Below, piece by piece: positions 1-35,390 of a DNA stretch of 35,390 bases. How positions within the stretch are numbered: the stretch's first letter is position 1; each line of letters starts with the position of its first letter. The stretch covers positions 1 to 35,390 of the forward strand of contig QWPW01000031.1 in NCBI GenBank assembly GCA_003671025.1. The letters are read 5' to 3'. Source of the DNA: Planctomycetota bacterium (GTDB lineage: Bacteria > Planctomycetota > Phycisphaerae > Phycisphaerales > SM1A02). Position numbers and translations under genes: made by a program. A model generated the notes under the pieces. The model was not told the DNA's origin. It saw only the letters and a program-made list of their open reading frames with translations, and ran no database searches.

Positions 1-2048
1 GGAAGGTCGCGTTCACTCACGGTGGCGCCCGACCTCGCATCAAGTCGCGCGATCAATCCATTTTTCCATGCGACAGCAACGCACGACGCTGCGGGCGAAA
101 TCGCAACCGCGCGCGTTCCGCCATCGCGCGTGCCGGTGCACCAGCGTTCCGTAAGCGTGTGCGTCTTCGCGTCGAAGTCAACGCAACGAATTCGTCCGTC
201 ACCATGACCGATGAGCAAAACACTTCCATCGCTGTTGAAGGACACATCTGTCGGCGAGCCGATGCCTGCGATCGATCCGCGCGTTTGATGAGTCGCCGCG
301 TCAAACAACTCAATCGCACCGTCCCAGCCAACCGCACACAAGACCGATCCCAGATGCGCGCACCAACCACGGTCAGAAGCGATGTGATCGACGCGCTTAC
401 TCTCGCGATCAATCAACAGCAGCGTGCCCTCTTCGTTCACCGCAACGATCGAGGAGCCATCAGGTGAAGCGTCGATGGAAATGATCGTGCCAGTTCGCTT
501 GGATTGATGCGGGCGCATGTCGATCACATCCAACGGTCGCGTGAGCGTCCGATCGGCGATGGCGATGTATCCCGGTGTGATTCCCGCGATCACTTCGTTG
601 CGCGCGGCACTCTCAGTGACGGTCAAGATCTCCGAGCCGATCGCCGCAAAGAGCTCGAAGTTCATGACGCGTCGCGCGAGGTGTCGCGTCTCCCAACCGC
701 GCTCCTCCGTGGGTACGAGTCGCAAGTGTTCCATCGCATCGGCGGGTTCATCGAGTGCCAACGATGCACTTGCGGCGCGAAGATTAGCGCGTGCGGCTGC
801 TGCGTTTGCGCGTGCAGCTTCACGCGACGCGTGCAGCGCAAACCTAAGACTCGCGGCGCCGCCACCAACGATGGCTAGTGCAGCAATGAGAATCGCCGCA
901 GTAAGCGTGCGATTCTTGCGCACGAATCGACGCAGCGAATCGACAGCCGTTGCAGGCGCGGCGAGCACTGGCTCATCGGCAAGCCATCGACGAAGTTCGT
1001 CGGCGAGTTCGAAAGCGGTTCCGTAACGATCATCAGGACGCTTCGCCAACGCCTTGAGTACGACGGCATCAAGCCCGCGTGGCAACGTCGCGCCGACACG
1101 ATGCGGTTGTGCTGGCATCGACTCGCGCACGATGCGCGCGGCGGAGTCGAGCGCGCGCCCACCCGTTTGGTAGGGCAACTGATGCGTGAGCAACTCGTAG
1201 AGAATCAGTCCGAGTGCGTAGACATCGCAACGCGAATCGAGCGCGGATGTGTCGCGCGAAAACTGTTCTGGGCTCATGTACTGCGGCGTGCCCATGCGCG
1301 GCGCGTTGCTGGCGGGCGCATCGCTCAACCCCGCGTCATCGCTCGCGCGCGTCCACTGCGCGATGCCATAGTCGATGACATGCACACAACCATCGTTGCC
1401 CACGAGCACATTGCCGGGTTTGAGATCGAGGGCCACGATGCCGCGGTGATGTCCACTTCCCACCGCGTCGCAGACGACGGCGAAGGTCTCGATGCGTTGC
1501 GCAACAGTGCGATGCTTCGCGGTGGACCACTGCGTGATCGCCTTTCCATCCTCGACCAACTCCATCGCAAAGTAGGGACGCGCCTCGGTGCTGTCGCGCG
1601 CAGTCAGCGTGCCAGCAGCGATGACGCGGGCAATACTCGGGTGATCAAGACGCGCAAGGATTTCTGACTCGTGATGAAATCGTTCGAGTGCCGAACTGCG
1701 CGTGATGGATGCGGCAAAAACTTTGATGGCCACGCGACGCGAGGGTGAATGTTGATCGGCAAGGAAGACCGCGCCCATGCCGCCAGTTCCGATGACCGAA
1801 CGAATGGTGAATCCGTCGACGCTCACGCCGATGAGCGCCTCGGGGTCGAACGAGTCCTCTCGGGTGACGCCAAGTGTCTCAGACGCGTCGCTGTCGAAGG
1901 TGAGCAAGGAGCGAACCTCCGCACGCACCCAAGGGTCATCGGAGCCCGCATCGATTGCAGCTTCACGGTGTGGCGCCGCAATCTCGCGCACTTCGGTAAA
2001 CAGTTCTTCCGCGCGTTGTTGTCGAGCGCGCGTGTTGGCGTCACTCAT
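1..2048 (-). CDS. Membrane Ser/Thr protein kinase with WD-like C-terminal part (3' end cut by window)
   Basis: Pkn-type Ser/Thr kinase, 682 codons visible, open through the left edge. Residues about 7-50 form a short helical N-domain. The kinase domain runs about 80-345: glycine loop GTGGMGAVF (87-95), VAIK lysine K109, alphaC Glu E128, catalytic loop ALDLKPGN (206-213) with Asp208 and Asn213, DYG in place of DFG (226-228), and activation-segment end GTPQYMSPEQ (253-262). A single transmembrane helix lies near 380-402. The rest looks like degenerate WD40-type beta repeats (for example SIDASPDGSSIVAV), presumably a periplasmic sensor or scaffold. The HRD motif reads ALD, so the usual His-Arg is missing although Asp, Lys and Asn are kept. 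The ATG start at 2048 follows GAGGG. An ECF sigma factor and a small relative of the N-domain lie just upstream on the same strand, which suggests one signalling operon. Target unknown. Confidence 0.9.
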   Translation of the reverse strand, partial: MSDANTRARQQRAEELFTEVREIAAPHREAAIDAGSDDPWVRAEVRSLLTFDSDASETLGVTREDSFDPEALIGVSVDGFTIRSVIGTGGMGAVFLADQHSPSRRVAIKVFAASITRSSALERFHHESEILARLDHPSIARVIAAGTLTARDSTEARPYFAMELVEDGKAITQWSTAKHRTVAQRIETFAVVCDAVGSGHHRGIVALDLKPGNVLVGNDGCVHVIDYGIAQWTRASDDAGLSDAPASNAPRMGTPQYMSPEQFSRDTSALDSRCDVYALGLILYELLTHQLPYQTGGRALDSAARIVRESMPAQPHRVGATLPRGLDAVVLKALAKRPDDRYGTAFELADELRRWLADEPVLAAPATAVDSLRRFVRKNRTLTAAILIAALAIVGGGAASLRFALHASREAARANAAAARANLRAASASLALDEPADAMEHLRLVPTEERGWETRHLARRVMNFELFAAIGSEILTVTESAARNEVIAGITPGYIAIADRTLTRPLDVIDMRPHQSKRTGTIISIDASPDGSSIVAVNEEGTLLLIDRESKRVDHIASDRGWCAHLGSVLCAVGWDGAIELFDAATHQTRGSIAGIGSPTDVSFNSDGSVLLIGHGDGRIRCVDFDAKTHTLTERWCTGTRDGGTRAVAISPAASCVAVAWKNGLIARLDARSGATVSERDL

Positions 2049-2099
2049 CGACTGCGCCCTCGGCGGCGAGCATCAGTGATCGTGCAACGGTGGGGAAAG

Positions 2100-2378
2100 T
2101 CAATCACGAGGGTTGTTTCGTTCTGCAATCCATCGCTGGGCACGTTCGCGGATCCAAGCCTCGCCGCCTTCGTCACTCAACGTGGGCTCCGCGACATGGA
2201 ACCGAAGCAGTTCGATTACTTCGCGCTTGGCATCAGTGTCGAGAGGCGCATCGTTGATGAGCGAAAGTCGCGCACGGTGATCAGCGTGAATGGCCTCGTC
2301 AAAGAGCTCTTCGATCGCCGCGCGCCGCGCGTGAGCGAGGTCAATTTGGGAAGGCTGATTGGACTCGGGACACGGCAT
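2100..2378 (-). CDS. Small free-standing protein resembling the N-terminal domain of the adjacent kinase
   Basis: A 92-aa protein between the sigma factor (15-nt gap) and the kinase (51-nt gap), same strand. ATG at 2378 is chosen because GGAG sits five bases upstream; a longer frame starting at 2444 would overlap the sigma gene. Its core (AAIEELFDEAIHADHRARL, then a second helix REVIELLRFH) resembles the pattern at residues 10-50 of the kinase (RAEELFTEVREIAAPHREA, then RAEVRSLLTF). That helical pattern commonly precedes planctomycete kinase domains. I infer a detached paralogue of the kinase N-domain, perhaps a partner or competitor in sigma-kinase signalling; the function is unknown. It has no signal peptide or membrane segment and ends in a charged tail. 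Confidence 0.65.
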   Translation of the reverse strand: MPCPESNQPSQIDLAHARRAAIEELFDEAIHADHRARLSLINDAPLDTDAKREVIELLRFHVAEPTLSDEGGEAWIRERAQRWIAERNNPRD

Positions 2379-2392
2379 ACAAACTCCATGCG

Positions 2393-2986
2393 TCACGGAG
2401 TCTCCGCGATCGCACGGCGAAGCCACGCTCGTGCATAATTCCATCTTTTGCTGACAGTTCGCGGCGCGATCTCCAGCAGAATCGCGGTCTGATCAATGGA
2501 TAGGCTCGAGATAAAGCGCAAGCGCGCCACTTGAGCACACTCGGGCGACTCGGCTTCGAGCAGGTCCAATGCTTCAATCGCGCGAATCGCCATCGGCGAA
2601 ATCGCCCGCGTGGGATCCGCGAGTTCACCCGCAACGACTTCGAGTTCGACCCGTTGGCGATCACCGCCTCGGCTGAGCCGACCCTCGGATCGCGCGCGAT
2701 CAATGAGAAACTGACCCATGGCGCGGCTCACGGAACCCCAGAAATGGCGGCGGTCATCCCAGACCGACTTCGCCGCGCCCTCACCAAACATCTTGAGAAA
2801 GAGTTCATTCACGACCAGCGTGGGCTGCACTTGGTTGCGCGCACTCTCATTGGCGCACGCGGCGCGCGCCATGGCATGGACCTCGCCATAGATCTGCTGC
2901 CACAACGCATCGAGCGCAGCCTGCTCGCCATCACCTGCGTGATTCAACAGTCGCGTAAGTGTTTGGGCCGACTCTTCCGCTTGCAT
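2393..2986 (-). CDS. ECF-type RNA polymerase sigma factor (TIGR02999-like)
   Basis: Alternative sigma factor of about 197 aa. Region 2 is recognisable from the family pattern QPTLVVNELFLKMF followed by RRHFWGSVSRAMGQFLIDRA, which recalls the planctomycete-rich ECF group TIGR02999. Region 4 is the C-terminal helix-turn-helix SLSIDQTAILLEIAPRTVSKR, preceded by ARLRF. The frame is open up to a TTG at 3028, but ATG at 2986 fits the family start (about 15 residues before the first helix). The ribosome binding site is weak (AATGGGTTG). It is the first gene of an apparent operon with a 92-aa protein and a membrane kinase. In Planctomycetota this ECF group is often beside Pkn kinases, so phosphorylation-controlled activity is a reasonable inference. 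No anti-sigma gene is adjacent. Confidence 0.9.
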   Translation of the reverse strand: MQAEESAQTLTRLLNHAGDGEQAALDALWQQIYGEVHAMARAACANESARNQVQPTLVVNELFLKMFGEGAAKSVWDDRRHFWGSVSRAMGQFLIDRARSEGRLSRGGDRQRVELEVVAGELADPTRAISPMAIRAIEALDLLEAESPECAQVARLRFISSLSIDQTAILLEIAPRTVSKRWNYARAWLRRAIAETP

Positions 2987-3069
2987 CAACCCATTGTGAA
3001 ATGAGCGAGATCGAAATACAAGCAACAACTTTGATGCGCCGAAAAATATCTATGTGCGGACGAGCCTGT

Positions 3070-3297
3070 TTAGACCGGCGTCTTCACGCCGAGCGCACGC
3101 AGCGCGCACCAACCTATGAGCGCTTCGATGATCACCATGATGCCCACGATCCAGACGACGCCCGCGCTCCACATCGTCCACGCAGGTGTGAGCTCCATGA
3201 ACCAAAGGACGCCTAATAAGAGTCCGATCGCTTCAATGAAAGCGCCGAGAACTAATCGGGCCGTCTTACCGCGTTGGTCAATGTTGCATGTCAGCAT
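3070..3297 (-). CDS. Small inner-membrane protein, DUF2892-like
   Basis: A 75-aa protein with start MLTCNIDQRGKTARLVLGAF, two closely spaced hydrophobic helices (about residues 14-35 and 41-62) and the end GWCALRALGVKT. This order (N-terminal C/N residues, basic R-x-x-R-x-V-L-G segment, two helices, GWC-x-L-x-x-L-G-x-x-T end) matches the DUF2892/YgaP-type membrane family. ATG at 3297 gives the normal family length; the upstream extension of the frame is low-complexity and overlaps asnS. No clear Shine-Dalgarno is visible. It lies 53 nt downstream of asnS on the same strand and may be cotranscribed with it. Role unknown; some family members are linked to rhodanese or sulfur proteins, but nothing here shows that. 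Confidence 0.7.
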   Translation of the reverse strand: MLTCNIDQRGKTARLVLGAFIEAIGLLLGVLWFMELTPAWTMWSAGVVWIVGIMVIIEALIGWCALRALGVKTPV

Positions 3298-3350
3298 GTT
3301 GAACTCGGTTGAAAGTGAGAGAGCGCGCGCGGCGCATCGCCTCGCGTTGC

Positions 3351-4772
3351 TTAGAAGGTCGCCGATTTCGGCGCACGCGGAAAGGGAATGACGTCGCGAA
3401 TGTTGGCCATACCAGTGGCGTAAATGATCGCCCGTTCGAAACCCAACCCAAAGCCTGCGTGCGGCACGGTTCCGTAGCGGCGCAAATCGCGATACCACCA
3501 GTAATCCGCTTTGTGCAGGCCCATTTCGTCGATGCGAGCGTCGAGGCGATCGAGGCGTTCTTCGCGCTGCGAGCCGCCCACGATCTCGCCAATTCCAGGG
3601 GCCAAGATGTCCATCGCGGCGACGGTCTTGCCATCATCATTTTGGCGCATATAGAACGCCTTAATGTCCTTCGGATAATTCATAACCGCGACAGGGCGAC
3701 CAATATAAGTTTCGGTGAGCCAACGCTCGTGTTCGCTTTGCATGTCGATACCCCACTTCACGGGATACTCGAACTTCACACCCTTCTTGACCGCGTCTTC
3801 CAATGCCGCAATGGCATCGGTGTAATCCATCTTGGCAAAGTCGGCGGAGACGAATTTTTCGAGGCGCTCAATACAAGTCTTATCAATGCGCTCCGCGAAG
3901 AACTTCATGTCGTCCATGCGTTCGGCTAACAGTGCTTTGAACATGTACTTGAGGAGATCCTCAGCACACTTCGCATCGGTCAACAAATCCGCAAACGCGA
4001 TCTCTGGTTCGATCATCCAGAACTCGGCGAGGTGACGCGAAGTGTTGGAATTCTCCGCGCGAAACGTCGGTCCGAAGGTGTACACCTTGGACAACGCCAT
4101 GCACCACGTCTCGACATTGAGCTGACCGGAAACAGTGAGATTTGTCTCGCGACCAAAGAAGTCCTGCGCGTAATCAACCTTGCCTTCTGGGGTGCGCGGA
4201 ATGTTCGCGAGGTCAAGCGTCGAGACGCGAAACATTTGTCCCGCGCCTTCGCAGTCGCTGCCAGTGATGATCGGCGTGTGCACCCATAGGAATCCGCTCT
4301 CGCTGAAGAAGCGATGCACCGCCATCGCTAAGCAATGGCGCACGCGCGCGATCGCGCCAAAGGTGTTAGTGCGCGGACGAAGGTGCGCGACTTCGCGCAG
4401 GTATTCAAACGAATGTTGCTTAGGGGAGATGGGATAGGTGTCGGGGTCGTCAACGAAACCATGCACAGTGACTTCGGTCGCTTGTAACTCGACCGCTTGC
4501 CCCTTGCCTTGGCTCGCGACGACGAGTCCAGTGATTTCCACCGAGCATCCCGCAGTGAGACGGAGAATCTCACTCTCATAGTTTGCAAGAGTGTTAGGAA
4601 CGACTGCCTGAACGGTGTCAAAGCACGACCCATCCGTCACCGCGACGAAGGAGATTCCCGCCTTGGAGTCGCGGCGCGTGCGCACCCAACCCTGAACTTT
4701 GACGGTGGAGCCGAGGTGCGCGGCATGGTTCAGGAAGAGATCGGCGATGCGAACAGGGGAGACAAGAGACAT
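3351..4772 (-). CDS. asnS: Asparaginyl-tRNA synthetase
   Basis: Cytoplasmic class IIb aminoacyl-tRNA synthetase that charges tRNA-Asn, 473 aa, close to the usual bacterial length. The N-terminal OB-fold anticodon-binding domain (about 1-110) contains [19 protein letters not shown]. Class II motif 2 is seen in [20 protein letters not shown] and motif 3 in [12 protein letters not shown], with the typical end [19 protein letters not shown] at 4772 gives the standard [13 protein letters not shown] beginning. The frame stays open upstream through a repeat block, but that stretch translates as repetitive sequence and is not protein-like. No strong Shine-Dalgarno is visible. A separate asparagine pathway through AspRS/GatCAB cannot be judged from this window. 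Confidence 0.97.
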
Positions 4773-5283
4773 GCACCAAAGGGTATCGCACGAGGGAGTC
4801 GCCGGCGGCCACGATTGGTGCCAGGCACATTTCGATCTCGGGATGCGACAGGTGCCAGGCACATTTCGATCTCGGGGGCGACAGGTGCCAGGCACATCGA
4901 TGCACAGGCGGCGCAGATCTCGACGGCATTTCCGCATGTCAATGCGCCGCGTGGTCGCCTCTCGACCTCGCCTACGTGCCAACTTGGCAGACACCCCGCG
5001 TGACTCCCCCCGCGATGGCGTCAAGATGTGGCTATTCGTTGCGTGTTAGCGTCACTGGCTTGGCGCTATGGAGGCCAGCTACACGCCGTGTGGTGGTCGA
5101 TCATTTCCGCGACCATTACGTCATGTTCTCTGCATAAGTGCATCTTTAGAAACAAGTTGTGTCATCGAGCCATCCACTCGAAGCGCAATGCCACGACTGC
5201 GGCTCACGCCCTCGAACCTCTGCTCTATCCAAGCGACCACTCACTCTCTTCTGGCACACTCGTTGCATAGCCGCCGCCCACCC
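4773..5283. other. Intergenic region with repeat block, no gene seen
   Basis: This 511-bp gap separates divergent asnS (minus) and a receiver-like gene (plus). The asnS-proximal part holds the palindrome-based tandem repeats described separately. The remaining 370 bp or so contain only short, non-homologous open frames. I found no tRNA, riboswitch or convincing terminator. Promoters for both neighbours should lie here, but no clear -35/-10 pair stands out. Confidence 0.6.
4817..4908. repeat. Tandem 33-34 bp repeats built on a GTGCCAGGCAC palindrome
   Basis: Three head-to-tail units begin GGTGCCAGGCACAT. Unit 1 is 4817-4850, unit 2 is 4851-4883 and a shorter third copy is about 4884-4908. Units 1 and 2 share the first 26 bases (palindrome, then TTTCGATCTCGGG) and the end GCGACA; unit 3 keeps only the palindrome and CATCGAT. 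The 11-bp core GTGCCAGGCAC is a perfect inverted repeat. Translated, the block gives a repeating V-P-G-T / C-L-A-P type peptide, a signature I have seen in spurious ORFs of planctomycete and metagenomic genomes, so a dispersed intergenic repeat family is likely. The copies lie 45-136 nt upstream of asnS. Confidence 0.85.
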
Positions 5284-5919
5284 ATGCGACTCCGCTTGCA
5301 CAGCCCCGACCCGAACTCAGAGCCGAATCCAAGCGGCTCGGCGAACAGGGGTGGGCAAGCGCGGACGAGCACGTCTGGTTCGGCGGAGATTCGGAGTGCG
5401 AAGCTCGCCGCTGCGACACCCGCGCCGCACACCGCGCCGCACACCGCGCCCAACGGCGACTCTCGGCTCAACCTCCTCCTGACCTACGGCGGTTGGCGTG
5501 AAAACGCGTTCGCCGATCAGATTCCCCTCATCCTCAATCGCATCGGTATTCGCTGCTTTCGCGCCGAGAGCGGCGACGAGGCCTCGGACGTGATCCGTCG
5601 CGAGCACGTGCATATCGCGGTCATCGACTGGTCGATCCCGATGCATCCCACGCGCGCACAAGTCGGAGGTCGCGCGGCCCCGGCAATCACCGCGGGCCCA
5701 CGCGTTCTGCAGTTGCTCAGGCGACTCGATCAGCCGCCGCCGACGATCGTCGTGCGTCCTCGACAGTCGGACGCAGCCGAGGACACCCGTACGCTTGCCG
5801 ACGCGCTGCGGGACGGCGCGTTCACGGTGCTCGACGACCCAGTTCCCATCGAAACAATGTTGCAGGCACTCGAGCGCGTGGTGCGCAGGCATTACCGCGA
5901 TCACTGGCCCGCAGCGTGA
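5284..5919 (+). CDS. Degenerate response-regulator receiver-like protein
   Basis: A 211-aa protein. Residues 1-60 are a Pro/Thr/Ser-rich, probably disordered segment with the internal duplication PHTAPHTAP. Residues about 62-208 resemble a CheY-like receiver: a first beta strand LNLLLTYGG, the alpha-beta step ASDVIRREHVHIAVIDWSIPM with an Asp at the phospho-acceptor position, and a late GAFTVLDDPVPIETMLQAL resembling the usual G-A-x-x-x-x-x-K-P end. The N-terminal acidic pair is absent and the conserved Lys is replaced by Asp, so phosphorylation competence is doubtful. ATG at 5284 starts the protein-like sequence, but no Shine-Dalgarno is visible. It precedes groES by 186 nt. A stand-alone pseudo-receiver adaptor is the best guess; the partner is unknown. 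Confidence 0.6.
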   Translation: MRLRLHSPDPNSEPNPSGSANRGGQARTSTSGSAEIRSAKLAAATPAPHTAPHTAPNGDSRLNLLLTYGGWRENAFADQIPLILNRIGIRCFRAESGDEASDVIRREHVHIAVIDWSIPMHPTRAQVGGRAAPAITAGPRVLQLLRRLDQPPPTIVVRPRQSDAAEDTRTLADALRDGAFTVLDDPVPIETMLQALERVVRRHYRDHWPAA

Positions 5920-6036
5920 GCAATGAGCCAACCGCATTCAACGAGTGAGTTCCGTCTAGTTCTAGCATCACTCCCGCGCAATCATTCATCAGTAATCGAG
6001 ATGCTGACCGCGAGCAACATCGCACGCGATCAGCAC

Positions 6037-6070
6037 TCGTCAGACAGTATTCGTCAGACAACATTCGTCA
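6037..6070. repeat. Three phased TCGTCA direct repeats upstream of groES
   Basis: TCGTCAGACA occurs at 6037-6046 and 6051-6060, and a shorter TCGTCA at 6065-6070, so the copies recur every 14 bp. They lie 36-69 nt before the groES start. No CIRCE element (TTAGCACTC-N9-GAGTGCTAA) is present. The array could be a regulator-binding site for the chaperonin operon, but this rests only on position and spacing. Confidence 0.45.
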
Positions 6071-6105
6071 TCATTTCCCCGTTTAAAGATTTGAAGGAGC
6101 ACAGC

Positions 6106-6396
6106 ATGAAGTTCCGTCCCCTCGGCGACAAGATTCTCGTGAAGCGTGATGAAGCCGCCACCAAGACCGAAAGCGGTATTCATCTTCCGGAGTCGAGCAA
6201 AGAGAAGCCCAAGCAGGGCAAGATCATCGCGCTCGGCGATGGCCACCGCAGCAAAGACAACGGCAAACTCACGCCGTTCACCGTCAAGAAGGGCGACAGC
6301 GTGATCTTCAGTTCTTACGCGGGCACCGAAATCAAGATCGACGGCGATGCGCTCCTCATCATGACTGAGGAAGACATTCTCGGCGTGATCGAGTGA
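6106..6396 (+). CDS. groES: Co-chaperonin GroES (Hsp10)
   Basis: A 96-aa GroES, the usual length, forming the heptameric lid of the GroEL folding chamber in the cytoplasm. Family landmarks are the start MKFRPLGDKILVKRDEA, the mobile-loop region TKTESGIHLPESSKEKP, the central VKKGDSVIFSSYAGTEIKID and the end LIMTEEDILGVIE. ATG at 6106 is supported by GAAGGAG with a 6-nt gap; the upstream frame is non-homologous. It is the first gene of a groES, small-ORF, groEL cluster. Upstream lie 14-bp-phased TCGTCA repeats instead of a CIRCE operator. Confidence 0.98.
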   Translation: MKFRPLGDKILVKRDEAATKTESGIHLPESSKEKPKQGKIIALGDGHRSKDNGKLTPFTVKKGDSVIFSSYAGTEIKIDGDALLIMTEEDILGVIE

Positions 6397-6439
6397 TCCC
6401 GTCAGGGCACGATTCGACTGCGATCACGGAACCCACCGC

Positions 6440-6643
6440 ATGACTTCAGAAAAGCTCAGACTCGCGTTTGGCGAGCTCAATGGACAGCGCGATCTTCGCG
6501 TCGAGTTCGACCATGCGTCGAACTTCATCGTGAAGCGTGCGTTGCTCATTCCTCTTGAGCCCGATGGACTGGTCAAGGTGACCGATGGATCGCACGTTTA
6601 CATCGTCGATGCCGAGCGAGTCGCGTGGGTCGAGATTGGTTGA
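6440..6643 (+). CDS. Small conserved-looking protein between groES and groEL, unknown function
   Basis: A 67-aa protein placed 43 nt after groES and 71 nt before groEL, same strand. The composition is protein-like and acidic, with alternating hydrophobic strands (FIVKRALLIPL, VKVTDGSHVYIVDAERVAWVEI) that suggest a small all-beta fold. It has no membrane segment, signal peptide or cysteines. ATG at 6440 follows a weak GGAA. I do not recognise a named domain. Its place inside the chaperonin cluster suggests cotranscription with groESL, perhaps as a small accessory protein, but that is inference. Confidence 0.65.
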   Translation: MTSEKLRLAFGELNGQRDLRVEFDHASNFIVKRALLIPLEPDGLVKVTDGSHVYIVDAERVAWVEIG

Positions 6644-6714
6644 GCGCGCATCGCGCAGTGAAGCGAAGTAATTCAAAACGTAACTAATGCGCACAGCGCA
6701 GGAATGAGAATCAA

Positions 6715-8349
<1,635 letters not shown>

Positions 8350-8423
8350 GTGTGACAGTTGATACGTGATGAGCACTCATCACTGATCAACGACACAACA
8401 CGCATCCATCTTTGAATAAAAAC

Positions 8424-8458
8424 ACCCGAGTCGCGGCAACGCGACTCGGGTTCTTTTT
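8424..8458 (+). terminator. Rho-independent terminator of the groESL cluster
   Basis: ACCCGAGTCGCG (8424-8435) pairs with CGCGACTCGGGT (8440-8451), a 12-bp stem with a GCAA tetraloop, followed by TTCTTTTTGT. An A-run precedes it (AATAAAAACA), so it could also act for the convergent minus-strand gene ending at 8549. Confidence 0.93.
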
Positions 8459-8548
8459 GTGGCGACAGTCTTGCGACTCGAGCGTACAGGCACTCATCAC
8501 GCGCGAACATTCATCACACCAGCTCGACGCATCGCGCTCGCTTCATCC

Positions 8549-10345
8549 TCAGTCAACATCACCACTCAACATTTTTCCTTCTGGCCACGAGAGGCGCGTC
8601 TTCCACGAAATCACCACTGGCTTTGCATCTTTGCTCGCCGCGCGTGCGGGCAGTGCCAGCGTCCACTTGAGCAAGCCTTGCGGCTTCGAGTCCTTGACGT
8701 ACTTCTCGTCGGTACTCAGTGCGGGCGTGACGTCGGTGATCGCGACTTTCGCTTCGTCGCTTTGCGAGACGGGAGCGCGATCCCACACTTCAACATCGAC
8801 CGCGCGCGCAATCGTGTTGGCAAGCACGATGCGATAGTCGCGATCGATGCTCTTGCTCTTGGAGAAGACTCCGCTCTCGGAATCTTTCTTGGCCACGAGT
8901 TCGCGTTTCACAGTCACGCGCGGTTCTTTGCCAAACCAAAGTTCGACTTCGCCGCCAACGGGTGTCTCGGTGAGAACGGTTTGTCCGATCGAGTCCGCGC
9001 CCAAGTACATGCGCGCGTTACCGAGCAACAGGAGGAATCCACTCTCGTTGAGGAAACGCGCGCGCAGATAGACATCCGCGTCGACGAGCGGTCGCGTGAC
9101 CAGCGTGTATTTGGGAGCGGCGGTGATATTCGCGACGCGCGTCTTGCGCTCCGCGTTTGCGTCGCTCGCGGCGGAAAACGTTCGCGGCAGCTGATACTCC
9201 ACTGCGGGTCCGGTGCCACCGACCTGCGCATCGGCGCCGAGCGCGCTGAGACGGCTGCGTTTGGCCGCCTCACCACCGGAGCCGCCAGCATCGCTTGGAC
9301 TGCTCATCATCGCATCCGCCATCATTGCCGCCACCGGGGGTGCAGACACTGCGCCGCGCGCGTAGGCGCTTTCGGATGCAGGCATCGGTTCGTAGATCGC
9401 GACGTAGATCGGATCGATCTGCCGCGGATTCGCTGAACGCGTTGGTTGCGCGGTCGAGAGCAGGAGCGACACGTCGTTCCAATCTTCGCCCGTTGCCTGT
9501 TGCACGATCGCGTCAAACTCGAGCACCAAACTCGCACTCTCGGGATCGCCGCGCACGGTGTACGACGGTTGCCATGACGCGTTGGCCACGAGATAGGTCA
9601 CGCTCAGCGGCACCGGTCCTGCATCAGGAACCACAATGGAAACCAGCGCAAATCGCTCGGTTGGCGGCGCACCACCTGCGGCAGCGAGCGCGTCATTCGC
9701 CGCGCGCAAGCGTCCTGCTGCATCTTTCGCTTCGGTCGCAATCGCCTGCGCCGAGGCGGTGAGCCGCTCACGCTCCGCGTCGATGAACGACAACTGCGCG
9801 CGCAGTTTTTCTGGATCAAGCGCAACACCGATCGTGAGCGACGCATCAGACGCGACTTTCGCCGCGATCGAATCCAGCGTCTTCTGCGCTGCAACATTGT
9901 TGGCATTGCGCCGAGCGATGTCGGTCACGAGCGCTTGCGCCGCATCCACCAACGCCAAAGCCTCGCGCACGCGTGGGTTGTCGCTCGACGGCGCGGGCAG
10001 CGTCACCGTTTCGGTTTTGACATCGAGCAACTTCGCGGTGCCACCGAGTCGCGCTTGCACGCTGTCGAGATCTACCGCTTCGGGCAGCGGACCCACGCGC
10101 AATTCGTAGAGCCCTTGCGCAAGCTCAGGCGATGCAGAGCGCGTCACCGCAGCGCGACTGCGATAGAGCGTGACGCTGGTGACCGCGAGATCAGCACGCA
10201 TCATCACGGGTTTGTCGGTGTCATCGCGCGCAGCGCACGTCGGTTCGAGTACGAGCGCGCGCGATGTCTCCGCCGCAAGGATGTTCGAGTTCAGAATGAG
10301 TGTGAACAATGTCGCGGCGCAGAGACAGTTGGTGCGAGTGTGCAT
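8549..10345 (-). CDS. MuiA-like (TIGR02231, DUF4140/DUF4139) secreted protein
   Basis: A 598-aa protein starting with an export signal (MHTRTNCLCAATLFTLILNS, then ILAAE). After about residue 50 comes a DUF4140-like beta domain with the typical VTSVTLYRSRAAVTRSA. A long Ala/Lys-rich helical, coiled-coil-like stretch covers about 120-215. A DUF4139-like domain follows, with VTYLVANASWQPSYTVRGDP and ATGEDWNDVSLLLSTAQP, both characteristic of the mucoidy inhibitor A family. A Gly/Ser/Ala-rich linker lies near 335-370. The protein ends with KTRLSWPEGKMLSGDVD. The family is periplasmic or outer-membrane associated and its biochemical role is unknown. It is convergent with groEL across a shared terminator. 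Confidence 0.85.
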   Translation of the reverse strand: MHTRTNCLCAATLFTLILNSNILAAETSRALVLEPTCAARDDTDKPVMMRADLAVTSVTLYRSRAAVTRSASPELAQGLYELRVGPLPEAVDLDSVQARLGGTAKLLDVKTETVTLPAPSSDNPRVREALALVDAAQALVTDIARRNANNVAAQKTLDSIAAKVASDASLTIGVALDPEKLRAQLSFIDAERERLTASAQAIATEAKDAAGRLRAANDALAAAGGAPPTERFALVSIVVPDAGPVPLSVTYLVANASWQPSYTVRGDPESASLVLEFDAIVQQATGEDWNDVSLLLSTAQPTRSANPRQIDPIYVAIYEPMPASESAYARGAVSAPPVAAMMADAMMSSPSDAGGSGGEAAKRSRLSALGADAQVGGTGPAVEYQLPRTFSAASDANAERKTRVANITAAPKYTLVTRPLVDADVYLRARFLNESGFLLLLGNARMYLGADSIGQTVLTETPVGGEVELWFGKEPRVTVKRELVAKKDSESGVFSKSKSIDRDYRIVLANTIARAVDVEVWDRAPVSQSDEAKVAITDVTPALSTDEKYVKDSKPQGLLKWTLALPARAASKDAKPVVISWKTRLSWPEGKMLSGDVD

Positions 10346-10465
10346 GAACGCAGCGTAGTCATGGGCTTGAGGCGTGGTTGCGCGATTGCCGGTGATCGCT
10401 TTGATTCATGTCGATCGCGCGCCTGATCCTCAATCACGCGAGGCGCGATGCATTCGTCGGCGCGC

Positions 10466-10822
10466 TCACAACTCAAGCAGCGTCCACAAGACCGCGACGA
10501 TCGCGAAGATCGCACCACACACGATGATGCCCAATCGCCATTGACGGCGTCGCAGTTGCGCGCGGTCGAGCCAGATGCACCCTTCGGCGTCGCGCAGCAC
10601 GACGCGCGCGCGGATGAGCGGAGCGAGTGGCGGCTCTAGGAGTCCAAGCGTCTTCGGTTTGCGCGCGCGCTCGGGGGCATCAGCGTTTGCTTTGATGAGT
10701 GTGCGCACGGGGCCTGGCTTTTGGATCGCGATCAAGACCATCATCACGGGACCAATCGCGACGCCGAGTGAGCCGAATATTCCACCAAGCCCGTTGGAGT
10801 GAGGAGGAATCGGCAGCGGCAT
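10466..10822 (-). CDS. Small two-helix membrane protein, unknown
   Basis: A 118-aa protein with an N-terminal hydrophobic helix (about 13-34, GIFGSLGVAIGPVMMVLIAI), a basic middle section rich in Arg/Lys/Pro, and a C-terminal helix (about 97-116, LGIIVCGAIFAIVAVLWTLL). The basic loop should face the cytoplasm by the positive-inside rule. I recognise no domain. It lies 120 nt upstream of the MuiA-like gene on the same strand and may be cotranscribed. ATG at 10822 has no clear ribosome binding site; a later start would remove the first helix. Confidence 0.6.
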   Translation of the reverse strand: MPLPIPPHSNGLGGIFGSLGVAIGPVMMVLIAIQKPGPVRTLIKANADAPERARKPKTLGLLEPPLAPLIRARVVLRDAEGCIWLDRAQLRRRQWRLGIIVCGAIFAIVAVLWTLLEL

Positions 10823-10916
10823 GCGCCAACAGTAGCGGCAAAGGTCGCACGCGCGTGGCGCCGATGCGCAGCGCTACAGCAACGAAGGCGATCCTCGCGC
10901 CACGCACGATCATGTT

Positions 10917-10952
10917 TAAAAAAAGCAACGCTCGCGGCGAAGCGAGCGTTGC
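10917..10952 (-). terminator. Rho-independent terminator after pseudopilin gene A
   Basis: GCAACGCTCGC (10925-10935) and GCGAGCGTTGC (10942-10952) form a perfect 11-bp stem with a 6-nt loop. On the minus strand the stem is followed directly by a T-run (complement of TTTAAAAAAA, 10915-10924), so it terminates leftward transcription from the pseudopilin gene ending at 11087. Confidence 0.9.
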
Positions 10953-11047
10953 AGAGACACCCATTGAACTGTTGCGATTGAGCTCTGACATCCGCGCTCG
11001 AAACTCACGCGCGGCTCATGTCATTGTCTTGTTGACCGATGTCCCCC

Positions 11048-11089
11048 TGATCAAACTCCTGATCAAACTCCTGATCAAACTATTGATCA
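11048..11089. repeat. 12-bp tandem repeat at the pseudopilin A stop codon
   Basis: TGATCAAACTCC occurs at 11048-11059 and 11060-11071, then TGATCAAACTAT at 11072-11083 and TGATCA at 11084-11089. The last copy includes the TGA stop (minus strand) of the pseudopilin gene. Each unit carries the palindrome TGATCA. It looks like local slippage expansion of the gene end; the paralogous gene also has a single TGATCAACCTTC at its end. Confidence 0.9.
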
Positions 11090-12217
11090 ACCTTCCGCGC
11101 CGAGGGTGTCGCGTCCATGGATGCCATCCGTGGTCAGGATGTGGAAGCTGGTGTTCACCAAGAAGTCGAAGCTCTGTCCGCCGTAGTAGCCAGCACCACC
11201 AAGCGAAGTGTTGCGCGACCACAGTTTGCCCGCGCGATTTTCCGCTTGCTGCGCACGCTGGCAACCCACGATCTCGATGTGTCCGTCAAAGAACAGCGAT
11301 GCCGGCGCGGAGTTGTAACCATGGTTGAAGAACCATGGCGTCACGCCGCCACCGAAGTTCATATTGATGAGCGAGTCGGGTGGGTTCTGCAACCAGTTGT
11401 GCTCGATCATGCGCGTCTTGAGCGTCGGGTACGAGCAGCGCGATACCGGAGGACTGCGGTGCGAACTTGCGCCAGCGAGGGCGCTCGTGGGCGCGGTGAA
11501 ACCGTTGCCTGACAGCGGAATGTTGCCTTGCGCATCGGGAACTCCGTTGCGCTTCATCACCTTGGGGTCCCACATTGCCGCGGGCGAGAAGCAGTAGGAA
11601 CTGTCTTCGTAGTTCACGCCGTCGTAGGCAAACTCAGAGGGGCTAGTGAAGTACTTCGAAATGTTGGCCAGCGGGACAACATCCTTGGGTGCATAGAACG
11701 TTGGTTCGTAGAATTTTCCGCCGACATAGTCGTGGAACGCCTTGATCGAGGGCATGCGGAAAGCACCGAATGCGTTGCCGCCACCAGGATTTCCCGCGGT
11801 GCCAAACTGCATCGGGATGTAGACGATCCAGTTGTAGCAAGCCTCTGGCCAACCAAACTGTGCGCACTTTCCGGTCGAGCCGAGGAAGTAGCCCCAAATC
11901 GAACCGCCGTCCCAACCGAGGAACTGCTGTGGTGGACAGGTGATGTTCGCGAGGTAGGTCGTGCAGTTGCCTTGAGCGAGACCGGCATCGTCAGGACAAG
12001 TCGTGAATTGTCGATCGTTCCAATCGCCGCCGTAGGTCTCGTTAGCAGTCGCGAGATTCTTGAGGTTGCCGATTGATTGAGTAATGAGCGCTTTGTCGCG
12101 CCCCTTCGCCACCGCGGGCAAGAGCAACGCGATGAGTAGTGCGATGATGGAAACCACGACGAGAAGCTCGACGATCGTGAATCCCGTGCGAGAAGAATGT
12201 GTTCGATATCCGCGCAT
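11087..12217 (-). CDS. Type II secretion/type IV pilin-like pseudopilin with C-terminal H-x-DG signature (copy A)
   Basis: A 376-aa protein. Residues 1-12 are a basic prepilin leader ending in Gly12, followed by FTIVELLVVVSIIALLIALL, so cleavage and N-methylation would fall at G12/F13 with Glu at mature position 5. After the hydrophobic helix comes AKGRDKALITQSIGNLKNLA and a large periplasmic/extracellular domain. The C-terminal part has FFNHGYNSAPASLFFDGHIE, resembling the planctomycete H-x(9)-D-G pseudopilin signature but with 11 spacer residues. ATG at 12217 is supported by AAGGAG nine bases upstream. It is a close paralogue of the gene at 12538-13659. Such proteins abound in Planctomycetota genomes; assembly into a pseudopilus or surface layer is unproven. 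Confidence 0.9.
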   Translation of the reverse strand: MRGYRTHSSRTGFTIVELLVVVSIIALLIALLLPAVAKGRDKALITQSIGNLKNLATANETYGGDWNDRQFTTCPDDAGLAQGNCTTYLANITCPPQQFLGWDGGSIWGYFLGSTGKCAQFGWPEACYNWIVYIPMQFGTAGNPGGGNAFGAFRMPSIKAFHDYVGGKFYEPTFYAPKDVVPLANISKYFTSPSEFAYDGVNYEDSSYCFSPAAMWDPKVMKRNGVPDAQGNIPLSGNGFTAPTSALAGASSHRSPPVSRCSYPTLKTRMIEHNWLQNPPDSLINMNFGGGVTPWFFNHGYNSAPASLFFDGHIEIVGCQRAQQAENRAGKLWSRNTSLGGAGYYGGQSFDFLVNTSFHILTTDGIHGRDTLGAEG

Positions 12218-12300
12218 TAAAATAGTCTCCTTAGTGTGTGTGAACCCACCGCGCATCATCATCAAGTTTTCGTGGCGCGCCACATCTTTGACTAACCGTT

Positions 12301-12477
12301 TTATGTGAAAGCATAAATGCCAACCGCCCGCGTTTCCGCGGGCGGTTGGTCATTTCGATGTCTCGCATACGTCTCGCGCATCTGATCGTTCATCCGAGCA
12401 TGCGCTTGATCGTGCATCAACTCACGACTTGCGTCATCAGTTGAAGTCCATCCAGCGACGTGCTCAGACTGCGCCAT
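12301..12477 (-). CDS. Possible small protein (58 aa) between pseudopilin genes
   Basis: An ORF of 58 codons starting ATG at 12477, with AGAGGTGAACG immediately upstream, a good Shine-Dalgarno at normal spacing. The product begins MAQSEHVAGWTSTDDASREL and is hydrophilic, rich in His, Asp, Met and Arg, and probably helical for residues 14-42. I recognise no family. It lies 60 nt downstream of pseudopilin B on the same strand. Its last third runs through a strong GC hairpin, which argues against it if that hairpin is a terminator. The ribosome binding site and the codon pattern are the only support. Confidence 0.35.
   Translation of the reverse strand: MAQSEHVAGWTSTDDASRELMHDQAHARMNDQMRETYARHRNDQPPAETRAVGIYAFT
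12320..12349 (-). terminator. Strong GC hairpin, probable terminator of pseudopilin B
   Basis: CCAACCGCCCGCG (12320-12332) and CGCGGGCGGTTGG (12337-12349) form a perfect 13-bp stem with a TTTC loop. On the minus strand the following bases are CATTTATGC, so the T-run is poor. It lies about 190 nt after the pseudopilin B stop and before the copy A leader. It could be a terminator, an attenuator or an mRNA-stability hairpin separating the two paralogues. Confidence 0.6.
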
Positions 12478-12537
12478 CGTTCACCTCTGTTGAAGTGATT
12501 TGACAGTGATCAGGCGAGTTGAAACGCAACGCGTTGA

Positions 12538-13659
12538 TCAACCTTCGGAGCCGAGGACGTCGCGTCCTATGATGCCGTCAGTCGTCAACATGTGGAAGCT
12601 GGTGCTCACAAGGAAGTCGAAGCTCTGCCCGCCGTAGTAACCGCCTCCGCCGAATGGCGTGTTGCGGGCCCACAGCTTGCCAGCGCGATTCTCTGCCTGC
12701 TGCGCGCGTTGGCAGCCGACGAGTTCGATGTGCCCATCGAAGAAGAGGCACGCCGGCGCCGAGTTGTAACCGTGGTTGAAGAACCAAGGAGTTGTGCCGC
12801 CGCCGAAGTTCATGTTGATGAGCGAGTCTGGCGGCTGCTGCAGCCAGTTGTGCTCGATCATGCGCGTCTTCAGCGATGGGTATGCGCAACGCGAAACTGG
12901 AGGACTGCGGAACGCACCAGCGCCAGCCACGTTAGCCGCGGTGTAGCTGTTGCCCGTGAGCGCGATATTGCCTTGCGCGTTTGGAACGCCGTTGCGCTTG
13001 AAGACTTTCACGTCATACATCGCAGCAGGGGAGAAGCAGTACGAACTGTCTTCGTACAGCGCCAATGCTGGCTCGTAGGTGAATTCAGCTGCGCTAGTGA
13101 AGTACTTGCTGACGTTGGCCAGAGGAACCACGTCCTTGGGGGCGAACAGCGTTGGATCGTAGAAACGTCCACCGACGTAATCGTGGAACGCCTTGAGACC
13201 AGGAGCACGGAATGCGCCGTAGCCGTCAGGCATTCCTATGGGGATGTGGACGACCCAGTTACCGCAGTTGCCAGGGAGACCAGAGCACTTGCCGCCCTGT
13301 CCACCGGTGAAGTAGCCCCACATAGCGCCGTTGGTGTCCCAACCGAGCAACTGCTGCGGAGGACAGGCGATGTTCGCGATGTACGTAGGGCAATCGCCAG
13401 CGACGATACCGGCATCGTCCGGGCACGCCGTGAACTGACGGTCGCCCCAGTCGCCGCCGTAGGTCTCGTTGGCCGTCGCGAGGTTCTTCAGGTTGGCGAT
13501 CGAGTTGGAAATGAGGGCCTTGTCGCGACCCTTGGCCACTGCAGGAAGCAGAAGCGCGATGAGGAGAGCGATGATCGAAACGACGACGAGAAGTTCGACG
13601 ATCGTGAAGCCACTTGCGCGAAGCGCTTTGCGGCTGAGCTGGCGAGTCATGGAAGTCAT
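12538..13659 (-). CDS. Type II secretion/type IV pilin-like pseudopilin with C-terminal H-x-DG signature (copy B)
   Basis: A 373-aa paralogue of the gene at 11087-12217. The leader of 17 residues (MTSMTRQLSRKALRASG) is followed by FTIVELLVVVSIIALLIALL, with predicted cleavage after Gly17 and Glu at mature position 5. The helix and AKGRDKALISNSIANLKNLA segment are nearly identical to copy A, as are later blocks such as RMIEHNWLQQPPDSLINMNF, RAQQAENRAGKLWARNTPFG and the FFNHGYNSAPACLFFDGHIE signature. The two diverge mostly in short loops. ATG at 13659 has AAAGG eight bases upstream; a second ATG lies nine bases downstream. A hairpin lies just before the ribosome binding site. Tandem duplication is clear. 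Confidence 0.9.
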   Translation of the reverse strand: MTSMTRQLSRKALRASGFTIVELLVVVSIIALLIALLLPAVAKGRDKALISNSIANLKNLATANETYGGDWGDRQFTACPDDAGIVAGDCPTYIANIACPPQQLLGWDTNGAMWGYFTGGQGGKCSGLPGNCGNWVVHIPIGMPDGYGAFRAPGLKAFHDYVGGRFYDPTLFAPKDVVPLANVSKYFTSAAEFTYEPALALYEDSSYCFSPAAMYDVKVFKRNGVPNAQGNIALTGNSYTAANVAGAGAFRSPPVSRCAYPSLKTRMIEHNWLQQPPDSLINMNFGGGTTPWFFNHGYNSAPACLFFDGHIELVGCQRAQQAENRAGKLWARNTPFGGGGYYGGQSFDFLVSTSFHMLTTDGIIGRDVLGSEG

Positions 13660-14208
13660 GGACTCGACCTTTCTGCGGGGAAACCCCGCAAATGAGCGTC
13701 TCTCGGCAGTACTGCAACCCGTTTGGTGTGGGTGTTCGCCAAGCTGCACCGTGGTCATCGATCCTCGCGGATCTTGTTGATCACCGGTGTCGTTTACGCG
13801 CGCAGTACTGTCCACTCGATGTTGGCAGGCCGAAGACATGCAACGGCGTGGCCTGCCGGGGAAGCGTTCACCGTGAGAGTCGGGTGAAGCCGCCGTCAAG
13901 ATGAGAGTACCTCGCGCGTTGCATCAACGCCTCATCCGAGTTGTGGAATCGGCGGAAATCCGCGGAAAAATCGCGCGACTGTGTCAGTCGTCAACGAGTC
14001 CGATTTCATCCGCGCGAGCCAGCCGGTTATCGGGTGAAAAACGTTGTGGCGCGGTGTTGGACCAACGTGCTCATCAAGGCACGCGGCGCGCTCGCTTGTC
14101 TGGCAAACCGAGCCCATGATCAAGCGCAGATGACGCGTGAAGAGCTTGTTTGCAAGCGTTTTTGACGAGTAGGCGTCCCATGGGCGGGCGAAGTGGCGGC
14201 TCGCGTCG
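13660..14208. other. Long intergenic region with structured pseudopilin B leader
   Basis: This 549-bp gap lies between pseudopilin B and the lipoprotein gene, both on the minus strand. Near copy B it contains a hairpin GCGGGG-AAA-CCCCGC (13675-13689) directly before the ribosome binding site, an inverted repeat GGCAGGCC/GGCCTGCC (13824-13831 and 13850-13857), and two copies of GCAGTACTG (near 13706 and 13802). This pattern suggests a folded 5' leader, but it matches no riboswitch class I can recall. From about 13900 to 14208 I see no convincing gene; open frames there are short and without ribosome binding sites. Confidence 0.5.
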
Positions 14209-14724
14209 TCAGGGAGATTTCGCGCCGTCGTCGGTGCGGATCCCTGCGGTCGGCGTGGTGCCCGCGTCGAAGGTCTCGCCTTGCGGAGGCTCGGTCGTGG
14301 GAGGATTCGCTGCGTCGACGCAGACTTCTCCGCACTTCTCGCCCCAAACACGGACGACTTTTCCTTCGAGTAACTCGAACCACCAACAGGTGCGCACGAT
14401 GGTGTTGCTGCTCGATGCGAAAAGCATGAACAGGTACGAGCCTTCTGTCGTGCGCACTTCGCAGTCGTAGCGCATGATTTCGCAGCCCTCGCTGGTGCAG
14501 ACGCGCTCCGAGGGCTCGCCGAACGTCGCGATCAGCCACTCGGCGGTGGTGACGCCCGGCTGGACCACCGAGACCGCGCCTTCAGAAAGTTGCGGCCCCA
14601 TCTCACGCACTGTGCGCCCGCCCGCATAGACGCAGCCACTCGCGAAGCCTAAAAGCATCGATGCAATTGTGATCGCGCTGGCACCGACGAGCACGCGACG
14701 AAGAGGGGACATGGGTCGTGGCAT
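14209..14724 (-). CDS. BamE/SmpA-like lipoprotein
   Basis: A 171-aa envelope lipoprotein. The N-terminal signal has RR, then ITIASMLLGFASG before Cys (lipobox-like A-S-G-C), consistent with lipidation. The mature part carries VVQPGVTTAEWLIATFGEPS and a later ...EIMRYDCEV and GKVVRVWGEKCGEVC, matching the V-x-x-G-x-T-x-x-x-V/L-x-x-x-x-G-x-P pattern of the BamE/SmpA fold. BamE proteins assist outer-membrane protein assembly or act as small periplasmic adaptors. The tail is Thr/Pro rich. ATG could be 14724 or 14712. A TATACT box (minus strand, 14737-14742) lies only 12 nt before 14724, so the transcript would be nearly leaderless or use 14712. Confidence 0.72.
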   Translation of the reverse strand: MPRPMSPLRRVLVGASAITIASMLLGFASGCVYAGGRTVREMGPQLSEGAVSVVQPGVTTAEWLIATFGEPSERVCTSEGCEIMRYDCEVRTTEGSYLFMLFASSSNTIVRTCWWFELLEGKVVRVWGEKCGEVCVDAANPPTTEPPQGETFDAGTTPTAGIRTDDGAKSP

Positions 14725-14736
14725 TGTGATAGGACG

Positions 14737-14742
14737 AGTATA
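14737..14742 (-). promoter_or_regulatory. Possible -10 box for the BamE-like lipoprotein gene
   Basis: TATACT on the minus strand, within CTTATACTC, twelve bases before the ATG at 14724. No clear -35 element is seen at the usual distance. Weak, position-based call. Confidence 0.3.
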
Positions 14743-14803
14743 AGGCGTGTGTGGAACCACTCGCACTGAATCGACGCGCGCGACGCGCGGGCACGGAAAA
14801 ATC

Positions 14804-15379
14804 ATGAAGCTCTACACGCGCACTGGTGACGATGGAACGACGGGACTCTTTTCGGGCGCGCGCGTGATGAAGGATGATCCGCGCATCGAAGCCTACGGCA
14901 CGGTCGATGAAGTCAACGCTTGCGTGGGACTGGTGATGGCGGCGTGTCGCGCTGACGATGCGTTTGAGGCTCGATTACTCGCGATTTTCACGCAGATTCA
15001 GTCGCGGCTCTTCGATATCGGCGCGGATCTTGCAACGCCTGAAGGCGCGAACAACAGCGCTCGAATCGTGCGCATCGAAGAGCATCACGTGCGCGAGGCC
15101 GAGTCGTGGATCGACGAGATGGATGGGGCAAATGTTCCGCTCAAAGCGTTCGTGATGCCGGCAGGTTGCGAACTGGCGGCTCGACTTCATCTTGCGCGCA
15201 CAGTGTGTCGCCGCGCGGAACGCCTGATGGTCACCCTCAATCAATGCGAGTCGGTGAGTGCAGGCGCGCTGCACTACATGAATCGCTTGAGTGATCTTCT
15301 GTTTGCGATGTCGCGCCGCGCCAATCACGCGGCGGGTGTTGGCGATGTGCCGTGGATTCCCGCGCGTCCTGCGCAATGA
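14804..15379 (+). CDS. PduO-type ATP:cob(I)alamin adenosyltransferase
   Basis: A 191-aa cytoplasmic enzyme that transfers the adenosyl group of ATP to cob(I)alamin to make coenzyme B12. The N-terminal ATP-binding motif is KLYTRTGDDGTTGLFSGARV, followed by the family pattern RIEAYGTVDEVNACVGL. The helical core has RLFDIGADLATPE, FVMPAGCELAARLHLART and VCRRAERLMVTL, with NRLSDLLFAMSRRAN near the C-terminus. The length is typical of the MMAB/PduO family. ATG at 14804 follows GGAAAA. No other B12 gene lies in the window, so it probably serves cofactor salvage. Convergent with upp. Confidence 0.95.
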   Translation: MKLYTRTGDDGTTGLFSGARVMKDDPRIEAYGTVDEVNACVGLVMAACRADDAFEARLLAIFTQIQSRLFDIGADLATPEGANNSARIVRIEEHHVREAESWIDEMDGANVPLKAFVMPAGCELAARLHLARTVCRRAERLMVTLNQCESVSAGALHYMNRLSDLLFAMSRRANHAAGVGDVPWIPARPAQ

Positions 15380-15406
15380 GTGAACGCGCGCCACACATGG
15401 TGCGCA

Positions 15407-16054
15407 TCACTGGGTGCCGAAGATGCGGTCGCCCGCGTCGCCGAGACCAGGCACGATGTAGAAGCGCTCGTTGAGTCGCTCATCAATTGCCGCGACGTGA
15501 ATAGGCACATCGGGATGCGTCGCATGCAGCGCCGCAATTCCTTCGGGCGCGGCGACGAGTCCGACAAAACGAATATCGCGACAACCTTTCGCGCGCAGAA
15601 GATTGATCGCGTGAATCGCGCTGCCGCCCGTGGCCAACATGGGATCAACAATGATCGCAGTGCCTGCGGCGATATCCGGCGGAAGCTTGCAGTAGTACGT
15701 GATCGGTTTCGCCGTCGCCTCATCACGGTAGATACCCACATGCCCCACGCGCGCCTCAGGGAAGAGCGCGAGGAACCCATCCATCATCGCCAAGCCTGCG
15801 CGCAGAATGGGAACGATGGTGGTCGGTGTCGCGAGTTGCGTGCCCATCGTGCACGCCACGGGCGTCTCAACTTCGATCGCGCGCGAAGGAAGATCGCGAC
15901 TGACTTCGAAGGCCATCAGTCCCGCGATCTGATTGAGCAGCTGGCGAAAATCTTCGTGTTTTGTGCGTTTGTCCCGCAAAATCGTGAGTTTGTGCTGAAT
16001 GAGCGGATGGTCGTACACCATCAAGTTCGTCGCGGCGGTGGGCATCGAAGGCAT
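15407..16054 (-). CDS. upp: Uracil phosphoribosyltransferase
   Basis: A 215-aa type I PRTase converting uracil and PRPP to UMP (pyrimidine salvage). Characteristic sequences are [40 protein letters not shown], the PRPP loop [18 protein letters not shown] and the uracil-binding end [19 protein letters not shown]. The length fits bacterial Upp (about 208). ATG at 16054 or 16045 is possible, and neither has a strong Shine-Dalgarno. It diverges from the GYF-domain gene at 16136. Confidence 0.96.
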
Positions 16055-16135
16055 GTGCGAGAGAGTACGAGGACGACGCTCCCCGTGCATCGTTACTCTT
16101 GGCGGGCACTGTTCAACTCGCAACGGAGACTATCG

Positions 16136-17167
16136 ATGCACACATGGTTCGTCCTCGAGACGCCGAGCGCAACCGCGGCACGCGGCCCATTCACGTTGGA
16201 GACGATGGAACAAATGGGGCGCTCTGGTTTGCTGCGCAGCGATTCGCTGGTGGCGCGCGCGGGCGCAACCGGTTGGACGGTCGCGCGTGATGATGACGCG
16301 TTGCGCGCGCTGTTTTTACCTTACGCATCGACTGCGCCTGCGCCTCGTGCGTCGTTGATCGCCGAGGTCGCGTTGCCCGCGTACTCCTTCGGCAACGCGT
16401 TCTCACTGGGATGGGCGACATTCAAAGCACACTGGGGTTCACTGGTGTTGATGGTGTTGGTGTACTTGGGTCTGTGCTTGGTGATCAACGTACCCATGAT
16501 CGCGGGCATGATTCCGCTGCAACTTGATCCTCGAGATCCTTCTCCGGCTGCGGTGCTTGCATTTGTTGTCGGCGCGCTGATCACGATCGCACTCACGATC
16601 GCGCTCGGATATGCGGTCGGGGCTGGCGCGTTCTACACCGCAGTGCGCGCAGTGCGAGGCGAAGTGTTGGTCTCTGACATCTTCACTGGCGTTCGTCGCT
16701 ACGGCGCGGTGTTCGGCACCAGCGTGCTCGTGCTGCTGATCATGCTCGTGGCGTTGGTCATTCCTTACGCGACATTTTTTGGCGGCGTGCTGATTCTGGC
16801 CAACGCAAGCGACGCGCCAGTTGCAGCGCTGCTGGGAATCGCGCTCGTGGTGGTGGGCTACATAGCAGCGATCGCGATTACGCTTCCGCTGTCGGTGATT
16901 TTAATGATGAGCATCGTGCTCATTGTCGATCCACGCGTGAACGCCGCGGGCGGAATGAGCGCGATCAACCACGCGCGCCGTATGACGCAAGGAAATCTTC
17001 CGTCGCTCTCAGGACTGCTCTTGGTCACTGGACTCATCGCCGGCCTTTCGATCTACGTATGTTGCGTCGGCCTGCCGCTGTTTGGCATGCCGTTGACGTT
17101 CGCGATCATCGGTGCGTCGTACGAAATGTTGCGCGTTGAGGATGCGCGTAAGCATCCGTCGAACTGA
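16136..17167 (+). CDS. GYF-domain (GYF_2) multipass membrane protein
   Basis: A 343-aa protein. Residues about 3-55 form a GYF_2-like domain (W-F-V-L start, ARGPFTLETMEQMGRSGLL, then DSLVARAGATGWTVA). The rest is an integral membrane region with six or so hydrophobic stretches, beginning at GSLVLMVLVYLGLCLVINV and ending near LPLFGMPLTFAIIGASYEML. In family terms the cytoplasmic GYF module should bind proline-rich or other protein partners, while the membrane part resembles DUF975-like or glycerophosphodiester-associated membrane proteins; no enzyme motif is seen. ATG at 16136 has GGAG eight bases upstream. The open frame to its left is antisense to upp and not coding. Confidence 0.8.
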   Translation: MHTWFVLETPSATAARGPFTLETMEQMGRSGLLRSDSLVARAGATGWTVARDDDALRALFLPYASTAPAPRASLIAEVALPAYSFGNAFSLGWATFKAHWGSLVLMVLVYLGLCLVINVPMIAGMIPLQLDPRDPSPAAVLAFVVGALITIALTIALGYAVGAGAFYTAVRAVRGEVLVSDIFTGVRRYGAVFGTSVLVLLIMLVALVIPYATFFGGVLILANASDAPVAALLGIALVVVGYIAAIAITLPLSVILMMSIVLIVDPRVNAAGGMSAINHARRMTQGNLPSLSGLLLVTGLIAGLSIYVCCVGLPLFGMPLTFAIIGASYEMLRVEDARKHPSN

Positions 17168-17191
17168 ACGCCGTCACACGCTGCCCTGCGA

Positions 17192-19057
17192 TTACATGCG
17201 TTCGGGCGCGATGATTCCGTACAGCGAGAGTCCATCCGCGAGCACGACGCGAGTGAGCGCGCACAGACGCAAACGACCAAGACGCAGCGCGGCGTCATCG
17301 GCTTTGAGCACGGGACATGATTGATAGAAGCTGTTGAAGCTCGAGGCCAGCTGCGCGAGATACGCGCCGACGCGATTGGTTTCGAGCGTGCGTCCAACAT
17401 CCATCACCATCTGCGCGTATCGCAACAAGTGCAGTGCGAGCGCGCGCTCAGCGGGTTCTGCGAGAGGAATCGTTGCCGATCCGATGACCGCATCACTCTC
17501 GCCACTCTTGGCCAAGATCGACGCGATGCGCGCATGTGCGTATTGGAGATACGGTCCGGTGTCGCCTTCAAACGCGATCATGGCGTCGAGATCGAACACG
17601 TAATCTTTGGTGAGATCGCCCGAGAGATCGGCGTACTTCACCGCGGCGATTCCAACGGCGCATCCAATGGCGCTGAGTTGCGCGGGCGAGAGTCCGTGGG
17701 TGGGCGCCGACGGATCCGCAGCGCGTCGCGTGACTTCAGCCGTGCCACGATCGCATGCTTCATCGAGCAGATCCTTGAGCGTGAAGTTCTCGCCTGAGCG
17801 TGTTTTCAGCGGTTTTTTGTCGGCTCCGAGCACCGCGCCGAAACCCAGATGAACCAACTGCGATTCGCCACCATCCTTGGTGCGATTCCATCCGATCATG
17901 CGCGCGGCATCGAAGACGTCTTTGAAGTGATCGCGTTGCCGCGCATCGACGACGTACACCACGAGACTTCCATCGAGCTCAGAAGTGCGAAAGCGCACCG
18001 CCGCAAGATCGGTGGTCGCGTAGAGAAATCCGCCATCGGATTTCTGAATCAACAGCGGTCGCTCGCGATCTGCAAAGGGAACCACCATCGCACCCTTGTC
18101 GATGCGCGCGAGTCCCGACTTCGCAAATGCATCGATGACGCCCGCGAGCGAATCGCGGAAGAAACTCTCGCCGCGATTGTTGTCGGCGCTCAGTTTCACA
18201 TTCAACACGCGCGCCGCGTCGTACACCTGATCCATGGTGACCGCGATGATGCGTTCCCACAGGCGAACAATTTCGACGTCGCCTGATTGCAAGCGAATCA
18301 GCGTCTTCTTGGCGTTGTCCATCGCCGCGCGTGCGGGCTCGTATTGGATTTCCAGTTCGATGATGCGATGAGGTCCGCAGTGATTTGCAATCGCGGCAGT
18401 AAGGTCATCGATGTTCGTTTCTTGCTGCGCACCGCGATAGACGCGATTGAGGTCGTCGAGCGTGAGTCGCGCGAAATCAGCCTTTTCCCGCAGTAATTTC
18501 GCCAAAGTCATGGCGATGGGAAGTCCCCAGTCGCCCAGATGATTCTCGCGGCGCACGGTGCGGCCGAGTCGCTCGAACACGCGCGCGAGCGAGTCGCCGA
18601 TGATGGTGGCGCGCAAATGTCCCACGTGCATTTGCTTGGCGACGTTGACGCCGCATAGATCAATCACCACTGCATGCGTATCGGTTGCGGGCGGAATTCC
18701 CAGCGTCTCGCTGGCGCAGAGCGCGTCCATGCACTGGGCGATGAACGCGGTCTCGAGTGTGACATTGACGAAGCCCGGACCTGCGACTTCGCACATCGTG
18801 GCCACGCCCGAGAGATCGGTCGCATCGAGAATCTGCTGCGCCAACGCCCGTGGATTGCTCTTGGATTCCTTGGCCAATGCCATCGCCGCGTTCATTTGGA
18901 AGTCGCCAAACTTTGCGTTGGTACTCGCGCGCACCTGCGCCGTCGCGGCAGTTCCCGTCACCTTTTCAATCGCGCGCATGAAGCGCACTTCGAGTTCCGT
19001 CGCAGGATCGTGGGTGGGGCGAGCGGCGTTGAGCGTGGCGGTAGGATCAGCGGACAT
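17192..19057 (-). CDS. argS: Arginyl-tRNA synthetase
   Basis: A 621-aa class Ia synthetase charging tRNA-Arg in the cytoplasm. The N-terminal additional domain (about 25-115) has KFGDFQMNAAMALAKESKSN and EVAGPGFVNVTL. The HIGH-equivalent is KQMHVGHLRATIIGDSLARV. The catalytic core continues with RRENHLGDWGLPIAMTLAKL and the region GADKKPLKTRSGENFTLKDL, where ArgRS has a degenerate KMSKS. A DALR anticodon-binding domain ends the protein (VLADGLSLYGIIAPERM). ATG at 19057 is the family-like start; the upstream frame is unrelated. Convergent with the GYF gene 24 nt away. Confidence 0.97.
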   Translation of the reverse strand: MSADPTATLNAARPTHDPATELEVRFMRAIEKVTGTAATAQVRASTNAKFGDFQMNAAMALAKESKSNPRALAQQILDATDLSGVATMCEVAGPGFVNVTLETAFIAQCMDALCASETLGIPPATDTHAVVIDLCGVNVAKQMHVGHLRATIIGDSLARVFERLGRTVRRENHLGDWGLPIAMTLAKLLREKADFARLTLDDLNRVYRGAQQETNIDDLTAAIANHCGPHRIIELEIQYEPARAAMDNAKKTLIRLQSGDVEIVRLWERIIAVTMDQVYDAARVLNVKLSADNNRGESFFRDSLAGVIDAFAKSGLARIDKGAMVVPFADRERPLLIQKSDGGFLYATTDLAAVRFRTSELDGSLVVYVVDARQRDHFKDVFDAARMIGWNRTKDGGESQLVHLGFGAVLGADKKPLKTRSGENFTLKDLLDEACDRGTAEVTRRAADPSAPTHGLSPAQLSAIGCAVGIAAVKYADLSGDLTKDYVFDLDAMIAFEGDTGPYLQYAHARIASILAKSGESDAVIGSATIPLAEPAERALALHLLRYAQMVMDVGRTLETNRVGAYLAQLASSFNSFYQSCPVLKADDAALRLGRLRLCALTRVVLADGLSLYGIIAPERM

Positions 19058-19181
19058 CGGGGCGCGAATCGTATCGAAGGCTGCGCACCCTATGAAGCGC
19101 GCGCGCATTACCATCCCAAGGCTGTACTGAGGTTGCGCACACTCGCTCGGCGACGCCGCGAAGCGCTTGAGGAACATAGGA

Positions 19182-20537
19182 ATGCCCGTAAAAACTCGCT
19201 CAAAAGCTCCAGTGAAGCGCACGACAACCACAACGGCGAAGCCGCGTGCGCGCGGCGCGAAGGCGCAGGCAAACACGCAAGCAATCACTCAGGCGAAGGT
19301 GAAAGCACTGTCGAGTGCGCAGCGACGCGCGGCAGAGCGATTCCTGTTGGAGATCACCTCGCTGCCGACTGCCGCTGGGCGCGAAGATCGCGTGATCGAA
19401 GCCATCGAGCGTTGGGTCGCGCAACGTCACGCGCGCGTCGTGCTCACGCGCGACAAGTACGGCAACCTCATTGTCGCGTCACACAAGTTTCGTGACGCAT
19501 GCGCGCACAGCGCCAAGCACGCGACCGCGGTCAAGCCCGTGTTGATCACGGCGCATCTCGATCATCCTGCGTTTGTCGTGCGCGCCGTTCGCACGCAAGG
19601 CGCTTCAGCGATGGTTGAGCTGGAGTTTCGCGGCGGCGTGCATGACCCGTATTTCAAGGGCACCGCGATTGAAGTATTCGACGGCGCGACGCAGCGATCG
19701 TTCGACGCCAAGATCATTTCGCTCGACAGTGCGATGGATCCCGCGACGAAACCGTTCAAGACGGTGATCGCAAAACTCGCCGACGCGAAATCTGCCAAGC
19801 ACATCGCCGCCGGATGCATCGCGCGTTGGAAACTGCCCGCAGCGGAAGTGGTCAACGGAATCGCGCACACGCATGCGTGTGATGACCTCGCCGCGGTGGC
19901 CGCAGCGCTGCTCGCGTACGACACGATCTCGCGCGATCCATCGTTGGCGCATGTTGCGTTGCTGTTCACGCGCTGCGAAGAAATCGGATTCATCGGCGCC
20001 ATCGGAGCCGCGCGCGCAGGCACGATTGCGCCAGGCACACGTTTGCTTTGCCTCGAGAATTCCCGCAGTTTTCCCCATGATTCGCCCATCGGCGCGGGAC
20101 CGATCGTGCGCGTGGGTGATCGGCTAAGCGTCTTCACTCCCGAACTCACAAATCGAGTGAGCACGATTGCCCTCGAGCATCAGAAGGCGCGACCGGCGTT
20201 CAAGTTTCAACGCAAACTCATGGCCGGAGGCGCGTGCGAGGCCACCGCGTTTGCGAGTTTCGGACTGAACGCCACTTGCATTTGTCTTCCGCTGGGGAAC
20301 TATCACAACATGCAAGACATCGATGGTGTGACCACCTCCAACAAGCGCGCGCGCATCGGTCGTGAGTTCATCGCGGTCGCCGACTTTCATGGCTTGGTTG
20401 AGTTGCTTGAAATCACCGTGCGTCGATTGGATGACGCGCTCATCAGCAACAGTCATGAAGCGTTGATGGAAAGACTCTGGTCGACGCACAAGCATCACGT
20501 AGGAGGATCCGCCGATGGCGTTCGCAAGCATTCCTGA
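19182..20537 (+). CDS. M42/M28-like metallo-aminopeptidase
   Basis: A 451-aa putative di-zinc aminopeptidase. Candidate ligands are His125 in TAHLDHP, Asp234/235 in HACDDLAAVAAALL, Glu266/267 in TRCEEIGFIGAIGAA and a late His in CLPLGNYHNMQDID, matching the H-D-E-E-H order of the co-catalytic family. Residues 1-45 are a Lys/Arg/Thr/Ala-rich extension without a signal peptide, unusual for the family and perhaps disordered. ATG at 19182 has AGGA nine bases upstream. Its 3' end overlaps the next gene (ribBA-like) by 23 nt, suggesting coupled translation. The substrate is unknown. Confidence 0.85.
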   Translation: MPVKTRSKAPVKRTTTTTAKPRARGAKAQANTQAITQAKVKALSSAQRRAAERFLLEITSLPTAAGREDRVIEAIERWVAQRHARVVLTRDKYGNLIVASHKFRDACAHSAKHATAVKPVLITAHLDHPAFVVRAVRTQGASAMVELEFRGGVHDPYFKGTAIEVFDGATQRSFDAKIISLDSAMDPATKPFKTVIAKLADAKSAKHIAAGCIARWKLPAAEVVNGIAHTHACDDLAAVAAALLAYDTISRDPSLAHVALLFTRCEEIGFIGAIGAARAGTIAPGTRLLCLENSRSFPHDSPIGAGPIVRVGDRLSVFTPELTNRVSTIALEHQKARPAFKFQRKLMAGGACEATAFASFGLNATCICLPLGNYHNMQDIDGVTTSNKRARIGREFIAVADFHGLVELLEITVRRLDDALISNSHEALMERLWSTHKHHVGGSADGVRKHS

Positions 20538-21717
20538 AATCCTCGAGGACCTGCGCGCAGGCAAGACCATCGTGCTTGTCGATGACGAAAACCGCGAAAA
20601 CGAAGGCGATTTCGTGGTGGCTGCAGAAATGATGACCATCGACTTGGTCAACTTTTTCGCGCGGGTCGCCGCGGGATATCTCTGTGTTGCGATGACGCCA
20701 GAAGATTGCGCGCGCCTTGAGCTTGGGCCGCAAACCGGCGTCAACACGAGCATGCGCGGCACCGCGTTCACCGTCTCGGTTGATGGACATCCCAAGCATG
20801 GCGTGGGTACGGGCATCAGCGCGCGTGATCGTGCGAAGACGATTCAATTGCTCGCGAGCGCGAATAGTTCGACCGATGATTTCGTGCGCCCTGGTCACAT
20901 CAATCCGCTGCGCGCGCGTGAGGGCGGAGTGCTCGTTCGCACAGGACAGACCGAAGGCTCGGTGGATCTCTGTCGCTTGGCGGGATTACGACCGGCCGCC
21001 GCGATCATCGAAGTGGTGCGCGAAGACGGTGAGATGGCGCGCGTGCCTGACCTCGAACGCTTGTGCGCGCAGCACGGATTGAAGATGTGTTCCGTCGAAC
21101 AGATCATCGAATATCGACTCGCGCGCGAGACGCTGGTCAAGCGACTCGCTCCCATCCACGGCGCGAAAATCACTACGCCAGAAGGCGATTTCACACTCTT
21201 GGCCTACTCGAGCGCGGTCGATCCCGTGCCGCACTTAGTGCTCTCGCATGGTGGCGTTGGTGTTCCCGATGCGCAGGGTCGCGTGCTGCCGTGTCACGAA
21301 GCAGTGCTGGTTCGCATGCATCGACGCGATCTGCTTGGCGACATCTTTGGCGTCGCGCCGCAACTAGGCGCGACGAGTTCGAGCGACGATCTGCGCGCGG
21401 CGATGCTGGCGATTCAACGCGAAGGCAGAGGCGCGATTGTGTATCTGCGCCCCGAAGGTTCAGGCGAAGATTACTTCGCACGCTTGCAACAGATTCGTCG
21501 CACCAGTGACGATGTCAACGCGCCTGACCTCACACGAACGGAAGGTGTCGGCGCACGTGCGATGCCGATGGACAGTCGCGAGTTTGGTGTCGGCGGACAA
21601 ATCTTGCGCGATCTCGGTTTATCGCACTTGCGCGTGCTCACCAATCATCCGCGGGGCGCGATGCCTGGCTTGAGCGGATTCGGACTTGAGATCGTCGAGC
21701 AAGTTGCGTTGCGCTAG
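20515..21717 (+). CDS. RibBA-like protein: DHBP synthase fused to a GTP cyclohydrolase II-like domain lacking zinc cysteines
   Basis: A 400-aa protein with RibBA layout. Residues 1-205 are DHBP synthase-like: DDENRENEGDFVVAAE (23-38), TGISARDRAKTI and VRTGQTEGSVDLCRLAG (141-157). Residues about 215-400 are GTP cyclohydrolase II-like, but where active enzymes have H-S-E-C...R-C-D-C the sequence is HRRDLLGDIFGVAPQL (269-284), so all three zinc cysteines are gone. The catalytic R-E/Q-E-G-R-G segment is RPEGSGED. In the DHBP domain the usual G-H-T-E metal histidine is Gln145. Thus GTP cyclohydrolase II activity is very unlikely, and DHBP synthase activity is plausible but uncertain. AGGAGG precedes ATG 20515, and the gene overlaps the upstream peptidase. 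Compare RibBX-type proteins. Confidence 0.88.
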   Translation: MAFASIPEILEDLRAGKTIVLVDDENRENEGDFVVAAEMMTIDLVNFFARVAAGYLCVAMTPEDCARLELGPQTGVNTSMRGTAFTVSVDGHPKHGVGTGISARDRAKTIQLLASANSSTDDFVRPGHINPLRAREGGVLVRTGQTEGSVDLCRLAGLRPAAAIIEVVREDGEMARVPDLERLCAQHGLKMCSVEQIIEYRLARETLVKRLAPIHGAKITTPEGDFTLLAYSSAVDPVPHLVLSHGGVGVPDAQGRVLPCHEAVLVRMHRRDLLGDIFGVAPQLGATSSSDDLRAAMLAIQREGRGAIVYLRPEGSGEDYFARLQQIRRTSDDVNAPDLTRTEGVGARAMPMDSREFGVGGQILRDLGLSHLRVLTNHPRGAMPGLSGFGLEIVEQVALR

Positions 21718-21724
21718 ATAGTCG

Positions 21725-22702
21725 TCATGGCGTCGCGGGCGATGAAGGCGCGGTGCTCTTAGGTGTCGAGGGTTCACTCGACGATTCCGACGGCTTCGCA
21801 TCCGACGTCGTCGTCCACGGACGAACATCGATGGACCACTCTTTGGGATCAGGGGTCCCAATCGTGAGCAGCGCACGATCCGCATCGCTCACCGCTCCAT
21901 TGACCACCGGCGCATTGATGCGCGCCACCGTGAGGTTGCCGTTTTTCTCGCGCGAAACGACTCCAGTAAGCGCGAGAGTCGTGCGGTCATAGAACAGTTC
22001 GACGAAGAGCGTGTCCTTGGCCAAACTCGTGTCTGGCTTGGGAACCAAGCGCAATCCCGCGACATTCTGCAGCGAACCGAGCAGCGGAATGTCTTGCGGA
22101 ATTTCCTGTTCGCTCACATCAAAGCGCGCCAGCACGTCGGCACGTTTTTGTCCCATCGGAATCGGAATCGGACCTTCTCCTAGCGCAAGCGGATCGAGCG
22201 TTTGGCCTGGCGCCACGATCTGTCGCTTGGTGAACGACTTGTTGCGGTAGTCCTGTTCGCACAACCAACCGTCGGAATAAATCCAGTGATCGATGGAGCG
22301 ATCGCTGCGGCCCGAGCCATCGACAAACTCATCGAAATACAGGGCAAATCGGCGCGCGCCCAATGGAGGAGAGTTGACAGCGGGTTCTCCTGTGGTCGCG
22401 GGACTCACGATGGCGTCACTGCGTTCCATCACGAATCGGCCGTAACGCCGCTGGGTTTCTTCGACCAACGCATCGAATGATTCGAGTGCGAGCGCACCGC
22501 TCATCGACTTGATGGTGAACGACGTTTGCTCGAGCTCGCCGAGAAACGCATACACACGTGCAGCCGACGCAGCTTTCGCCACTGCGAGCGGATCGTCGCT
22601 TGTCGCTGCAGCGGGAGGTGTCACGGGAGTCGCGTCTTGCGACAACGCGTTGAAGACCGTGTTTGCCAGAGTGAGCGTCAGAGTTAGTGCGAGAACTTGC
22701 AT
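21725..22702 (-). CDS. LolA-like periplasmic lipoprotein-sorting-type protein
   Basis: A 325-aa exported protein with an N-terminal signal sequence (MQVLALTLTLTLANTVFNAL, then SQDATP). Residues about 50-240 contain a LolA-like beta fold pattern: RRYGRFVMERSD, RRFALYFDEFVDG, HWIYSDGWLCEQDYRNKSFT, LFVELFYDRTTLALTGVV. The C-terminal 25 residues are a Ser/Pro/Thr-rich tail. LolA-type proteins carry lipoproteins across the periplasm, but in Planctomycetota many secreted relatives of unknown function exist, so only the fold is suggested. Start ATG at 22702 follows no strong Shine-Dalgarno. The stop lies 7 nt from the convergent ribBA-like gene. Confidence 0.62.
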   Translation of the reverse strand: MQVLALTLTLTLANTVFNALSQDATPVTPPAAATSDDPLAVAKAASAARVYAFLGELEQTSFTIKSMSGALALESFDALVEETQRRYGRFVMERSDAIVSPATTGEPAVNSPPLGARRFALYFDEFVDGSGRSDRSIDHWIYSDGWLCEQDYRNKSFTKRQIVAPGQTLDPLALGEGPIPIPMGQKRADVLARFDVSEQEIPQDIPLLGSLQNVAGLRLVPKPDTSLAKDTLFVELFYDRTTLALTGVVSREKNGNLTVARINAPVVNGAVSDADRALLTIGTPDPKEWSIDVRPWTTTSDAKPSESSSEPSTPKSTAPSSPATP

Positions 22703-22838
22703 GCGGCACGGACGGTAGCCGAGCCTCGCGGATTCCGCCCGATCGAATCAACTCGCTGCTACTCTTCAAATCACTCGAGTGCGCAGCGTCCGCGAAGACT
22801 TGGTGCGCGAGGAACGTACCGCAACTCCTGCACAAATC

Positions 22839-25613
22839 ATGCTGACACTTCCGGTCTGCACTCCCTCGTTGACTGGTGCGTTGCGGCGCGAGGCGTGCGT
22901 CGTTCTGCTCGTTGCCATAGCGCTGTGCGGCGATGGCGCGCGTGCGCAAGACGAACTGGTTCCCGAGTCGATTGCTCCGTCGAGCGCAGTGCTCGAAGCA
23001 GCGTCCGCCGAATATCTCACCATCGACGAACGCCGCGAATTTCGCGTGCGGCACGGGCTTTACGACGATTCCGATCTCGATACGCCGACGCGCCGCGCGT
23101 TGGTGATGTTGGAGCGCGGTCGATACGGCGATGCGATGTTTGATGATGCGACGGTCGCGCTCGAGTTGCGTGTGCAAGCGTTGGCACGAGCCGGTCGGCA
23201 TGACGCGGTGTTGAATGCGACCCGTGAAAGCCCAGCACTTCCGGTGTCGCTGCCGTTGCTCGCGTTGCGCGCTGCGTCGCTTGCGGCGCTCGGTTCGCGC
23301 GCGGACGCGCTCGCGTTGTGCAACGACGCGCGTGCGCGCAAGGCGTTGATCGATGGCACGACCGTCGAAGATATTCTCGCCGCCGTTGATTTGGGCGCGT
23401 TGCGTATTCGTCTCGACTCCAGCGCCGCTGGTGAGTACGGCGCACTGCTCAAGGCGCTCGGTCGCGCGCGTTCAGAAATTGATGCGCTCGATTCGCGCGT
23501 GCGCTTACGCGAAGCGCAGTTGCTTTCCGATCGTCATGCCATGGCGCTTTCCGTTCGCGCGCTGAGTGAAGCACTCGCACTTGATCCGCGCGCGAGTGAC
23601 GCGTGGCGATTGCTCGGCGAAATCGCGTTGGCGCGCTTTGAGTTTGACGCCGTCGCGCGCGCCGTGTCCGCACTGCGTCGCATCGACAGCGCGCATCCAT
23701 ACGCGGCGATTCTCGAGTGCGCGAGCGCATTGGCGCAAGATGATCCAACCACCGCGCTCGCTGCGCTTGAGCCGAGTCTCCGCGACGAGAGCACGCGCGC
23801 GTCGGCTTTGCCTTGGCGCGCGGCGTGTGAAGCGTCGCGGTACGACTTCACTGCAATGCGCGCAACGCTCGCGCAATGTGACGCGTTGGAGCCAGCCTCG
23901 GCACAAGCTTTGGTGATTGTCGGCGCGCAGTTGGTGCTCGATCGTCAGTACGCAGAGGCGCGCGAGACGCTTGAACTCGCCGCAGCGCGTGAACCCGCAT
24001 GGGCTCGTCCCCGCGCGGAACTCGGCTTGCTCGCGATGCAAGATGGACTGGAATCGAAAGCGCTCGACGACTTGCGCGCCGCGACCGCGCTTGATCCGCA
24101 TGACGAGCGCACGCTGTTCACGCTGAAACTCGCGCAAGAGTTGGCTTCGTGGAAACGCATCGAAACCGCGCACTTCATCATTCGTCATCCCGACGGCGAC
24201 GCCGCGCTTGTCGCCGCACTCTTAGCCAAAACACTTGATGCGATGCACGAAGAAGTCTGCGCGCAACTCGGTCACGAGCCGTCGCAGAAGACGCTCATCG
24301 ATGTGATGCCTGACCACCGCAGTTTCGCTGTGCGCATCACAGGTCTTCCGCGCATTCACACCATTGCAGTGTGCACTGGTCCCACGATCGCCATCGAGAT
24401 TCCCAAAGAAGGCGCGCAGACGAAGCATCTCGGATTGTTTGATCCGCTCGCCGTGTTGCGTCACGAGTACACGCACACGGTCACGCTCTCGATGACCAAG
24501 AATCGCATTCCTCATTGGCTCACCGAAGCCGTCGCCGTGCAATTGGAAAACACGCCGCGCACGTTTGAGTCGTGTCAGTTGCTTGCGAACGCGTGGCGCC
24601 GCGGCGCGCTGTTTGATCTTGACGAGATCAACTGGGCCTTCGTGCGTCCGCGCCTCGCCAACGATCGCGCGCAGGCGTACGCACAAGGACATTGGATGGT
24701 CGAGTTTGCGCTGCAACGGTTTGGATGGGACGCGATGCGCACGTTGTTGTTTTCATACGCCGACGGTGTGCGCGAAGATGAAGCGATGCGCGCCGCGTTT
24801 GCGGTGACGCGCGCCGAGTTCTTCACTGAGTTTCTGACATGGGCCGCGAAGGAAGTGCGTGCGTGGGGACTTGATCCGCAACCACCGCTGCGCGAACTCT
24901 TGCAAGAACTTGTCGAAGGCGATGCGGCTGCGGAAATCGCAATGAAACAAGCGCGTGAGCAACGGCTCACCATGGTTGCGCAAGCGTGGAGCGCTGCCAT
25001 AGGCGCGCCGGGTTCGCAACGATTCAACTTGCGCGCGCACGACTGGCCCGATGATCCGATGCCGCAAGTCGAACTCGATGACGCGACTGCGCGCGCATTC
25101 TTGGCCTTGCATCCTGAGCACGGCGATCTCGCGGAAATCCTGCTGCGTCGCGCGCGTGTTGGTCAGCGCGATGAAACCGAAGCGACGCGCGCGTTGCTCG
25201 AGCAGTACGCGCGCGTTCGTCCCGTCGATCCCTTTCCGCATCGCGTGTGGGCGAGACTTACTGGAGTCGCGGGCGATGGTGATCTCGCCGCGCAAGCGGA
25301 CGATCGCGCGCTCGTTCATCTCGCGCAACTCGATGCACGCGCCGATAAGGACAACGTTTATGCGCTTGCCATCGCACGCAATCGCCGAGCTGCAGGCGAC
25401 TTGCCCGCTGCGAGCGTCGCGATCGAGCGCGCAGTACGAATGAATCCATTTGATGCATCTGTCCGCGAACTTGCTGCGGCAATCGCCGTAGAGGCGGGTC
25501 GACTCGATCTCGCGCAAATTCACGTTGAAGCGTTGGTCGTTCTCGAGCCTGATCGAACTGTACATCTCAAGCGCCTGACCAAACTGCACGAACTTCGCGG
25601 GACAACGCCTTAA
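22839..25613 (+). CDS. Secreted TPR-containing HExxH metallopeptidase-like protein
   Basis: A 924-aa exported protein with a signal sequence (ALRREACVVLLVAIALCG, cleavage near AQ-DE). Residues about 40-440 and 720-920 are TPR-like helical pairs (for example AMALSVRALSEALALDPRAS, SVAIERAVRMNPFDASV). In the middle, VLRHEYTHTVTLSM places HEYTH at 542-546 and a candidate third ligand Glu563 in HWLTEAVAVQ. This is the gluzincin arrangement of peptidase MA-like domains. The substrate is unknown; an envelope or secreted proteostasis role is inferred. ATG at 22839 is preferred because the signal follows it, though no good Shine-Dalgarno is seen. It diverges from the LolA-like gene. Confidence 0.82.
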   Translation: MLTLPVCTPSLTGALRREACVVLLVAIALCGDGARAQDELVPESIAPSSAVLEAASAEYLTIDERREFRVRHGLYDDSDLDTPTRRALVMLERGRYGDAMFDDATVALELRVQALARAGRHDAVLNATRESPALPVSLPLLALRAASLAALGSRADALALCNDARARKALIDGTTVEDILAAVDLGALRIRLDSSAAGEYGALLKALGRARSEIDALDSRVRLREAQLLSDRHAMALSVRALSEALALDPRASDAWRLLGEIALARFEFDAVARAVSALRRIDSAHPYAAILECASALAQDDPTTALAALEPSLRDESTRASALPWRAACEASRYDFTAMRATLAQCDALEPASAQALVIVGAQLVLDRQYAEARETLELAAAREPAWARPRAELGLLAMQDGLESKALDDLRAATALDPHDERTLFTLKLAQELASWKRIETAHFIIRHPDGDAALVAALLAKTLDAMHEEVCAQLGHEPSQKTLIDVMPDHRSFAVRITGLPRIHTIAVCTGPTIAIEIPKEGAQTKHLGLFDPLAVLRHEYTHTVTLSMTKNRIPHWLTEAVAVQLENTPRTFESCQLLANAWRRGALFDLDEINWAFVRPRLANDRAQAYAQGHWMVEFALQRFGWDAMRTLLFSYADGVREDEAMRAAFAVTRAEFFTEFLTWAAKEVRAWGLDPQPPLRELLQELVEGDAAAEIAMKQAREQRLTMVAQAWSAAIGAPGSQRFNLRAHDWPDDPMPQVELDDATARAFLALHPEHGDLAEILLRRARVGQRDETEATRALLEQYARVRPVDPFPHRVWARLTGVAGDGDLAAQADDRALVHLAQLDARADKDNVYALAIARNRRAAGDLPAASVAIERAVRMNPFDASVRELAAAIAVEAGRLDLAQIHVEALVVLEPDRTVHLKRLTKLHELRGTTP

Positions 25614-25749
25614 AGGCTTTGCGCGACTTGCGATTGCAGGACTCCTCGCTGGTACGCGGTTGGAAACCGCCAGACGCGGAGTACATTTCACTACTCATCC
25701 CTTCGGGCCTACCCGACCCACGCGACTGCCTCTTGCGAATTCCACACCC

Positions 25750-26817
25750 ATGAAGATCACTGCATCAACGTTCGCGGCACTCGCGATTGCAACCTCCGGC
25801 ACCACCTTGAGCATGTCGGCGCAATTCGCGCGCGCGAATGAAGTGGTGTTCGCATGTTCCGTGCTCAGTCAGAAGAGCACGATGGTGCAGACCACCGATG
25901 CCACCGCGCCGTTTGCGGGCACGTTCATCGGTAACTACGAAGTCACCACCAATCCTCTGGGAACTCGCACGATTCCTGGGTATTTCGGTGGCAGCGGCAA
26001 CAACGCGATTCCGTACACGGCGTCGTTCGTTCTTGCGGGCGACATCGACACACACCCGATGGGCACGCTCATCGTCGGGGTCGACAGCGAGACGCTGCAG
26101 ATTCGCGTGAGCAATCTCGCGCTTGATTTGCTCGGCGGCCAACCAGGGGTGCTCGGCGCGACCATCAACATCAACTACACGACTTTCCACACCGTCGCAC
26201 CGAACGCAATCTACCCCGGTGGCGTGACCATTCCGATTCCCGTGGGCAACGGCTCGGTCTCTACGCTGCGCATGACGCAGACTGGCAACAGCGCACTCGG
26301 TTTGCTCGTGCCCAACAAAGACGGCTCATCGACATTCACCATCGCGGTTCCCGTGGACATCGTGTTCGTCGCGGATCTTCTGGGCACGCCCATCAGCGAC
26401 GGCACGCCCACGCCAGGAATCTTGCCGCTCACGGGAACGCTCGTCGAAGGAAGCGACACGGTTGTGCTCTCACTTCAAGTGCAAGACTCGCAGTCGCAAG
26501 TGACGCCGCTCAATCTCGATCCGTTCGTTGATCAGCCACTCGCGCTGCCCACCATCATTCCTACCGGCGGCACAGCAAACTTGTTGCTGTCAGGTGATGT
26601 GACCGAACTCGCGCTCGCAACAACGCTCAACGCGACGCTCAAAGTCGCTGGCGAACGACAGGCGATCATCGGCGACCTCAACGGTGATAGTGTGGTCAAC
26701 GCCGCGGACCTCTCGATTCTGCTTTCGAATTGGGGAACAGCGGGACCTGGTGATCTCGATGGCAGCGGGACCGTCAATGCTCCGGATCTCAGTATTTTGC
26801 TGAGCAATTGGAGCTAA
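25750..26817 (+). CDS. Secreted protein with C-terminal dockerin type I domain
   Basis: A 355-aa protein. The N-terminal signal (MKITASTFAALAIATSGTTL ... ANE) is followed by an all-beta, Gly/Thr/Asn-rich region with no named domain that I recognise. Residues about 309-354 are a dockerin: two calcium-loop helices, GDLNGDSVVNAADLSILLSN and GDLDGSGTVNAPDLSILLSN, each with D-x-N/D-G-D/S-x-x-x-x-x-x-D spacing. Dockerins bind cohesins or act as C-terminal anchors; no cohesin is in the window. ATG at 25750 lacks a clear Shine-Dalgarno. It is the first of three consecutive secreted genes on the plus strand. Confidence 0.85.
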   Translation: MKITASTFAALAIATSGTTLSMSAQFARANEVVFACSVLSQKSTMVQTTDATAPFAGTFIGNYEVTTNPLGTRTIPGYFGGSGNNAIPYTASFVLAGDIDTHPMGTLIVGVDSETLQIRVSNLALDLLGGQPGVLGATININYTTFHTVAPNAIYPGGVTIPIPVGNGSVSTLRMTQTGNSALGLLVPNKDGSSTFTIAVPVDIVFVADLLGTPISDGTPTPGILPLTGTLVEGSDTVVLSLQVQDSQSQVTPLNLDPFVDQPLALPTIIPTGGTANLLLSGDVTELALATTLNATLKVAGERQAIIGDLNGDSVVNAADLSILLSNWGTAGPGDLDGSGTVNAPDLSILLSNWS

Positions 26818-26882
26818 TCGCGCCGCACACGCGCGGTTGCGGCGTACGAGTGAGTGAACTTGTTCCAAAGGAATCTCACTTG

Positions 26883-28358
26883 ATGCGTTGCGTCACACCA
26901 TTCATCTTTGCGTGCTTCGGAGGCGGCTTCGTGTTGTGTGTTGGGTCGACGCACGCACATGCAGCGATGCGCGATGAGACGCCGCTCGTCTTCACGCAGC
27001 CGACCTACGACTTGTTGCCTGCGCCGTTTTTTCCAACGATGGTGAAGCCGCGCGATCTTGATGGTGACGGCATTGTCGATCTCGTGGTGCCTGGCCGCGA
27101 TCCTGAGAAACGTCTGTTCACTATGCGTGGCGTAGGCGACGGTCACTTCGTTCCGCTGCAAACATTGGTCGCCGAGAGTTTCGTCGATTGGGTCGACCTC
27201 GCCGATATCGACAACGATGGCCACGATGACATCGTCGCCGCGTGGCGCGGAGATTTTCCGCGACTGGTTGCGTATCGCGGACTCGGCGGCGGAGTGTTCG
27301 CCGAAGCGACAGTACTCGTCGGGCTTGAGTTGGGAATGGGTCGCGATCCGCAAGGGCTTGCCATCGGCGATTTTGATGGCGATCAAGACATCGACATTGC
27401 AGTGACGCAATACGTGGGCGGCGCCATCGAGGTGTTTTCCAATCTCGGAAATCTGCTGTTCGAGCGCACCGATCGTGTGCGCGTCGGTTCATTCCTCGGC
27501 GGCTATCAATATCCGCGCATGACTTTCGCGTCTGACATCGATGGCGATAGTGACCTCGACCTTATCGCCAACGAACTCGGTGGAAGTCGCATCGCGGTGA
27601 GTCGCAATCACAACGGTCGCTTCGCGCGCGCAGTCGAGTATCGCGTTCCGCAAATCGGCAAAGAGCGACCAGGCATCGCGAGCATGATGATGGCGGACGT
27701 CGAAGGTGATGGCGATAGCGACATCGTGGTTGCCGCGCTCCTGCTCGCGCCGGAACAAAAGCTGGTCGCGTTCATCAACGATGGAACGGGCGATTTCTCG
27801 CAGCGCATCGTGGGACGAAGCTCGCCCTTTGGTTACGCGTTTTCCCTGGAAATGGCGGACTTTGATGGCGACGGAGATCTTGATGCTGCCACTGGCGTCG
27901 CCTTGCCGGGCATGGTCGCGGTAGGACGACGCACTGCGCTCGGTGAGTTTGATTTCTCGATCGACGCATTGTTGCCGTTAGGGCAACTCATTCGCCACAT
28001 CTCTGCCGTCGATCTTGATGGCGACTGCGATCTTGACATCGTTGGTGTGGATGGACCCTCGCGCGCAGTGTTCAGTTCGATCAACAACACATCAGCCGCA
28101 GGTTGCGGAGGCGGCGTCGCTGCGACGACAAATGCGCGCAAGCATGTCGATCAATCAAACGTGACCGCGCTGGTCACGACGCCCGCGCTCAAGCTCATCA
28201 CGGCAGACAGAAATGGCGACGGAGTGCGCGACGCGATCGATGTCGCAGTGTGGCTCGCATCCCAATCGACCGTGACGCCATCAACGACATCGTCAACATC
28301 GCCAACAACAACGCCGTCACGCACGAGTGATCACTCCACATCGGAGAAACGCGAGTGA
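26883..28358 (+). CDS. Secreted FG-GAP/VCBS-repeat protein with dockerin-like half repeat
   Basis: A 491-aa protein with a signal peptide (FIFACFGGGFVLCVGSTHAH). Seven calcium-loop motifs of the FG-GAP/VCBS type are visible: DLDGDGIVDLVV, DIDNDGHDDIVA, DFDGDQDIDIAV, DIDGDSDLDLIA, DVEGDGDSDIVV, DFDGDGDLDAAT and DLDGDCDLDIVG, consistent with one seven-bladed beta propeller. Near the C-terminus a single half-dockerin (ADRNGDGVRDAIDVAVWLAS) precedes a Ser/Thr/Pro-rich tail ending in a charged KRE. ATG at 26883 has AAAGGA upstream. Its stop overlaps the GTG of the next gene by four bases (GTGA), indicating coupled expression. Likely an extracellular or surface calcium-binding scaffold. Confidence 0.85.
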   Translation: MRCVTPFIFACFGGGFVLCVGSTHAHAAMRDETPLVFTQPTYDLLPAPFFPTMVKPRDLDGDGIVDLVVPGRDPEKRLFTMRGVGDGHFVPLQTLVAESFVDWVDLADIDNDGHDDIVAAWRGDFPRLVAYRGLGGGVFAEATVLVGLELGMGRDPQGLAIGDFDGDQDIDIAVTQYVGGAIEVFSNLGNLLFERTDRVRVGSFLGGYQYPRMTFASDIDGDSDLDLIANELGGSRIAVSRNHNGRFARAVEYRVPQIGKERPGIASMMMADVEGDGDSDIVVAALLLAPEQKLVAFINDGTGDFSQRIVGRSSPFGYAFSLEMADFDGDGDLDAATGVALPGMVAVGRRTALGEFDFSIDALLPLGQLIRHISAVDLDGDCDLDIVGVDGPSRAVFSSINNTSAAGCGGGVAATTNARKHVDQSNVTALVTTPALKLITADRNGDGVRDAIDVAVWLASQSTVTPSTTSSTSPTTTPSRTSDHSTSEKRE

Positions 28359-29440
28359 AGCACACAGCGTTCATCACAGCGTTCATCACCGGTGGAATCG
28401 TCGCGTTGAGCGCACTCGTCGCGGGTATCACCGATGCGAGTCATGCACAGTGCCCCGCCGAGGGAGATTGCCGCAAGGTTCACCCAACGCCAGGCTGCGA
28501 CATGCCCGAATGTTGCACCATCGTGTGCGAGGCCAATCCGTTGTGTTGCGAATTTACGTGGGACCAAGCGTGCGCCGACTTCGCGATTCTTAGTTGCGCC
28601 GACATCAATTGTCCTTCCGATGGCTTGTGCACGCAGGTGCATGCCAGTCCTGGTTGCGCCGACTTCGAGTGCTGCGAGTTGGTCACGATTCTTGATGGGT
28701 GGTGCAGTTACGCGGCGTGGGATGAAGTCTGCGCGCGCGAAGCGTTGGCGCTCTGCGGCGTGACTCCGTGCGTCATCGCATTGCCCACGCTTCTCGATGA
28801 AGACGAACCGTGCTACGAACGATTCAATGACGGCTGCTCGATCACGTTCTCGCTCGGGCGCATCGAACTTCCCTGCGCGACACCGATGAAGGGTCGCATC
28901 GTGAGCGGTGGCCCGCGTGACACCGATTGGTTCGCGCTTGATGGCGCGACTCGTCGGCGATATCGCTTCACGCTCGACGCAGAATTTCCCATCGAACTGC
29001 AGTTGTTCGAAGGCGATTGCGAAGGCCCGAATCACGTCGAATGGTTGATCGGCGAAGAGCTCTGCGTCGGCGCGCACACGCTGGTGTTTCTTGTTGACTC
29101 TGGTGTGCAATCGCTCGTTCTCGGCGCGGGAAACGAAGATCGTGCGTTGCGCTCGGGCCTCGAGTGCGACGACATCGACCCTGAAAATCCGCCCGAACCC
29201 GATGATCCACCAGCGTTGCAAGTGTTCGGCGTGCATTGGATTGCGCGCCTCGATTGCCTCGCGCTAGGCGACATCAATGGCGATGGTTTGGTCAACGCGG
29301 TTGATATTGGCACACTGCTCAACGCCTGGGGTGAGGTCGATGCCTCATCGGCGCGCGACCCGCGATTGGCCGATGCGGACCTCGACGGGAACGGGCGCGT
29401 TGATGCCGCGGATCTCACCGTACTTCTTTCGTCGTGGTGA
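28355..29440 (+). CDS. Secreted protein with two Cys-rich modules and a C-terminal dockerin
   Basis: A 361-aa protein starting at GTG 28355, overlapping the previous stop by four bases, with GGAG nearby upstream. A signal peptide (about 1-31) is followed by two 49-aa modules, Cys33-Cys81 and Cys86-Cys134, each with the pattern C-P-x-x-G-x-C-x-x-V-H-x-x-P-G-C-x-x-x-E-C-C and a W-D-x-x-C-A/A-R...A-x-x-x-C end. This pattern recurs in Phycisphaerae secreted proteins as I recall it. A beta-rich region (140-260) with more cysteines follows, then a dockerin near 305-360 (GDINGDGLVNAVDIGTLLNA and ADLDGNGRVDAADLTVLLSS). Extracellular function is inferred. Confidence 0.82.
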   Translation: MKHTAFITAFITGGIVALSALVAGITDASHAQCPAEGDCRKVHPTPGCDMPECCTIVCEANPLCCEFTWDQACADFAILSCADINCPSDGLCTQVHASPGCADFECCELVTILDGWCSYAAWDEVCAREALALCGVTPCVIALPTLLDEDEPCYERFNDGCSITFSLGRIELPCATPMKGRIVSGGPRDTDWFALDGATRRRYRFTLDAEFPIELQLFEGDCEGPNHVEWLIGEELCVGAHTLVFLVDSGVQSLVLGAGNEDRALRSGLECDDIDPENPPEPDDPPALQVFGVHWIARLDCLALGDINGDGLVNAVDIGTLLNAWGEVDASSARDPRLADADLDGNGRVDAADLTVLLSSW

Positions 29441-29506
29441 GTTTCTGGTCGAGTTGGCGAAACTTCGACGGGACGCGTCGGTTGGTGCATCATTGCACGC
29501 CCGCGC

Positions 29507-30274
29507 ATGTCCACGCTCACCCAAACATCTTTGCAGTTGACCCTCGATCACGCGCCAGCCGCGACGGAGTGCACGCGCGAGGTGAACGGTCGATCCGATA
29601 GTGACGGAACTACTCCGCGCGCGGCGCTTGACCGCCGCGACGACGCTGATGATCACGACGTTCTCGCTGATCTTGCGCACGAACGATTGGTCAGTCGCGC
29701 GATTGATGGCGACCGAGATGCTGTCGCGGAAATCTGGCAAAGCAATCGTCGATGGATTGCCTCGGTGGTTGCGGCACACGCGACTCGTGCGTCAGATCTC
29801 GACGATGTGTTGCAAGAGGTTGCTTCGATCTTGATCACCAAAGTGCGTCAAGTGAGAGATGCGGGAAGTCTGCGCGGTTGGCTGCGCATGGTGGCGATCA
29901 ACGCCGCGCGTATGCGTGGACGATCAGTTTCGTCCGAGCGAAAATCATGGCAACGATTGGCACGCGAGAGTGGCTCACGCAGCAGCGACATCGCCGGACG
30001 CGTTCATTGCGGCCGCGAGGATTCGCATGCGCGAGCGATCGAAGCGCGTGAAACATTGGCCTTGGTCGCGCGCCTGCCCGCGATCTACGCCGAACCGTTG
30101 TTGCTGCAAGCGGGACAAGGAATGTCGCAGCGCGCCATCGCGCACATGCTCGATGTCCCAGAGACAACCATTGAAACGCGTCTCGCGCGAGGCCGCCGCA
30201 TGTTGCGCACACTCGCTCAAGAGCAGTTGGAGTCTGAGCACACCGCGTCGACGCGAAGTCCGCTGACGCAATGA
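29507..30274 (+). CDS. ECF-family RNA polymerase sigma factor
   Basis: A 255-aa sigma factor. After an acidic, low-complexity N-terminus (1-55), sigma region 2 is RWIASVVAAHATRASDLDDV with LQEVASILITKVRQVRDAGS and RGWLRMVAINAARMRGR. Region 4 is LARLPAIYAEPLLLQAGQGM plus the helix-turn-helix SQRAIAHMLDVPETTIETRL with ARGRRMLR. The DLDDVLQEV and REDS..RAIEARETL segments resemble ECF group members tied to membrane anti-sigma factors. ATG at 29507 is chosen. The next gene follows 15 nt downstream. A linear cluster of sigma, single-TM protein and PDZ protein suggests an envelope-stress module. Confidence 0.88.
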   Translation: MSTLTQTSLQLTLDHAPAATECTREVNGRSDSDGTTPRAALDRRDDADDHDVLADLAHERLVSRAIDGDRDAVAEIWQSNRRWIASVVAAHATRASDLDDVLQEVASILITKVRQVRDAGSLRGWLRMVAINAARMRGRSVSSERKSWQRLARESGSRSSDIAGRVHCGREDSHARAIEARETLALVARLPAIYAEPLLLQAGQGMSQRAIAHMLDVPETTIETRLARGRRMLRTLAQEQLESEHTASTRSPLTQ

Positions 30275-30289
30275 ATTGAGAATGAACAC

Positions 30290-30940
30290 ATGACACACGA
30301 ACACGTTCAAGGTCACGTTGACCAGTGCGAATCGAATCACGCAACCAACGTGCTGTGCAGCGCGAGTGATCTTCTTCTCTCACGCGCGGTGCAAGGCGAC
30401 CGTGACGCGATGGCCACGATTTGCGCGAGCAGCGCGACGAATCCATCGTTGTTGCAGGAACTCGCTGCGTGGCAGGCTGATGAATTGCGTCTCGCACGCG
30501 CCGCGCGCGAACTCGATGTGTATGCCGACAACGCGTCGCTGCCGCAAGCCGATGCGCGCGCATTGCGACGTGATGGATTAGGTTGGCTTGTCGCCGCCAT
30601 CCTCGTGGTCGCGCTCGCAGGTGATCGGTTTCTTGCGGCACCGACCCATGAACGCGTGAATGTTGCGGGCATCGCTGGGCCAACGATTTCCACGGCCGAT
30701 CAAGCGTTCGACGCGTATCTCGAGAAGGGACGCGCCGAGGGATTGGTGCTCGGTGATGTCGCGCCACCAACATTCGTTCAATCACGAGAACTCGGCGAAG
30801 GCCGCGGTTTCGAAGTCATCGTCATGCGCCAAATCTACGAGCGTCGCACCATGCCGCAGATGTATCGCATGGAACCGACTGGTGAAACGGGACGCATGCG
30901 CGCTGTAGTCGTTCGTCCGCGGACGGATCTTTTGCAGTGA
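30290..30940 (+). CDS. Putative membrane anti-sigma factor
   Basis: A 216-aa protein 15 nt after the ECF sigma gene. Residues 1-85 are an alpha-helical cytoplasmic domain, and one hydrophobic helix (about 97-118, GWLVAAILVVALAGDRFLAA) is followed by a 100-aa, probably periplasmic, domain. This topology and gene order are those of anti-sigma factors, but no ZAS zinc motif (H-x3-C-x2-C) is present, so the family is unassigned. Its N-terminal segment LLSRAVQGDRDAMATI resembles LVSRAIDGDRDAVAEI near the start of the sigma factor. It likely sequesters the sigma factor at the inner membrane. Confidence 0.65.
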   Translation: MTHEHVQGHVDQCESNHATNVLCSASDLLLSRAVQGDRDAMATICASSATNPSLLQELAAWQADELRLARAARELDVYADNASLPQADARALRRDGLGWLVAAILVVALAGDRFLAAPTHERVNVAGIAGPTISTADQAFDAYLEKGRAEGLVLGDVAPPTFVQSRELGEGRGFEVIVMRQIYERRTMPQMYRMEPTGETGRMRAVVVRPRTDLLQ

Positions 30941-31041
30941 CGCATCGCACGCAATGTGCAGGTGATCACGCCACACTCATTCCAACTCGAACATGTCACG
31001 CGCAGTTCACACGCGCATCACGAAAGTCGCAGGAACACACC

Positions 31042-32421
31042 ATGAACAATCGCATTCTCATTTCCGTTCTGACAACCGGCTTGTTTACGCCCATCGCCTG
31101 CGCGCAGGAGAGTGCATCGCAGGCGAAGTCTTCGTCAGTCATTGCGGTGACTCGTGGTCAGGGAGATCCATCGCCTATCGATGTCTCGATCAAGATCAAC
31201 GACGGCCGCGTCGAATCGGCACAGCTCAACGGCGAGGACATTCCGTCGGACCGCATTCGTCGCGTCGTCGATGGATTTGAGATTTTGGGAGCCGATGGCG
31301 CCGTGCTTGAGCACATCGCGGCCACTCATCCCGACGACAAACGGTCATCCGCGAGCGCGGGTTTGCGTAAGGCCATTCGTATCGCTCACGGCAGTGAGGC
31401 GAACGCTGCGCAAGACGCGGCTCGAGCGCTTGTGGTGCAAGACTTTGCACTCGCCGTCGCGTCCGAGTCACCAAAGACAATGCTCGGCGCAGGACTTGGC
31501 AACGTCGACGCGGCATTGGCACATCACCTTGGCGTCGATGTTGCGAAGTCGACGATGGTCACGGGCCTCGTCGATGGATTGCCTGCGCAGAAGGCGGGCA
31601 TTGAACAGTTCGATGTGATCGTCTCGGTGAACGGTGACGCTGATGCGTCGAGTGCCGCGCTGCGCAAGACGCTGAAAGATCTCGAGCCGGGCGCGAAGAT
31701 CACGTTAGGGATTCGTCGCGGCGCAGACACAAAGTCTGTTGAGTTCGAATTGGTTGCGTTTGACGCGGAGAAGCTCAGCGCGATCGAGGCAGAAGATTCG
31801 TCCTTCACCTCGGTGGAGGGTTTCGAGATACCAGAGATTGAGCAGATCATCGCGCTTGATGCAGCAGGGCAGCGCGCCGCCGGTGGCGCAGGAACATCGA
31901 TGTTTTTCATGGGCCCTGATGGACGCAAGCAACAAATTTTGTTGCCCAACATGTCGCACAACATGGGCGGCGGCGCATGGTCGCAATCACCTGGACCTTC
32001 GCGCGACGCGATGAGAATGTTGGAGCAACGGCTGATGGAGTTGACGCAGCGACTCGAAGAGCAGGGGCAACGGCGTAGCGGCGGCGCGATGAACGGTCGC
32101 GACGGTGCGCGTGAAGCGTTCGAGTTTGAGATTGAGGGCATGAACGAAGACGAAGCGGGCGCGCGCGAGTTGAATCGTCAGCCGAACCGCTCCATGCAGC
32201 CGCGGCGCAACGGTGATTCCGGAGCACCGACGGATCGATCGCACGCGATGGGCGAGGATCGTCTTGCGCGTCTCGAGGCTCAGATGGAGCGCGTGTTGCG
32301 CGAGTTGGAACGAGTGAATTCGCGGCCTCGCGATGGCGGCGATCGCGTGAATGATGGAGCAATGCGTGGACCAGGGCTCGCGCCGGACTCCCGCGCCCCA
32401 CGCAACGCCGATGCGCCGTAA
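31042..32421 (+). CDS. Exported PDZ-domain protein
   Basis: A 459-aa protein with a signal peptide (ILISVLTTGLFTPIACAQES). Residues about 165-235 are a PDZ-like fold, MVTGLVDGLPAQKAGIEQFD then VIVSVNGD and LRKTLKDLEPGAKITLGIRR, as in HtrA/DegP C-terminal modules, but no protease triad is present. The C-terminal half has two predicted coiled-coil segments (MRMLEQRLMELTQRLEEQGQ and LARLEAQMERVLRELERVNS) separated by Gly/Arg-rich, acidic low-complexity sequence. ATG at 31042 has AGGA upstream. It follows the sigma/anti-sigma pair and could be the periplasmic ligand sensor of the module; this is inferred from context. Confidence 0.78.
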   Translation: MNNRILISVLTTGLFTPIACAQESASQAKSSSVIAVTRGQGDPSPIDVSIKINDGRVESAQLNGEDIPSDRIRRVVDGFEILGADGAVLEHIAATHPDDKRSSASAGLRKAIRIAHGSEANAAQDAARALVVQDFALAVASESPKTMLGAGLGNVDAALAHHLGVDVAKSTMVTGLVDGLPAQKAGIEQFDVIVSVNGDADASSAALRKTLKDLEPGAKITLGIRRGADTKSVEFELVAFDAEKLSAIEAEDSSFTSVEGFEIPEIEQIIALDAAGQRAAGGAGTSMFFMGPDGRKQQILLPNMSHNMGGGAWSQSPGPSRDAMRMLEQRLMELTQRLEEQGQRRSGGAMNGRDGAREAFEFEIEGMNEDEAGARELNRQPNRSMQPRRNGDSGAPTDRSHAMGEDRLARLEAQMERVLRELERVNSRPRDGGDRVNDGAMRGPGLAPDSRAPRNADAP

Positions 32422-32480
32422 CCAGACGAAATCGGTGTGCTTCCGTTGTGACGACGGTCGCACGAAACTCAACTCTCAAG

Positions 32481-32516
32481 CGCTGGCGCATTCGGTTGCG
32501 CCAGCGTTTGTCTTTG
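32481..32516 (+). terminator. Hairpin terminator after the PDZ gene
   Basis: CGCTGGCGCA (32481-32490) pairs with TGCGCCAGCG (32497-32506), a 10-bp stem with a TTCGGT loop, followed by TTTGTCTTTGG. It is 60 nt after the PDZ gene stop and close to the end of the convergent PLP-enzyme gene, and may serve both strands weakly. Confidence 0.7.
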
Positions 32517-32529
32517 GAATCGGCGTTCA

Positions 32530-33519
32530 TCAATCGAACGGCAACGCAGCGAGATCAACATTGCCGCCGCAGAGAATCACGCCGACATCCGCGAGGTCGT
32601 GCTGTTGACGCATCCACGCGCTGCAGGCCACAGCAACGGCGACGGCCGCACTTGGTTCGATAGTGATCTTCATGCGCTCCCACACCAAGCGCATGTGCAG
32701 CGCGATGTCATCCTCTGACACCAATACGATTTCATCGACGAGATCACGCACGACGGGAAACGTGAGCGGACCAAGCGCGGTGCGCAATCCGTCGGCGATG
32801 GTGAGCGGTGTCATTGCCGGTTGAATGGAACCTTCGCGCTTGGAGGCGGCCGCGTCGCCCGCGAGTTCTGGTTCCGCACCAATGATCTTGATCGAAGGCT
32901 TGAGTGCTTTAGCCGCGATGGCAATGCCGGAGATGAGACCGCCGCCACCGAGAGGCACGATGATGCAATCGAGTTGCGGACATTCATCGAGCAGCTCGAG
33001 CGCGATCGTTCCTTGTCCCGCGATTACGTTGGGATGATTGAACGGAGGAATCATCGTGCCGCCCGTTTGCGCGAGCACGCGCGCGGCGGTGGACTCGCGC
33101 GCTTCGAGCGTCGCCTCGCACTCGATGATGGTCGCGCCATATCCGCGCACCGCGTCCTTCTTGATTTGCGCCGAGTTCGAAGGCATCACCACATGCGCCG
33201 AGATTCCACGCATGCGCGCTGCGAGTGCTAAGGCTTGCGCGTGATTGCCCGACGAATGCGTGACCACTCCGCGCGCGGCCGATTCATCATCAATCATGCG
33301 AATGGCGTTGGTCGCGCCGCGAAACTTGAACGACCCTGTGCGTTGAAAGATCTCGCACTTGAACGCGAGACGGCGACCACTGATCTCATCCAGTGTCGCG
33401 CTGGTGAGCACGGGCGTGCGCAGCGCAAACGGTTCGATGCGTCGACGCGCGGCGCGAATCGAATCAAGATCGGCGGCGTAACACATGGGAGCAACAGCAG
33501 CGTCATGGCGAGGAGTCAT
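32530..33519 (-). CDS. Serine racemase/threonine dehydratase-like PLP enzyme
   Basis: A 329-aa fold-type II PLP enzyme without an ACT domain, which fits serine racemase, catabolic threonine dehydratase or threo-3-hydroxyaspartate ammonia-lyase. The PLP lysine lies in RTGSFKFRGA, the substrate loop is THSSGNHAQALALAA, the phosphate-binding loop is PLGGGGLISG, and the C-terminal CGGNVD is present. Metal-loop and beta-replacement residues cannot be assigned safely, so the substrate is open. ATG at 33519 is the longest start; a shorter one at 33486 (MCYAADL) is also possible. Only 17 nt, all palindromic, separate 33519 from the divergent GTG of the RNase gene. Confidence 0.85.
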   Translation of the reverse strand: MTPRHDAAVAPMCYAADLDSIRAARRRIEPFALRTPVLTSATLDEISGRRLAFKCEIFQRTGSFKFRGATNAIRMIDDESAARGVVTHSSGNHAQALALAARMRGISAHVVMPSNSAQIKKDAVRGYGATIIECEATLEARESTAARVLAQTGGTMIPPFNHPNVIAGQGTIALELLDECPQLDCIIVPLGGGGLISGIAIAAKALKPSIKIIGAEPELAGDAAASKREGSIQPAMTPLTIADGLRTALGPLTFPVVRDLVDEIVLVSEDDIALHMRLVWERMKITIEPSAAVAVAVACSAWMRQQHDLADVGVILCGGNVDLAALPFD

Positions 33520-33536
33520 GCGAGTAGCCTACTCGC
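33520..33536. promoter_or_regulatory. Perfect 17-bp palindrome filling a divergent intergenic gap
   Basis: GCGAGTAGCCTACTCGC reads as eight bases, a central C, and the exact reverse complement of the first eight. It occupies precisely the space between ATG 33519 (minus) and GTG 33537 (plus). It could be an operator or dyad for a transcription factor controlling both genes. If both starts are right, it also overlaps the leader of each transcript. Confidence 0.6.
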
Positions 33537-34310
33537 GTGAGCACCACGCCTTCGCCGGCAATTCGCATCTATCGCCGCGTGAGCGCGCGCTTCGATCCCT
33601 TGCGCGAATCGTTGGTGGCCGCGGACTTTCATCAAGTCGTGCCTCCCGACGCCGGCGCGCAGTGGGAATACGTCGATGATTTCACAACGCGTGTGCGCTA
33701 CGACAACCGCGTGTTGCTTGTCGAGGCGATCAACGATGCGACTGCCGATGCGTTCGATCGCGCGCATCGCATCGCGTTGCCTTCGGATTCAAACTTGCTT
33801 GATGGCGGCCAAGCGCCTCAGGTCGTGACGCTGATTGCTGGCAGTGACGAGTCGGGTAAGGGCGAGCCCACACACGCGCTCGCGGTCGTCGCGGTGCTGG
33901 TTTCGGTGCACGCTGAGAGTGCTTGCATCGCGCGCGGAATACGCGATTCGAAAGGGTGCACTGCGGCGGAGATCACCGAGAACGCGCAATGGATCGCCGC
34001 GAATCTGCTCCACGAAATCAGCGTGATTGCCCCGCAAGATCGTGCCAACGCGCTGCGTGCGCATGGTGACAATGATTCGCGTTTGCTCGCGTTCATGCAC
34101 AGCGAATGTCTGCGCCGACTGCATGCGCGCAACGCATTTGCGTTGGCGCGCGTGGATCGCTTCGCGCCCAATCGTCCCGTGGCGAATGCGTTGGCCAAGT
34201 CGCTTCCGCTGACGATCATCGACGAGTGCGTGCGCGGTGAACGACACGTTGCGGTTGCTGCTGCGTCAATCGTCGCGCGAGCGTGTGCGCTGGGCATTTC
34301 GCTTCGGTGA
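33537..34310 (+). pseudogene. rnhC: RNase HIII-like, C-terminally truncated
   Basis: A 257-aa protein resembling RNase HIII. An N-terminal domain (about 1-95) precedes the catalytic core IAGSDESGKGE (Asp104, Glu105), RGIRDSKGCTAAEI and LARVDRFAP (Asp207). The family pattern then reaches VAVAAASIVARACA and stops at 257 (GISLR, TGA 34308-34310). Complete RNase HIII proteins continue for tens of residues after A-S-I-x-A-R, where the fourth active-site acid and the conserved K-L-H-F-like end lie; neither appears. No alternative frame restores them. I therefore call it truncated, probably inactive, while the first three catalytic acids are intact. The GTG start lies directly after a palindrome. 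Confidence 0.7.
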
Positions 34311-34445
34311 TCGTTACGCGATGGTTAACGTGCCGCGTCGATGCGTCGTGTGGTAACTCGGGGCGATGCGCGCGATGCATATTCATTCGCAACGCGCCGC
34401 TCGCAACGCGCGAAGCATCATCGTCATCCGCTACAGTGTCGCTTC

Positions 34446-34528
34446 GCTCGGGGCGCCCTTCGCATTGCGAAGAGCTGAGAAGCACCCGTTGAACCTGATC
34501 CGGTTTGTACCGGCGTAGGAAAGCGAGC
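34446..34528 (+). promoter_or_regulatory. TPP (THI element) riboswitch
   Basis: Thiamine pyrophosphate aptamer before thiC. The P1 stem pairs GCTCG (34446-34450) with CGAGC (34524-34528). Conserved cores are CTGAGA (34475-34480), ACCTGAT (34493-34499), and TACCGGCGTAGGAA (about 34508-34521), with ACCC and GAAC in between, as in the THI element. It should bind TPP and repress thiC. It lies 75 nt before the thiC ATG. Confidence 0.95.
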
Positions 34529-34579
34529 CCCGCGCGCGTGTGCGTGCGATCGGCTTCCTTTCACGCTCGTCGTCGGAAA

Positions 34580-34601
34580 CGGTTCACCTTAGAAGGAACC
34601 G
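34580..34601 (+). promoter_or_regulatory. Possible ribosome-binding-site hairpin of thiC
   Basis: CGGTTC (34580-34585) pairs with GAACCG (34596-34601), and an inner CCT/AGG can pair around TAGA. The Shine-Dalgarno AGAAGGAA (34591-34598) would lie within this hairpin, directly before the ATG at 34604. Together with the upstream TPP aptamer this suggests control of translation initiation, not a terminator (no T-run follows). Confidence 0.55.
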
Positions 34602-34603
34602 CG

Positions 34604-35390
34604 ATGACTACTGCAACAACACTTCACACTCACGGCCACACCACACTCGACTACGACCTTCCGCTGCACGGCGCGTTCAATCCGTCGACCACTGCGCAAG
34701 GAACGACTCCAGGATCGTTTGCCAAACGCGCCGATGTTGGTGGCCCGTATGCATTCGCTTCACCTGACACGCCGGGAATGCCCGCGCCTAGCGATAAGAC
34801 TGCGTGGGACTTTCTTCCCGCCGATTGGTCATGCACGCGATTGTCGGCCGCGCCGGTTACGCCATGCACGAAAGCGACGCACGACGACACGCACGCCAGC
34901 ATCGAGTTTCAGAGCGCGCGCGGACAGTGGATGCGCGTGAGCTATCCCAAGAACTTCGCCGCGATCACGCAGCTCGAACACGCGCGCATCGGCTTCATCA
35001 CGCCCGAGATGATCCGCGTCGCGCAACGCGAGCCGCATCTCACCGCCATCGAAGTGCGTGATGAGATTGCCGCGGGACGCATGGTGATTCCAGCCAATCG
35101 CGTGCACCTCGCGCACAAGTTGGATCCGATGGCCATCGGTCGCGCGTCGAAGACGAAGATCAACGCCAACATGGGCGCGTCACCGATTTCCTCGGGCACG
35201 CATGAAGAGGTCGAGAAATTGCAGTGGGCGGAGAAGTGGGGCGCGGACACGGTCATGGATCTCTCGACCGGTGGCAACCTCGATGAGTGCCGTGAAGCGC
35301 TCTGCCTCAACTCGACTGTTCCCATCGGTACCGTGCCGATTTACTCGATGATCATCGGGAAGAAACTCGAAGACCTCAACGAAGAAATCA
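34604..35390 (+). CDS. thiC: Phosphomethylpyrimidine synthase ThiC (5' part)
   Basis: Radical SAM enzyme converting 5-aminoimidazole ribotide to HMP-P in thiamin biosynthesis. 262 codons are visible before the window end. Residues about 120-262 show the family: [57 protein letters not shown] and [14 protein letters not shown], then [16 protein letters not shown]. The N-terminal 90 residues are the more variable extension. The C-terminal iron-sulfur cysteine motif is outside the window. ATG at 34604 follows AAGGAA. It is controlled by an upstream TPP riboswitch. Confidence 0.96.

Follow-up and report, generated by a model that had tools for sequence, protein, structure and literature searches.

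What could a bacterium do with three consecutive genes for putatively secreted proteins, two of them ending in dockerins, when no cohesin is encoded beside them? Dockerin and cohesin are treated as lock and key, and the question was raised by a window (the whole stretch of DNA analysed, 35,390 nucleotides) from a planctomycete that is a relative of lake planctomycetes. The three consecutive plus-strand open reading frames of the initial annotation are all present; that their products are secreted is judged from signal peptides read by eye. We refer to the genes as P1, P2 and P3:

25750..26817, + strand: P1, beta-strand protein of 355 aa, signal peptide by eye, C-terminal dockerin, predicted beta-barrel
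26671..26814, + strand: P1 dockerin, two F-hand repeats, PF00404 at 24.3 bits against a Pfam gathering cut-off of 22.9
26883..28358, + strand: P2, FG-GAP propeller protein of 491 aa, start codon picked by eye
28206..28259, + strand: lone F-hand (a half-dockerin) close to the C-terminus of P2, DRNGDGVRDAIDVAVWLA, read from the sequence
28355..28358, + strand: GTGA in which the P2 stop and the P3 start overlap (P3 GTG at 28355-28357, P2 TGA at 28356-28358)
28355..29440, + strand: P3, a 361-aa protein with a signal peptide by eye, two Cys modules, a PPC-like domain and a dockerin
28451..28597, + strand: P3 Cys module 1, invariant Cys columns in the alignment
28610..28756, + strand: P3 Cys module 2, invariant Cys columns in the alignment
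28787..29257, + strand: P3 PPC/collagen-binding-like beta-sandwich, predicted fold
29267..29437, + strand: P3 dockerin, PF00404 at 33.7 bits against the cut-off of 22.9

The full dockerins proposed for the first and third proteins thus stand, both scoring above the PF00404 cut-off. Both calcium loops are kept in each of them, and in the P3 dockerin several loop residues do not vary across the 26 rows compared, a subset of a 34-row alignment that includes the window. Profiles of the P1 and P3 dockerins score best against solved dockerins (2y3n_B, 6kg9_A, 1daq_A), and in structure alignments with 2y3n_B, with 54 residues aligned in each case, the predicted models reached Z 9.7 with an rmsd of 1.7 for P1 and Z 7.7 with an rmsd of 1.6 for P3. 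P2 is a propeller protein, matching FG-GAP_3 at E 3.9e-39 over six stretches in a Pfam scan. The half repeat noticed earlier on P2 is indeed there, as one F-hand; in the same scan PF00404 gave no match in P2 at E<=1, and with one repeat only it does not count as a type I dockerin. A like half repeat was seen by eye in 17 of 23 P2s that are not fused to P3, window included (the copy in locus L124 is weak), the loop is gone by eye in 5 of the 23, and at the one remaining locus (G043) P2 itself carries a complete dockerin. For the middle domain of P3, the top structural match of the model was the collagen-binding domain of ColG (5iku; Z 9.2, rmsd 2.8, 111 residues aligned), and Foldseek gave E 4.7e-4 against 1nqd_A; the PPC Pfam model had no match in P3 at E<=1, so that the resemblance is at the level of the fold only. 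The barrel model of P1 has long strands (pLDDT 79, pTM 0.66), and OmpA/NspA-like barrels head its VIA-align 2 matches (144-156 residues aligned at Z 12.4 and rmsd 2.9-3.5); YceI-like barrels follow at Z of about 9. Since Foldseek TM-scores by query length were at most 0.29 among the 50 matches listed, we make no choice between a membrane and a soluble barrel. We also considered P1 as a cohesin-like partner and rejected this, no cohesin chain having aligned to the barrel among the best 50 VIA-align 2 rows.

Is the trio a unit at all? The earlier reading allowed that the three genes might not be co-conserved, and this did not hold up. Full-length P3 (full length being judged, for P1 and P3, from the query ranges of the matches) occurs in 41 of 81 genomes of the family, and by eye P2 adjoins it in 40 of the 41, the exception (G084) having P3 at a contig end. 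Of the 32 genomes with both P1 and P3, 22 have P1 beside the P2-P3 pair. The trio is conserved and not accidental, with a looser linkage of P1. At the same time, P1 without P3 was found in 20 of the 81 genomes and P3 without P1 in 9, so that the three genes do not make up a single obligate unit. (One alignment, A3, diverged too much to be scanned whole, and the version used, A4, has 11 of its 32 rows.) Three genes around the trio were also followed:

22779..25613, + strand: P4, TPR protein with a Peptidase_MA domain, a conserved neighbour lacking a dockerin, start unsure
21725..22702, - strand: U21, conserved unnamed neighbour, no match in Pfam and NCBIfam scans
32530..33519, - strand: threonine/hydroxyaspartate dehydratase-like PLP enzyme, PF00291 at E 1.1e-78

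In other genomes U21 lies on the strand of P4, and 12 of 16 loci show an NTGA overlap there; the dehydratase-like gene closes the cluster in many relatives. A promoter and terminator scan gave nothing useful.

The closest tie in the locus is the one between P2 and P3. The GTGA coupling first read from this single window is real, and an NTGA overlap, with an in-frame P3 start on the P2 stop, recurs in all 23 unfused pairs (12 genera, window included), as compared with 0/8 junctions from P1 to P2, 0/10 from P4 to P1, 0/12 from P4 to P2 and 2/14 from P3 to P1. Because a P3-frame start recurs at that position in 23 of 23 pairs, the overlap is more than chance. Additional P3-frame start codons lie near the junction in 11 of the 23 loci, so that use of the NTGA start remains unproven. 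Moreover, P2 and P3 are fused into one gene in 12 further loci. On a P3 tree of 69 rows, many of them one genome under two names, the fused and split states change 4 times, at least 3 of these changes being forced by well-supported branches, against a mean of 23.4 after shuffling. One C-terminal dockerin match is shared by the two halves of the fused protein in 11 of these 12 loci; L127 has a second match (the dockerin profile for fusion and neighbourhood loci was built without L014 and L026). Overlap or fusion in the relatives examined suggests that the products of P2 and P3 work as one unit.

Our hypothesis, to which we give an even chance, is that P2 and P3 assemble at the surface into one complex, which the P3 dockerin holds, and that P1 is a separately docked beta-barrel. 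P2 and P3 would be produced as an obligate pair, by coupled translation here and as a fused polypeptide in many relatives, and would be exported to stand together at the cell surface as one complex. The P2 propeller, predicted to bind calcium, could be the part that faces a ligand or partner, P3 would contribute the Cys modules and the PPC-like sandwich, and its C-terminal dockerin would fasten the complex to a partner on the cell surface. P2 would then need no full dockerin of its own because P3 carries one; the half-dockerin of P2 would most likely be a remnant or make an accessory contact. As the third product of the locus, P1 may dock as a beta-barrel through its own dockerin. The partner in this bacterium may be the cohesins of planctosome-like proteins encoded on contig 36, and in most relatives it may be a receptor that present cohesin models miss.

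Another possibility, which we regard as somewhat unlikely, is that the dockerin is a C-terminal tag for export, folding or protection from proteases that has no partner protein, and that the trio is a secreted gene cluster of an ordinary kind. The suspicion that dockerins are generic tails in this lineage proved largely true, and the domain is a lineage-wide tail that is not special to the trio locus, which means that no special complex need be meant. At least 45 dockerin matches were found in the genome of the window, and in 28 of 30 inspected the protein ends 2-9 residues past the domain; dockerins occur in 79 of the 81 family genomes, and cohesins in 16. These counts are lower bounds, with at most 69 candidates scored per genome and P1's own dockerin missing from the 45. 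Genomes with P3 are richer in dockerins (medians 30 vs 15 in those lacking P3, p 0.0006, uncorrected for relatedness and genome size), and medians are 26 with a cohesin and 24 with none (p 0.38). The bearers are of mixed kinds and include peptidases of families M12B (locus L010), M10 and S8 (two) among 28 scanned, a scan that took in 28 of the 45 matches, with L004 and L006 covered separately; M14, which the planctosome has on dockerin proteins beside M12B, was not seen among these 28, for many of which the frame read reaches up to 500 aa upstream. The positions that we take to set cohesin specificity are mostly A/G-A in 29 dockerins. Against a tag lacking any partner, both calcium loops are kept in P1 and P3, whose dockerins are like those solved together with cohesins, both in their sequences and in their predicted folds; furthermore, such a tag leaves the coupling and fusion of P2 and P3 unexplained.

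If the dockerins do have a partner, the planctosome is one candidate, the P1 and P3 dockerins plugging into the cohesins of an anchor and an adaptor and the trio forming a non-catalytic part of a proteolytic complex. The initial claim that cohesins are absent holds for the trio's own contig, which gave no PF00963 match, and fails for the genome, where two cohesin matches lie in two proteins on contig 36. One is an anchor-like open reading frame (L033) of 2228 aa with LTD, P_proprotein and TSP_3 in the Pfam scan; the six-frame search gave its cohesin 28.6 bits (cut-off 24.1), and scanning the whole protein with Pfam at E<=0.01 did not list the domain. The other is an adaptor-like frame of 526 aa with Cohesin (38.4 bits), Dockerin_1 (31.4 bits) and HYR (19.7 bits, below its cut-off of 21.7). 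Such a pair is also found in the excerpted description of PMC6461901. PF00963 matches in 14 of 41 genomes (the window's own and 40 relatives), that is in 12/16 of the own genus, 1/9 of the rest of the family and 1/16 of the rest of the order, and the dockerin-bearing peptidases would fit this role as well. Within the window's own genus the planctosome reading stays strong.

Across the family the picture differs. A profile built from 29 cohesins, most of them of the window's genus (of 30 loci fetched, all but L056 were used, and hits lacking a locus were not), matched 16 of the 81 genomes, 10 of the 41 with P3 and 6 of the 40 lacking it (Fisher p 0.40). Whether a family genome has a cohesin is thus unrelated to whether it has the trio, and we rejected a dependence of the trio on cohesins. 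The 31 genomes with P3 in which no cohesin was found include G004, of the own genus and 97% complete, by both PF00963 and the 29-cohesin profile, and G047, by the latter profile. The P3 of G047 and that of the lake MAG ZH-13MAY13-plancto70 stand at zero branch length on the tree; the excerpts of PMC6461901 attribute the planctosome to freshwater Nemodlikiaceae and name this MAG beside them, though not placing it there outright. A tie of the window's bacterium to Nemodlikiaceae is drawn from its planctosome-like genes and from G047. Moreover, two cohesins would have to serve at least 45 dockerins in the genome. Given that cohesins are not associated with the trio, we did not make planctosome cargo the leading reading, and we consider it unlikely overall. 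Equally tentative, and in our view unlikely in this general form, is the proposal that dockerins of the lineage dock to a receptor other than a recognisable cohesin, of which P2-P3, with P1, would be one client. The dockerins would then serve surface display with no need of cohesins, and the planctosome would be a later, patchy addition.

The surface-attachment or matrix role proposed at the start, in which the propeller and the PPC-like domain would bind polymers or particles and the dockerins would knit the proteins together, we find quite unlikely. In its favour, FG-GAP and PPC/collagen-binding-like folds serve binding in other proteins, and the whole P2-P3 pair or a part is encoded at 33 of 33 loci in the contig scan, several of which have lake names in their titles. 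Against it, the genome shows two single cohesins and no multi-cohesin scaffold that would knit proteins together.

The P2-P3 pair, whose genes overlap or are fused at all the loci read, is a well-defined client with which a missing receptor could be fished, in a family where nearly all sampled genomes have dockerins and a detectable cohesin key is found in so few. The cohesin counts also suggest that the planctosome is patchy in the wider family.

How does the locus compare with known systems? It is not a standard cellulosome, as had been stated from the start: the two cohesins lie in two proteins, and no multi-cohesin scaffoldin was seen in the genome. The absence of glycoside hydrolases, also stated earlier, is true of the nine open reading frames in and around the trio, whereas a GH13 alpha-amylase with a dockerin is encoded elsewhere in the genome. 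P1 and P3 fit the type I dockerin (PF00404) in model and predicted fold, and their best solved relatives are cellulosomal; no dockerin-bearing cellulase was seen among the 30 of 45 dockerin loci examined (frames up to 500 aa upstream), and cohesins are rare in the family. The idea of a C-terminal tail is shared with NCBIfam dockerin_GC (NF041540, 'GC-type dockerin domain-anchored protein'), which has 51 matches in the genome, 21 of them over its 29-bit cut-off, and 0 in 14 control genomes, but P1, P2 and P3 have no match to it. The middle domain of P3 shares its predicted fold with PPC and with the collagen-binding domains of ColG and ColH, at about 15% identity in the structural alignment and with no Pfam call, and collagen binding is not implied. 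From the planctosome, as excerpted from PMC6461901, the locus differs in that neither an FG-GAP/Cys/PPC pair nor a dockerin protein with a beta-barrel is mentioned in the excerpts, that the adaptor of this genome has a domain order unlike the one listed there, that the anchor- and adaptor-like genes lie in the genome and not in the trio, and that the trio is present in many genomes with no detectable cohesin. What the two share, within the same excerpts, is an anchor of like domain content and size, an adaptor of like content, and dockerins on some secreted peptidases.

The three-gene cluster that the initial annotation had described at 25750-29440, with dockerins in the first and third proteins, a half repeat in the second and a GTGA overlap between the last two, was borne out on all these points, and consists of the following features:

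25750-26817, + strand: P1, 355 aa, beta-rich, with a dockerin at its end
26883-28358, + strand: P2, 491 aa, with an FG-GAP propeller (E 3.9e-39, six stretches)
28355-29440, + strand: P3, 361 aa, with two Cys modules, a middle domain and a dockerin
28355-28358, + strand: GTGA common to P2 and P3

The dockerin (PF00404) scored 33.7 bits in P3 and 24.3 bits, against a cut-off of 22.9, at the end of P1, while the C-terminal region of P2 holds one F-hand repeat and gave no dockerin match in the Pfam scan. Signal peptides at the N-termini were judged by eye. The best matches of the P1 and P3 profiles were solved cellulosomal dockerins (E down to 2.6e-7), and calmodulins were also matched by the P3 profile, more weakly (about 2e-4 and up). 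The predicted structure of P1 (pLDDT 79) is a long-stranded barrel, whose best structural matches are OmpA/NspA (Z 12.4, rmsd 2.9-3.5, 144-156 aligned), followed by a well-predicted dockerin. In the P3 model (pLDDT 77.5) the Cys modules are small and helical and are predicted with lower confidence; beside a dockerin, the model also shows a sandwich closest to clostridial collagen-binding/PPC domains (Z 9.2, rmsd 2.8, 111 aligned).

Evidence for a link between P2 and P3 comes from their junction. Both genes were read in 35 loci, that of the window among them; they are separate in 23 and form one open frame in 12. In all 23 unfused loci a P3-frame start lies at -1 of the P2 stop (ATGA, GTGA or TTGA); in 12/23 no other candidate start lies close to the junction, and in 11/23 there are further ones. 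This NTGA overlap is rare at other junctions of the cluster (P4, the TPR/Peptidase_MA gene, to P1, 0/10; P1 to P2, 0/8; P4 to P2, 0/12; P3 to P1, 2/14). The only similar junction is that of the conserved neighbour gene U21 with P4, where a candidate P4-frame start overlaps the U21 stop in 12 of 16 same-strand family loci; in the window U21 lies on the strand opposite to P4. Named genome contigs, when scanned, yielded 33 loci; 29 of them carry planctomycete titles, and several titles include the name of a lake. In this second set, which overlaps the first, 9 loci were unfused (9/9 NTGA), 22 fused and 2 cut by the contig end. Five loci (L154, L137, L147, L149, L167) have records entitled Chitinophaga pinensis, Kuenenia or Singulisphaera, labels which look wrong. 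On the P3 tree (69 rows, many genomes being present twice) the fused or split state changed 4 times, and branches with good support require at least 3 of these changes; with shuffled labels the mean was 23.4. Fusion or fission that recurs, the four-base overlap being its sole alternative, points to fixed joint production of P2 and P3 and to a joint product. Downstream, by ORF coordinates, the ORF after an ECF sigma factor meets a PDZ ORF at another GTGA (30937-30940); an internal start of the PDZ protein looks more signal-like, so this overlap may be a coincidence. In the genus of the window P3 is followed by the sigma/PDZ group, and in a near group by PDZ only.

The pair is also kept together across the family (81 genomes, 45 genera; full-length P1 and P3 judged from match ranges on the query). 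Full-length P3 was found in 41/81 genomes, P1 in 52/81 and both in 32 (Fisher p 0.011). P2 adjoins P3 in 40/41, the sole exception being a P3 at a contig end (G084). Of the 32 genomes with both P1 and P3, 22 have P1 next to the pair, upstream in 8 loci and downstream in 14, and a frequent order is U21-P4-(P1)-P2-P3-(P1)-dehydratase, the last a threonine/hydroxyaspartate dehydratase-like gene. Other loci, among them L117, L119, L121-L123 and L125-L128, have a fused pair, with neither P4 nor P1 within the stretch examined. In the order, P3-like matches (E <= 1e-30) occur in 46/201 genomes, all of this family, some being paralogues only. Cys-PPC paralogues of P3 lie at other sites in many family genomes (e.g. 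G000:C32:15595-18616, in the window's genome), some within adjacent larger ORFs. P2-P3 is best read as one exported complex, with a putative surface location and function, that would be docked by P3, and P1 as its looser partner. By eye, unfused P2 tails carry a single F-hand in 17/23 loci (one weak), have lost the calcium loop in 5/23 and bear a complete dockerin in one (G043); in the fusions the segment joining the two parts is without a calcium loop in 11/12, and L127 keeps it. The half-dockerin of P2 fits the decay of a second dockerin after P3 supplies one, and it might also have a role of its own.

In the window's genome (3.25 Mb, 96% complete; the window is contig 25) the dockerin search found 45 places, and NCBIfam dockerin_GC 51, of which 21 are over cut-off, partly the same as the 45. 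In 28 of 30 loci examined the protein ends 2-9 residues past the domain; of the other two, one runs off a contig edge and the second sits inside a longer array. The 28 owners scanned include four peptidases (M12B, M10, two S8), four FG-GAP proteins and single GSDH and YHYH proteins, and a GH13 amylase with a dockerin was found separately. Given these mixed owners and the mostly terminal position, secreted proteins of this genome commonly carry a dockerin as their C-terminal tail. In another genome, a dockerin match lies inside a 7994-codon open frame (G049:C64:6794-6946).

Cohesin (PF00963) is present in 12/16 genomes of the window's genus, and a profile of 29 cohesins matched in 16/81 family genomes, against dockerins in 79/81. 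Cohesin was found in 10/41 genomes with P3 and 6/40 without (p 0.40), and dockerin counts across the 81 did not differ with or without cohesin (medians 26 and 24, p 0.38); genomes with P3 have more dockerins (medians 30 vs 15, p 0.0006). The P1 and P3 dockerins are kept in the cohesin-less genomes examined, G047 included, and G024 has one dockerin match in its genome and a P1 without one. Cohesins that have diverged, or genomes that are incomplete, could account for some of the shortage. In most relatives docking would be to a putative receptor other than the detected cohesins. We found no description of the locus in listed titles and abstract openings of the literature on dockerins (planctomycete/Phycisphaer-, non-cellulosomal, FG-GAP) or on the planctosome, or in the consulted passages of PMC6461901, PMC8542988 and PMC11557425.

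The window's genome has two cohesin proteins, one of 2228 aa with a lamin tail domain, P-domains and TSP3 repeats, whose cohesin was over cut-off in a six-frame search and absent from the whole-protein Pfam scan, and one of 526 aa with HYR (just below cut-off) and a dockerin. Adjoining a cohesin gene on contig 36 (L033:13840-14619), a 259-aa protein has a dockerin-like tail by eye and an N-terminal half that looks like a cohesin (25% identical, when the two were aligned as a pair, to the cohesin of the 526-aa protein), with no Pfam match at E <= 0.01. In its consulted passages, PMC6461901 describes the 'planctosome' of lake Planctomycetes as composed of anchor and adaptor proteins, and its cohesins could be the target of docking in the window's genome. 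The two cohesin proteins match the domain content given there for anchor and adaptor, although the domain order of the adaptor in the window's genome is unlike the order listed in those passages.
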